A DNA stretch of 64,000 nt from contig NZ_CP054918.1 in NCBI RefSeq assembly GCF_013364195.1, forward strand, positions 5,817,001 through 5,881,000. The letters run 5' to 3'. Under the pieces are notes generated by a model. It saw only the letters and a list, made by a program, of their open reading frames with translations. It was not told the DNA's origin and searched no databases. Shown one piece after another: positions 1-64,000 of this stretch (the first letter of the stretch is position 1; each line of letters starts with the position of its first letter). The translations under genes and the position numbers were made by a program. The DNA is from Streptomyces sp. NA04227. GTDB taxonomy: Bacteria; Actinomycetota; Actinomycetes; Streptomycetales; Streptomycetaceae.

Positions 1-333
1 CCGTGCCCGGTGTGCCGGTGGCGCCGTGAGACGGGGTTCGGGGGCGGGGACGAGCGGGGGCGAGGGCTGCTCCGGGGAGTCGCCGGAAGAGGCCGCCGCA
101 GGTCCGGGGACACGCCCCGGAACGGCGGCCACCGGGCCGTCACCACCACTGTCCCCGTCCGCCGACATCCGGGCGGCCAGCCACAGGGCGTCCGCCAACT
201 CCTCGGCGGTGGGCGTGAGTTCGGCTTCCCGCAGCCGGGCGACGAGCGCGATCAGGGCGTGCCGCGCGGCCGGGGCGGCACCACCTGGGGTGTCCGTCCC
301 GGCCGGGCGCTCGTCCCTCGGGAAGCCGGTCAT
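1..333 (-). CDS. SAV_2336-like conflict-system protein, N-terminal part (truncated by window edge)
   Basis: The frame is open from an ATG at 333 to the window edge, so only about 111 residues are visible. Residues 26-52 form an amphipathic helical segment containing TAEELADALWLAARM, which I recognise as resembling the start of Streptomyces SAV_2336-type proteins; a Pro/Ala-rich linker follows. It starts 7 bases after the stop of the MoxR-type ATPase gene, so the two are probably translationally coupled. In known systems of this type the partner beyond the ATPase is usually a large protein carrying a vWA or other signalling/effector region, but that part lies outside the window. The family call rests on a short segment and is tentative; the existence of the gene is well supported by open frame and codon use. 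Confidence 0.6.
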   Translation of the reverse strand, partial: MTGFPRDERPAGTDTPGGAAPAARHALIALVARLREAELTPTAEELADALWLAARMSADGDSGGDGPVAAVPGRVPGPAAASSGDSPEQPSPPLVPAPEPRLTAPPAHRAR

Positions 334-340
334 GTCGTCG

Positions 341-1342
341 CTACCGTGGCCCGCGGTCCAGTGGCCGCATCAGGAGCCCCGCGATCTCCTCGCGGCGCCT
401 TGGCTCCTGCCGTGCGGTGTGCTGGGCCAGGAAGATGGCGTTCAGGAGCTGGTCGGTGGGCCGCAGCGCACCGTCCGACTCGGCCTGGGTGAACTGGCCG
501 ACGAGGTCGAGGTTCTCGTCGTAGGACTCGGCGCCGAAGTGGGCCAGGATCATCGCGGCGAGCCGCTGGTCGCGCGGCGGTTCCAGATCCAGCGGGACAC
601 AGCGGCGCAGCAGCGGGGCGGGGAACTCGCGCTCGCGGTTGCTGGTCATCACCACGACGGGGAACGCGCGACAGCGCACCCGGCCGCCGGTGACCGGCAC
701 CCGGCGGCCGTCGTCGGTGAGCACGTGCACGGTCTCCTGGCCCGGCCGGTCGGCGATGCGTTCCAGCTCCGGGATGCCGAACTCGCCCTCCTCCAGGACG
801 TTCAGGAGGTCGTTGGGCAGGTCGATGTCGCTCTTGTCGAGCTCGTCGATGAGCAGCACCCGGGGCCGGTCGGTGGCCAGGAGCGCGGTGCCCAGCGGCC
901 CGAGCCGGAGGTAGCGGCCGATGTCCTCGGCCTGGCCCGAGCCGAGCTGGTTGTCCTGGAGCCGCCCGATCGCGTCGTAGGTGTAGAGCCCGTCCTTGAG
1001 TTCGCTGCGGCTGACCACGGCCCACTGCAGGACCCGGCCGAGCCCGAGTTCGTGCGCCAGGGAGTGGGCGAGCGTGCTCTTGCCGGAGCCCGGCTCGCCG
1101 GTGACCAGGAGGGGGCGGCGCAAGTAGAGGGCGGCGTTGACGAGTTCGAGGGTCTCGGTCTCCTGTACCGGCATGGGTACCGGGGACTCGCCGAGCCGCC
1201 GCAGCGAGGCGCTGTCCAGCGGCGGCACCTCGTACTCCACCGGCTCGGCGTCGAAGGCGCGCCACGGCGGCGGGGCGGGCAGCCGGCCGATCCGGCCGGG
1301 ATCGGGGCCGCCTGCGCCCTGGTAGACGAACCATCCGGTCAC
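341..1342 (-). CDS. MoxR-type AAA+ ATPase of a VMAP/trypsin-associated system
   Basis: A 333-residue AAA+ ATPase of the MoxR kind, expected to use ATP hydrolysis to remodel or activate a partner protein. Walker A GEPGSGKS lies at residues 82-89, Walker B RVLLIDEL at 161-168, the sensor-1 stretch MTSNRER near 232-238, and arginine-finger candidates in PLLRRC near 243-248. The start chosen is a GTG at 1342 preceded by GAGGAG; an upstream in-frame start would add 65 residues of unlikely composition without a ribosome site. The gene lies between the trypsin/VMAP-C gene (247-base gap upstream) and the SAV_2336-like gene. The MoxR-trypsin-Trypco neighbourhood matches the NTP-dependent conflict systems described by comparative genomics; the biological trigger is unknown. 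Confidence 0.88.
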   Translation of the reverse strand: MTGWFVYQGAGGPDPGRIGRLPAPPPWRAFDAEPVEYEVPPLDSASLRRLGESPVPMPVQETETLELVNAALYLRRPLLVTGEPGSGKSTLAHSLAHELGLGRVLQWAVVSRSELKDGLYTYDAIGRLQDNQLGSGQAEDIGRYLRLGPLGTALLATDRPRVLLIDELDKSDIDLPNDLLNVLEEGEFGIPELERIADRPGQETVHVLTDDGRRVPVTGGRVRCRAFPVVVMTSNREREFPAPLLRRCVPLDLEPPRDQRLAAMILAHFGAESYDENLDLVGQFTQAESDGALRPTDQLLNAIFLAQHTARQEPRRREEIAGLLMRPLDRGPR

Positions 1343-1589
1343 GGCTTGCTCCTCGTCGACGGTCGGTGGCTGACCACGAACTGGCCGACAGGGCGGCGGG
1401 CACCCACAACGGGCCCCTGGGAATGTACCCACCCAGCGCCAGGTAACAGTTGATTTCCGGCCATACAGCCATGCTGTTTTGGCCCTTCGCAGTCCGAGTC
1501 GTAGGGGGACTGCCGGGTCGTACGGGACGGAGGGCACGTACCGGGGCGCGTACCCGAGCGGGTGCGCGGCGGCGTGCGGAGGCGGCCCG

Positions 1590-3647
1590 TCACGGCGGGG
1601 AATCCGCGGGCTCGGCGTCCTCGGGCGGCAGCGGCCGGTCGGGGTCGTCGTAGAGCAGGGCGACCGGTTCGGCCCAGCGCAGCCCGTCGTGGCCGCGGCT
1701 GATGTCGTGCCGGATGTGCCGCAGCCGGTCGGGCAGTTCGGCCGGTGAGCAGAGATCCCCGAACAACCGCTCCACTCCCGCGTGCAGGTCCTCGCAGTCC
1801 GCGTGGCAGCCGCCGACCGCGTGCCCCTCGATGTCCCACAGCGCCATGCCGTGCCCGCTGTCCAGCGCCAGCCGCATCACCTTGCGGCCGAGACCGCGCC
1901 CGGCGGGCCTGCACATCACGGGCACGCTGGTGGCCGCGAGACCGTGGAAGTACCGCCCCCGCGGCTCCCGGTCCCGCTCGGGCACCCGCTGCGCGACCCA
2001 CTCCCGCGCGGCACCGGACCGCTGCCAGCGGTCCGCCCAGTCCCGACCCGTACCGCCGGCCTCGCCCGCCCCGTCCGGCTCGGCCGGATTTCCACCGGCG
2101 CCACGGCGCGCGAGGTCGCGCAGCACGACACAGCGTTGCGTACCCAGGCGCGCGGTCTCGTACAGCTTCGGTACCTCCTCCAGGTGCCAGCGGTGCGCCT
2201 GGAGGTCGAAGTGCTCGGCGGGCAGGGCGATTTCCAGCGGTACGGCCGCGCCCTCGGCGTCCTCGCGGGCGAGGGTGTCCCGCAACGGCTCGCGCAGCGC
2301 GGGCAGCAGGTCGCGCGGCAGCACGCCCTCGCCCGAGTAGTCCTCGCCGGTCATCTCCCGCTCGCCGCCGTGGGCACCCTCGTTGACCCAGATCTGCCAG
2401 TGGAAGCGGGTGGGCCTGGAGCCGATCACGGGGTCGAGCAGGACGGTTACGGTCGGGCCCTGGCCGGGTCCGGGGTAACGCACCACCACGCGGTCGCCGT
2501 CGCCGGGCAGCGGCCGCAGCTCGGCGGGCAGCCGTGCGTCGGTGACCAGCGCGTGCAGCGCCGTGCGCTCGTCCTCCGCGAGCCGTTCCGTCACGAACTC
2601 CTCGAGCCGTCCGGTGTCGCCGCCCCGGCAGCGTACGTACTCCGCGACCAGCCGCAGATAGTGCAGGAAGGGGAGCATGTCCCCCGGCTGCGGGGTGTCG
2701 TAGAGCAGTCCGTGGCCGTCGCGCCAGGTGTGCAGGGCGGGCAGGGTGCCCGGTATCCGGCCGCCGCGCACCTTGCGGACCAGCTTGGCGACCGACAACG
2801 GCGTCGCGGGCGGGGCCAGTTCGGCGAGCAGGCGCAGGGCCCTGCGGCGGTCCTTGGCGGTCCAGCGGTCGGGGCCCGGGTGGGCGTCGCCGCGGGCCAG
2901 CCGGTGCTGTTCACCCGCCCAGGTGTAGCCGGTGGGGCCACCGGACGGGCCGCCGTGCCAGCGGTCGTGCCCGTCCATCACCTCGCCGTAGATCTCCTTG
3001 AACTGCCGCAGCGCGGGCAGCGCGACGGCCATACCGCCGTCGCGTTCCTTGCGCCGCGACTTGATCAGCCCGACCACGGCCCCGGTGTACGGGTCGAGCA
3101 GCGGGCCGCCGGAGACCCCCTTGGGGAAGGACACCTCGGGCTTGAACCGCAGCCCCCAGTCACCGTCGCGCACATTGATCTCGGCGTCCGCGCTCCACGG
3201 CTTGGCCCAGGGCTCCAGGTCCTGCGGCTGGTAGCCATAGGCCACCACGTCGCCGATGTGCCGCAGCGCCCGGTCCGCGAGCCATACACACTCGTGCGGG
3301 ACGTCCGCCTCCACCAGCCGCAGCAGCGCGAGGTCCTGCTCCGGCGGCAGCGGCAGGTGCGCGCCCTCCGGTGACGCACGCAGGGTCCGCCGGGCGGCCT
3401 CCGGGAGGAAGGCCAGCCGGGCGGCCACCGGGATGCCGTCGTTGAAGTCGGCTCCCCGTACGGCGAGTTGACGCTCCGGATCCCGGGCGATCTCCGGTGC
3501 GAGCACATGGGCGCAGGTCAGGATCAGGCCCGGCGCGACGAAGAACCCGCTCCCCCACATCGCGCCGTCGCCCTTGGCGCCGCCGTCCAGGAGGTGCACG
3601 GTCGCGGCCCGGGCGAGCGTGTCCAGACGCGGATCCGGCTCAGGCAT
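1590..3647 (-). CDS. Trypsin-like serine protease fused to a VMAP-C-type domain
   Basis: A 685-residue protein. Residues 1-220 are a trypsin/DegP-like protease with an apparently complete triad: His47 in LTCAHV, Asp105 in EQDLALL and Ser179 in GVSGGPLLD. No signal peptide is seen, so it should act in the cytoplasm. A helical segment (about 260-340) resembles the effector-associated adaptor regions of conflict systems, and the C-terminal part (about 400-670), ending in GLRWAEPVALLYDDPDR, resembles the C-terminal vWA-MoxR-associated protein domain (VMAP-C). The ATG at 3647 overlaps the end of the Trypco-like gene by 8 bases. Expected role: a switchable protease activated within a complex with the neighbouring AAA+ ATPase. 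Substrate and trigger cannot be read from sequence. Confidence 0.85.
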   Translation of the reverse strand: MPEPDPRLDTLARAATVHLLDGGAKGDGAMWGSGFFVAPGLILTCAHVLAPEIARDPERQLAVRGADFNDGIPVAARLAFLPEAARRTLRASPEGAHLPLPPEQDLALLRLVEADVPHECVWLADRALRHIGDVVAYGYQPQDLEPWAKPWSADAEINVRDGDWGLRFKPEVSFPKGVSGGPLLDPYTGAVVGLIKSRRKERDGGMAVALPALRQFKEIYGEVMDGHDRWHGGPSGGPTGYTWAGEQHRLARGDAHPGPDRWTAKDRRRALRLLAELAPPATPLSVAKLVRKVRGGRIPGTLPALHTWRDGHGLLYDTPQPGDMLPFLHYLRLVAEYVRCRGGDTGRLEEFVTERLAEDERTALHALVTDARLPAELRPLPGDGDRVVVRYPGPGQGPTVTVLLDPVIGSRPTRFHWQIWVNEGAHGGEREMTGEDYSGEGVLPRDLLPALREPLRDTLAREDAEGAAVPLEIALPAEHFDLQAHRWHLEEVPKLYETARLGTQRCVVLRDLARRGAGGNPAEPDGAGEAGGTGRDWADRWQRSGAAREWVAQRVPERDREPRGRYFHGLAATSVPVMCRPAGRGLGRKVMRLALDSGHGMALWDIEGHAVGGCHADCEDLHAGVERLFGDLCSPAELPDRLRHIRHDISRGHDGLRWAEPVALLYDDPDRPLPPEDAEPADSPP

Positions 3648-4320
3648 GCGGCTCGTTCGGCGGTGCGGGCGGCCTGGCCGGGGGCGGAGGCGGGGGTGTC
3701 ACCGGGGGCGCGGGCGGCAGGGGCGGTTCGGGGGCCTGCGCGGGTACGGGCGCGGGCGGCGGCGCGGGGTTCGGGGCGGCCGCCGGGGCGGGGGCCGTTC
3801 CCGCGGCCGGATCGTGCACCACAGCGGCCTCGGGAGCGGGAGTTCGGGAGGCAGACGTGCCCGCGGCCTCCGAGGAGTCCGTCGCGGAGGAGTCCGTCGC
3901 GGAGGAGTCCGTCGCGGAGGAGTCCGTCGCCGAAGTGTCCGATTCCGACGCGTCCGATGCCGCAGCCGCCCGGTCCCGGCCCGGCCGGGTGGGCGCCCCG
4001 CGCTCGCCGAACCGCCAGGTGAGGGTGACCTGTACGGAGGCCTTCGCCTCGCCCTCGGCGAGGATGGCCACGACCTTGCCCGGTTTGGCGGTCAGTTCGA
4101 CGCCGAAGGTGAGGGCCGCCTCGTCGGGCGCGACCGCGGCGGCGGCGTCCAGGACGGACGAACCCACGCCCCGGATCAGCTCGCCGAGTTCCTCCACCCG
4201 CGCGGCCACCGTGTCCCGTACGCCGACGTCCTCGTCGTCCTCGCCGTACGCGGCCCCCGGACTGACCCGGGCGTACACCACCTGGCCGCCGGGCAGCTCG
4301 ATCCGCTGCACGTACCCCAC
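3640..4320 (-). CDS. Trypsin-co-occurring domain (Trypco1 / CU044_2847-like) protein
   Basis: About 226 residues. The first ~110 form a compact beta-rich domain starting VGYVQRIELPGGQ and ending VQVTLTWRFG, which I recognise as the small domain that typically sits beside trypsin genes in actinobacterial conflict systems. The remainder is low complexity: an Ala/Ser/Asp region containing four consecutive TDSSA-type repeats and a proline-rich tail, suggesting a flexible tether. The GTG start at 4320 was chosen because the domain begins there; the frame remains open upstream to 4719 but that stretch runs antisense through the next gene. The ribosome site is weak (GGGGGCAGG). It is the first gene of the four-gene minus-strand cassette and overlaps the protease gene by 8 bases. 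Confidence 0.75.
   Translation of the reverse strand: MGYVQRIELPGGQVVYARVSPGAAYGEDDEDVGVRDTVAARVEELGELIRGVGSSVLDAAAAVAPDEAALTFGVELTAKPGKVVAILAEGEAKASVQVTLTWRFGERGAPTRPGRDRAAAASDASESDTSATDSSATDSSATDSSATDSSEAAGTSASRTPAPEAAVVHDPAAGTAPAPAAAPNPAPPPAPVPAQAPEPPLPPAPPVTPPPPPPARPPAPPNEPHA
3873..3932 (-). repeat. 15-bp tandem repeat, four copies, coding
   Basis: Four consecutive near-identical copies of a 15-base unit (plus strand GAGGAGTCCGTCGCG) lie inside the Trypco-like gene and encode repeated Ser-Ala-Thr-Asp-Ser. In-frame expansion or contraction would change linker length without disrupting the gene. Confidence 0.9.
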
Positions 4321-4576
4321 GGCCTGCCCCCGTCCGTCGCCCCCGTCGCGGCGCCCCGGACCGGGGCGCCCGACCGCTGGTGTCCGTATCCGATCCAGGT
4401 GCCGCGGCGCACGACGCCCACGCTCCGTTGTCCGTTGCGTGCGCGCGGTCCGCGAGGGATCTGCCGTGAGGGTACTGGCCTGCGCAGTTGCCCGCGAGGC
4501 TCCGGCCGACGGAATCCGGCCAAGTCCGCGCGGCCTACCATGAACGTCTGAGACGTTCTGGCACCAGGAGCATGAG

Positions 4577-4759
4577 TTGTACTTCACCGACCGTGGCATC
4601 GAGGAGCTGGCGAGGCGGCGCGGCGAGGAGGAGGTCAGCTTCGACTGGCTTGCCGAACAGCTGCGCACCTTCGTCGACCTGAACCCCGACTTCGAGGTAC
4701 CGGTCGAACGACTCGCCACCTGGCTGGCCCGGCTGGACGACGACGAGGACGACGAGTAG
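4577..4759 (+). CDS. Small conserved acidic protein (DUF6104-like)
   Basis: A 60-residue protein beginning with a TTG start; AGGAG sits 6 bases upstream, which decides the start. The sequence MYFTDRGIEELARRRGEEEV then a helix rich in Leu/Glu and a terminal Asp/Glu tail matches a small protein I recall as highly conserved across Streptomyces (DUF6104). No catalytic motif, signal or membrane segment is present. It is divergent from the conflict cassette and convergent with the SGNH hydrolase gene, so it is probably monocistronic. Function unknown. Confidence 0.85.
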   Translation: MYFTDRGIEELARRRGEEEVSFDWLAEQLRTFVDLNPDFEVPVERLATWLARLDDDEDDE

Positions 4760-4763
4760 GCGG

Positions 4764-4803
4764 GCGGAGGGGAAGGGATACACGTACCCCTTCCCCCTCC
4801 GCT
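4764..4803. terminator. Bidirectional terminator between convergent genes
   Basis: GGAGGGGAAGGG and its complement CCCCTTCCCCCTCC flank a short loop between the converging DUF6104-like and SGNH hydrolase genes. There is no U tract, as is common in Streptomyces. Confidence 0.65.
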
Positions 4804-4823
4804 CCCCCGCTCCGGCGCTCAGC

Positions 4824-5774
4824 TCACCCGGCCGGGTTCCCCGGCGTCGCCCCGTCCGCCCGGATCGCCTCGGCGAGTGCGGTGCCCAGGGCCGCCGAGC
4901 CCTTGCCGCTCGGGTGCAGTGGGGCGGCCGGGCTGGTCGGGATCAGGCCCTCCAGGTGGCGGTCGCCGGGTGCGGCGCAGCTGTCGTGGCCCTCGGTCGC
5001 GGCGAATCCGTCCACGAACACGGCGTTGTGCGCGGCGGCCTGTTCGCGCAGGGCGGCGCTGAGCTTGTTCACGGTGCCTTGGACGTAATCGGCGTCGCGG
5101 GCCCAGATCGGCTGGGTGGGATAGCAGCCGCCCTTGCGGATGTAGTCGCCGTAGCCGACCACGAAGACCCGGGCGGCCGGGGCCCGGCGGTGGATCTCGT
5201 CCAGCGCCTCGCCCAGCCGGGGCGCCCAGTCGGCGATGTCCTCGGCCAGCTGGTCGCGGCCGCCCGAAGTGAAGCGGTCGGCGCAGCTGGCCCCGACCGG
5301 CTCCGGCAGCGCGTTCAGACAGCTCAGGGCCGCGGTGACAAGACCGTTGTCGTTGCCGCCGATGGTCAGGCTGACCAGGTCGGTGCCGGGTCCGAGCGCC
5401 TCGTACTGCGGTGCGACGAAGCCGAATTGACGGCTCGCGAAGTGGTCGAGGGTCGCACCCGAGCAGCTGACGTCGTTGAGCCGGGCACCGATCCGCTCGG
5501 CCGCCACGTCCGGATATCCGGCCTTGGAGGCGAGGCAGGCGGGCCGCGAGAGGTCGATCGCGGGCACCAGCGGCGCGGCCGCGAAGGAGTCGCCGAGCGC
5601 GACGTAGTCAGGTGCCGCGTCCGCGGAGGCCTGGGCCTGCGCGGGCGCCGCGCCGAGGGCCGTGCAGAGCAGGGCCGCGCATCCGGCGACGGCGGTGACG
5701 AGCGGACGCGCACCGCGGCGGGCCCGCGGCGCGGCCGTGGTGGTCGAACGGGATGTGAAGGGGCGGGACGGCAT
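4824..5774 (-). CDS. Secreted SGNH/GDSL-type hydrolase (esterase/lipase)
   Basis: A 316-residue exported hydrolase. Residues 1-48 are a signal peptide with an arginine-rich n-region (RARRGARPL), a hydrophobic core and an AxA cleavage region (APAQAQASA). Block I ALGDSF gives catalytic Ser63, block III IGGNDNG gives the oxyanion Asn, and HPSGKG near the C-terminus gives the catalytic His. Several cysteines could form disulfides as in Streptomyces extracellular lipases of this fold. The ATG at 5774 has GAGGAG upstream. It is divergent from the PucR-type regulator gene. Substrate is most likely a lipid or acetylated ester; precise specificity cannot be inferred. Confidence 0.88.
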   Translation of the reverse strand: MPSRPFTSRSTTTAAPRARRGARPLVTAVAGCAALLCTALGAAPAQAQASADAAPDYVALGDSFAAAPLVPAIDLSRPACLASKAGYPDVAAERIGARLNDVSCSGATLDHFASRQFGFVAPQYEALGPGTDLVSLTIGGNDNGLVTAALSCLNALPEPVGASCADRFTSGGRDQLAEDIADWAPRLGEALDEIHRRAPAARVFVVGYGDYIRKGGCYPTQPIWARDADYVQGTVNKLSAALREQAAAHNAVFVDGFAATEGHDSCAAPGDRHLEGLIPTSPAAPLHPSGKGSAALGTALAEAIRADGATPGNPAG

Positions 5775-6066
5775 GGGCACTCCTCGGTTCGGCTTGTGCG
5801 GGACACCAAAGGACGCGCTGTGCGCGGAGGATGAGGGATTTCCGGACGGCAGGCCGGGGACAGCGCCCCGCCTGCACAGCGATTCCGGCGCTCGCCATCC
5901 TCGCGCGCCGGCCGCACGGGAGCGCCGGGACGGCGGACAGGCTTTGCACGCTCCGTGTTGTGCGGGATCACAAATGATCATCCAGGCATCGTGCGTACGT
6001 CCGGGATCTGGTGCCACGCACCACGCCCGTGTTACCCCTGGGTACGACCCAAGGGAGGTGGTCCGG

Positions 6067-7344
6067 ATGAACGAGCACGGCACGGTGCCGCGCACACTCG
6101 CCCACGGCGAGGCGCTGACCATAGCCGGGCGTCCGCTCCACGAACTCCTGCTGGAGCACTCGCGCGAGCTGGTCGGCCTGGTCGTCGTACGGCTGGCCGA
6201 GACGGTGCCCACCTACGCGGCCCTGCCCCGCGAGGCACTGCGTGGCGAGATCGCGTCCATCGTGGAACTCAACGTGGCCATGTGCGCCGAGGTCCTGCGC
6301 ACCGGCAGCCTGCCCTCCACCGAGCAGCTCGACGCGCTGCGCGAGGCCGCGACCCGCAGGGCCGAGGAGGGCGTGGCGCTCGACGCCGTCGTCAGCGCCT
6401 ACCACGTCGGGCTCCAGCTCTGTCTGGACGAGGTGCTCGGCCGGGCGGGTCCGGACGACCTGCCCAGCGTCCTCGACGGGACGGCGTGGGTACTGCGGTT
6501 CCTCCAGGTGACGACCTCGGCGGCGTCCGGCGGTTATGTACTGGCGCACAAGTCGGCCGTCGGCGAGGAGTACACCGCACGCCAGGCCCTGCTGTCGGCG
6601 CTGCTCGACGGCGGCCCCGCACAGGACACGGCGGCCCGGGCCGGTCTGGCCCTCCCGGAGTGCTATCTGGTGCTGTCCCTCGGCGTGGGCCCGCACCCCG
6701 ACGAGCTGACCAGCGGCGTCGACTCCACGGTGGCCGCCCGGCGCAAGCTCCGGCGCCTGCGCGTGGAACTCGAACGGCACGTCGCGGGCGGGGTGTTGAC
6801 CATGCTGACCGCCGAGGGCGGCCTGGCCCTCGTGCCGTACGGAACCCTGCCCGAGAAGCTCGGCCCCAGGGACTGGCAGTGGCTCGCGGGCGTACTCGAC
6901 CATCTGGTCCGGGTCTGCGGCGCCGAGGTCACGGCGGGGGTGGCGGCGGCCGTACCGGACGACGTGCCGCAGGCCGTGCGACTGAGCGCCGAAGTACGGG
7001 AGGTGGCCGGGGTGTTCGACCGCGGCCCCGGCCTGCACCGCCTCGACGACCTGCTCCTGGAGTACCAGCTCACCCGCCCCGGGCCGGCCCGCGCCCGGCT
7101 CGCCGCGCTCCTGGAACCGTTGTCCGCGCGGCCCGACCTGCTGCACACCCTGCGGACCCACCTCGACAGCTCCCTCGACCGCCGGGTGGCCGCCGCCCGT
7201 CTCCAGGTCCACCCCAACACGGTCGACTACCGCCTGCGCAAGGTCGCCCTGCTCACCGGACTCGACACCGGCGATCCGGCGGACGTGCCCAGGGTCCGGG
7301 CGGCACTCGCGGCACTGGACGCGGCGGGACCGCCCGCGGTGTGA
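6067..7344 (+). CDS. PucR/CdaR-type transcriptional regulator
   Basis: A 425-residue regulator. The N-terminal half is helical and sensor-like, the middle carries a GGDEF-like fold region typical of CdaR regulators, and the C-terminal helix-turn-helix is the PucR type (RVAAARLQVHPNTVDYRLRK, near residues 378-397). The ATG at 6067 follows AAGGGAGGT at good spacing. The gene stands alone, divergent from the SGNH hydrolase, so a local target is possible but not demonstrated. Family members respond to small metabolites; the ligand here is unknown. Confidence 0.87.
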   Translation: MNEHGTVPRTLAHGEALTIAGRPLHELLLEHSRELVGLVVVRLAETVPTYAALPREALRGEIASIVELNVAMCAEVLRTGSLPSTEQLDALREAATRRAEEGVALDAVVSAYHVGLQLCLDEVLGRAGPDDLPSVLDGTAWVLRFLQVTTSAASGGYVLAHKSAVGEEYTARQALLSALLDGGPAQDTAARAGLALPECYLVLSLGVGPHPDELTSGVDSTVAARRKLRRLRVELERHVAGGVLTMLTAEGGLALVPYGTLPEKLGPRDWQWLAGVLDHLVRVCGAEVTAGVAAAVPDDVPQAVRLSAEVREVAGVFDRGPGLHRLDDLLLEYQLTRPGPARARLAALLEPLSARPDLLHTLRTHLDSSLDRRVAAARLQVHPNTVDYRLRKVALLTGLDTGDPADVPRVRAALAALDAAGPPAV

Positions 7345-7471
7345 GGGGCGGCGCGGGACGGCCGGAGGGAAATTTCAGGCGGTCGGCCATGGATGCCACT
7401 TGACGGAAATTCTCTCAAGTCACCCTGATGACAAGGGAGTTGGCTTGGCGTTGCCGCGCCTCGAAGGCGCT

Positions 7472-7500
7472 ACGGAGAGTGGCGGCGCCACTCGTCTCCG
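7472..7500 (+). terminator. Possible hairpin terminator after the PucR-type gene
   Basis: CGGAGAGTGGC and GCCACTCGTCTCCG can pair with a small bulge around a GGC centre. It lies between the PucR gene and the promoter of the next operon. Confidence 0.4.
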
Positions 7501-7510
7501 AAATCGGACC

Positions 7511-7560
7511 TTGACTTTCCGTGACCGCGATATATCGTGTGAGCAAGACGCGATAGTGCG
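7511..7560 (+). promoter_or_regulatory. Promoter with palindromic operator upstream of DUF4097-PadR operon
   Basis: TTGACT at 7511-7516 and TATCGT at 7533-7538 are 16 bases apart, fitting a primary-sigma promoter. The palindrome CGATATATCG (7528-7537) covers the -10 element and a half-related CGCGATAG follows at 7550-7557. AT-rich palindromes of this type are usual for PadR repressors, so the PadR encoded by this operon may autoregulate here (inference). Confidence 0.55.
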
Positions 7561-7611
7561 TGACGTTGTCAGCCGAGCATGAGCATTGGCGGGCCGAGGA
7601 GGTCAGTACCC

Positions 7612-8487
7612 ATGTCCGAACCCATGTCCGAGTGGTCCATCACCGAGCCCCGCAAGCTCGCCTTCGACGACGCACCAACGGCCCTGCACGTACGCGTGGT
7701 CAACGGCACGGTCAACGTCGTGGGCACCGAGGAGGGTTCCGCACGGCTCGAAGTCACCCGGATCGAGGGACCTCCGCTGAAGGTGAGTGACGAGGACGGC
7801 GTCCTGACCGTGGCCTACGAGGACCTTCCCTGGAAGGGCTTCCTCAAGTGGCTGGACCCCAGAGGTTGGCGCCGCAGCGCGGACATCTCGCTGGCCGTCC
7901 CCTCCCACACCCGCGTACGGATCGGAGTGGTCGCGGCGAGCGCGACGGTCTCGGGCGTACGGGCCACGACCGAGGTCCGGGGAGTCAGCGGCGACACCAC
8001 CCTGGTGGCGCTCTCCGGCCCGGTGACCGCCGAGACGGTCTCCGGAAACGTCGAGACCCAACGGGTCACCGGAGACCTGACCTTCCAGTCCGTCTCCGGC
8101 GACCTCACGGTGATGGAGGGCGCCGAGGGCTCGGTCACGGCGGAGTCGGTGAACGGCTCTGTCGTCGTGGACCTCGACCGCTCGCAGCGCCCCGCGCAGA
8201 TCGGGATCAACACCGTCTCGGGCGAGATCGCCCTACGGCTCGCAGAGCCCACGGACGCGGAGGTGGAGATCGGGACCACCTCGGGCACCGTCTCGAACGC
8301 CTTCGACGAGCTGCGCATCAGCGGCACTTGGGGCGCGAAACGGCTCTCCGGCAGGCTCGGCCCGGGCCGGGGCCGCCTGCGGGCGACCACGGTCTCCGGC
8401 CCGATCGCGCTGCTGCGCCGCCCGGCCGGCGAGGACTTCGCGACCCCCTCGGCCGCCAGAACGGCGCGCGACAGGAAGGCGGTCTGA
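7612..8487 (+). CDS. DUF4097-type beta-strand repeat protein
   Basis: A 291-residue protein dominated by short repeating beta strands with TVSG/SVSGD-type turns (from about residue 105 to 265), the pattern of DUF4097 putative adhesin/bactofilin-like right-handed beta folds. No signal peptide or membrane segment is seen, so a cytoplasmic location is likely. The ATG at 7612 with GAGGAGG upstream is preferred to an ATG 33 bases earlier. It ends one base before the PadR gene and forms an operon with it. In Streptomyces and other Gram-positives DUF4097 genes are often paired with PadR regulators; the function of the pair is not known. Confidence 0.85.
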   Translation: MSEPMSEWSITEPRKLAFDDAPTALHVRVVNGTVNVVGTEEGSARLEVTRIEGPPLKVSDEDGVLTVAYEDLPWKGFLKWLDPRGWRRSADISLAVPSHTRVRIGVVAASATVSGVRATTEVRGVSGDTTLVALSGPVTAETVSGNVETQRVTGDLTFQSVSGDLTVMEGAEGSVTAESVNGSVVVDLDRSQRPAQIGINTVSGEIALRLAEPTDAEVEIGTTSGTVSNAFDELRISGTWGAKRLSGRLGPGRGRLRATTVSGPIALLRRPAGEDFATPSAARTARDRKAV

Positions 8488-8488
8488 G

Positions 8489-9691
8489 ATGGCCCCCGTC
8501 TTCGCCCACGGGCGACTGCGCCTGTATCTGCTCAAGCTTCTCGACGAGGCCCCGCGCCACGGGTACGAGGTGATCCGGCTCCTGGAAGAGCGCTTCCAGG
8601 GCCTGTACGCCCCCTCGGCCGGGACCGTCTACCCGCGCCTGGCCAAGCTGGAGGCCGAGGGCCTGGTCACGCACACCACCGAGGGCGGCCGCAAGGTCTA
8701 CGCGATCACCGACGCGGGCCGCGCCGAACTAGCCGACCGCAGTGGCGAACTCGCCGAACTGGAGCTGGAGATCAGGGAGTCGGTGGCCGAGCTGGCCGCC
8801 GAGATCCGGGACAACGTCCGCGGGGCCGCGGGCGATCTGCGCCGCGACATGCGTGCGGCGGCCGCCGAGGCACGCGCGGGCACGGGCAAGGGCAGGACCA
8901 ACGGCAGCGGGCGGGGCCGGGGCACCGCCGAGGACTCCCCCGGCGCCGCCGACTTCTTCGACGCGTCCTGGGGCGACACGGAGGCTTGGCGCGAGGCGAA
9001 GGAGGAGTTCAAGCGCGCCAAGCAGGAGTGGAAGGAACAGGCGCGCCGCGCGAAGGACGAGAGCCGCCGTGCCCGCGAGGAGGCACAGCGCGCCCGTCGC
9101 CAGGCCAAGGAGGCCCAGGAGCGCGCCCAGACCGAGGCCCAGGAAGAACTCCAGCGCATCGCCCGCCAGGTCCAGGAGCAGGTCCAGGACCACTTCACCC
9201 GCGGCGACTGGCCAACCGGCGTACGCGAGGGCCTGAGCGAACTCGCCCGGGAATTCGGCGACTTCGGCAAGATGCTGAGCAAGGAATTCGGCACCGAGCC
9301 CACCGTCGACGCCTCCGCCGGGGGCACCTCCCACGACGGCCCGGCGGACACGGAGTCACCCACCACGACGACGGCCGACTCCCCCGGGAAGACCGGCACC
9401 CGGCCGAGCACACGGCCCGGCACCACACCGGCCGAAGAACCCCACATCACACCGGGCGACGACGAGGACTTCCGCCTCGCCTACGACCCCGCCTGGGCCC
9501 ACGAGCCCCCGAGCGGCAACCCCGCACGCGACCTCGACCGGCTCCTGGACCGCTTCCGGGACGACATCCGCGACGCGGCCCGCGACCACGGTGTGACCAC
9601 GGACCAGCTCAAGGAGGCCCGCCGCAATCTGTCCAGCGCGGCGGCCCACATGGTCGCCAGCCTGAAGGGGGCCCACTCCAGCGGGAGTTGA
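8489..9691 (+). CDS. PadR-family regulator with long charged coiled-coil extension
   Basis: A 400-residue protein. Residues 1-80 form a PadR winged helix (LRLYLLKLLDEAPRHGYEVI then LYAPSAGTVYPRLAKLEAEG). Residues 80-235 are mostly long charged helix with dense Arg/Glu/Ala heptads, far longer than the normal PadR dimerisation helix. A Thr/Ser/Pro-rich linker (270-320) and a final helical domain follow. Canonical PadR proteins have about 110-180 residues, so this is an extended form. The start ATG follows the stop of the DUF4097 gene by one base, so the two are translationally coupled. It is probably a repressor of its own operon. Confidence 0.88.
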   Translation: MAPVFAHGRLRLYLLKLLDEAPRHGYEVIRLLEERFQGLYAPSAGTVYPRLAKLEAEGLVTHTTEGGRKVYAITDAGRAELADRSGELAELELEIRESVAELAAEIRDNVRGAAGDLRRDMRAAAAEARAGTGKGRTNGSGRGRGTAEDSPGAADFFDASWGDTEAWREAKEEFKRAKQEWKEQARRAKDESRRAREEAQRARRQAKEAQERAQTEAQEELQRIARQVQEQVQDHFTRGDWPTGVREGLSELAREFGDFGKMLSKEFGTEPTVDASAGGTSHDGPADTESPTTTTADSPGKTGTRPSTRPGTTPAEEPHITPGDDEDFRLAYDPAWAHEPPSGNPARDLDRLLDRFRDDIRDAARDHGVTTDQLKEARRNLSSAAAHMVASLKGAHSSGS

Positions 9692-9713
9692 GAGCGGCCC
9701 ACTCACCTCACCC

Positions 9714-9801
9714 GGACTCGTCAGCGCCGGACGCGCCACCGCCGGACTCGTCAGCGCCGGACTCGTCAGCACCGGACTCACCACCGCCGGACTCGCCCTC
9801 T
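9714..9801. repeat. Degenerate 15-bp tandem repeat, noncoding
   Basis: About six copies of CCGGACTCGTCAGCG-like units follow the padR stop. Some copies differ at 2-4 positions. In one plus-strand frame they would read as repeated SSAPD/PPPD, resembling an eroded extension of the upstream gene, but no stop-free connection exists. Confidence 0.75.
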
Positions 9802-9918
9802 CCGTACAGCACTCGGCGTACGGCCGCGTGCGTCACGCCGTGATCGGCCAATACCTCCTCCCATACTTCTTGTGCACGGCCTGCCTGCTCACCCCTCTCA
9901 CCCGTCCCGCCAACACCC

Positions 9919-9949
9919 TTGACCTAAATCAAAGTTGAGGTTCTAGCGT
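9919..9949 (+). promoter_or_regulatory. MerR/SoxR-type promoter upstream of marR gene
   Basis: TTGACC (9919-9924) and TAGCGT (9944-9949) are separated by 19 bases. The dyad ACCTAAATCAAAGTTGAGGT (9922-9941) fills the spacer; its 7-base arms differ from perfect symmetry at one position. An over-long 19-base spacer occupied by a CCTCAA/TTGAGG-like dyad is the hallmark of promoters activated by MerR-family regulators such as SoxR. The MarR gene starts 118 bases downstream. Confidence 0.6.
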
Positions 9950-10066
9950 CGTTCTCGCGGCGCCCCACACGGCGCCCCACGGTCCGGCATCCGCCGGGCG
10001 AGCAGCGCGAGCAGCACAAGCAGCACGTAGGCAAGAGCAGGACGTAAGCAGGGAAGGCGGCACGTC

Positions 10067-10525
10067 ATGGAGTACTCGCACAGCGACCGGGAGCTCGTCC
10101 AGCAGCCGATCGGCTACTGGGGCTGGGCGGCGCAGAAGTCGGTCGTGACCTATATCCGGGCGGGGCTGGCAGAGTACGGGTTCACTCAGCCGCGCTGGTG
10201 GGTGCTCGCCCAGGTGGCACGTAGCGAGGCCCCGCGCACCCGGGAGGACATGGCCTCACTCCTGAAGGGGTACCTGGACGCCGGGGCCACTGCCATTCAC
10301 GAAGAGGTGGACGCGCTGATCGCCACCCAGTTGATCATGGAGGAGGCGGACGGACGCCTGATCCTGACGCCCGAGGGCAACGAGCTCTTCGGCAAGCTCG
10401 CCGCGCGGCAGCGCGAGATGCGCACGCAGATCCACCACGACATCAGCGACGAGGAGTACCTGACCACCCTGAAGGTCCTCCAGCGCATGATCCACAACAC
10501 CGACGGCAAGGCCTGGCACCACTGA
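10067..10525 (+). CDS. MarR-family winged-helix regulator
   Basis: A 152-residue protein whose central part (about 40-115) fits the MarR winged helix, including RWWVLAQVARSEAPRTREDM and a wing-like segment ADGRLILTPEGNELF. It lacks cysteines, so it is not an OhrR-type thiol sensor. The gene is isolated on the plus strand and preceded by a 118-base leader from a MerR-type promoter, which suggests activation by an unlinked MerR-family regulator. The ATG is preceded by GGGAAGG with normal spacing. Target genes and ligand are unknown. Confidence 0.82.
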   Translation: MEYSHSDRELVQQPIGYWGWAAQKSVVTYIRAGLAEYGFTQPRWWVLAQVARSEAPRTREDMASLLKGYLDAGATAIHEEVDALIATQLIMEEADGRLILTPEGNELFGKLAARQREMRTQIHHDISDEEYLTTLKVLQRMIHNTDGKAWHH

Positions 10526-10529
10526 CGCC

Positions 10530-10568
10530 GGGGCGGGGTGCGGAACAGGGCGGGGTGCGGAACGGGGC
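10530..10568. repeat. Short direct repeat after the marR gene
   Basis: Two copies of GGCGGGGTGCGGAAC follow each other directly in the gap between the convergent marR and oxidoreductase genes. They may be part of a complex termination region but no clear hairpin is seen. Confidence 0.55.
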
Positions 10569-10672
10569 GGGGAGGGGTCGGGCGGGGCCGCTGCCGTAAA
10601 CGGGGCCCGGTACACGCAGACAAGGCAAGGGCGGCGGCAGGCGCCATGACGCCGCCCGACCGCCGCCCCACC

Positions 10673-11635
10673 TCACACAGTGAGGACGATCTTCCCGAAC
10701 AGGTCGCCGGAGGCGAGACGTTCGAAGCCCTCGCGGGCGCGGTCCAGCGGCAGGCTCTCCTCGATGACGGGGCGCAGACCGGTGTTCGCGCAGAAGGCGA
10801 TCAGGTCCTCCAGCTCGTCCTTGGAGCCCATGGTCGAACCGACGACCTTGAGCTCCAGGAAGAAGATGCGAGTCAGCTCGGCGTGCGAGGGCCGGTCACC
10901 GCTGGTGGCACCGGAGATGACCACGGTGCCGCCGGGGCGCAGCGACTTGACGGAGTGGGACCAGGTGGCGGCGCCCACGGTCTCGATCACCGCGTCCACG
11001 CGCTGCGGCAGCCGGGCGCCGGACTCCAGGGCCTCGACGGCGCCGAGTTCCAGGGCGCGCTTGCGCTTGGCCTCGTCCCGGCTGGTCGCGAAGACCTTCA
11101 GGCCCGCAGCCTTGCCGAGCGCGATCGCGGCGGTGGCCACACCGCCGCCCGCGCCCTGGACGAGGATCGAATCGCCGGGGCGCACACCGGCGTTGGTGAA
11201 GATCATGCGGTACGCGGTCAGCCAGGCGGTCGGCAGGCAGGCCGCCTCCTCGAAGCTCAGGTCCTTGGGCTTGGGCAGGACGTTCCAGGTGGGAACGGTG
11301 ACCTGCTCGGCGAAGGTGCCCTGGTAGCGCTCGGTCAGGATGGAGCGCGGCTCACCGGGCTCCACTCCGTACCCGGACTGTCCAATGACGGAGTGCAGTA
11401 CGACCTCGTTGCCGTGCTCGTCGACGCCGGCCGCGTCGCAGCCGAGGATCATCGGGAGCCGGTCCTCGGTGATGCCGACACCACGGAGCGACCACAGGTC
11501 GTGGTGGTTGAGCGAGGCGGCTTTGACGTTGACGGTCGTCCAGCCGGGGCGACTCTCGGGGGCGGGCCGCTCCCCCAACTCGAGTCCGCTGAGCGGCTGG
11601 TCACGGTCGATGCGGGCGGCGTATGCGGCGAACAT
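10673..11635 (-). CDS. Zinc-type alcohol dehydrogenase / quinone oxidoreductase family protein
   Basis: A 320-residue medium-chain dehydrogenase/reductase. An N-terminal GroES-like domain (ASLNHHDLWSLRG) is followed by a Rossmann region with ILVQGAGGGVATAAI, the nucleotide-binding turn near residues 157-172. The cysteine cluster that binds structural zinc in classical alcohol dehydrogenases is absent, so a zinc-independent quinone/enoyl reductase activity is more likely. It probably uses NADPH. The gene is downstream of the malic enzyme gene on the same strand but separated by about 200 bases and a terminator. The ATG at 11635 has no strong ribosome site, so a leaderless transcript is possible. 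Confidence 0.85.
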   Translation of the reverse strand: MFAAYAARIDRDQPLSGLELGERPAPESRPGWTTVNVKAASLNHHDLWSLRGVGITEDRLPMILGCDAAGVDEHGNEVVLHSVIGQSGYGVEPGEPRSILTERYQGTFAEQVTVPTWNVLPKPKDLSFEEAACLPTAWLTAYRMIFTNAGVRPGDSILVQGAGGGVATAAIALGKAAGLKVFATSRDEAKRKRALELGAVEALESGARLPQRVDAVIETVGAATWSHSVKSLRPGGTVVISGATSGDRPSHAELTRIFFLELKVVGSTMGSKDELEDLIAFCANTGLRPVIEESLPLDRAREGFERLASGDLFGKIVLTV

Positions 11636-11772
11636 GAACCTGACGATAGGCGCGGCCGGGCCGTGACGGAACGCCCACCGGATGTGACACGCACCGCGCT
11701 GCCACGCCGTGCCCCGCCCGAACCCCCGCCGAGGGCTCCGGCAACGCCCGAAGGACCCCGCAAACGCCCGAA

Positions 11773-11796
11773 GGGCCCCGCCTCGCGGCAGGACCC
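11773..11796 (-). terminator. Terminator after the malic enzyme gene
   Basis: On the minus strand GGGTCCTGCC and GGCGGGGCCC pair over 10 bp (two G-U pairs) around a GCGA tetraloop, 36 bases past the malic enzyme stop. Confidence 0.65.
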
Positions 11797-11831
11797 TCCG
11801 GTTCGTACACCCCCCGATAGTGCGGTCGGGT

Positions 11832-13055
<1,224 letters not shown>

Positions 13056-13592
13056 TGGTGTTACCCCTTAAATCTGCATGGTTGAGGGTGACCACTCCTG
13101 GTTGAGAAGTGGGCGGGCACCGCACGGGACCCAGCTGCCGTGTAGTAGGGGTCCTGCGCGACGGGCGCGCCGCACACGCGCCCTGAGCCCCGGGTGAGGG
13201 GTGTAAAGGTCCTTCTTACCGGACGGACAGCACCTGGGACGAGTCAATATCGACTCGGTGACATGACTCATAGTCGAACACCTGCCCAACCGTCCACGAA
13301 GTGGGCACGACGGCTCAGGGACACCCGGGAACAGGCGAGCGATTAGCCCGCATCGTGAGATACGCCGGAGATCCTCCGGTGAAACGTGCGCGATTCCGGA
13401 GATGATCCGGCGACTATGCGGCTTTCGGGTGAGGTTCGGGGGTCTCCCGTTATCCGATTTTGACATGGAAGGACGGCTGAACGGCGTCATCCGAATGGCA
13501 GGATGCCGTCATCACACGTGGTCGCAGCGCCCAGTGAAGCGCGCGTAACGACCAGACGGCTACTCCCTTCACCCCAGCCGGAGGAACCCACC
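13056..13592. other. 537-base divergent intergenic region
   Basis: This gap separates the malic enzyme (minus) from the ABC importer operon (plus). It is less GC-rich than the genes and must hold both promoters. A 16-base near-palindrome GAGTCAATATCGACTC lies at 13241-13256, with a related half site ATGACTCATAGTCG a few bases further. I found no credible small gene; a 140-codon minus-strand frame here has atypical composition. Confidence 0.6.
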
Positions 13593-14552
13593 ATGACCGC
13601 AGGCATCACCCGTCGCACCGCCGCAAGGTCCGCGCAATCCCGGATCACCGCGATCAGTGCGATCGCGGTCGCAGGCGCGCTCCTGCTCACCGGATGCGGA
13701 GACCAGACCGACGCGGCGGGCGACGGCGGCGATTCCACGGGCTCGGCACCGCTCGCCGACAAACTGCCCGGGAACATTCGCAACAAGGGAGTCATCAAGG
13801 TCGGTTCGGACATCGCCTACGCTCCCGTCGAATTCAAGGACGACTCCGGGAAGACGGTCGGTTTCGACCCGGATCTCGCGGACGCGATGGGCAAGCAGCT
13901 CGGCGTGGAGTTCGAGTTCGAGAACGGCACCTTCGACAACCTCATCGGTGGTCTGCGCTCCAATCGGTACGACCTCGCCATGTCGGCGATGACGGACACC
14001 AAGGACCGTCAGGAGGGCGTGGACTCCGAGACCGGCAAGAAGGTCGGCAAGGGCGTCGACTTCGTCGACTACTTCACCGCCGGTGTCTCGCTGTACACGA
14101 ACAAGGGCGAGACCCAGGGCATCACGACCTGGGCCGACCTGTGCGGCAAGAAGGTCGTCGTCCAGCGCGGCACCGTCTCGCACGACCTGGCCAAGGCCGA
14201 GGCGAAGAAGTGTCCGGGCGGCAAGAAGCTGTCCATCGAGGCCTTCGACAACGACCAGCAGGCCCAGACCCGGCTCCGCTCCGGTGGCGCCGACGCCGGT
14301 TCCTCCGACTTCCCCGTAGCCGCCTACGCCGTGAAGACCTCCGGCGGCGGCAAGGACTTCGAGCTGGTCGGCGAGCAGGTCGAGGCGGCTCCGTACGGCA
14401 TCGCCGTGGCGAAGACCAACACCGAGCTGCGGGACGCGCTGGTCGCGGCGCTGAACGCGATCATCAAGGACGGTACGTACGACAAGATCGTCAAGAAGTG
14501 GGGCGTCCAGGCGGGAGCCGTGAAGTCGGCTGTCGTCAACGGCGGCAAGTGA
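13593..14552 (+). CDS. Amino-acid ABC transporter substrate-binding lipoprotein
   Basis: A 319-residue lipoprotein of the family-3 solute-binding proteins. The signal peptide ends in lipobox LLLTGC (Cys near residue 35), giving a membrane-anchored extracellular receptor. The mature domain shows the polar amino acid receptor pattern (IKVGSDIAYAPVEF and GFDPDLADAMGKQLGV). GGAGG precedes the ATG at 13593. It is first in a three-gene operon with permease and ATPase, 45 bases before the permease start. The ligand is likely a polar amino acid such as glutamate, glutamine or a basic residue. Confidence 0.92.
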   Translation: MTAGITRRTAARSAQSRITAISAIAVAGALLLTGCGDQTDAAGDGGDSTGSAPLADKLPGNIRNKGVIKVGSDIAYAPVEFKDDSGKTVGFDPDLADAMGKQLGVEFEFENGTFDNLIGGLRSNRYDLAMSAMTDTKDRQEGVDSETGKKVGKGVDFVDYFTAGVSLYTNKGETQGITTWADLCGKKVVVQRGTVSHDLAKAEAKKCPGGKKLSIEAFDNDQQAQTRLRSGGADAGSSDFPVAAYAVKTSGGGKDFELVGEQVEAAPYGIAVAKTNTELRDALVAALNAIIKDGTYDKIVKKWGVQAGAVKSAVVNGGK

Positions 14553-14597
14553 CCCCGAAAGCACATCCGTCACCGAGCCGTGGGAAAGGCATCACCC

Positions 14598-15533
14598 GTG
14601 ACTGACCTGGAAAAGACGGGACCACAGGACGTCCCGCCGCCCGCCCGGCACCCGGAGGCCATCAAGGCCATCCCGGTGCGCCACTACGGACGCTACGTCT
14701 CCGCCGTGATCGCGCTCGCGGTCCTCGGCGCGATCGTCTACGCCTTCGCACAGGGCGACATCAACTGGGGCGCCATCCCCGACAACTTCTTCGACGAGCG
14801 CATCCTGCGCGGTGTGCGCGTCACCCTGGTCCTGACCTTCCTGTCGATGGCCATCGGCATCGGCGGCGGCATCCTGCTCGCGGTGATGCGGCTCTCGAAG
14901 AACCCGGTGACCTCGTCGATCGCCTGGTTCTACATCTGGTTCTTCCGGGGTACGCCGGTCCTGGTCCAGCTCTTCGTCTGGTTCAACCTCGGCTTCGTCT
15001 TCGACTACATCAACCTCGGCCCCGTCTACAAGGACGAGTGGTCGGACTTCATGACGCCGTTCCTCACGGCGCTGCTCGGCCTCGGCCTCAACGAGGCCGC
15101 GTACATGGCGGAGATCTGCCGTGCCGGTCTGCTCTCCGTCGACGAGGGCCAGACCGAGGCCTCGCACGCGCTCGGCATGAGCCACTCCAAGACGCTGCGC
15201 CGTGTCGTGGTCCCGCAGGCGATGCGCGTCATCGTGCCGCCGACGGGCAACGAGGTCATCAACATGTTGAAGACCACCGCTCTGGTGGCGGCCACGCAGT
15301 ACTCCGAACTCCTGCGCTACGCCCAGGACATCGGCCAAACATCCGGCGCGACCGTGGAAGTGCTGTTCCTCGCGGCGGCCTGGTACCTGATCATGACCTC
15401 CGTGCTCAGCGTCGGGCAGTACTACCTGGAGCGGCACTACGCGCGCGGTGCGTCCCGTGCCCTGCCGCCGACCGTGTTGCAGAAGATCAAGGCCCACACG
15501 CTGTCTCTCGGCAGCCCGAGGGGAGTCAGCTGA
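14598..15533 (+). CDS. Amino-acid ABC transporter permease
   Basis: A 311-residue inner-membrane permease of the HisM/GlnP type with about five membrane helices beginning near residue 35. The coupling-loop EAA motif is visible as [20 protein letters not shown] followed by [18 protein letters not shown]. The GTG at 14598 has GGGAAAGG upstream; a GTG 18 bases earlier is an alternative. The stop overlaps the start of the ATPase gene (TGATG), showing translational coupling. Only one permease gene is present, so the transporter probably uses a homodimer. Confidence 0.92.
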
Positions 15534-16294
15534 TGACCGCGATGGTGAAGGCCGAGGGCGTCCACAAGTCCTTCGGCAATGTCGAGGTCCTGAAGGGCAT
15601 TGACCTGGAAGTGGCCACGGGTGAGGTCTTCTGCCTCATCGGCCCGTCCGGTTCCGGCAAGTCGACCTTCCTCAGGTGCATCAACCACCTGGAGAAGGTC
15701 AACGCGGGCCGCCTGTACGTGGACGGCGAGCTGGTCGGCTACCGGCAGAAGGGCGACAAGCTCTACGAGCTCCGCGACAACGAGGTGGCGCTCAAGCGCC
15801 GCGACATCGGCATGGTCTTCCAGCGCTTCAACCTCTTCCCGCACATGACCGCGGTGGAGAACATCATGGAGGCGCCGGTCCAGGTCAAGGGCCAGTCCAA
15901 GTCGGAGGCGCGGGAGCGCGCGCTCCAGCTCCTGGACCGGGTGGGCCTGGCCGACAAGGCGAAGAACTACCCCTCGCAGCTGTCCGGCGGCCAGCAGCAG
16001 CGCGTGGCGATCGCCCGCGCGCTGGCCATGGAACCCAAGCTGATGCTCTTCGACGAGCCGACCTCGGCACTCGACCCGGAGCTGGTCGGTGACGTCCTCG
16101 ACGTCATGCGCGACCTCGCCGAGTCCGGCATGACGATGGTCGTCGTCACCCACGAGATGGGCTTCGCCCGTGAGGTCGGCGACTCGCTCGTCTTCATGGA
16201 CGAGGGCGTCGTGGTCGAGTCGGGCCACCCGCGCGACGTACTGACCAAGCCCCAGCACGAGCGCACCAAGTCCTTCCTCTCGAAGGTCCTGTAG
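15533..16294 (+). CDS. Amino-acid ABC transporter ATP-binding protein
   Basis: A 253-residue ABC ATPase of the GlnQ/HisP type. Walker [11 protein letters not shown]-loop [10 protein letters not shown], signature LSGGQQQR, Walker [14 protein letters not shown] and switch His in VTHEMGF are all intact. The ATG overlaps the permease stop. It ends the importer operon and is followed 16 bases later by a strong terminator hairpin. Confidence 0.95.
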
Positions 16295-16310
16295 GCGAGG
16301 GCGCGACAAC

Positions 16311-16352
16311 GCGCACGGGGGCGGTACGCGACTGCGTACCGCCCCCGTGCGC
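16311..16352. terminator. Strong bidirectional terminator
   Basis: A perfect 19-bp stem (16311-16329 with 16334-16352) closes a GACT loop, between the importer operon and the convergent methyltransferase gene. Confidence 0.9.
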
Positions 16353-16405
16353 GTTCCGGCTCACGGCCGGGCCCGTCACCCGGGCCTCTCGCCCGGGCCC
16401 GCCCC

Positions 16406-17188
16406 CTACTTCAACCCGAGCACCAACCCGTCCTCCGGCGAGCACCACACCTGCCGCGCCTCGGAGAAGCCGCTCTCCTTCAGGGTGCGGGCGTGCCACT
16501 CGGCGTTGGGGGTGTCGCCGTCGGCGTGCTCCCCGTAGATGGCGAAGCGCTCGGCGGTGGGACCGGCCAGCAGCGGGTCCTTGGCGGCGACGTCCCACCA
16601 GGCCAGCCAGTCCAGGACCCCCGCGGCCTTCTCCCGGTCCTGCCGCCCGTGCCGGTGGGTGCGGGCGGCGGCGTTGATGAGCGGGGTGGACTCGTCGGGC
16701 ATGTGGTCGGCGTTCAGGAAGACGCCGCCCGGCTGGACGATCCCGGCGAGCTGCCCGTAGAGCACCGCGAGCGGTTCGCTGTGCAGCCAGTGCAGGGCGG
16801 TGGCGGTGAGCACCGCGTCGTACGACTCGTGGGGCAGCGCCGCGGTCCAGTCCGGGTCCTTCAGGTCGGCCGTCACGAAGGTGACGCGGTCGTCGCCCTC
16901 GAAGGTGCCGCGGGCGATGGTGAGCAGCGCCGGGTCCAGGTCGACACCCGTACTGACGGCCTCGGGGAACCTCTGGAGCAGCCGGTCCGTAATACTCCCT
17001 GTACCGCATGCCAGATCCAGCACCCGGGGCGCGGGGCCCACCAGTGCCTCGACCATGTCCAGCATGACCCGGAACCGCTCCTCGCGGTCGGGCAGGTACC
17101 ACTCCTGCTGCCGGTCCCAGCTGTCCTGCCAGGCGCGCCAGTCCCCGGGGGCCGGTACCGCCAGTGTCGCTTCCGTCGTCTCGGTCAA
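16406..17188 (-). CDS. Class I SAM-dependent methyltransferase
   Basis: A 260-residue protein with motif I VLDLACGTGS near residues 55-64, then the acidic end of strand 2 in STGVDLDPA and a downstream VTADLKDPDW. It resembles trans-aconitate-2-methyltransferase/UbiE-like enzymes, but the acceptor is unknown. A TTG start at 17188 is chosen because GGAGGGG sits 6 bases upstream; earlier in-frame codons lack a ribosome site. The gene is divergent from the CGNR regulator. Confidence 0.85.
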   Translation of the reverse strand: MTETTEATLAVPAPGDWRAWQDSWDRQQEWYLPDREERFRVMLDMVEALVGPAPRVLDLACGTGSITDRLLQRFPEAVSTGVDLDPALLTIARGTFEGDDRVTFVTADLKDPDWTAALPHESYDAVLTATALHWLHSEPLAVLYGQLAGIVQPGGVFLNADHMPDESTPLINAAARTHRHGRQDREKAAGVLDWLAWWDVAAKDPLLAGPTAERFAIYGEHADGDTPNAEWHARTLKESGFSEARQVWCSPEDGLVLGLK

Positions 17189-17277
17189 GGAAAACCCCTC
17201 CACGTAATACCCTGGATGCCGTAACACCCATTACTCCCTCAAGGCACGACCATAGACCGCCCTCGTAAGGACTACAA

Positions 17278-17901
17278 GTGGAACTGGCCTCTTACTCGGA
17301 TTACGCCGTGCGTCTCGTCAACAGCGAGGAGCCGGGCCGGGGCAAGGACACGCTCACCTCGGTCGAATCCGTACGCGCGCTGTTCGGCGGGAACGCGTCG
17401 GCCGCCCGCCGGGCCACCGACGCGGACGTGACCCGTTTCCGGTCGGTGCGCACCCGGCTGAGGTCCGTCTTCGAGGCCGCCGACTCCGGCGAGGAGACCC
17501 TCGCGGTCGACCTGCTCAACTCACTGCTCCTGGAGTTCCCGGTCAGCCCGCAGATCTCCGGGCACGACTACCGGGACGACGAGGGGAACCCGCTCTGGCA
17601 CATGCATCTGGCCGACCATCCCTCGAACGCGACCGCGGGCTACGCCGCCATCGCCGCCATGGGCCTGGCCATGCATCTGACCGAGTACGGCGTCGACCGG
17701 CTCGGCCTGTGCGAGGCGAGCCCCTGCCGCAACGCCTACCTCGACACCTCGACCAACCGCTCCCGCCGCTACTGCTCGGACCGGTGCGCGACCCGCGCGA
17801 ACGTCGCCGCCTACCGCGCCCGCAAGCGCTTGGAGGCGGACCGGTCGGCGAGCACCGGCCGCAGTGCCGAGAACAGCCAGGGCAGCAACCCCGGCCGCTG
17901 A
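17278..17901 (+). CDS. ABATE-domain / CGNR zinc-finger protein
   Basis: A 207-residue protein with an N-terminal ABATE-like helical region and a C-terminal CGNR-type zinc finger: C-x4-CRN (residues about 142-148) and CSDRC (about 162-166), followed by basic RNRVAAYRARKR-like residues. Such proteins are thought to be regulators with an atypical stress-ligand domain. The GTG start has AAGGA upstream. Its last 91 bases overlap the 3' end of sodX on the opposite strand, so the two genes are convergent with antisense overlap. Confidence 0.82.
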   Translation: MELASYSDYAVRLVNSEEPGRGKDTLTSVESVRALFGGNASAARRATDADVTRFRSVRTRLRSVFEAADSGEETLAVDLLNSLLLEFPVSPQISGHDYRDDEGNPLWHMHLADHPSNATAGYAAIAAMGLAMHLTEYGVDRLGLCEASPCRNAYLDTSTNRSRRYCSDRCATRANVAAYRARKRLEADRSASTGRSAENSQGSNPGR

Positions 17902-18236
17902 GCCCCCTTCCGACCCCGTGGCCGGTAACGCCCGAGGACCCTGCCCAGTACGAACTCCTCGGGCACCGTGCCGTAATCGGTGCTGTCCGCCCCGGCCCCC
18001 GGGTTGTCGGCCAGCACCCACCAGCCCGTCTCCCGGCGCTCGGCCGCGCGTTTGACGATGAGCAGGTTCTGCTGGAGAGGGTGACGCAGTATCACCACAT
18101 CGCCGGCCCGCACCCGTGCGCCGTACCGCACGAGCACCTGGTCGCCCTGGTAGAGGGTGGGCACCATGGAAGGCCCCTCCACCTCCGCGAGCCCGAACAG
18201 CGCCCGGACGTCGCGCCCTTCCGGCGTCTGTGGCAT
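17811..18236 (-). CDS. sodX: Nickel superoxide dismutase maturation protease
   Basis: A 141-residue S26 (signal peptidase-like) protease lacking an N-terminal membrane anchor. The catalytic Ser lies in EGPSMVPTL (near residue 24) and the Lys in LLIVKRAAERR (near residue 63). It removes the short propeptide of SodN to expose the nickel-binding His1. It is divergently placed from sodN with a 155-base shared promoter region, the standard Streptomyces arrangement. GGGAGG precedes the ATG. The 3' end overlaps the CGNR gene by 91 bases. Confidence 0.93.
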   Translation of the reverse strand: MPQTPEGRDVRALFGLAEVEGPSMVPTLYQGDQVLVRYGARVRAGDVVILRHPLQQNLLIVKRAAERRETGWWVLADNPGAGADSTDYGTVPEEFVLGRVLGRYRPRGRKGAQRPGLLPWLFSALRPVLADRSASKRLRAR

Positions 18237-18391
18237 CAGAAATCCTCCCGGTCCCTGAGTCGCCCCGTCGGCTCCCTCGATGCACCAGTGTCCCGGACTT
18301 TCGACCTAAGCCCGCGGGGGTGGCCGCGAAAACTCGCCTCCCACGGAGTAATGTCCCACCTGAGAAGACGATCACGAGGAAGGACAGCTCC

Positions 18392-18787
18392 ATGCTCTCC
18401 CGCCTGTTTGCTCCCAAGGTCAAGGTCAGCGCGCACTGCGACCTGCCCTGCGGTGTGTACGACCCGGCCCAGGCCCGCATCGAGGCGGAGTCCGTCAAGG
18501 CCGTCCAGGAGAAGATGGCCGCCAACGACGACGCCCACTTCCAGGCGCGCGCCACCGTTATCAAGGAGCAGCGCGCCGAACTCGCCAAGCACCACGTCTC
18601 GGTGCTGTGGAGCGACTACTTCAAGCCCCCGCACTTCGAGAAGTACCCGGAGCTGCACCAGCTGGTCAACGACACCCTGAAGGCCCTCTCGGCCGCCAAG
18701 GGCTCGAAGGACCCGGCCACCGGTCAGAAGGCTCTGGACTACATCGCCCAGATCGACAAGATCTTCTGGGAGACGAAGAAGGCCTGA
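18392..18787 (+). CDS. sodN: Nickel-containing superoxide dismutase
   Basis: A 131-residue precursor. Residues 1-14 (MLSRLFAPKVKVSA) are a propeptide; the mature protein starts with the nickel hook HCDLPCGVYDPAQ, supplying His1, Cys2 and Cys6 ligands. The rest is a four-helix bundle that assembles into a cytoplasmic hexamer. GAGGAAGGA precedes the ATG. The enzyme dismutates superoxide when nickel is available; in Streptomyces it alternates with iron SodF under the Nur repressor. The 3' UTR appears to carry the s-SodF small RNA. Confidence 0.97.
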   Translation: MLSRLFAPKVKVSAHCDLPCGVYDPAQARIEAESVKAVQEKMAANDDAHFQARATVIKEQRAELAKHHVSVLWSDYFKPPHFEKYPELHQLVNDTLKALSAAKGSKDPATGQKALDYIAQIDKIFWETKKA

Positions 18788-18856
18788 CCACCGGTCAACT
18801 CCTTCGCGCTACGGCCTCGTTGGCGGTAGCCACCCCCCGCACCCGGATCGCGGGTC
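18788..18856 (+). ncRNA. Candidate s-SodF small RNA (sodN 3' UTR)
   Basis: In S. coelicolor a stable small RNA processed from the sodN 3' UTR base-pairs with the ribosome site of sodF mRNA. Here the sequence directly after the sodN stop contains AACTCCTTCGCG (18797-18808), an anti-Shine-Dalgarno stretch complementary to a CGCGAAGGAGTT-type ribosome site. A small hairpin ACCCG/CGGGT at 18841-18855 could define the 3' end. The sodF gene is not in this window, so complementarity cannot be checked. Confidence 0.5.
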
Positions 18857-18901
18857 GCCCAACACGGCGGCCAATGCGGTCCGGGTGCGGTCTTGTTCGG
18901 A

Positions 18902-19010
18902 CGGCCGTACGTGCTCGCCAGCGCACTCCGGCCGTACGTTCCCGCCAGCGCACCCCATCCGTACGAGCCCGCCACCGCACCCCGGCCCTACGTACCCCAC
19001 CACACCCCGG
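18902..19010. repeat. 27-bp degenerate tandem repeat, four copies
   Basis: Four consecutive units of CGGCCGTACGTNCTCGCCAG plus GCACNCC, each 25-28 bases, lie between sodN and the downstream membrane protein gene. The later copies drift at several positions. A short minus-strand frame would translate them as repeated GTYGRSALA, but no start signal supports a gene. Confidence 0.8.
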
Positions 19011-19050
19011 CCGATTGCCGCTCCGCCCGCGACGCAGATGTCCAAGAGGC

Positions 19051-20391
19051 TCACGGGACTTCCCCCGGCCCTGACGGCGCACCCCTCTCCGCCTGCATCG
19101 TGGCGCGGCCCGAAGCGGCGAGCAGCGCGACCAGGGCGAGCAGCGCCAGCAGGACGACGAGCAGCAGCAGGACGCTGGCGACCGTCGGGTGGTTCCAGAG
19201 AGCGAAGACCAGGGCCACGATCAGCAGTGCGGCCGTGGTGAGCCACCGGCGATGGGTCTGTGCCCAGGTTCCGGCCCGGCCGGTGCGGATCTGGTGGGCG
19301 AATGCCCACCGGGCGGCGGAGTCCGCGGCCCGCTCGGACGTACCTCTGACGGCGCGTGGCAGTCGGCCGGGGCCGACCAGATAGGCGGCCAGTGCGACGA
19401 CCACGCCGAGCACGATCGCGGTGCGAAGACTGACCCGTAGGAAGCGCAGCAGTGTGTCGAAGATGACCGCCGCGGCGGCGTCCGACTGCACCCGGGGCGG
19501 GAGGTGGTCCAGGTAGTAGCGGCGCGCGACGACCAGGGCGATGGCCACGACCAGGCAGGCGAAGGCCGCGCCCAGGGCGGTGCGTGCCAGGGCGCGGCGG
19601 CGTCGGTGCGCGAGCAGCAGGCCCGCGGCACCGGTCACCGCGGCCATCGCCGGAAGCCAGTTTCCGATCTCGTCCAGGAGTTGGGCACCGTCACGGACCT
19701 TCTCCAGCTGGTCGGACTGGACGAGCACCATCTGCTTGTGGGAGTCGGGGATCTTGGCGGCCGGGGACAGGCCGGCGTCGACGAGCGTCTCCCTCACCTG
19801 GTCGACGGCTTGGCCGACATCGAGGGTGACCGTTCCGTCGTTCACGCCGACGGCGCCACGGCCCTCGCCGGTCAGCGCGTCCACGACCGCGGCATGGGCC
19901 TTCCGGTTGGAGGCCGCCCAGATCCGCTCGAAGCGGTCGCTGCGCACGAAGCGTGTGGCCACCTTCTCCGCTGTGCTGCTGACGGCCGCGTCGAGCTGGG
20001 GGCCCAGGCCCTTCACGGCCTCCGCGGCCCTCGGCGGCAGTCCCCGTGACTCCATCCAGGCGGCGATGTCCGCGGCGGTCCGGTTCCCGTCCACCCGCAC
20101 GTTGGCGGCGTGGGTGATGCGTCTGACCGCCACGTCCTCGACCGCCGGTTCCGAGGCCAGCGGCTTGACCGTGGCGACGTACCGGTCCGTGTCGAGCGCG
20201 ATGCCGTGCAGCCACACCCCGATGAGCGCGAGCGGCACCAGGACACAGGTGAGAACGAGGAGCACCCCGGAGACGATGCTCCTGGCGACCCGGGCAGGTG
20301 TCGAACCTCGTTTGTGCCCGCCGGGTGCCGCCGCGCTTGCGCCGCCGTTCGGGGCGGTGCCGGGCTCGGACGATTCATGGGGGCCGGTCAT
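19051..20391 (-). CDS. Multi-pass membrane protein of unknown function
   Basis: A 446-residue protein with one membrane helix near residue 40-65 (VARSIVSGVLLVLTCVLVPL), a large extracytoplasmic region (about 70-235), and four more helices from about 235 to 430. The outer region contains conserved-looking RYVATVKPLASEPAVEDV and several short amphipathic helices. Similar proteins occur widely in Streptomyces without known function. The ATG has GGAGCG upstream. It stands alone on the minus strand, convergent with sodN. Confidence 0.8.
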   Translation of the reverse strand: MTGPHESSEPGTAPNGGASAAAPGGHKRGSTPARVARSIVSGVLLVLTCVLVPLALIGVWLHGIALDTDRYVATVKPLASEPAVEDVAVRRITHAANVRVDGNRTAADIAAWMESRGLPPRAAEAVKGLGPQLDAAVSSTAEKVATRFVRSDRFERIWAASNRKAHAAVVDALTGEGRGAVGVNDGTVTLDVGQAVDQVRETLVDAGLSPAAKIPDSHKQMVLVQSDQLEKVRDGAQLLDEIGNWLPAMAAVTGAAGLLLAHRRRRALARTALGAAFACLVVAIALVVARRYYLDHLPPRVQSDAAAAVIFDTLLRFLRVSLRTAIVLGVVVALAAYLVGPGRLPRAVRGTSERAADSAARWAFAHQIRTGRAGTWAQTHRRWLTTAALLIVALVFALWNHPTVASVLLLLVVLLALLALVALLAASGRATMQAERGAPSGPGEVP

Positions 20392-20510
20392 GTGCGCTCC
20401 GAGGCTGCTGGGTGGTCGCCTGCCTCCATTTCCGTGGCACCACGGCGGGACGGCACTCCCAGACGAGCCGTATGAGCGAGAAGAACCCCGAACGGGCCGT
20501 TCTCGGGCCC

Positions 20511-20574
20511 GGCGGGCTCCGGAGCGGATTCGCCTACCGGTAGGCGGGCTCCGGAGCGGATTCGCCTACCGGTC
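20511..20574. repeat. 32-bp perfect tandem duplication with internal palindrome
   Basis: Two adjacent 32-base copies starting GGCGGGCTCCGGAGCGGATT cover 20511-20542 and 20543-20574. The junction creates the perfect palindrome CGCCTACCGGTAGGCG (20531-20546). The second copy contains the last codons and stop of the IMPase-like gene, so the duplication copied the gene's 3' end. Confidence 0.92.
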
Positions 20575-21534
20575 GGCGGTGGCCTGCCGCGCGATCAGCT
20601 CCAGCAAGCGGGCGTGCGTCTGTTCATCGGCCGCCGCCACGAGTCCGCCCGCGCCCGTGTGCGGGGGCTGGCCGTGGATGCCGGTCACCACGCAGCCGGA
20701 TGCCCGGCACAGGGCGATGCCCGCGGCGAAGTGCACGCTGTCGCGCAGGTGGCCGTCGGTGACGTACGCGGCCCTGCGGCCTGCGGCGACCCAGGCGACG
20801 GCCAGGGTGGTGGAGACCACGCGCGGCCGGAAGTGTTCCGTGAATCCCGGGGCGGTGAGGAGCCGGGCGGCGGAGAAGTCCGGGGCGTTGGGGAACGGCG
20901 GGTCGAGGTTGAGGTCGACCAGACGGGAGGCGGCGGAGGGGGTCAACTCCTCGCCGTACTCCCCGGCACCGTCACCGACACCGTCCCGCTCCAAGTCCCC
21001 TTCCGGCACGGGTCGTTGAACGCGAGCACGTTCCCCGTCCGTCCAGAACACCTCCCCGCTGAACGGGTCGGCCGTCGCCGCCACCGTGATGTCGGGACCC
21101 ACCCGCAGGGCGACGTTCACCCCGACCAGCATGTTGTGCACCGCGTAGTTGAGCGTGCCGCACAGAGGGTCGACCAGCCATCGGCGTGACGCGCCGACGG
21201 GTCCGGTCCGACCGCTCTCCTCGCCCGTGACGGCGTCGTCGGGCCGGGCCGTGCGCAGCACGTCGAGGATGGCCTTCTCCGCCGCGAGATCCGCCGCGGT
21301 CGCGAAGTCACCGGCGCCCTTCTCGTACCGCGTCAGCGCCGCCCCGTACATCTCACGAACCACGGCGGCCCCGGCTCGCGCCGCCGCCACCGCCACGCGC
21401 GCGTCGGAGACACCGCCCGTCACTGCCACGTGCTCGTCGGGCGCACCGGCCGTCACTACTACGTGCTCGTCGGACGCACCGCCCGTGCTCGCCCCGCGCG
21501 TCTCTGCCGCGCCGCTCATCGCCCCCACGTGCAC
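20566..21534 (-). CDS. Inositol-monophosphatase-like protein with altered metal ligand
   Basis: A 322-residue member of the FIG/IMPase superfamily. The Glu ligand (AVTGEESG), the first Asp of WLVDPLCGTLNYA and the late Asp of RDSVHFAAG are present, but the canonical second Asp of the DPxDGT motif is Cys. This ligand binds the catalytic Mg2+ in characterised enzymes, so activity may be altered or lost. The N-terminal 45 residues contain three imperfect copies of a DEHVAVTGG-like unit produced by tandem duplication. The start is uncertain: GTG at 21534 or ATG at 21519. The substrate is unknown. Confidence 0.78.
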   Translation of the reverse strand: MHVGAMSGAAETRGASTGGASDEHVVVTAGAPDEHVAVTGGVSDARVAVAAARAGAAVVREMYGAALTRYEKGAGDFATAADLAAEKAILDVLRTARPDDAVTGEESGRTGPVGASRRWLVDPLCGTLNYAVHNMLVGVNVALRVGPDITVAATADPFSGEVFWTDGERARVQRPVPEGDLERDGVGDGAGEYGEELTPSAASRLVDLNLDPPFPNAPDFSAARLLTAPGFTEHFRPRVVSTTLAVAWVAAGRRAAYVTDGHLRDSVHFAAGIALCRASGCVVTGIHGQPPHTGAGGLVAAADEQTHARLLELIARQATADR

Positions 21535-21563
21535 CCAGCCCCCGCTCCCGGTCCCGGTCCCGC

Positions 21564-22196
21564 TCAGCCCTGTTCGCCCTCCCGGGCGCCGACCGCTCCG
21601 GGTCCGAACACCCGGTTGCCCGCGGGTTGCGGTTCGGGGCTGCGGAAGTAGTCGTCGAGGGCGAACACTACGTGCATACGGCCGAGTTGACCGACATCGT
21701 CGGTGTCGAGCAGCGCGAATCCGGTACGGGCGTCCGCCTCCGCGATGCCGAAGGCGCAGGTGAGGAAGGCGACCCAGTCGGCCTCGCTCAGGAGTCCGTC
21801 GCCGTCCGGGTCGGACAGGCCGAAGGCGAGTTCGCGCACCTTGTCGAGGAAGGGGGTCCGGGGGTTCTCGGGCAGCCCGCTCTCGCAGGCGTGCACGAAC
21901 TGCTCCCTGGTCAGGCGCTCACCGGGAGCCGGGGCCAGGGTGGCGAGGCCGTCGTCCCAGAGCGCGGTGAAGTACCCCTGGACCGTGGCCGCTTCCTCCG
22001 TACCGGGTGCGTGCCCGAGAGCCTTGGCGCAGGCACGACCCCGCAGCTCCAGGCAGCGCCGGTCCAGAACTCCCGTACCGGGAACGGAACTTGAGTCACC
22101 ACCGTCCGCCACCGAGCCGGAGCCGGCGGCGTCCGCGTCGAGGAGGAGCAGATCGAAGAAGTACGCGTACTTGGCCCGGAGCAAGCCGTCGGGCAT
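21564..22196 (-). CDS. EF-hand calcium-binding protein (calerythrin-like)
   Basis: A 210-residue acidic cytoplasmic protein. The clearest EF-hand loop is DPDGDGLLSEADW (near residue 127), with all early oxygen ligands and Asp at position 12. A second loop LDTDDVGQLGRMH (near residue 165) lacks position-5 and position-12 acids and is degenerate; the N-terminal DADAAGSGSVAD resembles a third. Calerythrin-type four-EF-hand proteins are common in actinomycetes as calcium buffers or sensors. GAGAGGGA precedes the ATG. It lies 30 bases upstream of the IMPase-like gene on the same strand, so the two may be cotranscribed. Confidence 0.82.
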   Translation of the reverse strand: MPDGLLRAKYAYFFDLLLLDADAAGSGSVADGGDSSSVPGTGVLDRRCLELRGRACAKALGHAPGTEEAATVQGYFTALWDDGLATLAPAPGERLTREQFVHACESGLPENPRTPFLDKVRELAFGLSDPDGDGLLSEADWVAFLTCAFGIAEADARTGFALLDTDDVGQLGRMHVVFALDDYFRSPEPQPAGNRVFGPGAVGAREGEQG

Positions 22197-22378
22197 GGCG
22201 GTCCCTCTCGTCGTCGGACGGTCAACCGGAGCGTAGCCGCGCGCCTTCGCGATGCACCAGGCCGGGCGAGCGCCACGGGAACCGACCGTTCCGCACCGGG
22301 GCCACCCGCCCGATCATGCCTTCGGTCAGGCACTCGGCCACGTACTCGGTCAGGCCCGTCAGGCGCCCGGCCGCGCGC

Positions 22379-23875
22379 TCAGTCCCGCGCATGAGCCCCC
22401 CGCCGCCGCTCCGGGATCGCGTCCCCGGCCGGGGCCTCGCCTCGCCCGTAGTGATGGGTGATCACCATGTACAGCAGGCCGGTGCCGAGGACGACGGCAC
22501 CGCACAGGAGCACAACGTAGTTGTCGTACCAGGCGACTTCGGGGGTGCGGGCCCAGCAGATGTTGATGATGGCGAAGATGCCGTAGGCGAGGGCGCCGAA
22601 GTTCACCAGGAGGCCCCAGCGTCCGAGGGTGAACTCGCCGCTCGGTTTCCAGCCCTTGAGGCGCGCGCGCAGGGCGGCGAGGACGACCATCTGGAACGAG
22701 GCGTAGATGCCGAGGATCGCGAACGAGACGATCTTGGTGAGGGCGTCGGTGGACAGCAGCGAGGCGAAGGCGATGAGCGCGGGGATCACCGCGGCCACCA
22801 GGAGGGCGTAGCCGGGGACGGCGCGGGCGTGGGCGAACTTCCGCAGGAACTGGTGGCCGACGATCATCTCGTCGCGTCCGTAGGCGTAGATGAGCCTGCC
22901 CGCCGCGGCCTGGAGGCTGACGGTGCAGGAGAGGAAGGAGATGAGGACGACGGCCATGACGAGCCGGGCGCCGGTCTCGCCCATGGCGTCGTAGAGCACC
23001 TTCACCACCGGGTCGGTGTCCTCCCCGGAGAGCACCGCCTGGTAGTCGGCGACCGAGAGCAGCAGGGTCAGGCAGGTGAAGGTGGCCGCCGCGCCGCCCA
23101 CGTAGATGGTGCGGCGCATCGCCTTGGGGATCACCTTGCCCGGATGGGCGACCTCCTCCGCGGTGTCCCCGCAGGCCTCGAAGCCGTAGTACTGGTAGAA
23201 GCCGATGATCGCCGCGGCCAGGAAGACCGGCAGGTACGAGCCGTTGCCCTCGGTGCCGTAGGTGTCGAAGATGACGCCGAGGTTGTGGTGGCGGTGGGTG
23301 GCCAGCAGGTAGATGCCCACGACGAGCGCGCCGATGAGTTCCGCGCCGAAGCCGATCACCGCGGCCCAGGAGAGCACCCGGGTGCCGGCGTAGTTGATGA
23401 CGATGGCGACCAGGATGAGGACGACGGTGCACAGCACGGTGGTGTGCACGGTCGGGTCGAAGCCGAAGAGGATGGCGATGTAGGGGCCCGCGCCGTAGGC
23501 GACCGAGGTGATGGTGACCAGGAGCGCCCACATGTAGACCCAGCCGGTCATCCACGCCCAGCGCTTGCCCCACAGGCGGCGCGCCCAGGGATAGACGCCG
23601 CCCGCGATCGGGTACTGCGCCACCACCTCGCCGAAGACCAGCGCCACCAGGAACTGCCCCGCGCCCGCGAGGACGAACGCCCAGATCATCGGCGGGCCGC
23701 CCTCGGCGAGTGCGGTGCCGAAGAGGGTGTAGGTGCTGACCACCGGGGAGAGGTAGGTGAAGCCGAGGGCGAAGTTGGCCCAGGGGCCCATGTCCTTGCG
23801 GAACTCCGAGGTCCGCTCCGGTGTCGTACGCGGCTGCCCCGGGCCGTCCTGCCCGGCCGCGCTCGCCCCGGCCAT
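22379..23875 (-). CDS. APC-superfamily amino acid/amine permease (putative choline or betaine-precursor uptake)
   Basis: A 498-residue transporter with 12 predicted membrane helices. The first helix ALGFTYLSPVVSTYTLFG and the AGGVYPWARRLWG segment fit the amino acid-choline transporter subgroup of the APC superfamily. Its ATG overlaps the stop of the choline-dehydrogenase-like gene (TGATG), so it is last in the betB-betA-transporter operon. The context suggests it imports choline or a related quaternary amine for oxidation, rather than a general amino acid. Confidence 0.87.
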   Translation of the reverse strand: MAGASAAGQDGPGQPRTTPERTSEFRKDMGPWANFALGFTYLSPVVSTYTLFGTALAEGGPPMIWAFVLAGAGQFLVALVFGEVVAQYPIAGGVYPWARRLWGKRWAWMTGWVYMWALLVTITSVAYGAGPYIAILFGFDPTVHTTVLCTVVLILVAIVINYAGTRVLSWAAVIGFGAELIGALVVGIYLLATHRHHNLGVIFDTYGTEGNGSYLPVFLAAAIIGFYQYYGFEACGDTAEEVAHPGKVIPKAMRRTIYVGGAAATFTCLTLLLSVADYQAVLSGEDTDPVVKVLYDAMGETGARLVMAVVLISFLSCTVSLQAAAGRLIYAYGRDEMIVGHQFLRKFAHARAVPGYALLVAAVIPALIAFASLLSTDALTKIVSFAILGIYASFQMVVLAALRARLKGWKPSGEFTLGRWGLLVNFGALAYGIFAIINICWARTPEVAWYDNYVVLLCGAVVLGTGLLYMVITHHYGRGEAPAGDAIPERRRGAHARD

Positions 23876-25491
23876 CAGGCGCTCGCCGCCGCGTCGCCGG
23901 AGACCTGTGGGCGTCCCGGCGGACCGCCGCCGCCCCGGATCAGGTCCGCGGCGCGCTCGGCCACGAGCAGCACGGTCACCATCGGATTGATGGTCGGCAT
24001 GCTCGGGAACACGCTCGCGTCGACGATCCGGATGCCCTCCTGGCCGCGCAGCCGCAACTGCGGGTCCAGGACGGCCATCGGGTCGTCGTCCGCGCCCATC
24101 TTGCAGGTGCCCGCCGGGTGGTAGACGGTGTGCGCCGCGCGTCGTCCGTACTCCGACAGGTCCTCGTCGCTGCGGACATCCGGTCCCGGTGCCACCTCGC
24201 GTACCAGCCAGTCGCTCAGCGGTGCGGTGGCCGCCACCTCACGGGCGATCTTCAGGCCGTCGACGATCGTGCGTTCGTCATGGCCCTCCGGATCGGTGAA
24301 GTAGCGGAAATCCAGGGCGGGTTGTGTGGTCGGGTCGGCGCTTCGCAGCCACATGCGCCCCACCGAGCGCGCCCGCGGCACGTTCGGCGTCATGCACACT
24401 CCGTGCTCCACGGCCGGATAGCCGAGACGTTCCGTATTGACCGTGAACGGCACTTGGTAGAAGTGGAACATCAGGTCCGGGCGCGGGCCCGAGCCGTCGC
24501 GGCGCAGGAACAGGCCCGCGTCCGAGTCCATCGCCGAGTTCGGCGGAATGGGTCCGTCGGTCTCCCAGACGATGACGGACTCGGGATGGTCGAGCAGGTT
24601 CTCGCCGACGCCTGGCAGATCGGCACGTACCTCGATGCCCAGCTCGCGCAGCTGGTCCGCGGGGCCGATGCCGGAGAGCAGGAGCAGCCGCGGGGTGTCC
24701 ACGGCACCCGCGCAGACCAGCAGTTCGCGCTCCGCGCGCAGTACCGCCTTGCCGCCGTCGGCCTCGCGTACCCGCACCCGGGTCAGCCTGCCGTCCTCGT
24801 CCGGAAGGAGCCGGTGCGCCCACGTCTCGAGCAGCAGCGTCAGGTTGGGGCGGGCGAGCACCGGATGCAGATACGCGACGGAGGCCGAGGAGCGCAGATT
24901 TCCCTCCGGCTCGTAGGCGAGGGAGAAGAATCCGGCGCCGTCGGCGAAGGGCTGTGCGTTGAAGTCCTCGACCACGGGCACGCCGAGGGCCCTCGTGGCG
25001 GCGGTCACGAAGTCGCGGGCGATCGGATTGCGGTCCTGCTCGGCCACCGGCACGATCCGGGTCAGCAGCCGTTCCCGGTACGGCAGGATCGTGCCCGGGT
25101 CCCAGCCGGTGCAGCCGTGCGCGACCCATTCGTCGAGGTCCTGCGGCAGCGGCAGAAAGCTGATCAGGGTGTTGTGCGAGGAGCAGCCGCCAAGCACGCG
25201 CGCCCGGGAGTGCAGGATGTGCGAGTTGCCGCGCGGCTGTTCGACGGTGGTGTAGCCGTAGTCGAACTCCGAGCTGAGCAGGTTGATCCAGTTCCGCAGC
25301 TTCAGGATGCGGTCGTCGCCGACGTCGGTGGGGCCGCCCTCGACGACACAGACCCGCACCGAGGGGTCCTCCGAGAGCCTGGCCGCGAGCACACAGCCCG
25401 CCGTTCCGCCGCCGACGATCACGTAGTCGTACGTACTCTCGTGGTCGGTGGAACCGGTGCCCTTACCGTCGCCGCTGTGCTGACTCGTCAC
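23875..25491 (-). CDS. betA: Choline dehydrogenase-like GMC oxidoreductase
   Basis: A 538-residue GMC flavoprotein. The FAD-binding N-terminus is DYVIVGGGTAGCVLAARLSE with a following VVEGGP; GMC signature 1 region reads LGGCSSHN and signature 2 GAVDTPRLLLLSGIG. The C-terminus contains HPAGTCKMG with the catalytic His-like residue and a final INPMVTVLLVAERAADLI. The GTG at 25491 follows GGAGAGG; a longer open frame upstream runs antisense to repeats and the aldehyde dehydrogenase and is not used. It should oxidise choline to betaine aldehyde, given the adjacent aldehyde dehydrogenase. Other alcohol substrates remain possible. Confidence 0.88.
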   Translation of the reverse strand: MTSQHSGDGKGTGSTDHESTYDYVIVGGGTAGCVLAARLSEDPSVRVCVVEGGPTDVGDDRILKLRNWINLLSSEFDYGYTTVEQPRGNSHILHSRARVLGGCSSHNTLISFLPLPQDLDEWVAHGCTGWDPGTILPYRERLLTRIVPVAEQDRNPIARDFVTAATRALGVPVVEDFNAQPFADGAGFFSLAYEPEGNLRSSASVAYLHPVLARPNLTLLLETWAHRLLPDEDGRLTRVRVREADGGKAVLRAERELLVCAGAVDTPRLLLLSGIGPADQLRELGIEVRADLPGVGENLLDHPESVIVWETDGPIPPNSAMDSDAGLFLRRDGSGPRPDLMFHFYQVPFTVNTERLGYPAVEHGVCMTPNVPRARSVGRMWLRSADPTTQPALDFRYFTDPEGHDERTIVDGLKIAREVAATAPLSDWLVREVAPGPDVRSDEDLSEYGRRAAHTVYHPAGTCKMGADDDPMAVLDPQLRLRGQEGIRIVDASVFPSMPTINPMVTVLLVAERAADLIRGGGGPPGRPQVSGDAAASA

Positions 25492-25507
25492 GCCTGGCTT
25501 CCTCTCC

Positions 25508-25597
25508 TTGTCCTGGTGTCGGCTGGTCCTGGTGTCGGCCGGTCTCGGTGTCGGCTGGTCCCGGGGTTCGCCGGTCCCGGGGACCGCCGGTCCCGGT
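25508..25597. repeat. Imperfect ~15-18 bp repeats between betB and betA
   Basis: Repeated GGTGTCGGCTGGTCC-like and GCCGGTCCCGGGG-like units fill the 107-base gap between the aldehyde dehydrogenase stop and the GMC gene start, ending just before the GMC ribosome site. Confidence 0.7.
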
Positions 25598-25598
25598 C

Positions 25599-27065
25599 TC
25601 AGCCCTTGAACCAGCCGGACGGCGCCGGGTCGAGGTTCTGGTAGATGTGCTTGGTCTCCTGGTACTCGTGCAGGCCGGTCGGACCGAGTTCGCGGCCCAC
25701 TCCGGAGCGGCCGAAGCCGCCCCACTCGGCCTGCGGAAGGTAGGGGTGGAAGTCGTTGATCCAGACGGTGCCGTGCCGCAGCGCGTTGGCCACCCGCTGG
25801 GCGCGGCTCGCGTCGCTCGTCCACACCGCTCCGGCGAGTCCGTAGCGCGTGTCGTTGGCGAGCGACACCGCGTGCGCCTCGTCGCGGAAGCGTTCGGCGG
25901 TCACCACCGGTCCGAAGACCTCTTCTTGCACGATCCGCATCGAGCGGTCGCAGTCCGCGTAGATCGTGGGCAACAGGAAGTAGCCACGCGCCAGTTGGGG
26001 GTCGTCGGGCCGACGGCCGCCGGTGACGAGCCGGGCCCCTTCGGTACGGGCGATCTCCAGATACCCCTCGACCTTCGCCCGGTGCTCGGCCGAGCTGAGC
26101 GGTCCGCTCTCGGTGGCCGGATCCAGTCCGCTGCCGAGCCGGATCGCCTCGGCCCGCCGGGCGAGCGCCGCCACGAACTCCTCGTACAGCTCGTCCTGTA
26201 CGAGCAGCCGGGAACCCGCCGAGCACACCTGGCCGGAGTGCAGGAACGCGGCGTCCAGGGCGTAGTCGAGCGCGGCGTCGAAGTCGGCGTCAGCGAACAC
26301 GATGTTGGGGTTCTTGCCGCCCAGCTCCAGGGCGATGTTCTTCACGTCCGTGGCCGCGCTCGCCATGATGTTGCGGCCGGTGGACAGGCCTCCGGTGAAG
26401 GAGACCAGGTCCACGTCCGGGTGTGCGGTCAGGGCCGCGCCGACGCCCGCGCCGGAGCCGAGGACCAGGTTGGCCACGCCGCGCGGCGCACCCGCTTCCT
26501 CGATCAGACGCATCATCAGGAGCGAGGAGAGCGGGGTGACCTCGCTGGGCTTGAGGACGAAGGTGTTGCCCGCGGCCAGCGCGGGGGCCACCTTCCACGA
26601 GGCCTGGAGCAGCGGGTAGTTCCACGGAGCGATCAGGGCGCAGACCCCGATGGGCTCGTACACGACGCGGCTGAGCACCCCCGGCCCCACGTCGACCACC
26701 CGGCCGCCGTCCTTGCCCGCGATCTCGGCGAAGTACCGGAAGGCGTTGGCCACGTCCTCGACATCGATACGCGCCTCGGTGAGCGTCTTGCCGGTGTCGA
26801 GCGTCTCGGTACGCCCGATCTCCTCCACGTCCCGCAGCAGCAACTCGCCGACCCCGCGCAGCACATCGGCCCGCCGCCGGACCGGTGCCCGCGCCCAGTC
26901 CTCCTCGTCGAAGGCGCGCCGGGCGGCCCGCACCGCACGGTCCACATCGGTGGCGTCGGCCTCGTCCACCTCCCGCACGACCGAGGCGTCGAAGGGGTTG
27001 AGGACCTCCCGGCGGCCACCGGCGGCCGCCGCCGTCCACTCACCGTCGATGTACAGGTCGGCCAT
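25599..27065 (-). CDS. betB: Betaine-aldehyde dehydrogenase-type aldehyde dehydrogenase
   Basis: A 488-residue NAD(P)-dependent aldehyde dehydrogenase. The catalytic Glu lies in ALELGGKNPN and the catalytic Cys in SGQVCSAGSR; the cofactor stretch APWNYPLLQASWKVAPALAAGN and the FTGGLSTG turn are intact. The C-terminus ends EWGGFGRSGVGRELGPTGLHEY, typical of betaine-aldehyde dehydrogenases. GAGGAG precedes the ATG at 27065. It is the first gene of the operon converting choline to glycine betaine, an osmoprotectant. A GAAC-ATC-GTTC palindrome sits in its leader. Confidence 0.9.
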   Translation of the reverse strand: MADLYIDGEWTAAAAGGRREVLNPFDASVVREVDEADATDVDRAVRAARRAFDEEDWARAPVRRRADVLRGVGELLLRDVEEIGRTETLDTGKTLTEARIDVEDVANAFRYFAEIAGKDGGRVVDVGPGVLSRVVYEPIGVCALIAPWNYPLLQASWKVAPALAAGNTFVLKPSEVTPLSSLLMMRLIEEAGAPRGVANLVLGSGAGVGAALTAHPDVDLVSFTGGLSTGRNIMASAATDVKNIALELGGKNPNIVFADADFDAALDYALDAAFLHSGQVCSAGSRLLVQDELYEEFVAALARRAEAIRLGSGLDPATESGPLSSAEHRAKVEGYLEIARTEGARLVTGGRRPDDPQLARGYFLLPTIYADCDRSMRIVQEEVFGPVVTAERFRDEAHAVSLANDTRYGLAGAVWTSDASRAQRVANALRHGTVWINDFHPYLPQAEWGGFGRSGVGRELGPTGLHEYQETKHIYQNLDPAPSGWFKG

Positions 27066-27098
27066 GGACCGCTCTCCTCGCTTCCGCCGAGCAATGCA

Positions 27099-27109
27099 GA
27101 ACATCGTTC
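27099..27109 (-). promoter_or_regulatory. Palindrome GAACATCGTTC in the bet operon leader
   Basis: The 11-base inverted repeat lies 34 bases upstream of the betB start. Its GAAC/GTTC arms recall TetR-family BetI operators of Gram-negative bacteria, but no betI gene is nearby, so the binding factor is unknown. Confidence 0.35.
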
Positions 27110-27264
27110 AGCGCGCGTGGGCCCCGGCAGCGGGGCACACCGAAGCAATACGGTCACAAGGGGGAACGCAACCCCGACGGGCTAAGAGGTGATAGCTGGC
27201 GGGCGGGGCCGTCGGGCGAGCGTCTCGGCGGCTGCCGCACCCGCGGCACCCGGGGAGCGGAAGG

Positions 27265-27681
27265 TCAGCTCGCGCGCTCGGGCCCGGCGTCGATCGGGCG
27301 GAGATGCACGGGAATGATCGGCGTTCCCTCCGGCACCGGGCACTCGAGGACCCGGCCCGCGATCTCGGTGGCCCGGTCGTAGCTGTCGCACTCCAGGACC
27401 CAGTATCCGGCGATCACCATCTCGGTCGCCTCGTACGGATTCTCGGTCACCACGACCTTGCCGTTCTCGTCGAGTCCGACCGACCGGGCCTTCGCGGGCT
27501 CGGTGAGACCCTGCCCGTCCACCATTTCGCCGGACTTGGTGAGGTCCTCGTTGAGGCGGCCCATGAAGGCGAACATCGCCTGCATGTCCTGCTCCGACCA
27601 GGCCGGACTCCCCGCGGAACCCTTCCCGCCCATCGCCTCGTAGTCCGCCTGCGAACAACGCACCATCATCAGGAACTTCAT
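27265..27681 (-). CDS. YciI-family (DGPF-type) protein
   Basis: A 138-residue protein beginning MKFLMMVRCSQADYEAMGG, the typical start of actinobacterial YCII-related/DGPF domain proteins, with a dimeric alpha-beta barrel fold. A likely core includes GYWVLECDSYDRATEIAGRV. These proteins are often encoded beside ECF sigma factors, but none is seen here. AAGGAG precedes the ATG at 27681; a longer frame upstream is made of leader repeats. Molecular function is not established. Confidence 0.85.
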   Translation of the reverse strand: MKFLMMVRCSQADYEAMGGKGSAGSPAWSEQDMQAMFAFMGRLNEDLTKSGEMVDGQGLTEPAKARSVGLDENGKVVVTENPYEATEMVIAGYWVLECDSYDRATEIAGRVLECPVPEGTPIIPVHLRPIDAGPERAS

Positions 27682-27701
27682 GATCCGCTCCTTCTCCGTA
27701 G

Positions 27702-27750
27702 CTTCATCAGCTTCGTTGGCTTGGTCGGCTTCGTTGGCTTCGTGAGCCTG
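27702..27750. repeat. CTTCGTTGGC-type repeats in the yciI leader
   Basis: CTTCGTTGGCTTGGTCGG and CTTCGTTGGCTTCGTGAG, with a further partial copy, lie immediately upstream of the YciI ribosome site. They could form or mask mRNA structure. No coding role is supported. Confidence 0.65.
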
Positions 27751-27810
27751 GCGCAGAGACGACGAAAAGGGCACAGGACGGTACCCGTGCCCTCGTTCTG
27801 TCGCGGAACG

Positions 27811-28191
27811 TCACCGCTCCGGAGCCTCCGGCTCCTGGCCGCGGCGCTTCGGCTCGGCGGTGCTGCCCGAGGTTCCCGCCCCTGGCGTGGTGTCCGGCCC
27901 CGGCTTCGGCGCACCCTTCGCGGTCGCACCGGAGTGCTTCGCGTACGGGCCCGTCGTGCCCTCGATCTGCGCCAAGTGCTCGATGACCTGGTGGCGGTCG
28001 GGCCGGTGGTAGGGGTGCGGCTCGGGTTCCGGCTCGTCGGGGTCCACGTAGGCGCTGCACTCGGGGTTCCGGCAGGGCGCCGTTCCCCACAGCGGTACGT
28101 AGGCGCCCAGCGTCTTGTGCCGTCGAACCGCCGCGCCGACCCAGTTCCCGCACACGGGACACGTGGCCTCATCCTGCGGACCGGCGGACAT
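27811..28191 (-). CDS. Small zinc-ribbon-like protein
   Basis: A 126-residue soluble protein. CPVCG (residues 11-15) and CRNPEC (near 40-45) make a likely Zn-binding four-Cys ribbon. A central segment with many His/Pro/Glu residues (PEPEPHPYHRPDRHQVIEHL) precedes a disordered Gly/Pro/Thr tail. The ATG at 28191 with AAGGG upstream is preferred over an ATG 18 bases earlier. I do not recognise the family; the Zn-binding role is inference from cysteine spacing. Confidence 0.65.
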   Translation of the reverse strand: MSAGPQDEATCPVCGNWVGAAVRRHKTLGAYVPLWGTAPCRNPECSAYVDPDEPEPEPHPYHRPDRHQVIEHLAQIEGTTGPYAKHSGATAKGAPKPGPDTTPGAGTSGSTAEPKRRGQEPEAPER

Positions 28192-28413
28192 ACTGCCCTT
28201 ACCGACCATATGGCAAGGATAAGCCGGTCTCGGTCGCTGGGCACCTGGCACATCGCAGCTGGTGGGACGGGGCCTGGTGCCCGTCCCGTGCGCCCGGGGA
28301 CGGGCGGCTGCTCCCCCGGGCGCTACGGGCGCGGGTCGGTCTCAGGGCAACGGGCCAGGCTCGGGGCGACGAGTCGGGCCGGGGCTACGGGTCGGCCTTC
28401 GCCGACCGCCGGG

Positions 28414-29070
28414 TCACGCCCTCCCGGGCTCCGCTCGCGGCTCCCGCCACATCGGCCACATGTGCGGGCCGCCGGGCAGGTCGACCGTACTGCCGAGGTA
28501 GGCGAAGCCCAGCCGTTCGTACAGGCCCCGGCTGCGTACGCTGCTCGCCTCCAGATAGGCATGCAGTCCCTCGCGGTCGCAGCGCTCCAGGACGTGCTCG
28601 ACGAGGACGGAGCCGAGGCCCTTGCCCTGCTGGTCGGGATCGACGCCGATCAGCATCAGGTACTCGTGCGCGCGGTCGGCCGGATGGACCGCTGCGGTCA
28701 GTCGGCCGACCACTTCGATCCGCTGGTTCGCGGGGTCGACGGCCTCGCGCACCAGCGCCGGTCCGTCGTCCTCTGCGAACGCCTCGGGTCCGCCGTCCGC
28801 TCCGGCGTCCGGCGCGTGTCCGTCCCGCTCCTCTTCGGCCGGTACGGAGAACCAGAGTGCCGCGCCGCTTCCGTCCTCCATGATCTCCACGTAGCCCTGG
28901 CTGAACGCCAGGTCCGTGAACGCGCCCATGAGGAGCCGGTGCCTGCTCTGGTACGAGGCCTTGTCGGGGAAGATCCAGTTGCTCACCGGATCGTCGTGGA
29001 AGGCCTCGTCGAGCAGTCGGACCACGGCCGCCCTGTCGGACTCCTCGGCCCTTCGCACCGTCACGCCCAT
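28414..29070 (-). CDS. GNAT-family N-acetyltransferase
   Basis: A 218-residue acetyltransferase. The acetyl-CoA pyrophosphate loop is seen in LIGVDPDQQGKGLGSVLVEH and motif B in YLEASSVRSRGLYERLGFAY. The N-terminus (VTVRRAEESDRAAVVRLLDEAF) is typical. A ~40-residue acidic insert (about 85-120) lies before the core sheet. AAGGA lies upstream of the ATG at 29070. Substrate unknown; no functional neighbour helps. Confidence 0.87.
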   Translation of the reverse strand: MGVTVRRAEESDRAAVVRLLDEAFHDDPVSNWIFPDKASYQSRHRLLMGAFTDLAFSQGYVEIMEDGSGAALWFSVPAEEERDGHAPDAGADGGPEAFAEDDGPALVREAVDPANQRIEVVGRLTAAVHPADRAHEYLMLIGVDPDQQGKGLGSVLVEHVLERCDREGLHAYLEASSVRSRGLYERLGFAYLGSTVDLPGGPHMWPMWREPRAEPGRA

Positions 29071-29575
29071 ACCGCGCCGTCCTTCGCTCTCGCACACCTC
29101 GGCTGCCCGCACCCCGACCGCATTCGCAGCCTAGGCGCTCCCGTTCGCCGAGGAGCGGAAGCGGAACGGACTGGCCGATTTCCATGCGGTGGCCCGCACG
29201 GACGCACGGATGCCCGGACGCACGGATGCCCGGACCGACTCCGGGGGCGGAGCCGGTCCGAGCGGATCCGATCCGGTCACCTCCCTTCCTCTCCTCGCTT
29301 CCTCACCTCACTCGACGGTTGTTCGCTCGACGTGTGTTCTCGCGACGGCTGTCTCACCACGGCGGCCCGCGACGACGACCAGGTCGCCGCATCCCGCGTC
29401 GCGTACCGCACTCCTCTCGCCGAAGGGCCCGGGCGGCCACCGTCACGTGATCACGCCCGGCTCGCAGGTCCGCGTTCGGTATGTCCGCTACGGGGCTCAC
29501 CTCGCTCTCCGGCGCACTCGGCCCGTTGGGACCCGTCGTCCGGCAGGCGCCTGTGGTCCGGACGACCGGCCGGCT
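29071..29575. other. 505-base intergenic region with a 16-bp repeat
   Basis: The gap lies between the GNAT gene and the end of the polyprenyl synthetase gene. Two adjacent copies of GACGCACGGATGCCCG occupy 29201-29232. Codon patterns in overlapping frames are not gene-like. No RNA gene or strong terminator was recognised. Confidence 0.5.
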
Positions 29576-30787
29576 TCATACGGTCCGCCTGGTCACGAAC
29601 TCCGCCAGGGACAGCAGTCCACCGGCGGCCTGAGGGTCGGGGACGGCGCGCGAGAGGTGGTGCACGGCGCGCGCCATGTGGTCGGCGGCCTGGATCTGCG
29701 CCCAGTCACGGCCTCCGGCACCCTCCAGGGCGGCGACCGTGCGCTCCAGATCACTCTCCTCGGGCGGCCGTGCGTACAGCTCGGCGAGCCTGGCGCCCGA
29801 CGGGCTGTCCGAGGTGAGGGCGGCCACCACGGGCAGCGACTTCTTGCGGGCCATCAGATCGGCGCCGGCCGGTTTTCCGGTACGGACCGGGTCGCCCCAG
29901 ATACCGATCACGTCGTCGATGAGCTGGAAGGCGAGCCCGGCCGCACGCCCGAACTCGTCCAGGGCGTCGACCACTTCGTCGTCCGCGCCCGCGTAGAGCG
30001 CCCCGAGCGCACAGGCGCAGCCGAGCAGCGATCCGGTCTTCGCCTCCGCCATGCCGAGGCACTCGTCGAGGTTGACCGCGTCCAGACTGCGCCGTTCCAG
30101 GGCGGTGTCGGTGTGCTGGCCCTCGCAGAGCTCGACCACGCAGGCCGCGAGTCGTGCGGCGGCGGAGGTCGCGGCCGGGTGCCCGTCCTGGGCGAGCAGC
30201 AGTTGGGCCTGTGCCTGGAGGGCGTCCCCGGCGAGGATGGCGTCGGCCTCGCCGAACACCGTCCAGGCGGTGGCCCGGTGTCTGCGGGTGCGGTCGCGGT
30301 CCATCAGATCGTCGTGGAGCAGGGTGAAGTTGTGCGTCAGCTCCACCGCGGCGGCGGCCCGTACCGCGGTCTCCGGACGTCCGCGCAGTGCCTCGACCGC
30401 GGCGAGCACCAGGGCCGGACGTACCGCCTTGCCCGCGTTGCCCGCCGCGGGCGTGCCGTCCGCGTGCTCCCATCCGAAGTGGTAGCGCGCGATGCGGCGC
30501 ATCGCCTCGGGCAACCGGTCGACGGCGCGGCGCAGTTCGGGATCGACGGTCCGGCGGGCGCGTTCCAGGACGTCGGCCGCCTCCTGGCTGTCCCAGCCGC
30601 TCTCCTCCGGGGCCGTACGCTCCGGCCGCCCGTCCGGGGCGTCATCGGGGGGCCGCGCCGGTTCCGGGATCGCGCCCCTGCCGCGCCTCCTGTCCTCGGG
30701 CCCCCGCGGCCGACCGGCACGTCCTCCTCGGTCCGTGGGCCACGAGCCCTGCGGGCTGGTGCTCTGTGCCTGTGCGGCGTGGGTCAT
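29576..30787 (-). CDS. Polyprenyl diphosphate synthase, probable encapsulin cargo
   Basis: A 403-residue class I isoprenyl diphosphate synthase. The first aspartate-rich motif is LLHDDLMDRD and the second QLIDDVIGIWGD, both intact, so chain elongation of allylic diphosphates with IPP is expected. The N-terminal ~75 residues are disordered and rich in Gly, Pro, Arg and Asp; in family 2B encapsulin systems a disordered N-terminal extension on this enzyme class is the cargo-loading element. GGGGGAG precedes the ATG at 30787. The gene follows the shell gene by 180 bases on the same strand. Product chain length cannot be read reliably. Confidence 0.9.
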   Translation of the reverse strand: MTHAAQAQSTSPQGSWPTDRGGRAGRPRGPEDRRRGRGAIPEPARPPDDAPDGRPERTAPEESGWDSQEAADVLERARRTVDPELRRAVDRLPEAMRRIARYHFGWEHADGTPAAGNAGKAVRPALVLAAVEALRGRPETAVRAAAAVELTHNFTLLHDDLMDRDRTRRHRATAWTVFGEADAILAGDALQAQAQLLLAQDGHPAATSAAARLAACVVELCEGQHTDTALERRSLDAVNLDECLGMAEAKTGSLLGCACALGALYAGADDEVVDALDEFGRAAGLAFQLIDDVIGIWGDPVRTGKPAGADLMARKKSLPVVAALTSDSPSGARLAELYARPPEESDLERTVAALEGAGGRDWAQIQAADHMARAVHHLSRAVPDPQAAGGLLSLAEFVTRRTV

Positions 30788-30967
30788 GTGCTCCCCCTCG
30801 GGCTGCCGTGTGCCATCCCGGCGGCACGGCACAGGTGGTGAACGTCCGCCCCGGTACGGCACCTCGGGCGGCTGGAACTGAAGCGGGAACGAGAACGGGA
30901 AGCGGGAGTCGACCTGGTGCCGCGCCCCGCCCGGCAGACCGGGGCGCGGCACCAGGGGCTGTGATGA

Positions 30968-32377
30968 CTACCAGCGGCCGATCTCGACGTTCTCCAGGAC
31001 ACCGAGGGCGTCCGGCACCAGGATCGCCGCCGAGTAGTAGGCGGTGACCAGGTAGGAGGTGATCGCCTGTTCGTTGATGCCCATGAAGCGCACCGACAGG
31101 CTCGGCTCGATCTCGTCCGGGATGCCCGCCTGGCGCAGACCGACGACGCCCTGCTCGGCCTCGCCGGTACGCATGCAGAGGATCGAGGTCGTCCGCGCGT
31201 CGCTCACCGGGATCTTGTTGCACGGGTAGATCGGCACACCGCGCCAGGTCGGGATGCGGTGCCCGCCGATGTCGATGGTCTCGGGCACCAGGCCGCGCTT
31301 GTTGCACTCCCGGCCGAAGGCCGCGATGGCCCTCGGGTGGGCGAGGAAGAGCTTGGAGCCGCGGCGGCGGCTGAGCAGCTCGTCCATGTCGTCGGGGGTG
31401 GGCGCGCCGTCGTGCGGCTGGATCCGCTGGTCGTACTCGCAGTTGTTGAGCAGCCCGAATTCACGGTTGTTGATGAGCTCGTGCTCCTGGCGCTCCTTCA
31501 GCGCCTCGACGGTCAGCCTCAACTGCTGTTCCGTCTGGTTCATGGGCTGGTTGTAGAGGTCCGAGACCCTGGTGTGGACGCGCAGTACGGTCTGGGCCAC
31601 GCTCAGCTCGTACTCGCGGGGCGAGGCCTCGTAGTCGACGAAGGTGCCCGGCAGGTCCTGTTCGCCGACATGGCCGGCGGACAGGTCGATGTGCTTCTCG
31701 CCGTACTTGTTGGTGCGCTGCGCCGGGATGGACCGCAGCTGCTGGAGGTGCGCGCGCAGCGACTCCGAGCGCTCCGCGACCTGTTCGAGGTCGCGCCGGG
31801 GCAGCGTGAGCACGGTGCAGGCGGTGGTCGCCTTGGTGGTGTACTCCCAGATGGCGTCCGGGTCGAGCAGCGCGTGCTCGCCGAAGTACGCACCGTCGGC
31901 GAGAACTCCGAGCACCGCGTCGTCGCCGTAGGGGCCGGTGCCGATCTTCTCGATCCGGCCGTGTGCGAGCAGGAACACCTCGTCGGCGGGGCTGCCGAAC
32001 GAGGAGAGCACGTCTCCGGCCGCGAACTCGCGCTGCTGACACCGCTGTGCCAGTCGTTCGAGCACTTCCTGGTCCTCGAAGCCCCGCAGCAGCGGGAGTT
32101 CGCCGAGCTCGGCCGGGATCACGTCCACCCGGTCACCGGTCTTCACAAAAGTGACCCGGCCGTCGCCGACCGCGTACGTCAGCCGTCGGTTCACGCGATA
32201 TGTACCGCCCTGCACATTCGTCCACGGCAGCGTGTGCAGCAGCCAGCGAGAGCTGATCTCCTGCATCTGTGGTGCGGACTTTGTGGTGGTGGCCAGATTC
32301 CGCGCGGCCGATGTGCCGAGACTCTGCTGCGGCTTGGGCTGCTCCGCGTCCGTGCGGATCTCTTCGCCTACCGACAT
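30968..32377 (-). CDS. Family 2B encapsulin nanocompartment shell protein
   Basis: A 469-residue shell protein with the HK97-type fold expected of family 2 encapsulins. An N-terminal arm and start of the shell domain (about 1-95) is followed by an inserted cyclic-nucleotide-binding-like domain (about 96-215, with [20 protein letters not shown] as the phosphate-cassette-like loop), and the shell domain resumes to the end ([20 protein letters not shown]). This architecture defines subtype 2B and matches the EshA-type proteins of Streptomyces. GGGAGGG precedes the ATG at 32377. The neighbouring polyprenyl synthase is the expected cargo. The insert may gate pores or sense a ligand, which is unproven. 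Confidence 0.93.
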
Positions 32378-32768
32378 GACTATTGCCCTCCCGATCATGC
32401 GCTGACCTGCGACCGCAAGCCTTCCAGCACGCCCCGCGGCGACGCCATTACACAAACGAGCGGGGTTGAAGCAACCCAGACACGGGCATTCATTGGCTCC
32501 CATCGGCTGTCTCGGCGGCGAATTGATGTGAAGAACCGGTTCTGCACCTCGCTCTCCCGCGCGAGCACCGCCCGTGCGCCCCCATGACGCCTCGAGCGCC
32601 CCGACCGTGCGCGGGTCGCCGCCCCGCGGATTCCGGGATCAAACCGCGCCAAGATCGCTCGCCCTCTTGCCCCATTGATCTCGTTTGTCCCTCGCGTCTC
32701 CTCCCTCATCCACCCCAGCCGCCCCACCACTCCCCCGCGCCCCACACCCGTCCCCCGACAATGGAGAG
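32378..32768. other. 391-base divergent promoter region
   Basis: It separates the encapsulin gene (minus) from the PLP enzyme gene (plus). It is less GC-rich near the encapsulin start and C-rich near the PLP gene. No convincing operator, terminator or small gene was found. Confidence 0.45.
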
Positions 32769-33692
32769 ATGCCGGACCCCGAAGCCCCCGATCCCGCCAC
32801 CCTGCGCCCACGGCTCCCCTCGCCGCTGTGCCCGGTGACGGACGAGCGCTTCGCGCGGCACGGCGTACGGCTCCTGCTCAAGCGCGACGACCTGATCCAC
32901 CCGGAGATCGTCGGCAACAAATGGCGCAAGCTGGCCCCGAACCTGAGCGCGGCGGGCGACCGTACGCTGCTGACCTTCGGCGGCGCCTACTCGCACCACC
33001 TGGCGGCCACCGCAGCGGCGGGCCGCCTCCTCGGCCTCGGCACCGTCGGCGTCGTACGGGGCCACGAGCTCGCGGACCGCCCGCTCAACGCGACCCTGCG
33101 CCGGTGCGCGGACGACGGGATGCGCCTGCACTTCGTCGACAGGTCCACGTATCGCCGTAAGAACGAACCCGCCACGCTGGCCCGGATCCTGCGTACGACA
33201 GGCTCCGAGGGTGCCTTCGTGGTCCCCGAGGGGGGCAGCAACTCCCTTGCGGTGCACGGCTGTACGGAGCTCGGCCGCGAATTGCGCGGAGCCGCCGACG
33301 TGGTGGCCCTTGCCTGCGGAACCGGCGGCAGCCTGGCCGGTCTGGCGGCGGGCCTCGGCCCCGGGCAGCGCGCGCTGGGCATACCCGTGGTCGGCGGCGG
33401 CTTCCTCGGCACGGAGATCGAGGCCCTGCAGACCTCCGCATTCGGCGGCCGCCGCGGCTCCTGGACCCTCGACGCACGCTTCGACTTCGGCGGCTACGCC
33501 CGCCGCCCCGCCGAACTGCGCTCCTTCGCCGAGGACTTCGGACACCGGCACGGCCTGCCCGTCGAGCATCTCTATGTCGCCAAAATGCTGTACGGACTTC
33601 TCACCCTCACCGAAGAGGGCGCCTTCTCCCCCGGCACCCGGCTGGCGGCGGTGATCACGGGACGTCCGCCCCGGCAGGGGTACGAGGACTGA
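32769..33692 (+). CDS. PLP-dependent ACC deaminase/D-cysteine desulfhydrase family enzyme
   Basis: A 307-residue fold-type II PLP enzyme. The PLP lysine is expected in GNKWRKL (near residue 46), preceded by LLKRDDLIHPEIV, which is diagnostic of this family; a phosphate-binding Gly cluster appears as ACGTGGSLAG. It would cleave D-cysteine or 1-aminocyclopropane-1-carboxylate type substrates; specificity is unclear. The ATG at 32769 is chosen for the conserved N-terminal length, although GGAG upstream is very close. It converges with the antiporter gene over a shared terminator. Confidence 0.82.
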   Translation: MPDPEAPDPATLRPRLPSPLCPVTDERFARHGVRLLLKRDDLIHPEIVGNKWRKLAPNLSAAGDRTLLTFGGAYSHHLAATAAAGRLLGLGTVGVVRGHELADRPLNATLRRCADDGMRLHFVDRSTYRRKNEPATLARILRTTGSEGAFVVPEGGSNSLAVHGCTELGRELRGAADVVALACGTGGSLAGLAAGLGPGQRALGIPVVGGGFLGTEIEALQTSAFGGRRGSWTLDARFDFGGYARRPAELRSFAEDFGHRHGLPVEHLYVAKMLYGLLTLTEEGAFSPGTRLAAVITGRPPRQGYED

Positions 33693-33694
33693 AT

Positions 33695-33728
33695 CCCCGG
33701 GCCACAGCCGTACGACCGTGGCCCGGGG
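33695..33728. terminator. Bidirectional terminator
   Basis: CCCCGGGCCAC and GTGGCCCGGGG form a perfect 11-bp stem with a 12-base loop between two convergent genes. Confidence 0.85.
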
Positions 33729-33734
33729 CGGGAC

Positions 33735-35333
33735 TCAGTCCTCGGCCTCCCGGTACGCGGCGGCCTCCTCCAGGTCCAGACGCCTCAGCAGCGCGCGCAG
33801 CATCTCGTCGTCGATGTAGCGGGCGTCGCGCAGTTTCACGAAGACCTCGCGCTCGGCCTCGATCATGTGGCGCGCGAGGCGCCGGTAGGTGTCGTCCACG
33901 GTCTCGCCGGTCACCGGGTTCACCGCGCCGAGCCGTTCCCACACGGCGTTGCGGCGGCGTTCGAGGACCGTGCGCAGACGGTCGGCGAGCGGGGTGGGCA
34001 GGGCGTTTCGCTCGTCGGCGAGCAGCGCGTCGAGCTTCGCCTCCGCCGCCCGGGACGCCTGCGCCTGGGCCTGCGCCTCGGCGAGCGTCTCGCGCTGCCG
34101 GTCCCGGCCGGGCAGTTTCAGGAGCCGGACGAGGGTGGGCAGGGTCAGGCCCTGCACGACCAGCGTGCCGATGACAGTGGTGAAGGCGAGGAACAGGATG
34201 AGGTTGCGGGCCGGGAAGTCGCCGCCGCCGTGCACCGTGGCCGGAATCGAGAAGGCGATGGCCAGCGAGACCACCCCGCGCATACCGGCCCACCCGACGA
34301 CGAACGCGCCCTGCGGCGTCGGATCCGGCTCGCCCTCGCGAATGCGCCGCGAGAGGAGCCGCGGCAGATAGGTCGCCGGGTAGACCCATACGAAACGCGC
34401 CACCACGACGACCAGGAACAGTACGACCGCGTACCAGGCCGCCTCGGCTCCCGCGTAGGTGCCGAGTCCGTCGAGCACGACGGGGAGTTGGAGGCCGATG
34501 AGCGCGAAGACGGCGGACTCCAGGATGAAGGCGACCATCTTCCAGACCGCGGCCTCCTGGAGCCTTGTCGCGAAATCGACCTGCCAGGCGCGGTGGCCCA
34601 GATAGAGGGCGACGACGACCACCGCGAGGACGCCCGAGGCGTGGAAGCGCTCCGCGACCCCGTAGGCCACGAACGGGATCAGCAGGGAGAGCGTGTTCTG
34701 CAGCAGGGCCTCGCGCAGATGTGTGCGCAGCCAGTGCAGGGGCGCCATCAGGACAAGCCCCACACCGACCCCGCCCACCGCCGCGAGCAGGAACTCCTCG
34801 ACACCACCCGCCCAGCTCGCCCCCTCACCGACGGCGGCCGCGAGGGCGACCTTGTACGCGGTGATCGCGGTCGCGTCGTTCACCAGCGACTCGCCCTGCA
34901 GGATCGTGGTGATACGCGAGGGCAGCCCCACCCGGCGGGCCACCGCGGTCGCCGCCACCGCGTCGGGCGGTGCCACCACCGCGCCGAGGACCAGGGCCGC
35001 GGTCAGCGGCAGCTCCGGTACCAGCAGATAGGCGACCCAGCCGACGACCAGCGTCGCGAAGAGCACGTAGCCGACCGAGAGCAGCGCCACCGGACGCACT
35101 TGAGCACGCAGATCGAGGTAGGAACTGTCGCTCGCGGCGGTGTACAGCAGCGGTGGCAGGAGCAGCGGAAGGATCACGTCCGGGTCGAGCGTGTACTGCG
35201 GTACGCCGGGGACGTACGAGACGGCGAGGCCCACGGCGACGAGCACCAGCGGCGCGGAGAGCCGGGTGCGACGGACGGTTCCGGCGACCGCCGCACTGCC
35301 CGCGACCAGCAACAGAAGAGGCAGGGCGTCCAT
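33735..35333 (-). CDS. Na+/H+ antiporter of the CPA1 (NhaP) type
   Basis: A 532-residue membrane antiporter. About 12 membrane helices cover residues 1-400; GAVVAPPDAVAATAVARRVG and ILQGESLVNDATAI carry the conserved PDA and ND residues of CPA1 exchangers. The C-terminal ~130 residues form a soluble helical tail rich in Ala/Glu/Arg, likely regulatory. GGAAGGAG precedes the ATG at 35333. It exchanges Na+ (or K+) for H+ at the cytoplasmic membrane. The divergent UBP zinc-finger gene starts 43 bases away. Confidence 0.9.
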   Translation of the reverse strand: MDALPLLLLVAGSAAVAGTVRRTRLSAPLVLVAVGLAVSYVPGVPQYTLDPDVILPLLLPPLLYTAASDSSYLDLRAQVRPVALLSVGYVLFATLVVGWVAYLLVPELPLTAALVLGAVVAPPDAVAATAVARRVGLPSRITTILQGESLVNDATAITAYKVALAAAVGEGASWAGGVEEFLLAAVGGVGVGLVLMAPLHWLRTHLREALLQNTLSLLIPFVAYGVAERFHASGVLAVVVVALYLGHRAWQVDFATRLQEAAVWKMVAFILESAVFALIGLQLPVVLDGLGTYAGAEAAWYAVVLFLVVVVARFVWVYPATYLPRLLSRRIREGEPDPTPQGAFVVGWAGMRGVVSLAIAFSIPATVHGGGDFPARNLILFLAFTTVIGTLVVQGLTLPTLVRLLKLPGRDRQRETLAEAQAQAQASRAAEAKLDALLADERNALPTPLADRLRTVLERRRNAVWERLGAVNPVTGETVDDTYRRLARHMIEAEREVFVKLRDARYIDDEMLRALLRRLDLEEAAAYREAED

Positions 35334-35376
35334 GTCCGACCGGCTCCTTCCGCGCGGGCGTCGTACGTTGGACATC

Positions 35377-35637
35377 ATGAAGGAGTGCCAGCACGTCGCC
35401 GCGTTGCCGCACCCCGAGCCCGCGGCGCTGAGTGAAACCTGCCTGGAGTGCGTGGCGGCCGGCAGCCACCCCGTGCAACTGCGGAAGTGCCTGGAGTGCG
35501 GCCACGTCGGCTGCTGCGATTCGTCACCGCTCAAGCACGCCTCCGCGCACTGCCGGGAGAGCGCGCATCCGGTGATGCGGACCCTGGAGAAGGGTGAGGA
35601 CTGGCGCTGGTGCTTTGTCGACAACGTGCTGGTCTGA
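35377..35637 (+). CDS. UBP-type zinc finger protein
   Basis: An 86-residue protein made almost only of a ZnF-UBP-like domain: C and H in ECQHV, CLEC, then KCLECGHVGCCDSS and HCRESAHPVM provide the expected Cys/His ligands. Such stand-alone domains in actinobacteria have no proven ubiquitin-like partner. The ATG at 35377 has little upstream ribosome complementarity. It is divergent from the antiporter gene, and this pairing recurs in Streptomyces to my recollection, suggesting a possible role in antiporter regulation (inference). Confidence 0.82.
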   Translation: MKECQHVAALPHPEPAALSETCLECVAAGSHPVQLRKCLECGHVGCCDSSPLKHASAHCRESAHPVMRTLEKGEDWRWCFVDNVLV

Positions 35638-36117
35638 GTTCCCGGAGCTCCGGCCATTGGGCGTCGGACGTCCTGGATCCCGTATCGCCGTATCGCCGTA
35701 TCGCCGTATCGCCGTATTACTGAATCGCTGAGTCTCTGCGCCTCTCGCGCTGGCGCAGTTCGTACGAGACGGGGGCGGATCGGCGCGTACGGCGGGGCGC
35801 GGAGTGAGCGTCGGCGCCGGGGCGCGAGAAGCGTGGGGAGCGGCGGTCAAGGGGCGTGCGAGACGTGGCCGGGGGGCGTGCGACGGTTCACCGCGCCGTA
35901 GCGTGGGTACGTCAACCCGGCGCGTGCGCTTCGTATTTGGCCCCGCACACCCCTAGCCACTGTCCGTACTCGCTGACTTACTATGAGTGACAGTAGGGCC
36001 GGGGTCCGCGGGACACGGTGGACGAGATCGCGATAGCGTCACCGCTGCACCACGAATCACATCACCGGGAGGCGACTCCCGGTCCCCGGATGAGCTTGTA
36101 CCACCTTGGAGGTGAGG
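35638..36117. other. 480-base region with 8-bp tandem repeat, upstream of sigH operon
   Basis: Four and a half copies of CGTATCGC lie at 35681-35717. The remainder contains the control region of the anti-sigma/sigma operon, including an AT-richer stretch CTTACTATGAGTGACAG near 35975-35995. The repeat copy number should vary between strains. Confidence 0.6.
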
Positions 36118-36531
36118 GTGTCCCAGATCGCAGGCGAGCCCGCGACCCAGGACTTCGTGGAAGTCCGGCTGCCGGCTGAGGGTGCCTACCTGTCGGTGCT
36201 GCGGACGGCGACGGCCGGCCTCGCAGCGCGCTTGGACTTCACCCTCGACGAGATCGAGGACCTCCGTATCGCCGTCGACGAGGCCTGCGCGATCCTGCTT
36301 CAGCAGGCCGTGGACGGATCGGTGCTGAGCTGCGTCTTCCGACTCGTCGACGACTCGCTCGAGGTGACGGTCTCCGCACCGACCACCGACGGGCGTGCCC
36401 CCGAGCGTGACACCTTCGCCTGGACCGTGCTGTCGGCCCTGGCGGGCAAGGTGGACTCCTCGGTGGCGGCGGACAACACCGTTTCGATCAGCCTCTACAA
36501 GCAGCGCGGCGCGGGAGTCGCACCGGCGTGA
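36118..36531 (+). CDS. prsH: RsbW-like anti-sigma factor for SigH
   Basis: A 137-residue GHKL-type ATPase-fold protein. The N-box region is seen as LDEIEDLRIAVDEACAILL, and a Gly-poor remainder resembles Streptomyces anti-sigma factors of the SigF/SigH group. GGAGGTGAGG precedes the GTG at 36118; an earlier TTG lies inside that ribosome site and is rejected. The gene overlaps the sigma factor gene by 4 bases, coupling their synthesis. It is expected to bind and inhibit SigH under non-stress conditions. Symbol assigned by similarity to the S. coelicolor locus. Confidence 0.85.
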   Translation: MSQIAGEPATQDFVEVRLPAEGAYLSVLRTATAGLAARLDFTLDEIEDLRIAVDEACAILLQQAVDGSVLSCVFRLVDDSLEVTVSAPTTDGRAPERDTFAWTVLSALAGKVDSSVAADNTVSISLYKQRGAGVAPA

Positions 36532-37625
36532 GGAACGGGGACGGGCCTGTGCGGGACGACGAGCACGGCACACGAGGGCAACCCTCCAACAATCGTGACG
36601 GTCGTGACGGCCAGGGCGGTCACGACGGCGCCGCGGGCCGCGGCGGAACGCGGCGCGGCCCGCGCGGCATTCCCGAACAGCAGGCCCGGCCGCACCCGGA
36701 GGGCCACGCCCCCGCGGACGCGGACGCACTCCGCAACGGGCAGGACGGTTCGGGCGGGTCCGGGGCAGCCCCCGACGGCAGCGCCACGGGGGCACCTCCC
36801 GGCGATGGCCGGGAAAGGGCGGGAAGCATGAGCGAACACGAGCGGCACAGGGATCAGTCGGAGCGCGACCCGCACGACCGCAGCGGGGCGCGTGCGATGT
36901 TCATCGAGCTGCGCACGCTCTCCGACACCACCCGGGAGTACGCCGAGCTGCGCAACCAGCTCGTCCGTATGCACCTGCCGCTCGTCGAGCATCTGGCCCG
37001 GCGCTTCCGCAACCGCGGCGAGCCGCTCGACGACCTGACCCAGGTCGCCACGATTGGCCTGATCAAGTCGGTCGACCGCTTCGATCCGGAGCGCGGGGTG
37101 GAGTTCTCCACCTATGCGACCCCCACCGTGGTGGGCGAGATCAAGCGGCACTTCCGCGACAAGGGCTGGGCAGTCCGCGTCCCCCGTCGGCTCCAGGAGC
37201 TGCGGCTCTCGCTGACCACGGCGACCGCCGAACTCTCCCAGCTGCACGGCCGCTCCCCCACCGTGCACGAGCTGGCGGAGAAGCTGGGCATCTCCGAGGA
37301 AGAAGTCCTGGAGGGCCTCGAATCGGCCAATGCGTACTCGACGCTCTCGCTGGACGTGCCGGACACCGACGACGAGTCGCCCGCCGTCGCGGACACCCTC
37401 GGCGCGGAGGACGAGGCGCTGGAAGGCGTCGAGTACCGCGAGTCGCTCAAGCCGCTGCTCGAGGACCTGCCGCCGCGCGAGAAGCGCATCCTGCTGCTGC
37501 GCTTCTTCGGCAACATGACGCAGTCGCAGATCGCCCAGGAGGTCGGCATCTCGCAGATGCACGTCTCGCGCCTGCTCGCCCGCACCCTGGCGCAACTGCG
37601 GGAGAAGCTCCTCGTCGAGGAGTGA
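36528..37625 (+). CDS. sigH: Stress/differentiation sigma factor SigH (SigF/SigB family)
   Basis: A 365-residue sigma factor. Residues 1-125 are a disordered, Gly/Asp/Arg-rich extension; sigma regions 2 to 4 start near residue 125 (MFIELRTLSD) with region 2.4 in FSTYATPTVVGEIKRHFRDK and region 4 in LLRFFGNMTQSQIAQEVGIS. The GTG at 36528 overlaps the anti-sigma stop. An internal ATG at 36828 (MSEHERHRDQ) would give a shorter form; S. coelicolor SigH is known to occur as several translation products and is processed. It controls osmotic stress and sporulation genes under PrsH. Confidence 0.92.
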   Translation: MRNGDGPVRDDEHGTRGQPSNNRDGRDGQGGHDGAAGRGGTRRGPRGIPEQQARPHPEGHAPADADALRNGQDGSGGSGAAPDGSATGAPPGDGRERAGSMSEHERHRDQSERDPHDRSGARAMFIELRTLSDTTREYAELRNQLVRMHLPLVEHLARRFRNRGEPLDDLTQVATIGLIKSVDRFDPERGVEFSTYATPTVVGEIKRHFRDKGWAVRVPRRLQELRLSLTTATAELSQLHGRSPTVHELAEKLGISEEEVLEGLESANAYSTLSLDVPDTDDESPAVADTLGAEDEALEGVEYRESLKPLLEDLPPREKRILLLRFFGNMTQSQIAQEVGISQMHVSRLLARTLAQLREKLLVEE

Positions 37626-37643
37626 GCCGCCGGGAAACAGCTT

Positions 37644-37673
37644 CGGCCCGGTCCGCGTGTGCGGGCCGGGCCG
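37644..37673 (+). terminator. Terminator of the sigH operon
   Basis: A 13-bp stem (one G-U pair) CGGCCCGGTCCGC/GCGGGCCGGGCCG closes a GTGT loop shortly after the sigH stop. Confidence 0.85.
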
Positions 37674-37717
37674 TTCGCGTAGGGGGCACCGGCCGTCGCG
37701 GCCGGGCTCGCCCCGGT

Positions 37718-38245
37718 TCAGTCCGCCTGGCCCGGTCCGCGGATGCCGAGCGCGCGGGTTGTCGCGGGGTGGATGAGCAGGACCAGGACGGTCACGGCGA
37801 CGACCGCGAGGACGATGCCCGCGGGAATCATCGCGCTGTCGGCCTGGAGGAGCTGCCAGGCGACCGGCAGCGCCATGATCTGCGTGATGATCGCGGGCCC
37901 GCGGCTCCAGCTGCGCTGCGCGAACAGTCCGCGCCCCGCGAGCAGCGGGATCATGCCGAGCGCTGCGAGCGTGAGCCCGCCGGTGATCGCCTGGGCACGG
38001 TCGTCCGGTTCGCCGGTGGCCCCGCGGATCACGAAGTAGATCCCGGCGACGATCAGCGCGAGGCCTTCGAGGGCGGCCAGCGCGGCGGCGGCGGTGACCC
38101 GGCCCGGGCGGGGCCCGTTCGTCTCCTCGGGCGCGTTCTCGGCGCTGTCGGACCCTTTCGCGGCGGGCTTTTCAGCGCCCTTCGCGGCAGGCTTCCCCGC
38201 GCCCTTCGCGGCGCCCTTCGCAGCGGGTTTCGGCTTTTTGCTCAC
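37718..38245 (-). CDS. Small integral membrane protein with Lys/Ala-rich N-terminus
   Basis: A 175-residue protein. Residues 1-45 are a basic low-complexity tail with KPAAKGAEKPAAKG-like repeats resembling histone H1 tails; four membrane helices follow (AAAALAALEGLALIVAGIYF to AVVAVTVLVLLIHP). The GTG start at 38245 is chosen for composition and lacks a strong ribosome site. It is convergent with sigH and divergent from the lipid kinase gene. Its function is unknown; the basic tail could contact DNA or anionic lipid. Confidence 0.78.
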   Translation of the reverse strand: MSKKPKPAAKGAAKGAGKPAAKGAEKPAAKGSDSAENAPEETNGPRPGRVTAAAALAALEGLALIVAGIYFVIRGATGEPDDRAQAITGGLTLAALGMIPLLAGRGLFAQRSWSRGPAIITQIMALPVAWQLLQADSAMIPAGIVLAVVAVTVLVLLIHPATTRALGIRGPGQAD

Positions 38246-38325
38246 CCCAGCAGGGTAGCCCCGGCGCTCCACGGGTCGGCACCTCGGTAGGGACCAGGTA
38301 CCACTCGGTAGGTACGCTTCATGGC

Positions 38326-39294
38326 ATGCGTGCACTTCTCGTCGCCAATCCGGCAGCCACGACCACGAGTGCGCGCACTCGTGACGTACTCATCCACGCG
38401 CTCGCGAGCGAGATGAAGCTCGACGCCGTCACCACGGAGTACCGCGGGCACGCCTGGGACCTCGGCCGCCAGGCCGCGCAGTCCGGCGACGTCGACCTGG
38501 TGGTCGCGCTCGGCGGCGACGGCACGGTCAACGAAGTCGTCAACGGCCTTCTCCACAAGGGCCCCGACCCGGAGCGACTGCCGCGGCTCGCGGTGGTCCC
38601 CGGCGGTTCGACGAACGTCTTCGTGCGCGCGCTGGGCCTGCCCAACGACGCGGTGGAGGCCACGGGTGCGCTGCTGCAGGCCCTGCGCGAGGGGAGCGAG
38701 CGCACGGTCGGCCTCGGACTCGCCTCGGGCACCCCAGGCACCGAGGACGAGTCGGTCCCCGCGCGGTGGTTCACCTTCTGCGCCGGGTTCGGCTTCGACG
38801 CCGGAGTGATCGGCCGGGTCGAACAGCAGCGCGAGCGGGGCCGGAAATCGACCCACTCGCTGTATCTGCGTCAGGCGCTGCGCCAGTTCTTCGACGACCA
38901 GCACCGCCGCAACGGCACCATCACGCTGGAACGGCCCGGCCAGGACCCGGTCACGGATCTGGCGCTGTCCATAGTCTGCAACACCTCACCGTGGACATTC
39001 CTGGGCAATCGCCCCGTCTACGCGCTTCCCGGCGCCTCGTTCGACGACGCACTGGACGTACTGGGCCTGCGAAAGCTGTCCACTCTCGGCGTCACCCGAC
39101 TTGCCACACAATTGCTCACTTCGTCCCCCGAGCGCGGACCGAAAGGCAAGCAGGTCGTGGCGGACCACGATCTGGACACCTTCACCTTGCATTCGAAGGC
39201 TCCACTGCCGCTTCAGATGGACGGAGACCACCTGGGGCTGCGTACGAGCGTGACGTTCACAGGCGTACGCCGTGCACTGCGTGTGATTGTGTGA
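38326..39294 (+). CDS. Diacylglycerol kinase-family lipid kinase
   Basis: A 322-residue kinase of the DagK/YegS fold. The nucleotide loop is ALGGDGTVNEVVNGL (near residues 63-77) and the second glycine motif is VVPGGSTNVFVRALGLP; the C-terminal sheet domain includes LQMDGDHLG, the usual metal/DG-site region. It should phosphorylate diacylglycerol or a related lipid at the membrane. The ATG at 38326 is 81 bases from the divergent membrane protein gene. It precedes wblE but is separated by a 319-base regulatory gap. Confidence 0.88.
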   Translation: MRALLVANPAATTTSARTRDVLIHALASEMKLDAVTTEYRGHAWDLGRQAAQSGDVDLVVALGGDGTVNEVVNGLLHKGPDPERLPRLAVVPGGSTNVFVRALGLPNDAVEATGALLQALREGSERTVGLGLASGTPGTEDESVPARWFTFCAGFGFDAGVIGRVEQQRERGRKSTHSLYLRQALRQFFDDQHRRNGTITLERPGQDPVTDLALSIVCNTSPWTFLGNRPVYALPGASFDDALDVLGLRKLSTLGVTRLATQLLTSSPERGPKGKQVVADHDLDTFTLHSKAPLPLQMDGDHLGLRTSVTFTGVRRALRVIV

Positions 39295-39613
39295 GTGGAA
39301 CCGGCCAAACTCCTTTCAGTCGAACGTTTAGGCCAGCATCCACCCCATGGAAGTACGGCTGTGACCTAGTCGACACCGAGGAATCAAAAAAAACTTCTCG
39401 GAAGGGGTTGTATCCGCCGCCGAGGTTTGCGAATCTCTACGTGGCGCTCGGGACGGCCCGCAACATCGGCCCCACAGAGCACCGGAACCCCTCCTCAAAT
39501 CCAAGGACCACACCGGTTCACCCGGCGGTCGGCCCTTCCCTTGTCGAGGGATTCGTGAAAGCGTTCACATTCACAAGCAATACGCACGTCATACACAAGG
39601 AGAGGTAGCAGCC
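39295..39613 (+). promoter_or_regulatory. wblE promoter and leader region
   Basis: The gap starts with a weak hairpin (GGCCAAAC/GTTTAGGCC, 39303-39333) ending the lipid kinase gene, then an AT-richer stretch. The near-palindrome GTGAAAGCGTTCAC (39555-39568) lies 46 bases before the ATG, with AAGGAGAGG as ribosome site. The regulator is unknown. Confidence 0.5.
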
Positions 39614-39871
39614 ATGGACTGGCGTCACAACGCCGTTTGCCGCGAGGAAGACCCCGAGCTCTTCTTCCCCATCGGCAACACCGGTCCTGCGCTGCTGCAG
39701 ATCGAGGAAGCCAAGGCCGTCTGCCGTCGCTGCCCGGTTTCGGAGCAGTGCCTGCAGTGGGCGCTCGAGTCCGGTCAGGACTCCGGCGTCTGGGGTGGCC
39801 TCAGCGAGGACGAGCGCCGCGCCATGAAGCGTCGCGCCGCCCGCAACCGGGCGCGCCAGGCCAGCGCCTGA
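39614..39871 (+). CDS. wblE: WhiB-like iron-sulfur transcription factor WblE
   Basis: An 85-residue Wbl protein. The four cluster cysteines are Cys9, Cys37, Cys40 and Cys46; the conserved GVWGG turn is at 58-62, followed by a basic C-terminal helix MKRRAARNRARQA for DNA contact. It matches WblE, the most conserved Wbl family member in actinobacteria, next to the sigH region as in S. coelicolor. It carries a [4Fe-4S] cluster and partners with the primary sigma factor. AAGGAG provides a strong ribosome site. Confidence 0.95.
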   Translation: MDWRHNAVCREEDPELFFPIGNTGPALLQIEEAKAVCRRCPVSEQCLQWALESGQDSGVWGGLSEDERRAMKRRAARNRARQASA

Positions 39872-40008
39872 CGCCCACGCCCCGTACGAGCCCGGGCCAG
39901 GGCGGCGCGTACAGCGAGTACGCCTCATCCGCCTCCCGAGTCGCAGCGCGCAGAACCTCCAACGCGCCCTTTGGCACCGCCCGGCGATGCCGCAGAGCAC
40001 GAGGCACG

Positions 40009-40042
40009 ACGAGCCCCGGACCACTTTCGGTCCGGGGCTCGT
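40009..40042. terminator. Bidirectional terminator after wblE
   Basis: ACGAGCCCCGGACC and GGTCCGGGGCTCGT form a perfect 14-bp stem around ACTTTC, between convergent wblE and the histidine kinase gene. The rest of the 311-base gap (39872-40182) shows no gene. Confidence 0.9.
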
Positions 40043-40182
40043 TGTCGTTCACCTCACGTACCGCACGCCACTCCCCCGCGTCGTACGCATGTCCCGCCGC
40101 CCGCTCGCCACTTCGAACCCGGCGGCCCGATTCGCCCTTCGTCCGTCTGTTCCCGTAGGCCCCAAAGGGGCCCGGAACCGGG

Positions 40183-41679
40183 CTACTTGGCCGTGCGCAC
40201 CGGAATGTCCAGGATCACCTGGGTACCGCGGCCGCCCGGGGCCCGCACCATGTCGAAGGAGCCGCCGAGTTCGCCCTCCACCAGGGTGCGGACGATCTGC
40301 AGGCCGAGGTTCCCGGCCCGGCGCGGGTCGAAGTCCTCGGGCAGGCCCACCCCGTCGTCCTGCACGGTGACCAGGAGCCGACCGGTGCCCTTGCGCCGGG
40401 TGGTCGCGGATGAGGGGCTCGGGGCGCTGCGTACCGCCGACACCTCGACGGTGCCGTGTTCACCGGGGCCGAAGCCGTGCTCCAGGGCGTTCTGAAGGAT
40501 CTCGGTGAGCACCATCGAGAGCGGGGTGGCGACCTCCGCGTCCAGGATGCCGAAGCGTCCGGAGCGGCGGCCGGTGACCTTTCCGGGTGCGATCTCCGCC
40601 ACCATGGCGAGCACCCGGTCGGCGATCTCGTCGAACTCCACCCGCTCGTCGAGGTTCTGCGAGAGCGTCTCGTGCACGATCGCGATGGAGCCGACCCTGC
40701 GTACGGCCTCGTCGAGCGCCTCGCGCCCTTGTTCGGAGTCCATCCGGCGCGACTGGAGCCGCAGTAGAGCCGCGACGGTCTGCAGGTTGTTCTTGACCCG
40801 GTGGTGGATCTCCCGGATGGTGGCGTCCTTGGTGATCAACTCCCGCTCTCGGCGGCGCAGTTCGGTCACATCGCGGAGCAGGACCAGTGAACCGATCCGT
40901 ACGCCCTTGGGCTTGAGCGGGATGGCGCGGAGCTGGATCACCCCGTCGTCGCCCTCGATCTCGAACTCGCGCGGCGCCCAGCCGCTGGCGACCTTGGCCA
41001 GCGCCTCGTCCACGGGGCCCACCGACGGGGCGAGTTCGGCCGAGGTGGTGCCGAGGTGGTGGCCGACCAGGTCGGCGGCGAGGCCCAGCCGGTGGTACGC
41101 GGAGAGCGCGTTCGGCGAGGCGTACTGGACGATGCCGTCCGCGTCGAGCCGGATGAGACCGTCCCCGACCCGGGGCGCGGCGTCCATGTCGACCTGCTGG
41201 CCGGGGAAGGGGAACGATCCTGCGGCGATCATCTGGGCGAGGTCGGACGCGCTTTGCAGATACGTCAGTTCGAGCCGGGAGGGCGTACGGACGGTCAGCA
41301 GGTTGGTGTTGCGCGCGATCACACCCAGCACACGGCCCGCACGGCGCACGGGAATGGACTCAACGCGCACCGGCACCTCTTCGCGCCACTCGGGATCCCC
41401 CTCGCGCACGATGCGCCCCTCGTCGAGCGCGGCGTCCAGCATCGGACGGCGGCCGCGGGGCACCAGATGGCCGACCATGTCGTCCTGGTACGAGGTCGGA
41501 CCCGTGTTCGGGCGCATCTGCGCGATGGAGACGAACCGGGTGCCGTCCCGGGTCGGCACCCACAGGACGAGGTCGGCGAAGGAGAGATCGGACAGCAGCT
41601 GCCACTCCGAGACCAGCAGATGCAGCCACTCGAGATCGGCGTCGTCGAGGGACGCATGCTGGCGTACGAGGTCGTTCAT
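40183..41679 (-). CDS. GAF/PAS sensor histidine kinase (HisKA_2 type)
   Basis: A 498-residue soluble kinase. Residues about 20-160 are a GAF-like sensor, 175-290 a PAS domain (VGDGLIRLDADGIVQYASPN), and 300-370 a HisKA_2 dimerisation region with phospho-His in IREIHHRVKNNLQTVAALL. The HATPase domain carries the N-box LTEILQNALEHGF and G-box DDGVGLP. No membrane segment is seen, so it senses an internal signal. No response regulator is adjacent. The ATG at 41679 has no clear ribosome site. By position it corresponds to the kinase next to wblE in S. coelicolor. Confidence 0.9.
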   Translation of the reverse strand: MNDLVRQHASLDDADLEWLHLLVSEWQLLSDLSFADLVLWVPTRDGTRFVSIAQMRPNTGPTSYQDDMVGHLVPRGRRPMLDAALDEGRIVREGDPEWREEVPVRVESIPVRRAGRVLGVIARNTNLLTVRTPSRLELTYLQSASDLAQMIAAGSFPFPGQQVDMDAAPRVGDGLIRLDADGIVQYASPNALSAYHRLGLAADLVGHHLGTTSAELAPSVGPVDEALAKVASGWAPREFEIEGDDGVIQLRAIPLKPKGVRIGSLVLLRDVTELRRRERELITKDATIREIHHRVKNNLQTVAALLRLQSRRMDSEQGREALDEAVRRVGSIAIVHETLSQNLDERVEFDEIADRVLAMVAEIAPGKVTGRRSGRFGILDAEVATPLSMVLTEILQNALEHGFGPGEHGTVEVSAVRSAPSPSSATTRRKGTGRLLVTVQDDGVGLPEDFDPRRAGNLGLQIVRTLVEGELGGSFDMVRAPGGRGTQVILDIPVRTAK

Positions 41680-41932
41680 GGAGGGCACAGGCCCGAGCGT
41701 ACCCGCAGGCGGCGACGGCAGGACTCCCCGTACCGGGCGCGGCGGGCCCCTGAAAACACCCGCGGGCCGCGGCGCCTGGGAGGGACCCTCAACCCTCCCG
41801 GCACCGCAGCCCGGAGTTGCATCGGCCACGGATGTGCGGTCCGGGCCGCAGGGGAGCCGGAGCAGTCAGGGCAGAGAGCCCGGTTCCCCGTCCGTCCTTC
41901 TGTGCGGGAAGGACGGAGGCTTTACCTGATTG

Positions 41933-41944
41933 TGGACTAGACCA
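41933..41944. promoter_or_regulatory. Orphan dre-like (DasR) site
   Basis: TGGACTAGACCA differs at one position from the DasR core TGGTCTAGACCA. It lies 254 bases upstream of the histidine kinase start and 541 bases from nagB, so its target is unclear. Confidence 0.6.
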
Positions 41945-42361
41945 GAAACCCTGTCCACGAGTCGTGCAAGTCTTTCCTGCCGGTCTTGCGTACACAGTCT
42001 TTGTGACGTTCCGCCCCGGAGTTCGTCCGGCTGCCGGTGTTCCGCGCACGCTCTTCGCTCGTCCGCGTCACCGCGGGTGCGGTCACGTGCGGCGCCTGGA
42101 GGCGAGGGTTCCGCCACAGGCCCGTGGCAACTCTAGCGGTCCCCGGCCGTGAATAGGGGTGGTCGTGCGCTTTGATCTGTGGGAAATACCGCTCACCAGG
42201 GGCCCGCACCACCGCCGGAGCACTCGGCGGACCCTCGCAGGGCGACCGGTGTCACAGCGCGCGCCCGGCCCCTGACCGCGGGCGATGGATACGGCTCGGC
42301 CGATTCCCGCGGCTTCCCACGTCGGCCTGTTACGCAGCGGCGCGCTCTGCTAACTTCGTAT

Positions 42362-42373
42362 TGGTCTATACCA
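42362..42373 (+). promoter_or_regulatory. dre site (DasR operator) upstream of nagB
   Basis: TGGTCTATACCA matches the DasR response element core with one change, 112 bases before the nagB start. nagB is an established DasR target, repressed until glucosamine-6-phosphate accumulates. Confidence 0.8.
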
Positions 42374-42484
42374 GCGCGGCGCCCTGTCGTGCCCGGACCG
42401 TGCCCGGACCGTGCCCAGCCCGCGCCACACCATTCCGGACCGCGTTCCGGACCGCATCCGAACCGAGAGAACGGCAGGCCCACC

Positions 42485-43270
42485 GTGGAAGTTGTCATCG
42501 TCCCCGACGCCGCCGCGGGTGGCGAGCTGATCGCCTCGGCCATCGGGCGGCTGCTCACGGAGAAGCCGGACGCCCTGCTCGGCGTGGCCACCGGCTCCAC
42601 CCCGGTGCCGGTGTACCGGGCCCTCGCGGCGAAGGTCTCCTCGGGCGAGGTCGACGCCTCGCGCGCCCGGGTGTGCCAGCTCGACGAGTACGTGGGACTG
42701 CCGCCGGGCCACCCCGAGTCGTATCGCTCCGTGGTGCTGCGCCAGGTCGTGGAGCCGCTCGGTGTCGACCCCGCCGCGTTCATGGGCCCCGACGGCGCCG
42801 CCGAGGACGTACGCGCGGCCTGCCTCGCCTACGACGAGGCGCTCGCCGCGGCGGGCGGCGTCGACCTCCAGCTCCTCGGCATCGGCAGCGACGGCCACAT
42901 CGGCTTCAACGAGCCCTGCTCCTCACTGTCCTCCCGTACCCGGATCAAGACGCTCACCGAGCGGACCCGGCAGGACAACGCGCGCTTCTTCGACGGCGAC
43001 ATCGAACAGGTGCCGCACCACGTCATCACCCAGGGCATCGGCACCATCCTGGACGCCCGCCACTTGGTGCTGCTCGCGACCGGCGAGGGCAAGGCGGAGG
43101 CGGTCGCCCAGACCGTGGAGGGCCCGCTGGCCGCCGTCGTCCCCGCCTCGGCGCTCCAACTGCACCCGCACGCCACGGTCGTGGTCGACGAGGCCGCGGC
43201 GGCCGGCCTGAAGCACGCGGACTACTTCCGGCACACGTACGCCAACAAACCTTCCTGGCAAGGGATCTGA
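42485..43270 (+). CDS. nagB: Glucosamine-6-phosphate deaminase
   Basis: A 261-residue enzyme converting glucosamine-6-phosphate to fructose-6-phosphate and ammonia. Catalytic and substrate residues are in QLDEYVGLP and GIGSDGHIGFNEP; the phosphate loop is GVATGSTPVPVY. The GTG at 42485 is used with a weak GGCAGG site. The gene is preceded by a dre site, linking it to DasR, and lies tail-to-tail with the GH3 gene. Its product removes the DasR inducer, closing a feedback loop. Confidence 0.95.
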   Translation: MEVVIVPDAAAGGELIASAIGRLLTEKPDALLGVATGSTPVPVYRALAAKVSSGEVDASRARVCQLDEYVGLPPGHPESYRSVVLRQVVEPLGVDPAAFMGPDGAAEDVRAACLAYDEALAAAGGVDLQLLGIGSDGHIGFNEPCSSLSSRTRIKTLTERTRQDNARFFDGDIEQVPHHVITQGIGTILDARHLVLLATGEGKAEAVAQTVEGPLAAVVPASALQLHPHATVVVDEAAAAGLKHADYFRHTYANKPSWQGI

Positions 43271-43377
43271 GGAGATCCGAAGCGCGCGGGGACATCCCGG
43301 CCGGGGCGCGTGCGCCCCGGCCCGGTTCGCGGCGCGAGCGCCCGCGCGGGTTCACGACGCGAGCGCCCCGCGCGACC

Positions 43378-45000
43378 TCAGGGCGTGCGCGCGGCCGGGT
43401 CCGCCAGCGCCTCGGCCGCCGCGCGGGCGCACGCGCGGGCGGCTCCGTAGGTGGCCAGGTACAGGGCACCGCGCGGCGCGGACCGCGGTACGCCCATCTC
43501 CACCACCCTGAGGTCCGGGCGCGCGGCGAGCAGCGCATCGAGCGCCCCACGCATCCAGTCGTGCCGGTGCTCATCGCGCACCACGACGACGAGCGGGTCC
43601 CCGCCCGCCTCCTTCAGTACGCGCTCGGCCAGCTCACCGGCGCTTCCGGCCGACTCACCGTAGGTGCCACCCCGGGTCCCGGGCACCAGCCGCCGCAGTT
43701 CGGGGGCCATCCCCCACGGCGTCTCCTCCCCGACCGCGAAGTTGACGACCGGGGAGAGCGAGGCGACGTAGGCGGCCTCCCGCAGTGGGGCGACGGGCCC
43801 ACCGTGCCGGACCAGCGCACGCCGCGCGGCGACGAGACCGATCTCGTCCCACTCGGCCACGTCCCCCTCGGCCACGTCCGACTCGGCCTCGCCCCGCCCG
43901 GCCTCCCCCGACAGCTCCACCGTCTCCGACCGCGCCACCGTCTCCGACAGCTCCGCCGTCTCCGCCCCCTGCGCGGTCCACGACGCCAACTCCCGTACCC
44001 GCTCGGCCGCTTCGGCCAGCCGGTCGGCGGGCAGCTCTCCGGCGCGTACGGCCGACACGAGGGCGTCCCGCAGCCGCAGTACCGTCTCCTCGTCGGCGAG
44101 ACCGCCTCCCACGCAGACCGCGTCGGCGCCCGCGCGCAGAGCCAGTACGGCGCCGCGCTCGATGCCGTAGGTGGCGGCGATGGCGCGCATCTCGATGCCG
44201 TCGGTGACGACCACGCCGCGATAGCCGAGTTCCTCGCGCAGCAAGCCGGTCAGGATGCGCCGGGAGAGGGTGGCCGGGTGCTCGGGGTCCAGGGCCGGTA
44301 CGACGAGGTGGGCGGTCATGACCGCGCGGGTGCCGGCCGCCAACGCGGCGCGGAACGGGACGAGTTCGCGGGCGGCGAGCAGTTCGGGGTCCGCGTCGAC
44401 GCGGGGCAGCGCCAGGTGGGAGTCGACCGAGGTGTCGCCGTGGCCGGGGAAGTGCTTGGTGCAGGCGGCGACTTTGGCGCTCTGGAGTCCCTCGACGTAC
44501 GCGGCGGTGTGGCGGGCCACGAGATCCGGGTCGGCGCCGAAGGAACGTACGCCGATCACGGGGTTGCGCGGATCGGAGTTGACGTCGGCGCAGGGCGCCC
44601 AGTCGAGGTTCACGCCGCAGGCGGCGAGCCGGGCGCCGAGGGCCGCGGCCACCTGCCGGGTCAGGGCGGTGTCGTCGACGGCGCCCAGAGCGTGGTTGCC
44701 GGGGTAGGAGGAGCCGGTGCGGGCTTCGAGGCGGGTGACGTCGCCGCCCTCCTCGTCGATGGCCACCAGCAGGTCCCCGCGCTCCGCCCTGAGCCGGGCG
44801 GTCAGCTCGGTGAGCTGCGCGGGAGAGGTGATGTTGCGCCCGAACAGGCCCACCGAGACAAGCCCTTCGCCGAGCCGCCGCAGCACCCAGTCGGGGGGCG
44901 TGGTGCCGGTGAAGCCGGGCTGGAGGACGGCGAGCGCGTCACGGCTCAGGCTGTCGTGACTCTTGTGAGCGGACGAGCTGGTCGGTTCCATGGCATTCAT
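43378..45000 (-). CDS. Glycoside hydrolase family 3, beta-N-acetylglucosaminidase-like
   Basis: A 540-residue cytoplasmic GH3 enzyme. The NagZ-type catalytic His loop KHFPGHGDTSVDSH and nucleophile region VVVTDGIEMRA are intact; DEEGGDVTRLE is the substrate-binding strand. An acidic low-complexity insert (about residues 365-400, with repeated SETVELSGE-like units) links to a C-terminal GH3 second domain. The ATG at 45000 has AAAGGA upstream. It should release GlcNAc from chitin- or peptidoglycan-derived fragments. It is divergent from dasR across a region with a dre site. Confidence 0.9.
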   Translation of the reverse strand: MNAMEPTSSSAHKSHDSLSRDALAVLQPGFTGTTPPDWVLRRLGEGLVSVGLFGRNITSPAQLTELTARLRAERGDLLVAIDEEGGDVTRLEARTGSSYPGNHALGAVDDTALTRQVAAALGARLAACGVNLDWAPCADVNSDPRNPVIGVRSFGADPDLVARHTAAYVEGLQSAKVAACTKHFPGHGDTSVDSHLALPRVDADPELLAARELVPFRAALAAGTRAVMTAHLVVPALDPEHPATLSRRILTGLLREELGYRGVVVTDGIEMRAIAATYGIERGAVLALRAGADAVCVGGGLADEETVLRLRDALVSAVRAGELPADRLAEAAERVRELASWTAQGAETAELSETVARSETVELSGEAGRGEAESDVAEGDVAEWDEIGLVAARRALVRHGGPVAPLREAAYVASLSPVVNFAVGEETPWGMAPELRRLVPGTRGGTYGESAGSAGELAERVLKEAGGDPLVVVVRDEHRHDWMRGALDALLAARPDLRVVEMGVPRSAPRGALYLATYGAARACARAAAEALADPAARTP

Positions 45001-45331
45001 CAGCGCATGTTCCTTTCCGGGCCCCGGGTCTCGGCGGCGCAACGCGGGCGGTGCGGGCACAGATCGTGTGCGCGGAGCGCGGGACCGCACGAGCGGGTGA
45101 CGATGCGTCCGAAGCCCAGCACGTGATCTCCCTCATGGTGTAGACCAGTGTGTGACTCTGGCCTGGACTTTTGGGGGTGTCAAGGGTGTATAAGAAGGCT
45201 CGCGGTCCGTAAGCGGGCGGCAGTCTGGTACGAGCGGCCGCCGGGGGCGGCCGTGTCACGATGTCCGCCGGAGGAGGCGGCCGCGTGAGGGTGCAGCGGA
45301 AGTCGACAGTGGCCAGCCGGGAGAGCAGACA
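45001..45331. promoter_or_regulatory. Divergent dasR/GH3 control region
   Basis: 331 bases containing one dre site (45136-45147) and an AT-rich TGTATAAGAAGG near 45187-45198. In S. coelicolor the dasABC transporter genes sit on the other side of dasR; none is present here and no fragments of them were found in the gap. Confidence 0.6.
45136..45147. promoter_or_regulatory. dre site between dasR and the GH3 gene
   Basis: TGGTGTAGACCA matches the DasR core with one change. It lies 136 bases upstream of the GH3 start and 185 bases upstream of dasR, so it could control either or both. Confidence 0.75.
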
Positions 45332-46126
45332 ATGAGCACGGGCACGGAGGCGGACAGCGCCGGACCCCAGGTGGGCACGCATGTCGCGGCGGAGCCGGCC
45401 GGTACGGGACGCGTGGCACGCGTGCCCAAGTACTACCGGTTGAAGCGGCACTTGCTCGACATGACCGAGACGATGCCGCCCGGCACTCCGGTGCCGCCGG
45501 AACGGACGCTGGCCACCGAGTTCGACACCTCGCGCACCACGGTGCGCCAGGCGCTTCAGGAGCTGGTGGTCGAGGGGCGGCTCGAACGGATCCAGGGCAA
45601 GGGCACCTTCGTGGCCAAGCCCAAGGTCTCGCAGACCCTTCAACTCACCTCGTACACCGAGGACATGCGGGCCCGCGGCCTGGAGCCGACCTCGCAGCTG
45701 CTCGACCTCGGCTACATCACCGCCGACGACCGGCTCGCCGAGCTTTTGGACATAGCGCCCGGCGGCCGGGTGCTGCGCATCGAGCGGCTGCGCCTGGCCA
45801 GCGGCGAGCCGATGGCCATCGAGACCACCCATCTGTCCGCCAAGCGCTTTCCCGCGCTGCGGCGTTCGCTGGCCAAGCACGCCTCGCTGTACGCGGCCCT
45901 GGACCAGGTCTACGGAGTGCAGCTCGCGGAGGCCGAGGAGACCATCGAGACATCGCTGGCCACCCCGCGCGAGGCCGGGCTGCTCGGCACCGATGTGGGC
46001 CTGCCGATGCTGATGCTCTCGCGGCACTCCTTCGACGAGGAGGGCAAGCCGGTGGAGTGGGTGCGTTCGGTCTACCGCGGCGACCGCTACAAGTTCGTGG
46101 CCCGCCTCCAGCGCCCGGCGGACTGA
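45332..46126 (+). CDS. dasR: GntR/HutC-family global regulator DasR
   Basis: A 264-residue regulator. The winged helix is at about 30-100 ([13 protein letters not shown], then [20 protein letters not shown]) and the UTRA effector domain at about 110-255 ([40 protein letters not shown]). Outside a variable N-terminal tail it agrees closely with the S. coelicolor DasR sequence I recall. DasR represses aminosugar uptake and metabolism and many antibiotic genes, released by glucosamine-6-phosphate. The start is an ATG; GGGAGAG lies about 12 bases upstream. Confidence 0.95.
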
Positions 46127-46267
46127 GCCCTCTCCCGTCAACTCCCGTACGGCCGGGCCCCGACACCGAAACGTTACGCCCGCCATCCGGACCAGGGGTT
46201 TCGTAGTGCGGGACGGGTCACCTACATTTCGTCGGATCAATACGAGGTGAGGGAACGGGAGCCGCCC

Positions 46268-46549
46268 ATGACGGACACATCCGAAGTCAGAGAGCCGGTG
46301 GTGACACCGGCCCGTGTGGTCATCGCCCTGTGTCTGATCGCCCCGTTCGTGGCGACCCTGTGGGTCGGCTCGTACGCGAAGACGGATCCGACGTTCATCG
46401 GGATCCCGTTCTTCTACTGGTACCAGATGGCCTGGGTGCTCATCTCGACCGCGCTCACCATGATCGCCTTCCAGCTGTGGCGGCGTGACCAGCGCGGACG
46501 CAAGGCCGCGGCCGAGGCCCGCCGGAGCACCGGGGAGGCGGCCAAGTGA
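46268..46549 (+). CDS. DUF3311 small membrane protein
   Basis: A 93-residue protein with two membrane helices (VVIALCLIAPFVATLWVGSY and FYWYQMAWVLISTALTMIAF) and the DUF3311 pattern FxGxPFFYWYQ. The ATG at 46268 lies 9 bases after GGGAGC. The stop overlaps the symporter start by 4 bases (GTGA). DUF3311 proteins typically accompany sodium:solute symporters as small partner subunits. Confidence 0.9.
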   Translation: MTDTSEVREPVVTPARVVIALCLIAPFVATLWVGSYAKTDPTFIGIPFFYWYQMAWVLISTALTMIAFQLWRRDQRGRKAAAEARRSTGEAAK

Positions 46550-48174
46550 ACGACGACGTCAACGGTGTGGCACTTGCCGTCTTCATCTTCTTCTTCCTGG
46601 CCGTCACGGTCATGGGCTTCCTCGCCGCGCGCTGGCGCAAGGCGGAGAACGAGAACAGCCTCGACGAATGGGGCCTGGGCGGACGCTCGTTCGGCACCTG
46701 GGTCACCTGGTTCCTGCTCGGCGGCGACCTCTACACGGCGTACACCTTCGTGGCGGTACCCGCGGCGATCTACGGGGCGGGCGCGGCCGGCTTCTTCGCG
46801 GTGCCGTACACGATCCTGGTGTACCCGCTGATCTTCACCTTCCTGCCCCGCCTGTGGTCGGTCTCGCACAAGCACGGCTACGTCACCACCTCGGACTTCG
46901 TGCGCGGCCGCTTCGGCTCGCGCGGTCTGTCGCTGGCCGTCGCGGTCACCGGCATCCTCGCCACGATGCCGTACATCGCCCTCCAACTGGTGGGCATCCA
47001 GGCCGTCCTGGACGTGATGGGCATCGGCGGCGGCGAGGGCACCAACTGGTTCATCAAGGACCTGCCGCTGCTGATCGCCTTCGGTGTACTGGCCGCGTAC
47101 ACCTACTCCTCGGGCCTGCGCGCGCCCGCGCTGATCGCCTTCGTCAAGGACACCCTGATCTACCTGGTGATCGCGGTCGCCGTGATCTACATCCCGATCA
47201 AGCTCGGCGGCTTCGACGACATCTTCGCCGCGGCCGGGGACAAGTTCAACGCGAGCAACGAGGCGGCGGGCAAGCCCGTGGCGGGCCTGGTCCCGGGCGA
47301 GGCCGGGCAGTGGACGTACGCCACACTCGCGCTCGGTTCGGCGCTCGCGCTGTTCATGTATCCGCACTCGATCACGGCCACGCTGTCCTCGCGCAGCCGT
47401 GAGGTGATCCGCCGCAACACCACGATCCTGCCGCTGTACTCGCTGATGCTGGGCCTGCTCGCGCTGCTCGGCTTCATGGCGATCGCGGCCGGAGTCAAGG
47501 TGGACAACGGGCAGCTGGCGATCCCGCAGCTCTTCGAGGACATGTTCCCGGACTGGTTCACCGGCGTCGCCTTCGCGGCCATCGGCATCGGCGCGCTGGT
47601 GCCCGCGGCCATCATGTCGATCGCCGCGGCCAACCTGTTCACGCGCAACATCTACAAGGACTTCCTCAAGCCCGACGCGACCCCCGAGCAGGAGACCAAG
47701 GTCTCCAAGCTGGTCTCACTGCTCGTGAAGGTCGGTGCGCTGGTCTTCGTGCTCGGCATGGACAAGACCGTCGCGATCAACTTCCAGCTCCTGGGCGGCA
47801 TCTGGATCCTGCAGACCTTCCCGGCCCTGGTCGGCGGCCTGTTCACGCGCTGGTTCCACCGCTGGGCGCTGATCGCGGGCTGGGCCGTGGGCATGCTCTA
47901 CGGGACGATCGCCGCGTACGGTGTGGCGAGCCCGACGCAGAAGCACTTCGGCGGCTCCTCGAAGGAGATCCCCGGCATCGGCGAGATCGGGTACATCGGT
48001 CTCACCGCGTTCGTCCTGAACGTCGTGGTGACGGTGGTCCTGACCCTTGTGATGCGGGCCCTGAAGGCGCCCGAGGGCGTCGACGAGACCTCGCCCGAGG
48101 ACTACACCGCGGACGCGGGCGACCCGGGCGTGGAGCGCGAACTGCCGCCCGCCACCGCGGGCTCGGCGCACTGA
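46546..48174 (+). CDS. Sodium:solute symporter (MctP-like monocarboxylate transporter)
   Basis: A 542-residue transporter with about 13 membrane helices. GLGGRSFGTWVTWFLLGGD at the N-terminus and GIGALVPAAIMSIAAANLFTRN mark the SSS family; the closest named type is MctP, which imports lactate, pyruvate or similar acids with Na+ or H+. It is coupled to the DUF3311 gene and followed by a strong terminator. Substrate assignment is by family only. Confidence 0.9.
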   Translation: MNDDVNGVALAVFIFFFLAVTVMGFLAARWRKAENENSLDEWGLGGRSFGTWVTWFLLGGDLYTAYTFVAVPAAIYGAGAAGFFAVPYTILVYPLIFTFLPRLWSVSHKHGYVTTSDFVRGRFGSRGLSLAVAVTGILATMPYIALQLVGIQAVLDVMGIGGGEGTNWFIKDLPLLIAFGVLAAYTYSSGLRAPALIAFVKDTLIYLVIAVAVIYIPIKLGGFDDIFAAAGDKFNASNEAAGKPVAGLVPGEAGQWTYATLALGSALALFMYPHSITATLSSRSREVIRRNTTILPLYSLMLGLLALLGFMAIAAGVKVDNGQLAIPQLFEDMFPDWFTGVAFAAIGIGALVPAAIMSIAAANLFTRNIYKDFLKPDATPEQETKVSKLVSLLVKVGALVFVLGMDKTVAINFQLLGGIWILQTFPALVGGLFTRWFHRWALIAGWAVGMLYGTIAAYGVASPTQKHFGGSSKEIPGIGEIGYIGLTAFVLNVVVTVVLTLVMRALKAPEGVDETSPEDYTADAGDPGVERELPPATAGSAH

Positions 48175-48195
48175 GCGGAGCGCAGCGAGCAGTAC

Positions 48196-48231
48196 CCGAC
48201 GGGCCGCCGGAGCCATCCGGCGGCCCGTCGG
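48196..48231 (+). terminator. Terminator after the symporter gene
   Basis: A perfect 16-bp stem (48196-48211 with 48216-48231) closes a GCCA loop, 21 bases after the stop. Confidence 0.92.
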
Positions 48232-48275
48232 CGTATACCGCACCTTGCACAGTGCTCCGACACCCCGCGTCCAAC

Positions 48276-48296
48276 ACACCACAAGATATGGGGTGT
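48276..48296 (+). promoter_or_regulatory. NrdR-box-like palindrome upstream of nrdAB
   Basis: ACACC-A-CA and TG-G-GGTGT arms flank AAGATA, giving a 21-base dyad like the Streptomyces NrdR box (a CACAAGATAT-type core). A weaker GCAC/GTGC dyad lies at 48240-48255. NrdR with dATP/ATP would repress nrdAB here. Confidence 0.6.
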
Positions 48297-48316
48297 TCTC
48301 CAGCAGGCACCCACCA

Positions 48317-48505
48317 CATGTATGCTCATGCTCGCTGTCATCGCAGGGGAATCCGGTGCGAATCCGGAACTGTCCCGCAACGGTGAACGGGCCGTTTCCA
48401 CCTGCCCGTGAGTCCGAGGACCTGCCGACGGCGCACCCGGCGCGCCCTGTTCCGGGTGCCAGACGTCCCGGCCCCGCGGACAGGGCGAAGGACGCGTACT
48501 GCCGT
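48317..48505 (+). promoter_or_regulatory. Cobalamin (B12) riboswitch controlling nrdAB
   Basis: The aptamer core is clear: GGGGAATCCGGTGCGAATCC (48346-48365), then CTGTCCCGCAACGGTGA and GAGTCCGAGGACCTGCC (48410-48426), the B12-box elements in order. A downstream GCACCCGG/CCGGGTGC hairpin (48433-48459) and further G/C structure form the expression platform. In Streptomyces a B12 riboswitch at this position turns off class Ia RNR when cobalamin is available, because the B12-dependent class II enzyme takes over. Confidence 0.93.
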
Positions 48506-48566
48506 GTGACCCGGCAGACGTGTGCTCCCTCCTGCGCGGGTTCCGTCGAGCGAGGGAGAGTGACAC

Positions 48567-50942
48567 GTGACCATCGCGCCCGCCCATGAGGCGACTGCGA
48601 CTCACAGCGAGGCCGAGGGACCCGGTGCGGGCCTGCTGCGTACCCTGACCCGGCTGACCGCCGACCTCCCCGACGCCGACGCCGGACGGGTGGCCGCCGC
48701 CGCGCTGCGCGGGCGCTCGGCCACCGCCGACGAGGCCGAACTGCGCGCGCTGGCAACGGAGTCGGCGGCCGGGCTGATCTCCGAGGACCCGGTGTACTCG
48801 AAGCTGGCGGCCCGGCTGCTCACCCTGGCCATCCGGGACGAGGCGGCGAGCGCGGGCGTGCACGACTTCTCCGGCTCGATCGCCACCGGGCACCGCGAGG
48901 GCCTGATCGCCGACACCACGGCCGCGTTCGTCGCGGCGCACGCGGCGCGCCTGGACGCCCTGATCGACACCGAGGCGGACGACCGCTTCGGCTACTTCGG
49001 CCTGCGCACCCTGCACAGCCGCTATCTGCTGCGCCACCCGCTGAGCCGCCGGGTGACCGAGACCCCGCAGCACTTCCTGCTGCGGGTCGCCTGCGGCCTG
49101 GCCCCCGAGGAGGGCGGCGAGGCGGCGCTGGCCGAAGTGGCCGCGCTGTACCGGCTGATGAGCCGCCTGGAGTACCTGCCCTCCTCCCCCACCCTGTTCA
49201 ACTCCGGCACCCGCCACCCGCAGATGTCCTCCTGCTATCTGCTCGACTCCCCGCAGGACGAGCTCGACTCGATCTACGACCGCTACCACCAGGTGGCCCG
49301 GCTCTCCAAGCACGCGGGCGGCATCGGCCTCTCGTACTCCCGTATCCGCGCCCGCGGTTCGCTGATCCGCGGGACCAACGGCCACTCCGGCGGCATCGTG
49401 CCGTTCCTGAAGACGCTGGACGCCTCGGTGGCCGCCGTGAACCAGGGCGGGCGGCGCAAGGGCGCGGCGGCCGTGTACCTGGAGACCTGGCACGCGGACC
49501 TGGAGGAGTTCCTCGAACTGCGCGACAACACCGGCGAGGACGCGCGCCGCACCCACAACCTGAACCTGGCGCACTGGATCCCCGACGAGTTCATGCGCCG
49601 CGTCGAGGCGGATGCCGAGTGGTCGCTGTTCTCGCCCTCGGACACCCCGGAGCTCGTCGACCTGTGGGGCGCGGAGTTCGACGCCGCCTACCGCCGGGCC
49701 GAGGCCGCGGGCCTCGCCCAACGGACGCTGCCCGCGCGGGAGTTGTACGGGCGGATGATGCGGACCCTGGCGCAGACCGGCAACGGCTGGATCACCTTCA
49801 AGGACGCCGCCAACCGCACCGCCAACCAGACCGCCGAGCCCGGCCACACGGTGCACTCCTCCAACCTCTGCACGGAGATCCTGGAGGTCACCGACGACGG
49901 CGAGACGGCCGTGTGCAATCTCGGCTCGGTGAACCTCGGCGCCCTGGTGACCGGGGACGGCATCGACTGGGAGCGGCTCGACGCGACGGTGCGCACCGCG
50001 GTCACGTTCCTGGACCGGGTCATCGACATCAACTTCTATCCGACCGAGCAGGCGGGCCGGTCCAACGCCCGCTGGCGCCCGGTGGGTCTGGGCGTGATGG
50101 GCCTGCAGGACGTCTTCTTCCGGCTGCGGCTGCCCTTCGACTCGGCCGAGGCACGGGAGCTCTCCACCCGGATCGCCGAGCGCATCATGCTCACCGCCTA
50201 CGAGACCTCGGCCGAACTCGCCGAGAAGAACGGCCCGTTGCCCGCCTGGGAGAAGACCCGTACCGCACGCGGGGTCCTGCACCCCGACCACTACGCGGCC
50301 GAGCACCACTGGCCGGAGCGCTGGGCCGCGCTCCGCGCCCGTATCGCCCGCACCGGCATGCGCAACTCGCTGCTGCTCGCGATCGCTCCCACCGCGACCA
50401 TCGCCTCCATCGCGGGCGTCTACGAGTGCATCGAGCCGCAGGTCTCCAACCTCTTCAAGCGCGAGACCCTCAGCGGTGAGTTCCTCCAGGTCAACTCCTA
50501 TCTGGTGGACGAGCTGAAGCAGCTCGGTGTCTGGGACGCGCGGACCCGGGAGGCGCTGCGCGAGGCGGGCGGCTCGGTACAGGACTTCGCCTGGATCCCC
50601 GAGGAGCTGCGGCGCCTGTACCGCACCGCCTGGGAGATCCCGCAGCGCGGACTTGTCGACATGGCGGCCGCCCGTACGCCGTACCTGGACCAGTCCCAGT
50701 CGCTGAATCTCTTCATGGAGACACCGACCATCGGCAAGCTCTCCTCGATGTACGCCTACGCCTGGCGGCAGGGCCTGAAGACCACGTACTACCTGCGTTC
50801 GCGCCCCGCGACCCGGATCGCGCGCGCCGCCCGGGCGAGCGCGCCCGCCACCGCCACCCCGCCCGCGCAGGCGAGCGCCCCGGACGCCGAGGCGATCGCC
50901 TGCTCCCTGGAGAGCCCCGAGTCCTGCGAGGCCTGCCAGTAA
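48567..50942 (+). CDS. nrdA: Class Ia ribonucleotide reductase, large (alpha) subunit
   Basis: A 791-residue catalytic subunit reducing ribonucleoside diphosphates. It shows SSCYLLDSPQDELDSIYD, the loop GGIGLSYSRIRARGSLIRGTN split over the allosteric region, SSNLCTEILEV, AVCNLGSVNLG and the redox-active C-terminal CEAC pair (ESCEACQ). The N-terminal ATP-cone is not obvious, so overall activity regulation may be lost or reduced. The GTG start follows GGGAGAG. The stop overlaps the nrdB start. Expression is under a B12 riboswitch and probably NrdR. Confidence 0.94.
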   Translation: MTIAPAHEATATHSEAEGPGAGLLRTLTRLTADLPDADAGRVAAAALRGRSATADEAELRALATESAAGLISEDPVYSKLAARLLTLAIRDEAASAGVHDFSGSIATGHREGLIADTTAAFVAAHAARLDALIDTEADDRFGYFGLRTLHSRYLLRHPLSRRVTETPQHFLLRVACGLAPEEGGEAALAEVAALYRLMSRLEYLPSSPTLFNSGTRHPQMSSCYLLDSPQDELDSIYDRYHQVARLSKHAGGIGLSYSRIRARGSLIRGTNGHSGGIVPFLKTLDASVAAVNQGGRRKGAAAVYLETWHADLEEFLELRDNTGEDARRTHNLNLAHWIPDEFMRRVEADAEWSLFSPSDTPELVDLWGAEFDAAYRRAEAAGLAQRTLPARELYGRMMRTLAQTGNGWITFKDAANRTANQTAEPGHTVHSSNLCTEILEVTDDGETAVCNLGSVNLGALVTGDGIDWERLDATVRTAVTFLDRVIDINFYPTEQAGRSNARWRPVGLGVMGLQDVFFRLRLPFDSAEARELSTRIAERIMLTAYETSAELAEKNGPLPAWEKTRTARGVLHPDHYAAEHHWPERWAALRARIARTGMRNSLLLAIAPTATIASIAGVYECIEPQVSNLFKRETLSGEFLQVNSYLVDELKQLGVWDARTREALREAGGSVQDFAWIPEELRRLYRTAWEIPQRGLVDMAAARTPYLDQSQSLNLFMETPTIGKLSSMYAYAWRQGLKTTYYLRSRPATRIARAARASAPATATPPAQASAPDAEAIACSLESPESCEACQ

Positions 50943-52024
50943 TGACCGCCGTACACCCCGACTCCGCCCCCAGCGCCGCCTCCGCCGGGTCCCCGGCGGC
51001 CACCGCTGCGGACCCGGACCGGCCGCGCAACCTGCTCGACCCCGGCTTCGAGCTGACCCTGCGCCCGATGCGCTACCCGGACTTCTACGAGCGCTACCGC
51101 GACGCGATCAAGAACACCTGGACCGTCGAGGAGGTCGACCTCCACTCGGACGTGGCCGACCTGGCCAAGCTCTCGCCCGGCGAGCGGCATCTGATCGGCC
51201 GTCTGGTGGCCTTCTTCGCCACCGGGGACTCGATCGTGTCGAACAACCTGGTCCTGACGCTCTACAAGCACATCAACTCCCCCGAGGCGCGGCTGTACTT
51301 GAGCCGTCAGCTCTTCGAGGAGGCCGTGCACGTCCAGTTCTATCTGACGCTGCTCGACACCTATCTGCCCGACCCCGACGACCGGGCCGCCGCCTTCGCC
51401 GCGGTGGAGAACATCCCCTCCATCCGCGAGAAGGCCGCCTTCTGCTTCCGCTGGATGGACTCGGTCGAGAAGATCGACCGGCTCGAGACCCGGGCGGAGC
51501 GACGGCGCTTCCTGCTCAACCTGATCTGCTTCGCCGCCTGCATCGAGGGCCTCTTCTTCTACGGCGCCTTCGCCTACGTGTACTGGTTCCGCTCGCGCGG
51601 ACTGCTGCACGGCCTGGCCACCGGCACCAACTGGGTCTTCCGCGACGAGTCGATGCACATGAGCTTCGCCTTCGAGGTGGTCGACACGGTGCGCAAGGAG
51701 GAGCCCGACCTCTTCGACGAGGACCTCGCGCACCAGGTCACCGAGATGCTGAAGGAGGCCGTGGAGGCGGAGTTGCAGTTCGCGCGCGACCTGTGCGGGG
51801 AGGGGCTGCCCGGCATGAACACCGAGTCGATGCGCGAGTACCTCCAGTGCGTCGCCGACCAGCGGCTCCAGCGGCTCGGCTTCGCCCCGGTGTACGGCTC
51901 GGAGAACCCGTTCTCCTTCATGGAGTTGCAGGGCGTCCAGGAGCTGACCAACTTCTTCGAACGGCGCGCCTCCGCGTACCAGGTGGCCGTGGAGGGGTCG
52001 GTCTCGTTCGACGACGAGTTCTGA
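50942..52024 (+). CDS. nrdB: Class Ia ribonucleotide reductase, small (beta) subunit
   Basis: A 360-residue ferritin-like radical subunit. The iron/Tyr site is spread over EEVDLHSDVADLAKL, FEEAVHVQFYLTLLD (radical Tyr candidate) and RDESMHMSFAFEVV. The C-terminal tail SVSFDDEF would bind NrdA. It overlaps nrdA by one base (TAATG). The AraC-like nrdS gene that follows nrdB in S. coelicolor is missing; only 82 bases separate nrdB from the convergent CYP gene. Confidence 0.95.
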   Translation: MTAVHPDSAPSAASAGSPAATAADPDRPRNLLDPGFELTLRPMRYPDFYERYRDAIKNTWTVEEVDLHSDVADLAKLSPGERHLIGRLVAFFATGDSIVSNNLVLTLYKHINSPEARLYLSRQLFEEAVHVQFYLTLLDTYLPDPDDRAAAFAAVENIPSIREKAAFCFRWMDSVEKIDRLETRAERRRFLLNLICFAACIEGLFFYGAFAYVYWFRSRGLLHGLATGTNWVFRDESMHMSFAFEVVDTVRKEEPDLFDEDLAHQVTEMLKEAVEAELQFARDLCGEGLPGMNTESMREYLQCVADQRLQRLGFAPVYGSENPFSFMELQGVQELTNFFERRASAYQVAVEGSVSFDDEF

Positions 52025-52106
52025 CGGCTGCTGCTCGCATCGCCGGGCCGCCCGGCCGGTCGCCGAGGCCTTGCTCGCGCCCCGCGGAGGGGCGCGAGCA
52101 GGGACC

Positions 52107-53483
52107 TCACCGGCGCTCGGCACGCAGCACGAGCTGCCGTGGATGCAGGGTGATCCCGATCTTGGTGGTGGAATCGGTCTCCTCGACCGGAACCAACCGC
52201 CACATCGGGGCCACCGTGGCCAGAATCAGGGCGAGTTCGGTCATGCTGAAGTGATCGCCGGGGCACTTCCGGTTGCCCACACTGAACGGCATCATCGCGA
52301 ACTGCGGTACGCGGGCGGCCCGTTCAGGCAGCCAGCGGTCGGGGTCGAAGTCGAGATGCCGTTCGAACGAACGCGGGTCCCGCTGCAATGCGTAGGCGCT
52401 GTAGACGATGTCCGCGTCGGCCGGAATGCCGTACCCGCCAAGCCTGGTATCAGCCACGGAACGTCGGGTGAATATCCACGCCGCCGGACGTATGCGCATC
52501 GCCTCGGTGATGACATTGCGGGTGTGCACTAGCTTCTTGAGGTCCGCGAATGCCACCTGCCCGGTCGGCACGAATGACTGCACTTCCGCCACCAACCGGC
52601 TTTCCTGCATCGGATGTTGTGTCAGAAGCCAGAATGTCCAGGACAGAGTGGAAGCGACATTCTCGGCCCCCGCGACGACCAGCGAGACCACATGGTCGTG
52701 GATCTCCTGATTGCTGAGCGGTTCACCCGATTCGTCTGTGGCGGCGAGCAATACGGCGAGCAGATCCTCGCCGTCGACAGGTGTCGCGCGGCGTTCGGCG
52801 ATGATCTCGTCGACGAGGGTGTGCAGATCGGCGAGCGCGCTCGCGAAGCGGCGGTTGGCGGGTGTGGGCACCCGGTGCAGCGGTCCCACGGAGAGCACCA
52901 TCCGGCGGTAGAGCCCCTCGAAGACGGTGTTCAGCGACTCGCTGATGCGGTCCGCCTTCTCGCCGATGGAGCCGACCTTGAGCAGCGAGCGGGAGACGAC
53001 ACGCACGGCGGTACGGAACATCTCCGCGTCGACGTCGACGAGTTGCCCGTCCTGCCAGCGCTCCGCGGTCGCCCGCGCCTCCTCGGCCATGACCTCGGCG
53101 TACTCGGCGATCCGCTCGGGCCGGAACGCGGGCTGGATCATCCGCCGCTGACGGCGGTGCAGTTGGCCGTTACTGGTCGCCACGCCCTTGCCGAGCAGCA
53201 CCTCCAGGGTGTCCCAGAGCGGTCCGCCGACCTCGTAGTCGGGACTCTTGAGCAGCGAGCCGACGAGAGCGGGGGCCGTCACCGCGTACGCGGTACGGGG
53301 ACCGAGCCTGATCCGCACCACCTCGCCGTGGTCGCGCAGCGCGGCGAGGAAGCCCAGCGGGTCGCGCACCAGGTTCCAGGCGTGGCCGAGCAGCGGGGCG
53401 CCGCCCGGCACCAGGGGCGGGGTGAGCGGTGGGGGCTCGGGGACGAAGGCGGTGTCGGGTCCTGCCGGGGATTCGACGCTCAT
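52107..53483 (-). CDS. Cytochrome P450 CYP170A1-like, epi-isozizaene oxidase
   Basis: A 458-residue P450. The heme loop is FSVGNRKCPGDHF, the K-helix ETLR-type motif is seen as TEAMRIRP, and the I-helix reads VVAGAENVASTLSW, with Asn in the place usually held by Thr of the acid-alcohol pair. It is coupled by a 4-base overlap to the terpene cyclase, the arrangement of the albaflavenone operon (SCO5223-SCO5222). It should oxidise epi-isozizaene to albaflavenols and albaflavenone. Ferredoxin partners are not encoded nearby. Confidence 0.93.
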   Translation of the reverse strand: MSVESPAGPDTAFVPEPPPLTPPLVPGGAPLLGHAWNLVRDPLGFLAALRDHGEVVRIRLGPRTAYAVTAPALVGSLLKSPDYEVGGPLWDTLEVLLGKGVATSNGQLHRRQRRMIQPAFRPERIAEYAEVMAEEARATAERWQDGQLVDVDAEMFRTAVRVVSRSLLKVGSIGEKADRISESLNTVFEGLYRRMVLSVGPLHRVPTPANRRFASALADLHTLVDEIIAERRATPVDGEDLLAVLLAATDESGEPLSNQEIHDHVVSLVVAGAENVASTLSWTFWLLTQHPMQESRLVAEVQSFVPTGQVAFADLKKLVHTRNVITEAMRIRPAAWIFTRRSVADTRLGGYGIPADADIVYSAYALQRDPRSFERHLDFDPDRWLPERAARVPQFAMMPFSVGNRKCPGDHFSMTELALILATVAPMWRLVPVEETDSTTKIGITLHPRQLVLRAERR

Positions 53484-54583
53484 TCCTCACCTGCCGGTTC
53501 AAGGGGATCACTCAGATAGGGAGGAGTCGAACTGTCCTCCCAGAGTTCCATGCGATAACGCCCGGATTCATGGTGGAACCAGTAGACCGAGGAAAACCAG
53601 TTCCGCAGATTGAACAGGCACGACTGAAGGCCCGTACTCACCTCGCGCGCCCGTGGTGATTTCTGGCCCGACAACTCCCTGGAATACTGGAGGACTTCCT
53701 CCTCCGCCGCCAGGAATTCGGCGATGCAGATGCGAACTCGCCGACGCACTTCGGTGACCGCCTGTTCGAGCGATAATCCCTCGTGCTGTATCAGGCTGAT
53801 TCCCAGATTGTGCACCTCGTCGCCCGCTATTTCCTTGGGTAGCGAGCAGAGGTCGTTGTACCAGGCGGAGAAATCCTGTGAGGCGAGAGCCGCCCGCCGA
53901 TATGCCGGGTGCCGCCGGACGTTCTCGGGCAGTTCACAGGCCGCGGCCAGTTCGAGGAGGTCCACCCACACGTGGTGCCCGAAGGTGTGCCGGCGCAGCT
54001 CGACGTACTCCTCCACCGTGGGCACGCTCCCGCCGCGCCGGTTGGCGAACTCCCGGTCGTACGCCTCGATCACCGCGTGGAAGTGCCGCGCGAAGCGGGC
54101 GTTCCAGTCCTCGCCCAGCGTGCCGAACAGCCTGATCACGCACTCCGCGAAGGCCGCGACCAGCGGGTCGGCGTGGTGGAGGTGGCCGTGCGGCTCGTCC
54201 AGGGCCGCGTGCAGCTGTCCGCGCAGGCGCTGCCAGGCGCCGTCCCGGCCGTGTACCGCGTCGCGGTCGTGCCGGTCGTCCCAGACGAAGAACCAGGTGC
54301 TGAAGTCGGCGATGTCGCCGATGACTTGGTCGCTCGCACCGAGGTAGTAGCCGGCGACCAGGTCCGTGTAGCACAGACTGTCGGCGAAGCGGGCCACCTT
54401 GGCGGGCGGCATGAGCCGCCTTTCGAGCAGCCAGGTGCGCGAGTTCTCCTGGAGTCTCGGCCAATACGCGTGCAGGTGCCGGGGAAATGCGTTCTCGATC
54501 ACCGGAAGCCGCAGTGCCGGTGGTACCGCTACCGTCCCGCGTGGTTGCTCCGACTGTTTGGTGGTGGGTGGATAAGCCGGCAT
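53480..54583 (-). CDS. epi-Isozizaene synthase (sesquiterpene cyclase)
   Basis: A 367-residue class I terpene cyclase. The aspartate-rich metal motif is FFVWDDRHDRD and the NSE triad region is WYNDLCSLPKEIAGDEVHN; both match epi-isozizaene synthase as I recall it (DDRHD). It cyclises farnesyl diphosphate in the cytoplasm. The ATG at 54583 has GAGAGGGG upstream. It is first in the operon with the P450. The product call rests on the P450 pairing plus motif identity. Confidence 0.92.
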   Translation of the reverse strand: MPAYPPTTKQSEQPRGTVAVPPALRLPVIENAFPRHLHAYWPRLQENSRTWLLERRLMPPAKVARFADSLCYTDLVAGYYLGASDQVIGDIADFSTWFFVWDDRHDRDAVHGRDGAWQRLRGQLHAALDEPHGHLHHADPLVAAFAECVIRLFGTLGEDWNARFARHFHAVIEAYDREFANRRGGSVPTVEEYVELRRHTFGHHVWVDLLELAAACELPENVRRHPAYRRAALASQDFSAWYNDLCSLPKEIAGDEVHNLGISLIQHEGLSLEQAVTEVRRRVRICIAEFLAAEEEVLQYSRELSGQKSPRAREVSTGLQSCLFNLRNWFSSVYWFHHESGRYRMELWEDSSTPPYLSDPLEPAGEE

Positions 54584-54923
54584 GAAGAAACCCCTCTCGC
54601 CGCTTGAGTGCGCGCACCACTCCGCCGCACGGCGCGCGCAGATGCGTACCCCGCGCTTTCCATTCAGCACCACAACTGACCGTTAAGGGAACAGATTTGC
54701 TCCACTCACTACCCCTCCCTGCCGAGAACGTCCCCTTACGTGACCACTTGGATCATCACAACAAGGACACGGACACACGGACCCGACCGGGGGGAAGTCC
54801 CACGGCCGGGCCCGAATGCACTCTGAATGAGATTCAACTGTCTTTTGTTACCGAGTAGTTGAACCCCGGAAGTAGTGGGTCTCTCGGGACCGGCGCCACC
54901 CGCTCCGGCGCCGCACCGCGCCC
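54584..54923. promoter_or_regulatory. 340-base albaflavenone operon promoter region
   Basis: A comparatively AT-rich gap. A 7-bp inverted repeat TTCAACT/AGTTGAA with 17-base spacing lies at 54833-54863, just after the deformylase stop, and could be a terminator or operator. No gene is apparent. Confidence 0.5.
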
Positions 54924-55583
54924 TCAGGCGTTGGCCACCACCGGGTACCTGGGCTCGCCCTCCGCCATCTGCTTCAGGGCGTCCTTGCGCTCCCGCTTCG
55001 AGAGGCGGTCGATGTACAGGGAGCCGTACAGATGGTCGGTCTCGTGCTGGAGGCAGCGGGCGAAGTAGCCGGTGCCGCGTACCTTGATCGGGTTGCCCTT
55101 CTCGTCCTGGCCGGTCACCACCGCGTAGTCGGGGCGGGCCAGCGAGGCGTAGGCGGTGGGCACCGACAGACAGCCCTCGTTGGAGTCGTCCAGCCTGCGC
55201 TGCTCGGCGGGCAGTTCCTGGACCTTCGGGTTGCAGACCACGCCCACGTGCCGCACGCCGTCGTCGTCCGGGCAGTCGTAGACGAAGACCTTCAGGCCGA
55301 CACCGATCTGGTTCGCGGCGAGACCGACGCCCTCCGCGGTGCGCTGGCTGGCGAACATGTCGTCCACGAGCCGGGCCAGTTCGTCACCGAACTCGGTGAC
55401 GTCCGCGCACTCCTTGTGCAGCACCGGGTTGCCGACCACGGTGATCGGGCGGGAGGTGCCGCGCTCGCGGTAGGCACTCTCCCGCTGTTCGCAGTCCTCG
55501 GTGTCGACGACGAAGCCCTCGTCGTCCACGGGCAGCACCCCCGCGCCCGTGGTCTGCTCCTGCTCAGTGTCCTGCTGCGCCAT
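54924..55583 (-). CDS. def: Peptide deformylase
   Basis: A 219-residue metallohydrolase that removes formyl from nascent proteins. The three motifs are present: [17 protein letters not shown] and HETDHLYG, giving Cys and two His metal ligands. An N-terminal extension of about 50 acidic residues ([14 protein letters not shown]) precedes the domain. The ATG at 55583 was chosen, with AGGCG upstream. It follows the TPR-like gene region and is transcribed toward the terpene operon. Confidence 0.94.
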
Positions 55584-55658
55584 GGTGGCCGTTTCGCCTT
55601 CCTGGAAAACCTGCGGCACCACAAGCGTGCCGTGCCGTCCCACTAGCCTACGGCGCGC

Positions 55659-56642
55659 TCAGCAGACCTCTTCCAGGTCTCGCCAGTTCCGGGAGTCCGG
55701 ACTGTCCGCGACCCAGCTGTCGAGCAGCCCGCGGACCAGGCCCGCGGGGGCCGCGACGCCGCACTCGCGCTCGGGCACCCACAGTTGGCCGTCGGTGCGG
55801 TGACCGAGCGGCCCCGGGTGACCCGGCTCGCTGTGGTCGTGCGGGTCCAGGTGCTCGCCGTCGCCGCCCTCGTCGCTGGGCATCCGGCTCTCCGAGCACA
55901 TCCGGCACAGCAGCCGCACCGAGGAGGACCAGTCCTCCGCGGCGTACCCGGCGTCGGCCGCGAGCCTCTCCAGCGCGTCCCGGTCCTCCTCGGTGGCCGC
56001 TTCGAGCAGCACCACCCAGGTCGGCACCGGCGAGGGCGCCCACAGCTCGATCTCGTCGAAGACCGGGAAGGCGTGCCCGGCGGCGGTGGTCCGCTCGCCG
56101 TGCGGGACGCCGTCGTGCAGCACGACCTCGCCCCAGCGGCGCCCGGAGGAGGGCAGCGGGATCGACAGGACCTCGATACGTGCCGGGTCCAGACGACGGC
56201 CCCAGACCACCTCGGCCTCGCCCTCCGGCGACAGCCGTACGGCCGCGCTGCCGAGCTCCATGGCCACCGGCCGTCCGGAGGCGGCGGTGTCGCCGGGCAC
56301 CTTCAGGCCGTACGCCTGCCAGGCGCGGCGGGCCAGCGGCCAGTCCTGCAGGGCGGTGGCCGCGATGCCGACGTTCCACCAGTCGGGGGCGCCGGTGGAC
56401 CGGTCCAGGAGGGCGACCGCGCGCAGTCCGGCCGCGCGTGCCTGCTCCCAGTCGTGCCGGAACTTGTGCAGCAGCGCCAGGTTGAACCACGACTCCGAGA
56501 GCCAGGGCTCCAGATCGGCAGCCCGGGTCAGGAGTGCGCCCGCGTCCTCGTACCGCCCGTCCCCGATGAGCGTGAACGCACGGTCGGTGGCCTGCCGCCA
56601 CGAGGCGGAGGGCCGGTGCCTTCCCTTGCCGAAGATCCTCAC
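55659..56642 (-). CDS. Tetratricopeptide-like protein
   Basis: A 327-residue soluble protein. Residues 15-110 contain two to three TPR-like helical pairs (ASWRQATDRAFTLIGDGRYE and AGALLTRAADLEPWLSESWF), followed by a mixed sheet domain with ELWAPSPVPTWVVLLEAATE and Cys pair CRMC. The GTG at 56642 is chosen with GGCGGGA upstream. It lies 75 bases before the deformylase gene in the same direction, suggesting cotranscription. Function is not known. Confidence 0.78.
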   Translation of the reverse strand: MRIFGKGRHRPSASWRQATDRAFTLIGDGRYEDAGALLTRAADLEPWLSESWFNLALLHKFRHDWEQARAAGLRAVALLDRSTGAPDWWNVGIAATALQDWPLARRAWQAYGLKVPGDTAASGRPVAMELGSAAVRLSPEGEAEVVWGRRLDPARIEVLSIPLPSSGRRWGEVVLHDGVPHGERTTAAGHAFPVFDEIELWAPSPVPTWVVLLEAATEEDRDALERLAADAGYAAEDWSSSVRLLCRMCSESRMPSDEGGDGEHLDPHDHSEPGHPGPLGHRTDGQLWVPERECGVAAPAGLVRGLLDSWVADSPDSRNWRDLEEVC

Positions 56643-56941
56643 GATTCCCGCCTGCCGGTACTCAAGGCATGCTCCCCCGCTCACCTTGCTTCGTCTTCGC
56701 ATCCAACCACGGACGGTCCAGCCGCCGCTCATTACCCATGGGTTACCCAGCCCCTCCCGGGATCAGGCCATCCGGTCCGTACCCTGTCAAGACGTCTGCA
56801 GGCATCGCTGTGACCAGTGCCACCGGCGCTGCCCGGATGCGGCCGGCTGTCCCACCCGGCGTATCTGCCGCACCTGCCGCACCTGCAATCGGGCCGCCGC
56901 CCTCGCCCCCCTCTTTACCGCTACGGTCCACTCCCTTACGG

Positions 56942-58393
56942 CTACGGTCCGCCGCCCTCCTTGGCCAGGACCCGGGCCAGGCATTCCACGACCTCGGGCT
57001 GGTAGTCGCGGCCGGTGGCGAGCCGGAGGCGTTCCAGCGCGGTGAGTGCGCCGGCCGGGCCCTCCGCGCGGACGATCTCGTCGTAGGCGTTGGCCGCCCG
57101 GACGATACGGGCCGCGAGCGGCTGGTCACGGTAGGGCTCGGCCTGCTGTTCCACCACCAGCGCGACCTCGGCCGCGCCACCGGTCTGCCGGACCACGGCC
57201 CCGCCGAGCAGCGCGATCCGCCGCTGCTGCTCCGCGCCGAGGAAGGCGGTGGCCCCGGACGGCACCGGGTCCACCAGCGAGAGCTGCCCGATGTCGTGCA
57301 TGAGGGCCGCGTACTCCAGCACCGTCAGCTCACGCCGGGTCAGCCCCAGCTCACGGCCGACGGCACGGCTCAGTACGGCGACCCGGCGGGCGTGGCCCGG
57401 CGGGGTGTACCCGGCGATCTCGGTGGCCCTGGCCAGGGAGGTGATGGTCTGGCGGTAGGTGGTACGGGCCGCCGCGTAACGGCGGAAGGCGAGCTGGGTG
57501 AGCAGCAGCGGCAGGCTGAAGACGGGCAGCGCCCACAGCGCGGCCACCGCGACGCCGAGCGCGATCACCGCGCCGGTCGCGCCCACCGCCGAGCCGATCC
57601 CGGTCAGCGCGCGCAGTTCGTCGCGGAGCAGCGGGCCGAAAGGCCAGTCGGTACGGGCCCGGGCGAGCGCGGCGGCCAGTACCGCGTCCCACAGCGCGCT
57701 CAGCGCGACCACCACGACCACGCCGAGCGCGTAGTAGGCGCCGCGCCCCGGGCCGTGCTCCGGTCCGTGTTCGGGATGCAGCGCTGCGTGCAGCGGCTGG
57801 AAGCACACCGCCGCGAAGGCGACGCCGAGCACCCGCCGCGCCACATGGTCCGGTGCCGGTGCGGCGCCGCGGGCCACATGGGGCGCGGCACCGGCGAGCG
57901 TCGCCGCGAAGACGATGGCGACCACCTGGAGGACCCCGTGTCCGGTGGGCCGTCCGCCGACCTCACCGAGCAGGGCGTACGCCAGCGCCCCGGCGGCGCC
58001 CAGCGGCGCGGGCTCGCGCGCGGGGCGCGGGTCGTCCGCGCGCCAGCGGGTGAACTCGCCCAGCGCGATGAGCAGTCCGAAGGCGAAGGCGGTGCCGCGG
58101 TCGGCCACGCCCGCGCGGAGCGTGGCCGCGAGCGCGAACAGCGCGAGCGCCCCGGCGGCCGTGTGCACCGCGACCAGCACCGGCCGCCGCGCGAGCCGTC
58201 CCGGCAGACCACCGGCGGCGGCCGCGGCGCCCTTGGCAATGCGGCCGTCCCCGCCGGGCCCGGCACGACGGCGGCGGCCGGAGCCCGGCGGGGGCGCACT
58301 CTGCCGGGGCAGCGCACCCCGGCGCGGGCCACCCTCATCCGCGCGCCGGTGACGGCCCGGCCGGACACCGTGCGAGGAACCGCCGTGACTCAT
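56942..58393 (-). CDS. Membrane HD-domain protein, degenerate HD-GYP
   Basis: A 483-residue protein. Residues 1-55 are basic and disordered, then about seven membrane helices (70-300) and a cytoplasmic HD domain (GHARRVAVLSRAVG, then AALMHDIGQLSLVD). The HD metal pair is intact but the GYP motif is absent (VEQQAEPYRDQPL in its place), so c-di-GMP hydrolysis is doubtful. The ATG overlaps the stop of the intact HD-GYP gene upstream by 4 bases. Together they correspond to the two HD-GYP-type genes I recall at SCO5217-SCO5218. It may regulate or partner the intact copy. Confidence 0.85.
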   Translation of the reverse strand: MSHGGSSHGVRPGRHRRADEGGPRRGALPRQSAPPPGSGRRRRAGPGGDGRIAKGAAAAAGGLPGRLARRPVLVAVHTAAGALALFALAATLRAGVADRGTAFAFGLLIALGEFTRWRADDPRPAREPAPLGAAGALAYALLGEVGGRPTGHGVLQVVAIVFAATLAGAAPHVARGAAPAPDHVARRVLGVAFAAVCFQPLHAALHPEHGPEHGPGRGAYYALGVVVVVALSALWDAVLAAALARARTDWPFGPLLRDELRALTGIGSAVGATGAVIALGVAVAALWALPVFSLPLLLTQLAFRRYAAARTTYRQTITSLARATEIAGYTPPGHARRVAVLSRAVGRELGLTRRELTVLEYAALMHDIGQLSLVDPVPSGATAFLGAEQQRRIALLGGAVVRQTGGAAEVALVVEQQAEPYRDQPLAARIVRAANAYDEIVRAEGPAGALTALERLRLATGRDYQPEVVECLARVLAKEGGGP

Positions 58394-59625
58394 GGGGTGC
58401 GCTCACCACTCGGGGTGGTGAACTGGGCGGGGCGGGGGGTGAGTTGGTGAGGGGCGTTGCCGTTGGGCGCCGCGGCCGCAGGCCGCGCCGCAGGCACGTT
58501 TCGGCGGGCCCCGCCCGGACCGTCGGGCCCGTCGGCGGTCACCGCGGGCCGCCAGCCGTGGCGTTCCAGGGCGCGGATCAGGGCGTGCACCATGCGCGGG
58601 TCGAAGTGGGAGCCGGAGCAGCGCCGCAGTTCGGCGAGGGCGACCTCGACCGGGCGGGCGCGGCTGTAGGAACGGGTCGAGGTCATGGCGTCGAAGGCGT
58701 CCGCGACGGCGACCACCCGGGCCGACTCGGGGATGCGCAGTCCGGCCAGGCCGTAGGGGTAGCCGGTGCCGTCGAGGCGCTCGTGGTGGTGCAGTACCGC
58801 GGCGCGCGCCTCGCCGAGGAAGCCGATGCCGCGCACCATCTCGTGACCGTATTCGGGGTGCAGCTCGATGATCCGCCGCTCCTCGGGGGTGAGCTTGCCG
58901 TCCTTGCGCAACAGGCGGGTGGGGACGCCGAGTTTGCCGACGTCGTGCAGGATCCCGGCGAACCGCAGCATCTCCACCCGCTCGTCGTCCATGCCGAGTT
59001 CCCGGGCGATCAACTGCGAGGCGTGCCCGACGCGTTCGCTGTGGCCACGGGTGTAGCCGTCCTTGATGTCCACGGCCCGCACCAGCGCCCTGATGGTCGC
59101 CTGGTGCGCGGCCCGCTCCCGGTGGTACTGCGCGAACACCCAGCTGGAGATGTGCATCGGCAGCAGCACGAGCAGCGCCGCGAGCGGCCCGTACGTACTG
59201 CGCCACAGCACCGCCATCATCAGACCGGCCAGACCGTGCACGGCGACCGGCCCGAGCGAGCGCGCGAAGAGGCCGCGCCAGGCGGTGCGCACCGGCAGCC
59301 GTTCCGCGGCGAGCAGGATCGTGCCGTCGAGCAGGGTGAGTACGACGCAGAAGGCGAGCACCGCGGCCTGCGCGGGCAGCAGGACGTACGGGAAGTCGGC
59401 CGCCGCCACGGCCTGCCGCCCGCCGAGCGCCGCGTGCGCACGTGCGGCCGCCCAGGCGGCGAGGGCGAGCCCGGCGGCCCGCCAGACGCGGCGCGCCCAG
59501 CGCGGCCGCTGCTCGACCCGGTCCAGGAGCGCGCCGGGCACCGCCACCAGGGCGGCGGCGGGCGCGGGCAGCAGGAAGACCCCGGCGAGCAGGACGGGAT
59601 AGAAGGTGCCGGTGTCGGCGTACAC
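58390..59625 (-). CDS. Membrane HD-GYP phosphodiesterase
   Basis: A 411-residue protein. About five to six membrane helices (residues 5-210) precede a complete HD-GYP domain: GHSERVGHASQLIARELG, LHDVGKLGVP and HHERLDGTGYPYGL. It should hydrolyse c-di-GMP (or a related cyclic dinucleotide). The GTG at 59625 has GTGAGGA upstream. The protein begins directly with a membrane helix, and the insertion sequence begins only about 40 bases upstream, so the native promoter or N-terminal codons may have been displaced. The stop overlaps the second HD gene. Confidence 0.88.
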   Translation of the reverse strand: MYADTGTFYPVLLAGVFLLPAPAAALVAVPGALLDRVEQRPRWARRVWRAAGLALAAWAAARAHAALGGRQAVAAADFPYVLLPAQAAVLAFCVVLTLLDGTILLAAERLPVRTAWRGLFARSLGPVAVHGLAGLMMAVLWRSTYGPLAALLVLLPMHISSWVFAQYHRERAAHQATIRALVRAVDIKDGYTRGHSERVGHASQLIARELGMDDERVEMLRFAGILHDVGKLGVPTRLLRKDGKLTPEERRIIELHPEYGHEMVRGIGFLGEARAAVLHHHERLDGTGYPYGLAGLRIPESARVVAVADAFDAMTSTRSYSRARPVEVALAELRRCSGSHFDPRMVHALIRALERHGWRPAVTADGPDGPGGARRNVPAARPAAAAPNGNAPHQLTPRPAQFTTPSGERTP

Positions 59626-59737
59626 GTGAACGTCCTCACCCGCGTACGGATGAACGCGGCCAGTTCCTGATGTGCTGAGTCGGGCTGCTGGGCACTCTGC
59701 TGCGTAGTCAGTGTGCGGCGGCAGGGGGTGGTCGGTT

Positions 59738-60044
59738 GTGGTTCTGGATCCGCGTCGCTGGTCGGAACTGCGCCGTTTCCGTGGGTTGTTGGAGTCCGGG
59801 GCGATGAGCCTGTCTGAGGTTGCCCGGGAGACAGGGCTGGATCGCAAGACAGTCCGCAAGTACATCTCAGGGCCGGCGGAACCGCCACGCCGTTCAGTGA
59901 ACGGCCGGTCGCTGGAGCGGAAGATCGACGCGTTCGCGCCGCTGGTCGACTCGATACTGCGAGCCGAAATCCTCATGAAGGCTTCGGTCATTCACGAGCG
60001 GCTGGTCGGCGAGTACGGCTTCACCGGCAACTACCAGCGCGTCA
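59738..60044 (+). CDS. istA: IS21 transposase IstA, 5' exon
   Basis: The first 102 codons of IstA. They contain the N-terminal helix-turn-helix (SLSEVARETGLDRKTVRKYI, near residues 25-44) that binds the element ends. The GTG start at 59738 follows GGGGG. The frame is interrupted after GNYQRV by the 5' end of the group II intron at 60045. Joining to 62591 gives GNYQRV-K-LYVQEARPR, the normal IstA sequence. Upstream alternative starts cannot be excluded. Confidence 0.85.
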
Positions 60045-62590
60045 GTGCGACATGAAGTCGCTCCAGGGAAGTGAGAACAGTCAGGTGAAGGAGGGAAGGG
60101 TCGACTGATCTTCGGGCCAGTGTCCAATGCCCGTCTCCGCGCTCACATGCGTCGCTGGTAACGGCGGGGTGTGAAGCTGAGCATTCAAGCCCAAGAACAT
60201 TCCGGCCATCGGATAGTCACAGGCGAGGAGAAGGCTGGACGGGCGAACACAAGTGAACCTCTGATGAGGCCCCGTGATGGTAAGGCCGCGCGATGGCATG
60301 CAGGCGGCGGTCACAGGACCCGGTGCTGCAAGGCACCAAGCGATCTCAGGATCTGACTCGCCTGAGACAGGACACCGTTGGTCCCGGGGTATAGGAGGCG
60401 CCCACCCCAGCTGCGTCTTACTGGTGCGGAACATGAAAACCCCGACGAGGTCCAAGCCACCCGGCTTGGTAGGCCGACCGCGAGGAAGGCTGAACTCCCC
60501 GGCGGGAGAAGGAAGATCCAAGAAGCGAATGCCGGCAGGTCGAAAGGCCCGAGGAAACCGGGAGACAGGACCTTCACTTGTCTCTCGCATAACTCGCCGG
60601 ATACGGGCCCTGGTGGTCCGGCCCGAAAGGGCGCCCACGTGGATCAGGTGAGCCTTTGAAGCCACCACTGCAACACCGCTCGAACTGAGGGACAAGTTAG
60701 ACACCGGAGGCGAACATGGAGATCACGGCATCTGCTGTGATGCCCTTGCCTGCGGTGAACGGACCCGAGGACGGCTTACTCGACTGGCACGGCATCGACT
60801 GGGCCACGTGCGAGGAGAACGTACGGCGGCTGAGGCAGAGGATCTTCAAGGCGACGCAGGACGGGGACCTCAAGAGGGTCCGCAACTTGCAGAAGCTCAT
60901 GCTGCGAAGCCGCAGCAACACGCTCGTCAGCGTGAAGCGGGTGACGCAACAGAGCAGTGGTCGCAAGACCGCTGGCATCGACGGGGAACGAGCCCTCACG
61001 CCCAAGGCGAGAGGCACGCTGGCGGCCGAGACCCATCGGTCGTCGAAGCCCTGGAAGGCCAGACCGGTCAAGCGAGTGTTCATCCCGAAGAGCAACGGGA
61101 AACAGCGGCCGCTCGGTATCCCGGTCATTCGTGACCGGGTTCTCCAGGCTCGCGTGAAGAACGCGCTGGAACCGGAGTGGGAAGCGCGGTTCGAGCCGAG
61201 GTCTTACGGCTTCCGGCCCGGCCGCAGCTGCCAGGACGCGATATCTGCGATCTTCTGGACGGTGAAGGGCAAGAACCCGAAACGTCTGTGGGTCCTGGAC
61301 GCGGACCTGTCGGCGGCATTCGACCGCATCGACCACACCCACCTCATGACCATGCTCGGATGGTTCCCGGCCAGGGAACTGATCCACGGGTGGTTGAAGG
61401 CGGGCGTGATCGAACGCGGCCGGTTCGCACCGACCGAGGAGGGCACTCCTCAAGGTGGTGTGATCAGCCCGTTGCTGCTGAACGTCGCTCTGCATGGGCT
61501 GGAACAGGCCGCAGGGTGCCAATACTCAGTGTCGAAGTCCGGGCGCGAGCCCGGTGCGATGCCGGGCACCCCGGTGCTGGTGAGGTATGCCGATGACTTC
61601 GTCGTGTTGTGTCACGACGAAATCGAGGTGCACCAGGTCAGAGCCCGGTTGGAGGGCTGGCTGGAGTCGAGGGGTCTTCGCTTCAATTCGGAGAAGACCC
61701 AGGTCGTCCACCTCAACAGAGGGTTCGACTTCCTCGGATTCACTGTCCGCCGCACAGGCGGCAAGATGATCATCAAACCGAGCACAGCGGCTTGCGCGAG
61801 GCTTCGGTTGCGACTACGGACCGAGGCGAAGGGCCTGCACGGGTCCAACGCCGCAGCCGTGTTGCGCAGGCTGACCCCGATCGTTCGCGGTTGGGCCGCC
61901 TACTACCGGGCAGTGGCCTCCTCAACGACCTTCACGTCGCTGGATGACTATATGTGGCGGCTGGTCTTCAAATGGGCCAGGCGTCGTCACTGCAACAAGT
62001 CGGGGAACTGGATTATGAACCGGTACTTCGGCCAGTTCCACCCGTCCCGGCAAGACCAGTGGGTATTCGGTGACCGCGACAGCGGTGCCTTTCTCACCAA
62101 GTTCGCCTGGACGGGCATCGTCCGTCACCAACTCGTTAAGGGTGGGGCGTCCCCGGACAACCCCGCGCTTACCGAGTACTGGCAGGACCGCCGCCGCAGG
62201 AAGGCGCCGCCGCCGATGGATAAGACCAGTCTTCTCCTGGCGGTCCGGCAGCAGGGGCTTTGTCCTCTCTGCAAACAGGCGCTGATCGTCGGAGCCGAGT
62301 ACGAACCAGACAGTCCACGCGAGTGGATCAACTGGTTCGCGGCCTCGAAGAAGATGCTCCACAAGCATCACTTCATCTACCGGCGAGACGGCGGCACGGA
62401 CGAGCGGAACAATCTTCGCCTCGTGCACTCCGAATGCCATCGCCAGCACCATGCTGGCGACGGTCAACGGACCACATAACCCTGCTGACCTGCGAAGCCC
62501 TCGGGGCTTGCTTGAGCCGAGCTGCGGGGAAAGCCCGCATGGCCGGTTCTTAGGGGGCCGGGGTCCAGCAATGGACTCCGGCTACCCGAC
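60045..62590 (+). mobile_element. Group II intron, complete
   Basis: 2546 bases. The 5' end GTGCGAC fits the group II consensus. Domain V is at 62514-62549 (GAGCCG...CGGTTC stem with a GAAA tetraloop), and domain VI follows with a bulged A at 62584, seven bases from the 3' end ...CCCGAC. Domains I-IV occupy 60052-62513 with the reverse transcriptase gene inside domain IV. Exon joining restores istA exactly. The intron is noticeably less GC-rich than its host. Confidence 0.93.
60716..62479 (+). CDS. Group II intron reverse transcriptase/maturase with HNH endonuclease
   Basis: A 587-residue multifunctional protein. The reverse transcriptase palm has VRYADDFVVLCHD; the upstream blocks include GIPVIRDRVLQARVKNALEP and TPQGGVISPLLLNVAL. 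Domain X (maturase) is at about 380-430 (LRRLTPIVRGWAAYYRAV). The C-terminal HNH endonuclease has CPLC (near 517) and HKHHFIYRRDGG...LVHSECHRQHH. All domains look intact, so splicing and retrohoming should be possible. GGAGG lies upstream of the ATG. Confidence 0.94.
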   Translation: MEITASAVMPLPAVNGPEDGLLDWHGIDWATCEENVRRLRQRIFKATQDGDLKRVRNLQKLMLRSRSNTLVSVKRVTQQSSGRKTAGIDGERALTPKARGTLAAETHRSSKPWKARPVKRVFIPKSNGKQRPLGIPVIRDRVLQARVKNALEPEWEARFEPRSYGFRPGRSCQDAISAIFWTVKGKNPKRLWVLDADLSAAFDRIDHTHLMTMLGWFPARELIHGWLKAGVIERGRFAPTEEGTPQGGVISPLLLNVALHGLEQAAGCQYSVSKSGREPGAMPGTPVLVRYADDFVVLCHDEIEVHQVRARLEGWLESRGLRFNSEKTQVVHLNRGFDFLGFTVRRTGGKMIIKPSTAACARLRLRLRTEAKGLHGSNAAAVLRRLTPIVRGWAAYYRAVASSTTFTSLDDYMWRLVFKWARRRHCNKSGNWIMNRYFGQFHPSRQDQWVFGDRDSGAFLTKFAWTGIVRHQLVKGGASPDNPALTEYWQDRRRRKAPPPMDKTSLLLAVRQQGLCPLCKQALIVGAEYEPDSPREWINWFAASKKMLHKHHFIYRRDGGTDERNNLRLVHSECHRQHHAGDGQRTT

Positions 62591-63687
62591 AACTCTACGT
62601 TCAAGAGGCCCGGCCTCGGATCGCGGATGAACTGGGCATCACGCCGAAGCAGTTGGCGGGCATGCACCGCCGCTTCGAGGTGATCCCGGGCGCTCAGGCC
62701 CAGGTCGACTGGGGCGACGAGGGCAAGATCCTCGCCCACATGGGATCGCCGAAGGTCTACTCGTTCCATATGACGTTGTCGTACTCCCGCGATCCGTTCT
62801 GTTGCTTCACCACCAGTCAGGACCTGCAGACGTTCTTCGACTGCCATCGCAGGGCATTCGCCCACTTCGGCGGGGTCCCGATGACGATCGTCTACGACCG
62901 CACCAAGACCGTCGTGCGCCGTCATGTCGCCCCGGGCGAGGCGGTCCCGCTGCACCCGGAAGCGGTCGGCTTCGCCGGGCACTACGACTTCGACATCGAC
63001 GTTCTGGCTGCCTACCGGCCGCAGGGCAAAGGCCGGGTCGAACGGCAGGTCCTCATCGTCCGTGATCACGTGCTGTCCGGCCGGGCGTTCTCCTCGATCG
63101 AGGAGATGGACGCCGCCTTCGTGGCCTGGGTGCCGCAGCGCCGGGCTCAGGCCCACCGGACGCACCAGCAGATCATCGGCGAGCGAGCTGCCCGCGATCA
63201 TGCAGCTCTGCGACCGCTGCCGCCGGCGCCGTATCTCGTGACGGAACGGCATCTGAGGCCGGTCGGGAAGGACTGTCTGGTGGCCTTCGCCGGCAATCTC
63301 TACTCGGTCCCGGCCCGCAAGGTCCGTCCTCGTCAACTGGTGGAGATCAGGGCCACGAAATCGCAGATCATGCTGCACTCCACCGACGCATCCGGCGAGA
63401 CGCTGCTGGCCATGCACGCGCGGGCAGTTGGCCGCGGAGCCCGTGTGGTTGAGGAGACGCACTGGGACGGACTCCCCACTGGCAAGAACCGCCGCACCAC
63501 CACCGGCGACACTGCACCCCGACCCCGGCCGCAGCCCCGCGGCGAGGAGATGGGGCCGTTGCAGGCTCTGCTCAACCGGGCTGCCGCCACTCGGATCGAG
63601 GTCGGCCGTCGGCCCCTGTCGGTCTATGACGAACTGACCGGGACTCGCCCCTTCACCACCAACCCCACGAAGAAGGAGTCCTCTTGA
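62591..63687 (+). CDS. istA: IS21 transposase IstA, 3' exon
   Basis: The remaining 365 codons of IstA, beginning with codons K-LYVQEARPR after splicing. The DDE residues are expected in AQVDWGDEG, TIVYDRTKTVV and GKGRVERQV. The tail PLSVYDELTGTRPF is typical. Together with the 5' exon the spliced frame has 468 codons (307 + 1097 bases = 1404). The stop overlaps the istB start (TTGA). Without splicing only a truncated IstA would be made. Confidence 0.9.
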
Positions 63688-64000
63688 GCGAGCTGACCGG
63701 CAACCGCATCCGCACCACGGCCGGCAAGCTCGGCCTGCCCCACCTGGCGGAAACGATCAACGAGTGCATTCGCCGCGCCGACGAGGGAAAGCTCGGTTAC
63801 CTGGACTTCCTCGACCTGGTCCTCTCGGAGGAACTGGCCGTTCGCGATGACCGCCGCTTCCGCAACGGCCTGCGGCTGTCCAAGCTGCCGCACCACAAGA
63901 CGCTCGATGAGTACGACTTTTCGTTCCAGCCAGAGCTCGACCCGCGCAAGGTCAAAGACCTCGCGACGCTGTCCTTCGTCGAGGCCAAGGCCAACGCGGC
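63684..64000 (+). CDS. istB: IS21 ATP-binding transposition helper IstB (partial)
   Basis: The first 105 residues of IstB, running off the window edge. The TTG start overlaps the istA stop and AAGGAG lies upstream, which decides it. MSELTGNRIRTTAGKLGLPH and DFLDLVLSEELAVRDDRRFR are typical of the IstB N-terminal helical domain; the AAA+ Walker motifs lie beyond the window. Confidence 0.92.
   Translation, partial: MSELTGNRIRTTAGKLGLPHLAETINECIRRADEGKLGYLDFLDLVLSEELAVRDDRRFRNGLRLSKLPHHKTLDEYDFSFQPELDPRKVKDLATLSFVEAKANA

Follow-up and report, generated by a model that had tools for sequence, protein, structure and literature searches.

What kind of system is encoded at the left end of this Streptomyces stretch, and what would it do? 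The window, a stretch of 64,000 nucleotides from Streptomyces sp. NA04227, opens with four consecutive minus-strand genes at the positions given by an earlier note, which had read them as a conflict or signalling cassette continuing to the left. Recomputing the junctions gave the same 8-base overlap between the Trypco1 and VMAP genes (3640-3647) and the same 7-base gap between the MoxR and vWA genes (334-340). The leftward neighbours look like the same operon. It runs on past the left edge with a precursor peptide, FxsB and FxsT, seven genes in all, and only then does kgd, an unrelated housekeeping gene on the other strand, begin. For features reaching beyond the window we use L009 numbering, in which window base 1 is L009 base 15001.

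3640 to 4320, minus strand: Trypco1 gene; the frame is open to 4719 and the start is placed, plausibly, near 4320
1590 to 3647, minus strand: trypsin and VMAP-C protein, 685 aa, PF13365 N-terminal and PF20028 C-terminal
341 to 1537, minus strand: MoxR AAA+ ATPase, ORF of 398 aa, PF07728
1 to 333, minus strand: start of the vWA component, the part at the window edge; whole gene L009:11605-15333, 1242 aa
L009:11441-11608, same strand as the vWA gene: precursor peptide, 55 aa, ending ARYEDSP-COOH, outside the window
L009:10218-11444, same strand as the vWA gene: FxsB radical SAM/SPASM maturase, 408 aa, TIGR04269
L009:7264-10188, same strand as the vWA gene: FxsT TIR-like/NB-ARC/TPR protein, 974 aa, NF040586
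L009:2495-6502, other strand: kgd (NF008907, 2119.8 bits), flank, outside the system

The precursor gene shares ATGA overlaps with both neighbours. Gene order is identical in the ten closest loci of our first set, of which L040 ends inside FxsT at a contig end, and the nine relatives among them have FxsB proteins 68-76% identical to that of the window's locus. Locus rows are distinct in sequence, with near-copies such as L048 and L114 still included.

A domain search (Pfam/NCBIfam) bore out VMAP-C, Trypco1 and SAV_2336, whereas the EAD domain also suggested was found in none of the window proteins at E up to 1. The small trypsin-associated protein is indeed Trypco1: its frame (window 3640-4719) matches PF19493 with 60.9 bits (cut-off 24.6) and the CU044_2847 model NF041216 with 69.2 (cut-off 23). 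NF041216 also matches five of six upstream ORFs tested in relatives; the sixth (L066, F-type) matches nothing. The trypsin-like protease has the intact triad claimed for it (Trypsin_2, 54.8 bits, cut-off 27.6), and H47/D105/S179 are identical across 40/40 aligned relatives. Its C-terminal VMAP-C domain (PF20028, 109.3 bits, cut-off 27) is present in all 40 relatives scanned. The MoxR protein matches AAA_5 with 34.1 bits (cut-off 22) and retains Walker A (GEPGSGKS), Walker B (VLLIDELDK) and TSN. The N-terminal MoxR motifs WxhapG and PsWRxa are present as WFVYQG at residue 69 and PPWRAF at residue 90; since WFVYQG begins at residue 69, the true start is probably at about 1360. The fourth gene, rightly called SAV_2336-like (SAV_2336_NTERM NF041121, 418.9 bits, cut-off 200), is the vWA component itself. 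Its SAV_2336 N-terminal region carries the MIDAS DLSTS and is followed by a predicted TPR-like superhelix. In the predicted fold of a relative, the helical half has a pLDDT of mostly 80-97 (whole model 71), and comparison of the model with TPR folds gave the OGT TPR domain at TMt 0.69 (E 4e-8). For the N-terminal motif [D/E]xxx[D/E]xxxa we found EELADALWL, in which the spacing fits and the aromatic comes one residue early. The order VMAP, MoxR, vWA is that of VMAP-ternary systems. Thus VMAP-C, Trypco1, family-specific MoxR motifs, gene order and a MIDAS-bearing vWA protein all agree with the vWA-MoxR-VMAP ternary assignment made before.

The precursor peptide ends YEDSP, a YxD core at the very tail with an FxsB-type maturase alongside. 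It scores 30.1 bits against NF041709, below the curated cut-off of 55, while relative L127 scores 69.6. NF041709 was the only model listed at E up to 10, and an FxSxx-COOH ending is absent. Of the 34 distinct FxsB rows nearest to the window's, chosen by FxsB score (>575 bits) and not by motif, every one comes with a precursor. In 32 of them it ends exactly Y[ED]D[AS]P, and in L117 and L118 doubled YF[SA]D motifs precede the end. Tyr and Asp are invariant in 24 aligned precursors and in a set of 34 peptides, partly by choice, since the former were picked for having a C-terminal core and the latter preselected by motif. Arg40, which precedes a variable linker, is invariant in 24/24 of the aligned precursors. 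At E<=0.001 NF041709 matches 24/24 and 24/25 precursors in two scanned sets, but it is not specific, as the second set included three F-type precursors; TIGR04268 (FxSxx) also matched 1 and 4 precursors of these sets. YxdB is a maturase reportedly described by Sugiyama et al. in 2022 (JACS). The available part of PMC11002830 has YxdB making a C3(Tyr)-Cbeta(Asp) crosslink. By analogy, we predict a Tyr51-Asp53 staple at the extreme C-terminus, made by FxsB.

FxsB matches TIGR04269 with 416 bits (cut-off 370). The nearest solved relative of its clade by sequence (E 1.3e-88) is ChlB (PDB 9gm3, 9gmc), a multiple cyclophane synthase according to a title cited by PMC12636437, seen in part. Across the 117 distinct loci where FxsB comes with a precursor, an HExxH protein is absent in 85/85 of the [YFH]x[DN] type and present in 32/32 of the F-type (Fisher p 1.9e-29); we assigned core types with regular expressions of our own and HExxH by pattern match. 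On the FxsB tree this is one change per trait, one independent pair, and we therefore do not use the split as proof of coupling. Excluded from these counts were 27 of 144 distinct FxsB rows for which our own model gave no precursor at E<0.01 (scores 226-400); most belong to a stand-alone clade, and FxSxx tails are visible in some. At the window's locus no HExxH (zincin-like) frame lies between FxsB and FxsT. Three F-type HExxH proteins tested were TIGR04267, a family now named peptide beta-hydroxylase. A zincin peptidase as the peptide-releasing enzyme was consequently rejected here, being absent from the locus and, in the F-type examples tested, a TIGR04267 protein.

FxsT matches NF040586 with 698.4 bits (cut-off 300). 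Among Pfam models TPR_12 and AAA_22 are over cut-off, and NB-ARC (23.0 of 23.5) and TIR_2 (24.2 of 28) fall just under; the N-terminus has a TIR fold. The catalytic Glu of NAD-cleaving TIR domains presumably lies four residues after a conserved Trp. In FxsT it is missing: Trp76 and Leu80 are invariant in 38/38 proteins, and the window's locus has WAAVL. Judged from its sequence, FxsT should thus not be an active TIR NADase. Six sister loci (L132, L136, L145, L148, L150, L161) contain the same peptide-FxsB pair without trypsin. The partners there are a SLATT pore protein (SLATT_1 in 6/6), a TIR protein, another MoxR and a TIR-like/NB-ARC/TPR ATPase. WxxxE, with the Glu, is retained in 8/8 sister-type TIR proteins beside peptide-FxsB pairs. 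L136:14422-19341 was considered as a vWA-FxsT fusion and rejected, since no D.S.S motif was found in it; we assign it TIR_2, NB-ARC and TPR. By domain content, what recurs is the set of peptide, maturase and TPR-ATPase.

The kind of system is already known, since Kaur, Burroughs, Iyer and Aravind (2020) described VMAP systems with an FxSxx peptide, a radical SAM protein and a TIR-AP-ATPase (PMC7159879; this and the papers below in the parts available). Our locus resembles that type in its trypsin-VMAP with Trypco, MoxR, TPR-only vWA and small peptide, in the rSAM-SPASM protein beside the peptide, and in a separate downstream TIR-AP-ATPase-TPR gene. It differs in its core, which is YxD-type with a predicted Tyr-Asp staple and not FxSxx-COOH. 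The peptide types named there are FxSxx, RxD, acidic and FtsH-associated, and the string YxD is absent from the main text (PMC7159879). The locus lacks the zincin-like HExxH protein that is "core" in that cassette (PMC7159879) and whose family the current model describes as a peptide beta-hydroxylase. With YxD-tail cyclophane RiPPs (NF041709) the pair shares the YxD core and an FxsB-family maturase, with a score below cut-off. TERNS3 / iSTAND2 ternary systems combine a TIR-bearing third component with MoxR (PMC8195603), as do the six sister loci; SLATT is absent from the main text of that paper. In the literature searched we found no publication that puts YxD peptides in ternary systems of the VMAP or SLATT/TIR kind. 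What differs from the Kaur type, on the motifs and domains recognised, is the YxD-type core and the lack of an HExxH enzyme.

Our leading reading, tentative and somewhat short of an even chance, is that this VMAP-type MoxR-vWA ternary conflict operon is an intracellular switch that infection would trip to shut the cell down, the predicted stapled tail being the ligand that gates the trypsin. An immunity or suicide role, proposed before for systems of this kind, is thereby kept as a prediction. In its favour, VMAP genes occur near type III CRISPR loci (PMC10910872). Against it, the cassette lies at a fixed housekeeping site (kgd), with no defence island recognised around it, and PADLOC called no defence system, giving only weak cross-matches (pVip to FxsB, AAA to MoxR, RT-protease to trypsin). 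FxsB would join Tyr51 to Asp53 at the precursor C-terminus, as in the reported YxdB reaction, and the stapled tail might, by analogy, sit in the TPR superhelices of FxsT and of the vWA protein. Variable VMAP or TPR regions would read an invader signal, upon which MoxR would remodel the complex, FxsT would assemble and the trypsin domain would be released. The freed trypsin would act on the cell's proteins or on effector arms, and the infected hypha would stop growing. Protease and TIR/SLATT would be exchangeable outputs; we regard peptide, maturase and FxsT as the sensing core because the TIR/SLATT pair replaces trypsin in the sister systems. We consider a wider version possible and rather doubtful: the stapled peptide would be the resident ligand of a bacterial ATPase resembling the apoptosome of animals, a portable sensing core wired to trypsin-VMAP or to a TIR/SLATT pore, with cyclophane RiPPs as internal immune signals that are not secreted and the pseudo-TIR as adaptor. 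The peptide may also be a secreted signal or toxin.

Does the trypsin instead cut the precursor? The trypsin-VMAP would then release a peptide effector, as in the scheme of Kaur et al. (2020) with trypsin replacing their metallopeptidase, which we hold to be a real but unlikely alternative. A fused HExxH-rSAM protein has been described as a hydroxylase despite its metallopeptidase annotation (PMC12636437), so the seven genes hold no recognised protease other than the trypsin-VMAP. On the other hand, HEXXH enzymes are reported to cut peptide backbones oxidatively (PMC12636437), and the F-type HExxH protein could therefore still be a cutter. The invariant Arg40 ahead of the variable linker would offer a cleavage site, but at the position six residues ahead of the catalytic Ser the protein of the window has Ser and the 40 relatives vary (E in 15, D in 12), so trypsin-like Arg cleavage cannot be assumed. 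Trypsin is found in 40/40 FxsB-linked VMAP ORFs scanned, which favours the switch and release alike; for the switch we set this against 9/22 unlinked ones from the same genus. The unlinked set derives from the best 30 of 89 matches, which had loci; 8 FxsB-linked ones were dropped and 22 scanned, among them L208, which is probably FxsB-linked on a broken contig. Because the query that found these 40 contained the trypsin part, and FxsB-linked VMAPs look like one lineage, this association is not independent. Separate VMAP-C and trypsin models place trypsin in 83/84 peptide loci with a VMAP-C match; the sole exception, L062, has a weak VMAP-C match (16.5 bits). However, 26/110 peptide loci have neither, and in 16 of these 26 the visible sequence reaches >5.8 kb upstream from FxsB, hence the peptide does not need trypsin in cis. 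Peptide-FxsB loci without trypsin, or with SLATT/TIR instead, and the lack of a recognised exporter or transporter among the seven genes also speak against a released effector.

Less likely still, and in our opinion improbable, is a RiPP signalling operon that serves development or secondary metabolism in place of immunity, with the ATPases and the protease controlling maturation and export. A stable chromosomal site would suit this, as 74/105 vWA-linked rows are kgd-adjacent, and so would the distribution: among named loci in the best 80 of 230 candidates, VMAP-linked ones are from Streptomyces, plus one Streptantibioticus (L126). Against signalling, PMC7159879 lists AP-ATPase, TIR, SLATT and trypsin modules as conflict-system parts, and the lack of a recognised exporter weighs here too. 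A domain-shuffled, functionally unlinked array kept together by chance is wholly implausible: we found nothing in its favour, and the order shared in ten loci and the translational overlaps refute it to the extent that gene order allows.

We return to the infection-triggered switch. In the papers examined, as far as available, the role of FxSxx/YxD cyclophanes is predicted only and VMAP immunity likewise; the literature searched yielded no experiment on any VMAP system and further predictions only. The locus described here unites a predicted cyclophane peptide and a VMAP system in one seven-gene operon, in a genus open to genetic work, and it questions the picture of a metallopeptidase releasing the peptide. 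Since the peptide and the protease serine are defined and the sister loci swap the output, gating and execution could be tested directly.

The earlier note had described four consecutive minus-strand genes at the left end of the window, and their presence, junctions and motifs were all borne out by profile matches, a motif check and recomputed junctions. The host genome is a single contig of 7.9 Mb (window at G000:C1:5817001-5881000). The window edge truncates the vWA component, whose NF041121 match spans all 475 profile positions. Its MIDAS motif reads DLSTS, of which D, S and S are invariant across 20 aligned relatives. Pfam gave no match to its C-terminal half at E 0.1. In a predicted model of a vWA relative (pLDDT 71 overall, mostly 80-97 in the C-terminal half, the N-terminal half being poor), the C-terminal half forms a helical superhelix that matches TPR structures. 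Upstream of Trypco1, and likewise on the minus strand, a GDSL lipase gene (PF13472) occupies window 4824-6212; it was not counted in the cassette.

The note had placed a final effector gene beyond the left edge. Inspection of 15 kb past this edge (locus L009, in which window base 1 is L009 base 15001) revealed that the vWA gene is followed by a peptide, FxsB and an NF040586 protein, and then by kgd on the other strand:

L009:11441-11608, same strand as the vWA gene: precursor peptide frame, 55 codons, ending in ...PVLARYEDSP
L009:10218-11444, same strand as the vWA gene: FxsB-family radical SAM/SPASM enzyme (TIGR04269, 416 bits against a cut-off of 370)
L009:7264-10188: NF040586 protein (FxsT) with TIR-like, NB-ARC and TPR parts (698 bits against a cut-off of 300)
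L009:2495-6502, strand opposite to the cassette: kgd, next after the NF040586 protein

The peptide frame directly follows the vWA gene through an ATGA overlap, the FxsB start overlaps the peptide frame, again as ATGA, and 29 bases separate FxsB from the NF040586 gene. At E<=1e-30 the host genome holds one FxsB match.

Of 150 genomes sampled from the genus, 97 had FxsB relatives, and we compared 60 regions around FxsB matches and 79 named loci (best 80 of 230 candidates). Across the first set's ten closest loci (L009, L040-L048), the genes of the cassette kept their order and the small frame ended in Y-E-D-[A/S]-P. Both sets together contained 144 distinct FxsB rows, and a precursor could be recognised in 117 of them. 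Each of the 34 rows nearest to that of the window had a precursor, and 32 showed the exact ending Y[ED]D[AS]P (YEDAP 29, YDDAP 2 and YEDSP 1, which is that of the window). Doubled YF[SA]D motifs stand instead in the remaining two, L117 and L118; these precursors (L117:9765-9989 and L118:3064-3234) carry a tandem pair of YF[SA]D[AT]P cores away from the C-terminus. Alignment of 24 precursors with a C-terminal core revealed common positions (M1, P12, L13, H27, P28, L34, R40, A49, Y51, D53 and P55) that flank a variable linker. The YxD-tail RiPP model NF041709 matched 24/24 and 24/25 precursors scanned, including F-type ones, at E<=0.001; the match of the window's own peptide stayed under the cut-off.

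The HExxH enzyme (TIGR04267 in three proteins tested) was absent with 82 xD and 3 xN precursors and present with 32 F-type ones, with zero exceptions. Since the FxsB tree has this split on a single branch (SH-aLRT 96), it counts as one event and not as repeated evidence. Among 105 vWA-linked rows, kgd directly adjoins the cassette in 74 (55 xD, 3 xN, 16 F) and does not in 23, while 8 show too little sequence to judge; in 7 of the 12 non-adjoining F-type rows kgd lies a little farther along. The kgd-side site (flank of L009:2495-6502 and relatives) holds a YxD or an F-type system depending on the species, and the two resemble alternative alleles. According to a preprint (PMC12636437), which also covers HEXXH enzymes that cut backbones, a fused HExxH protein is a hydroxylase requiring a preinstalled cyclophane, against its metallopeptidase annotation. 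The earlier proposal that a metallopeptidase frees the peptide (PMC7159879) therefore needs revision.

VMAP-C and trypsin were found together in 40/40 FxsB-linked VMAP ORFs scanned, with an invariant triad. Separate models recovered trypsin in 83 of the 84 peptide loci that match VMAP-C; the lone locus without it, L062, has a VMAP-C match of just 16.5 bits. Among 22 VMAPs of the genus without FxsB beside them, 9 had trypsin and 12 EAD2. Because FxsB-linked VMAPs score far above these on their own profile, the linked trypsin VMAPs, too, may represent one lineage.

We propose that the cassette would act as an intracellular gate. As judged from YxdB, FxsB would staple Tyr51 to Asp53. The peptide C-terminus is conserved to its final residue, and the free stapled end could be the ligand of the TPR superhelices. 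Following the general scheme of remodelling and execution predicted for VMAP systems by Kaur et al. (PMC7159879), an invader signal would make VMAP and MoxR remodel the assembly, with the trypsin domain as executor. The nearest rival, in which trypsin releases the peptide tail, is opposed by the 27 of 110 peptide loci in which trypsin was undetected. Of these, 26 show no VMAP-C either; in 16 of the 26, the sequence available on the upstream side of FxsB exceeds 5.8 kb, and six of these loci (L132, L136, L145, L148, L150, L161) pair peptide and FxsB with SLATT_1 and TIR proteins.

In these six loci the peptides end in YYEDSP, and a SLATT_1 protein follows peptide and FxsB in 6/6 (Pfam). The TIR protein (matched to TIR_2 by Pfam in three tested loci and recognised by similarity in the others) has WxxxE in 6/6, and MoxR is of a second type. 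TIR-like/NB-ARC/TPR proteins were recognised by Pfam in L136 and L150 and by similarity in the rest, the L145 copy being cut short; no vWA was recognised in any of the six. On sequence grounds, they represent another way of arranging this YxD peptide cassette, one without trypsin. Loci L050 and L057 each carry two peptide-FxsB pairs, one of the MoxR-vWA-FxsT type and one running into the TIR-MoxR type; VMAP-C and trypsin were searched for and neither was detected there. L141 looks like the L050 locus over again.

The system class has been known since 2020. In the literature searched, which lay largely outside subscription journals, we found no report of the YxD-type branch without HExxH enzyme, of the association between trypsin and FxsB-bearing VMAPs, of the pseudo-TIR or of the output swap to SLATT/TIR. 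Together, the trypsin-free SLATT/TIR loci and the double-pair loci indicate that peptide, FxsB and TPR-ATPase recur while the output changes.
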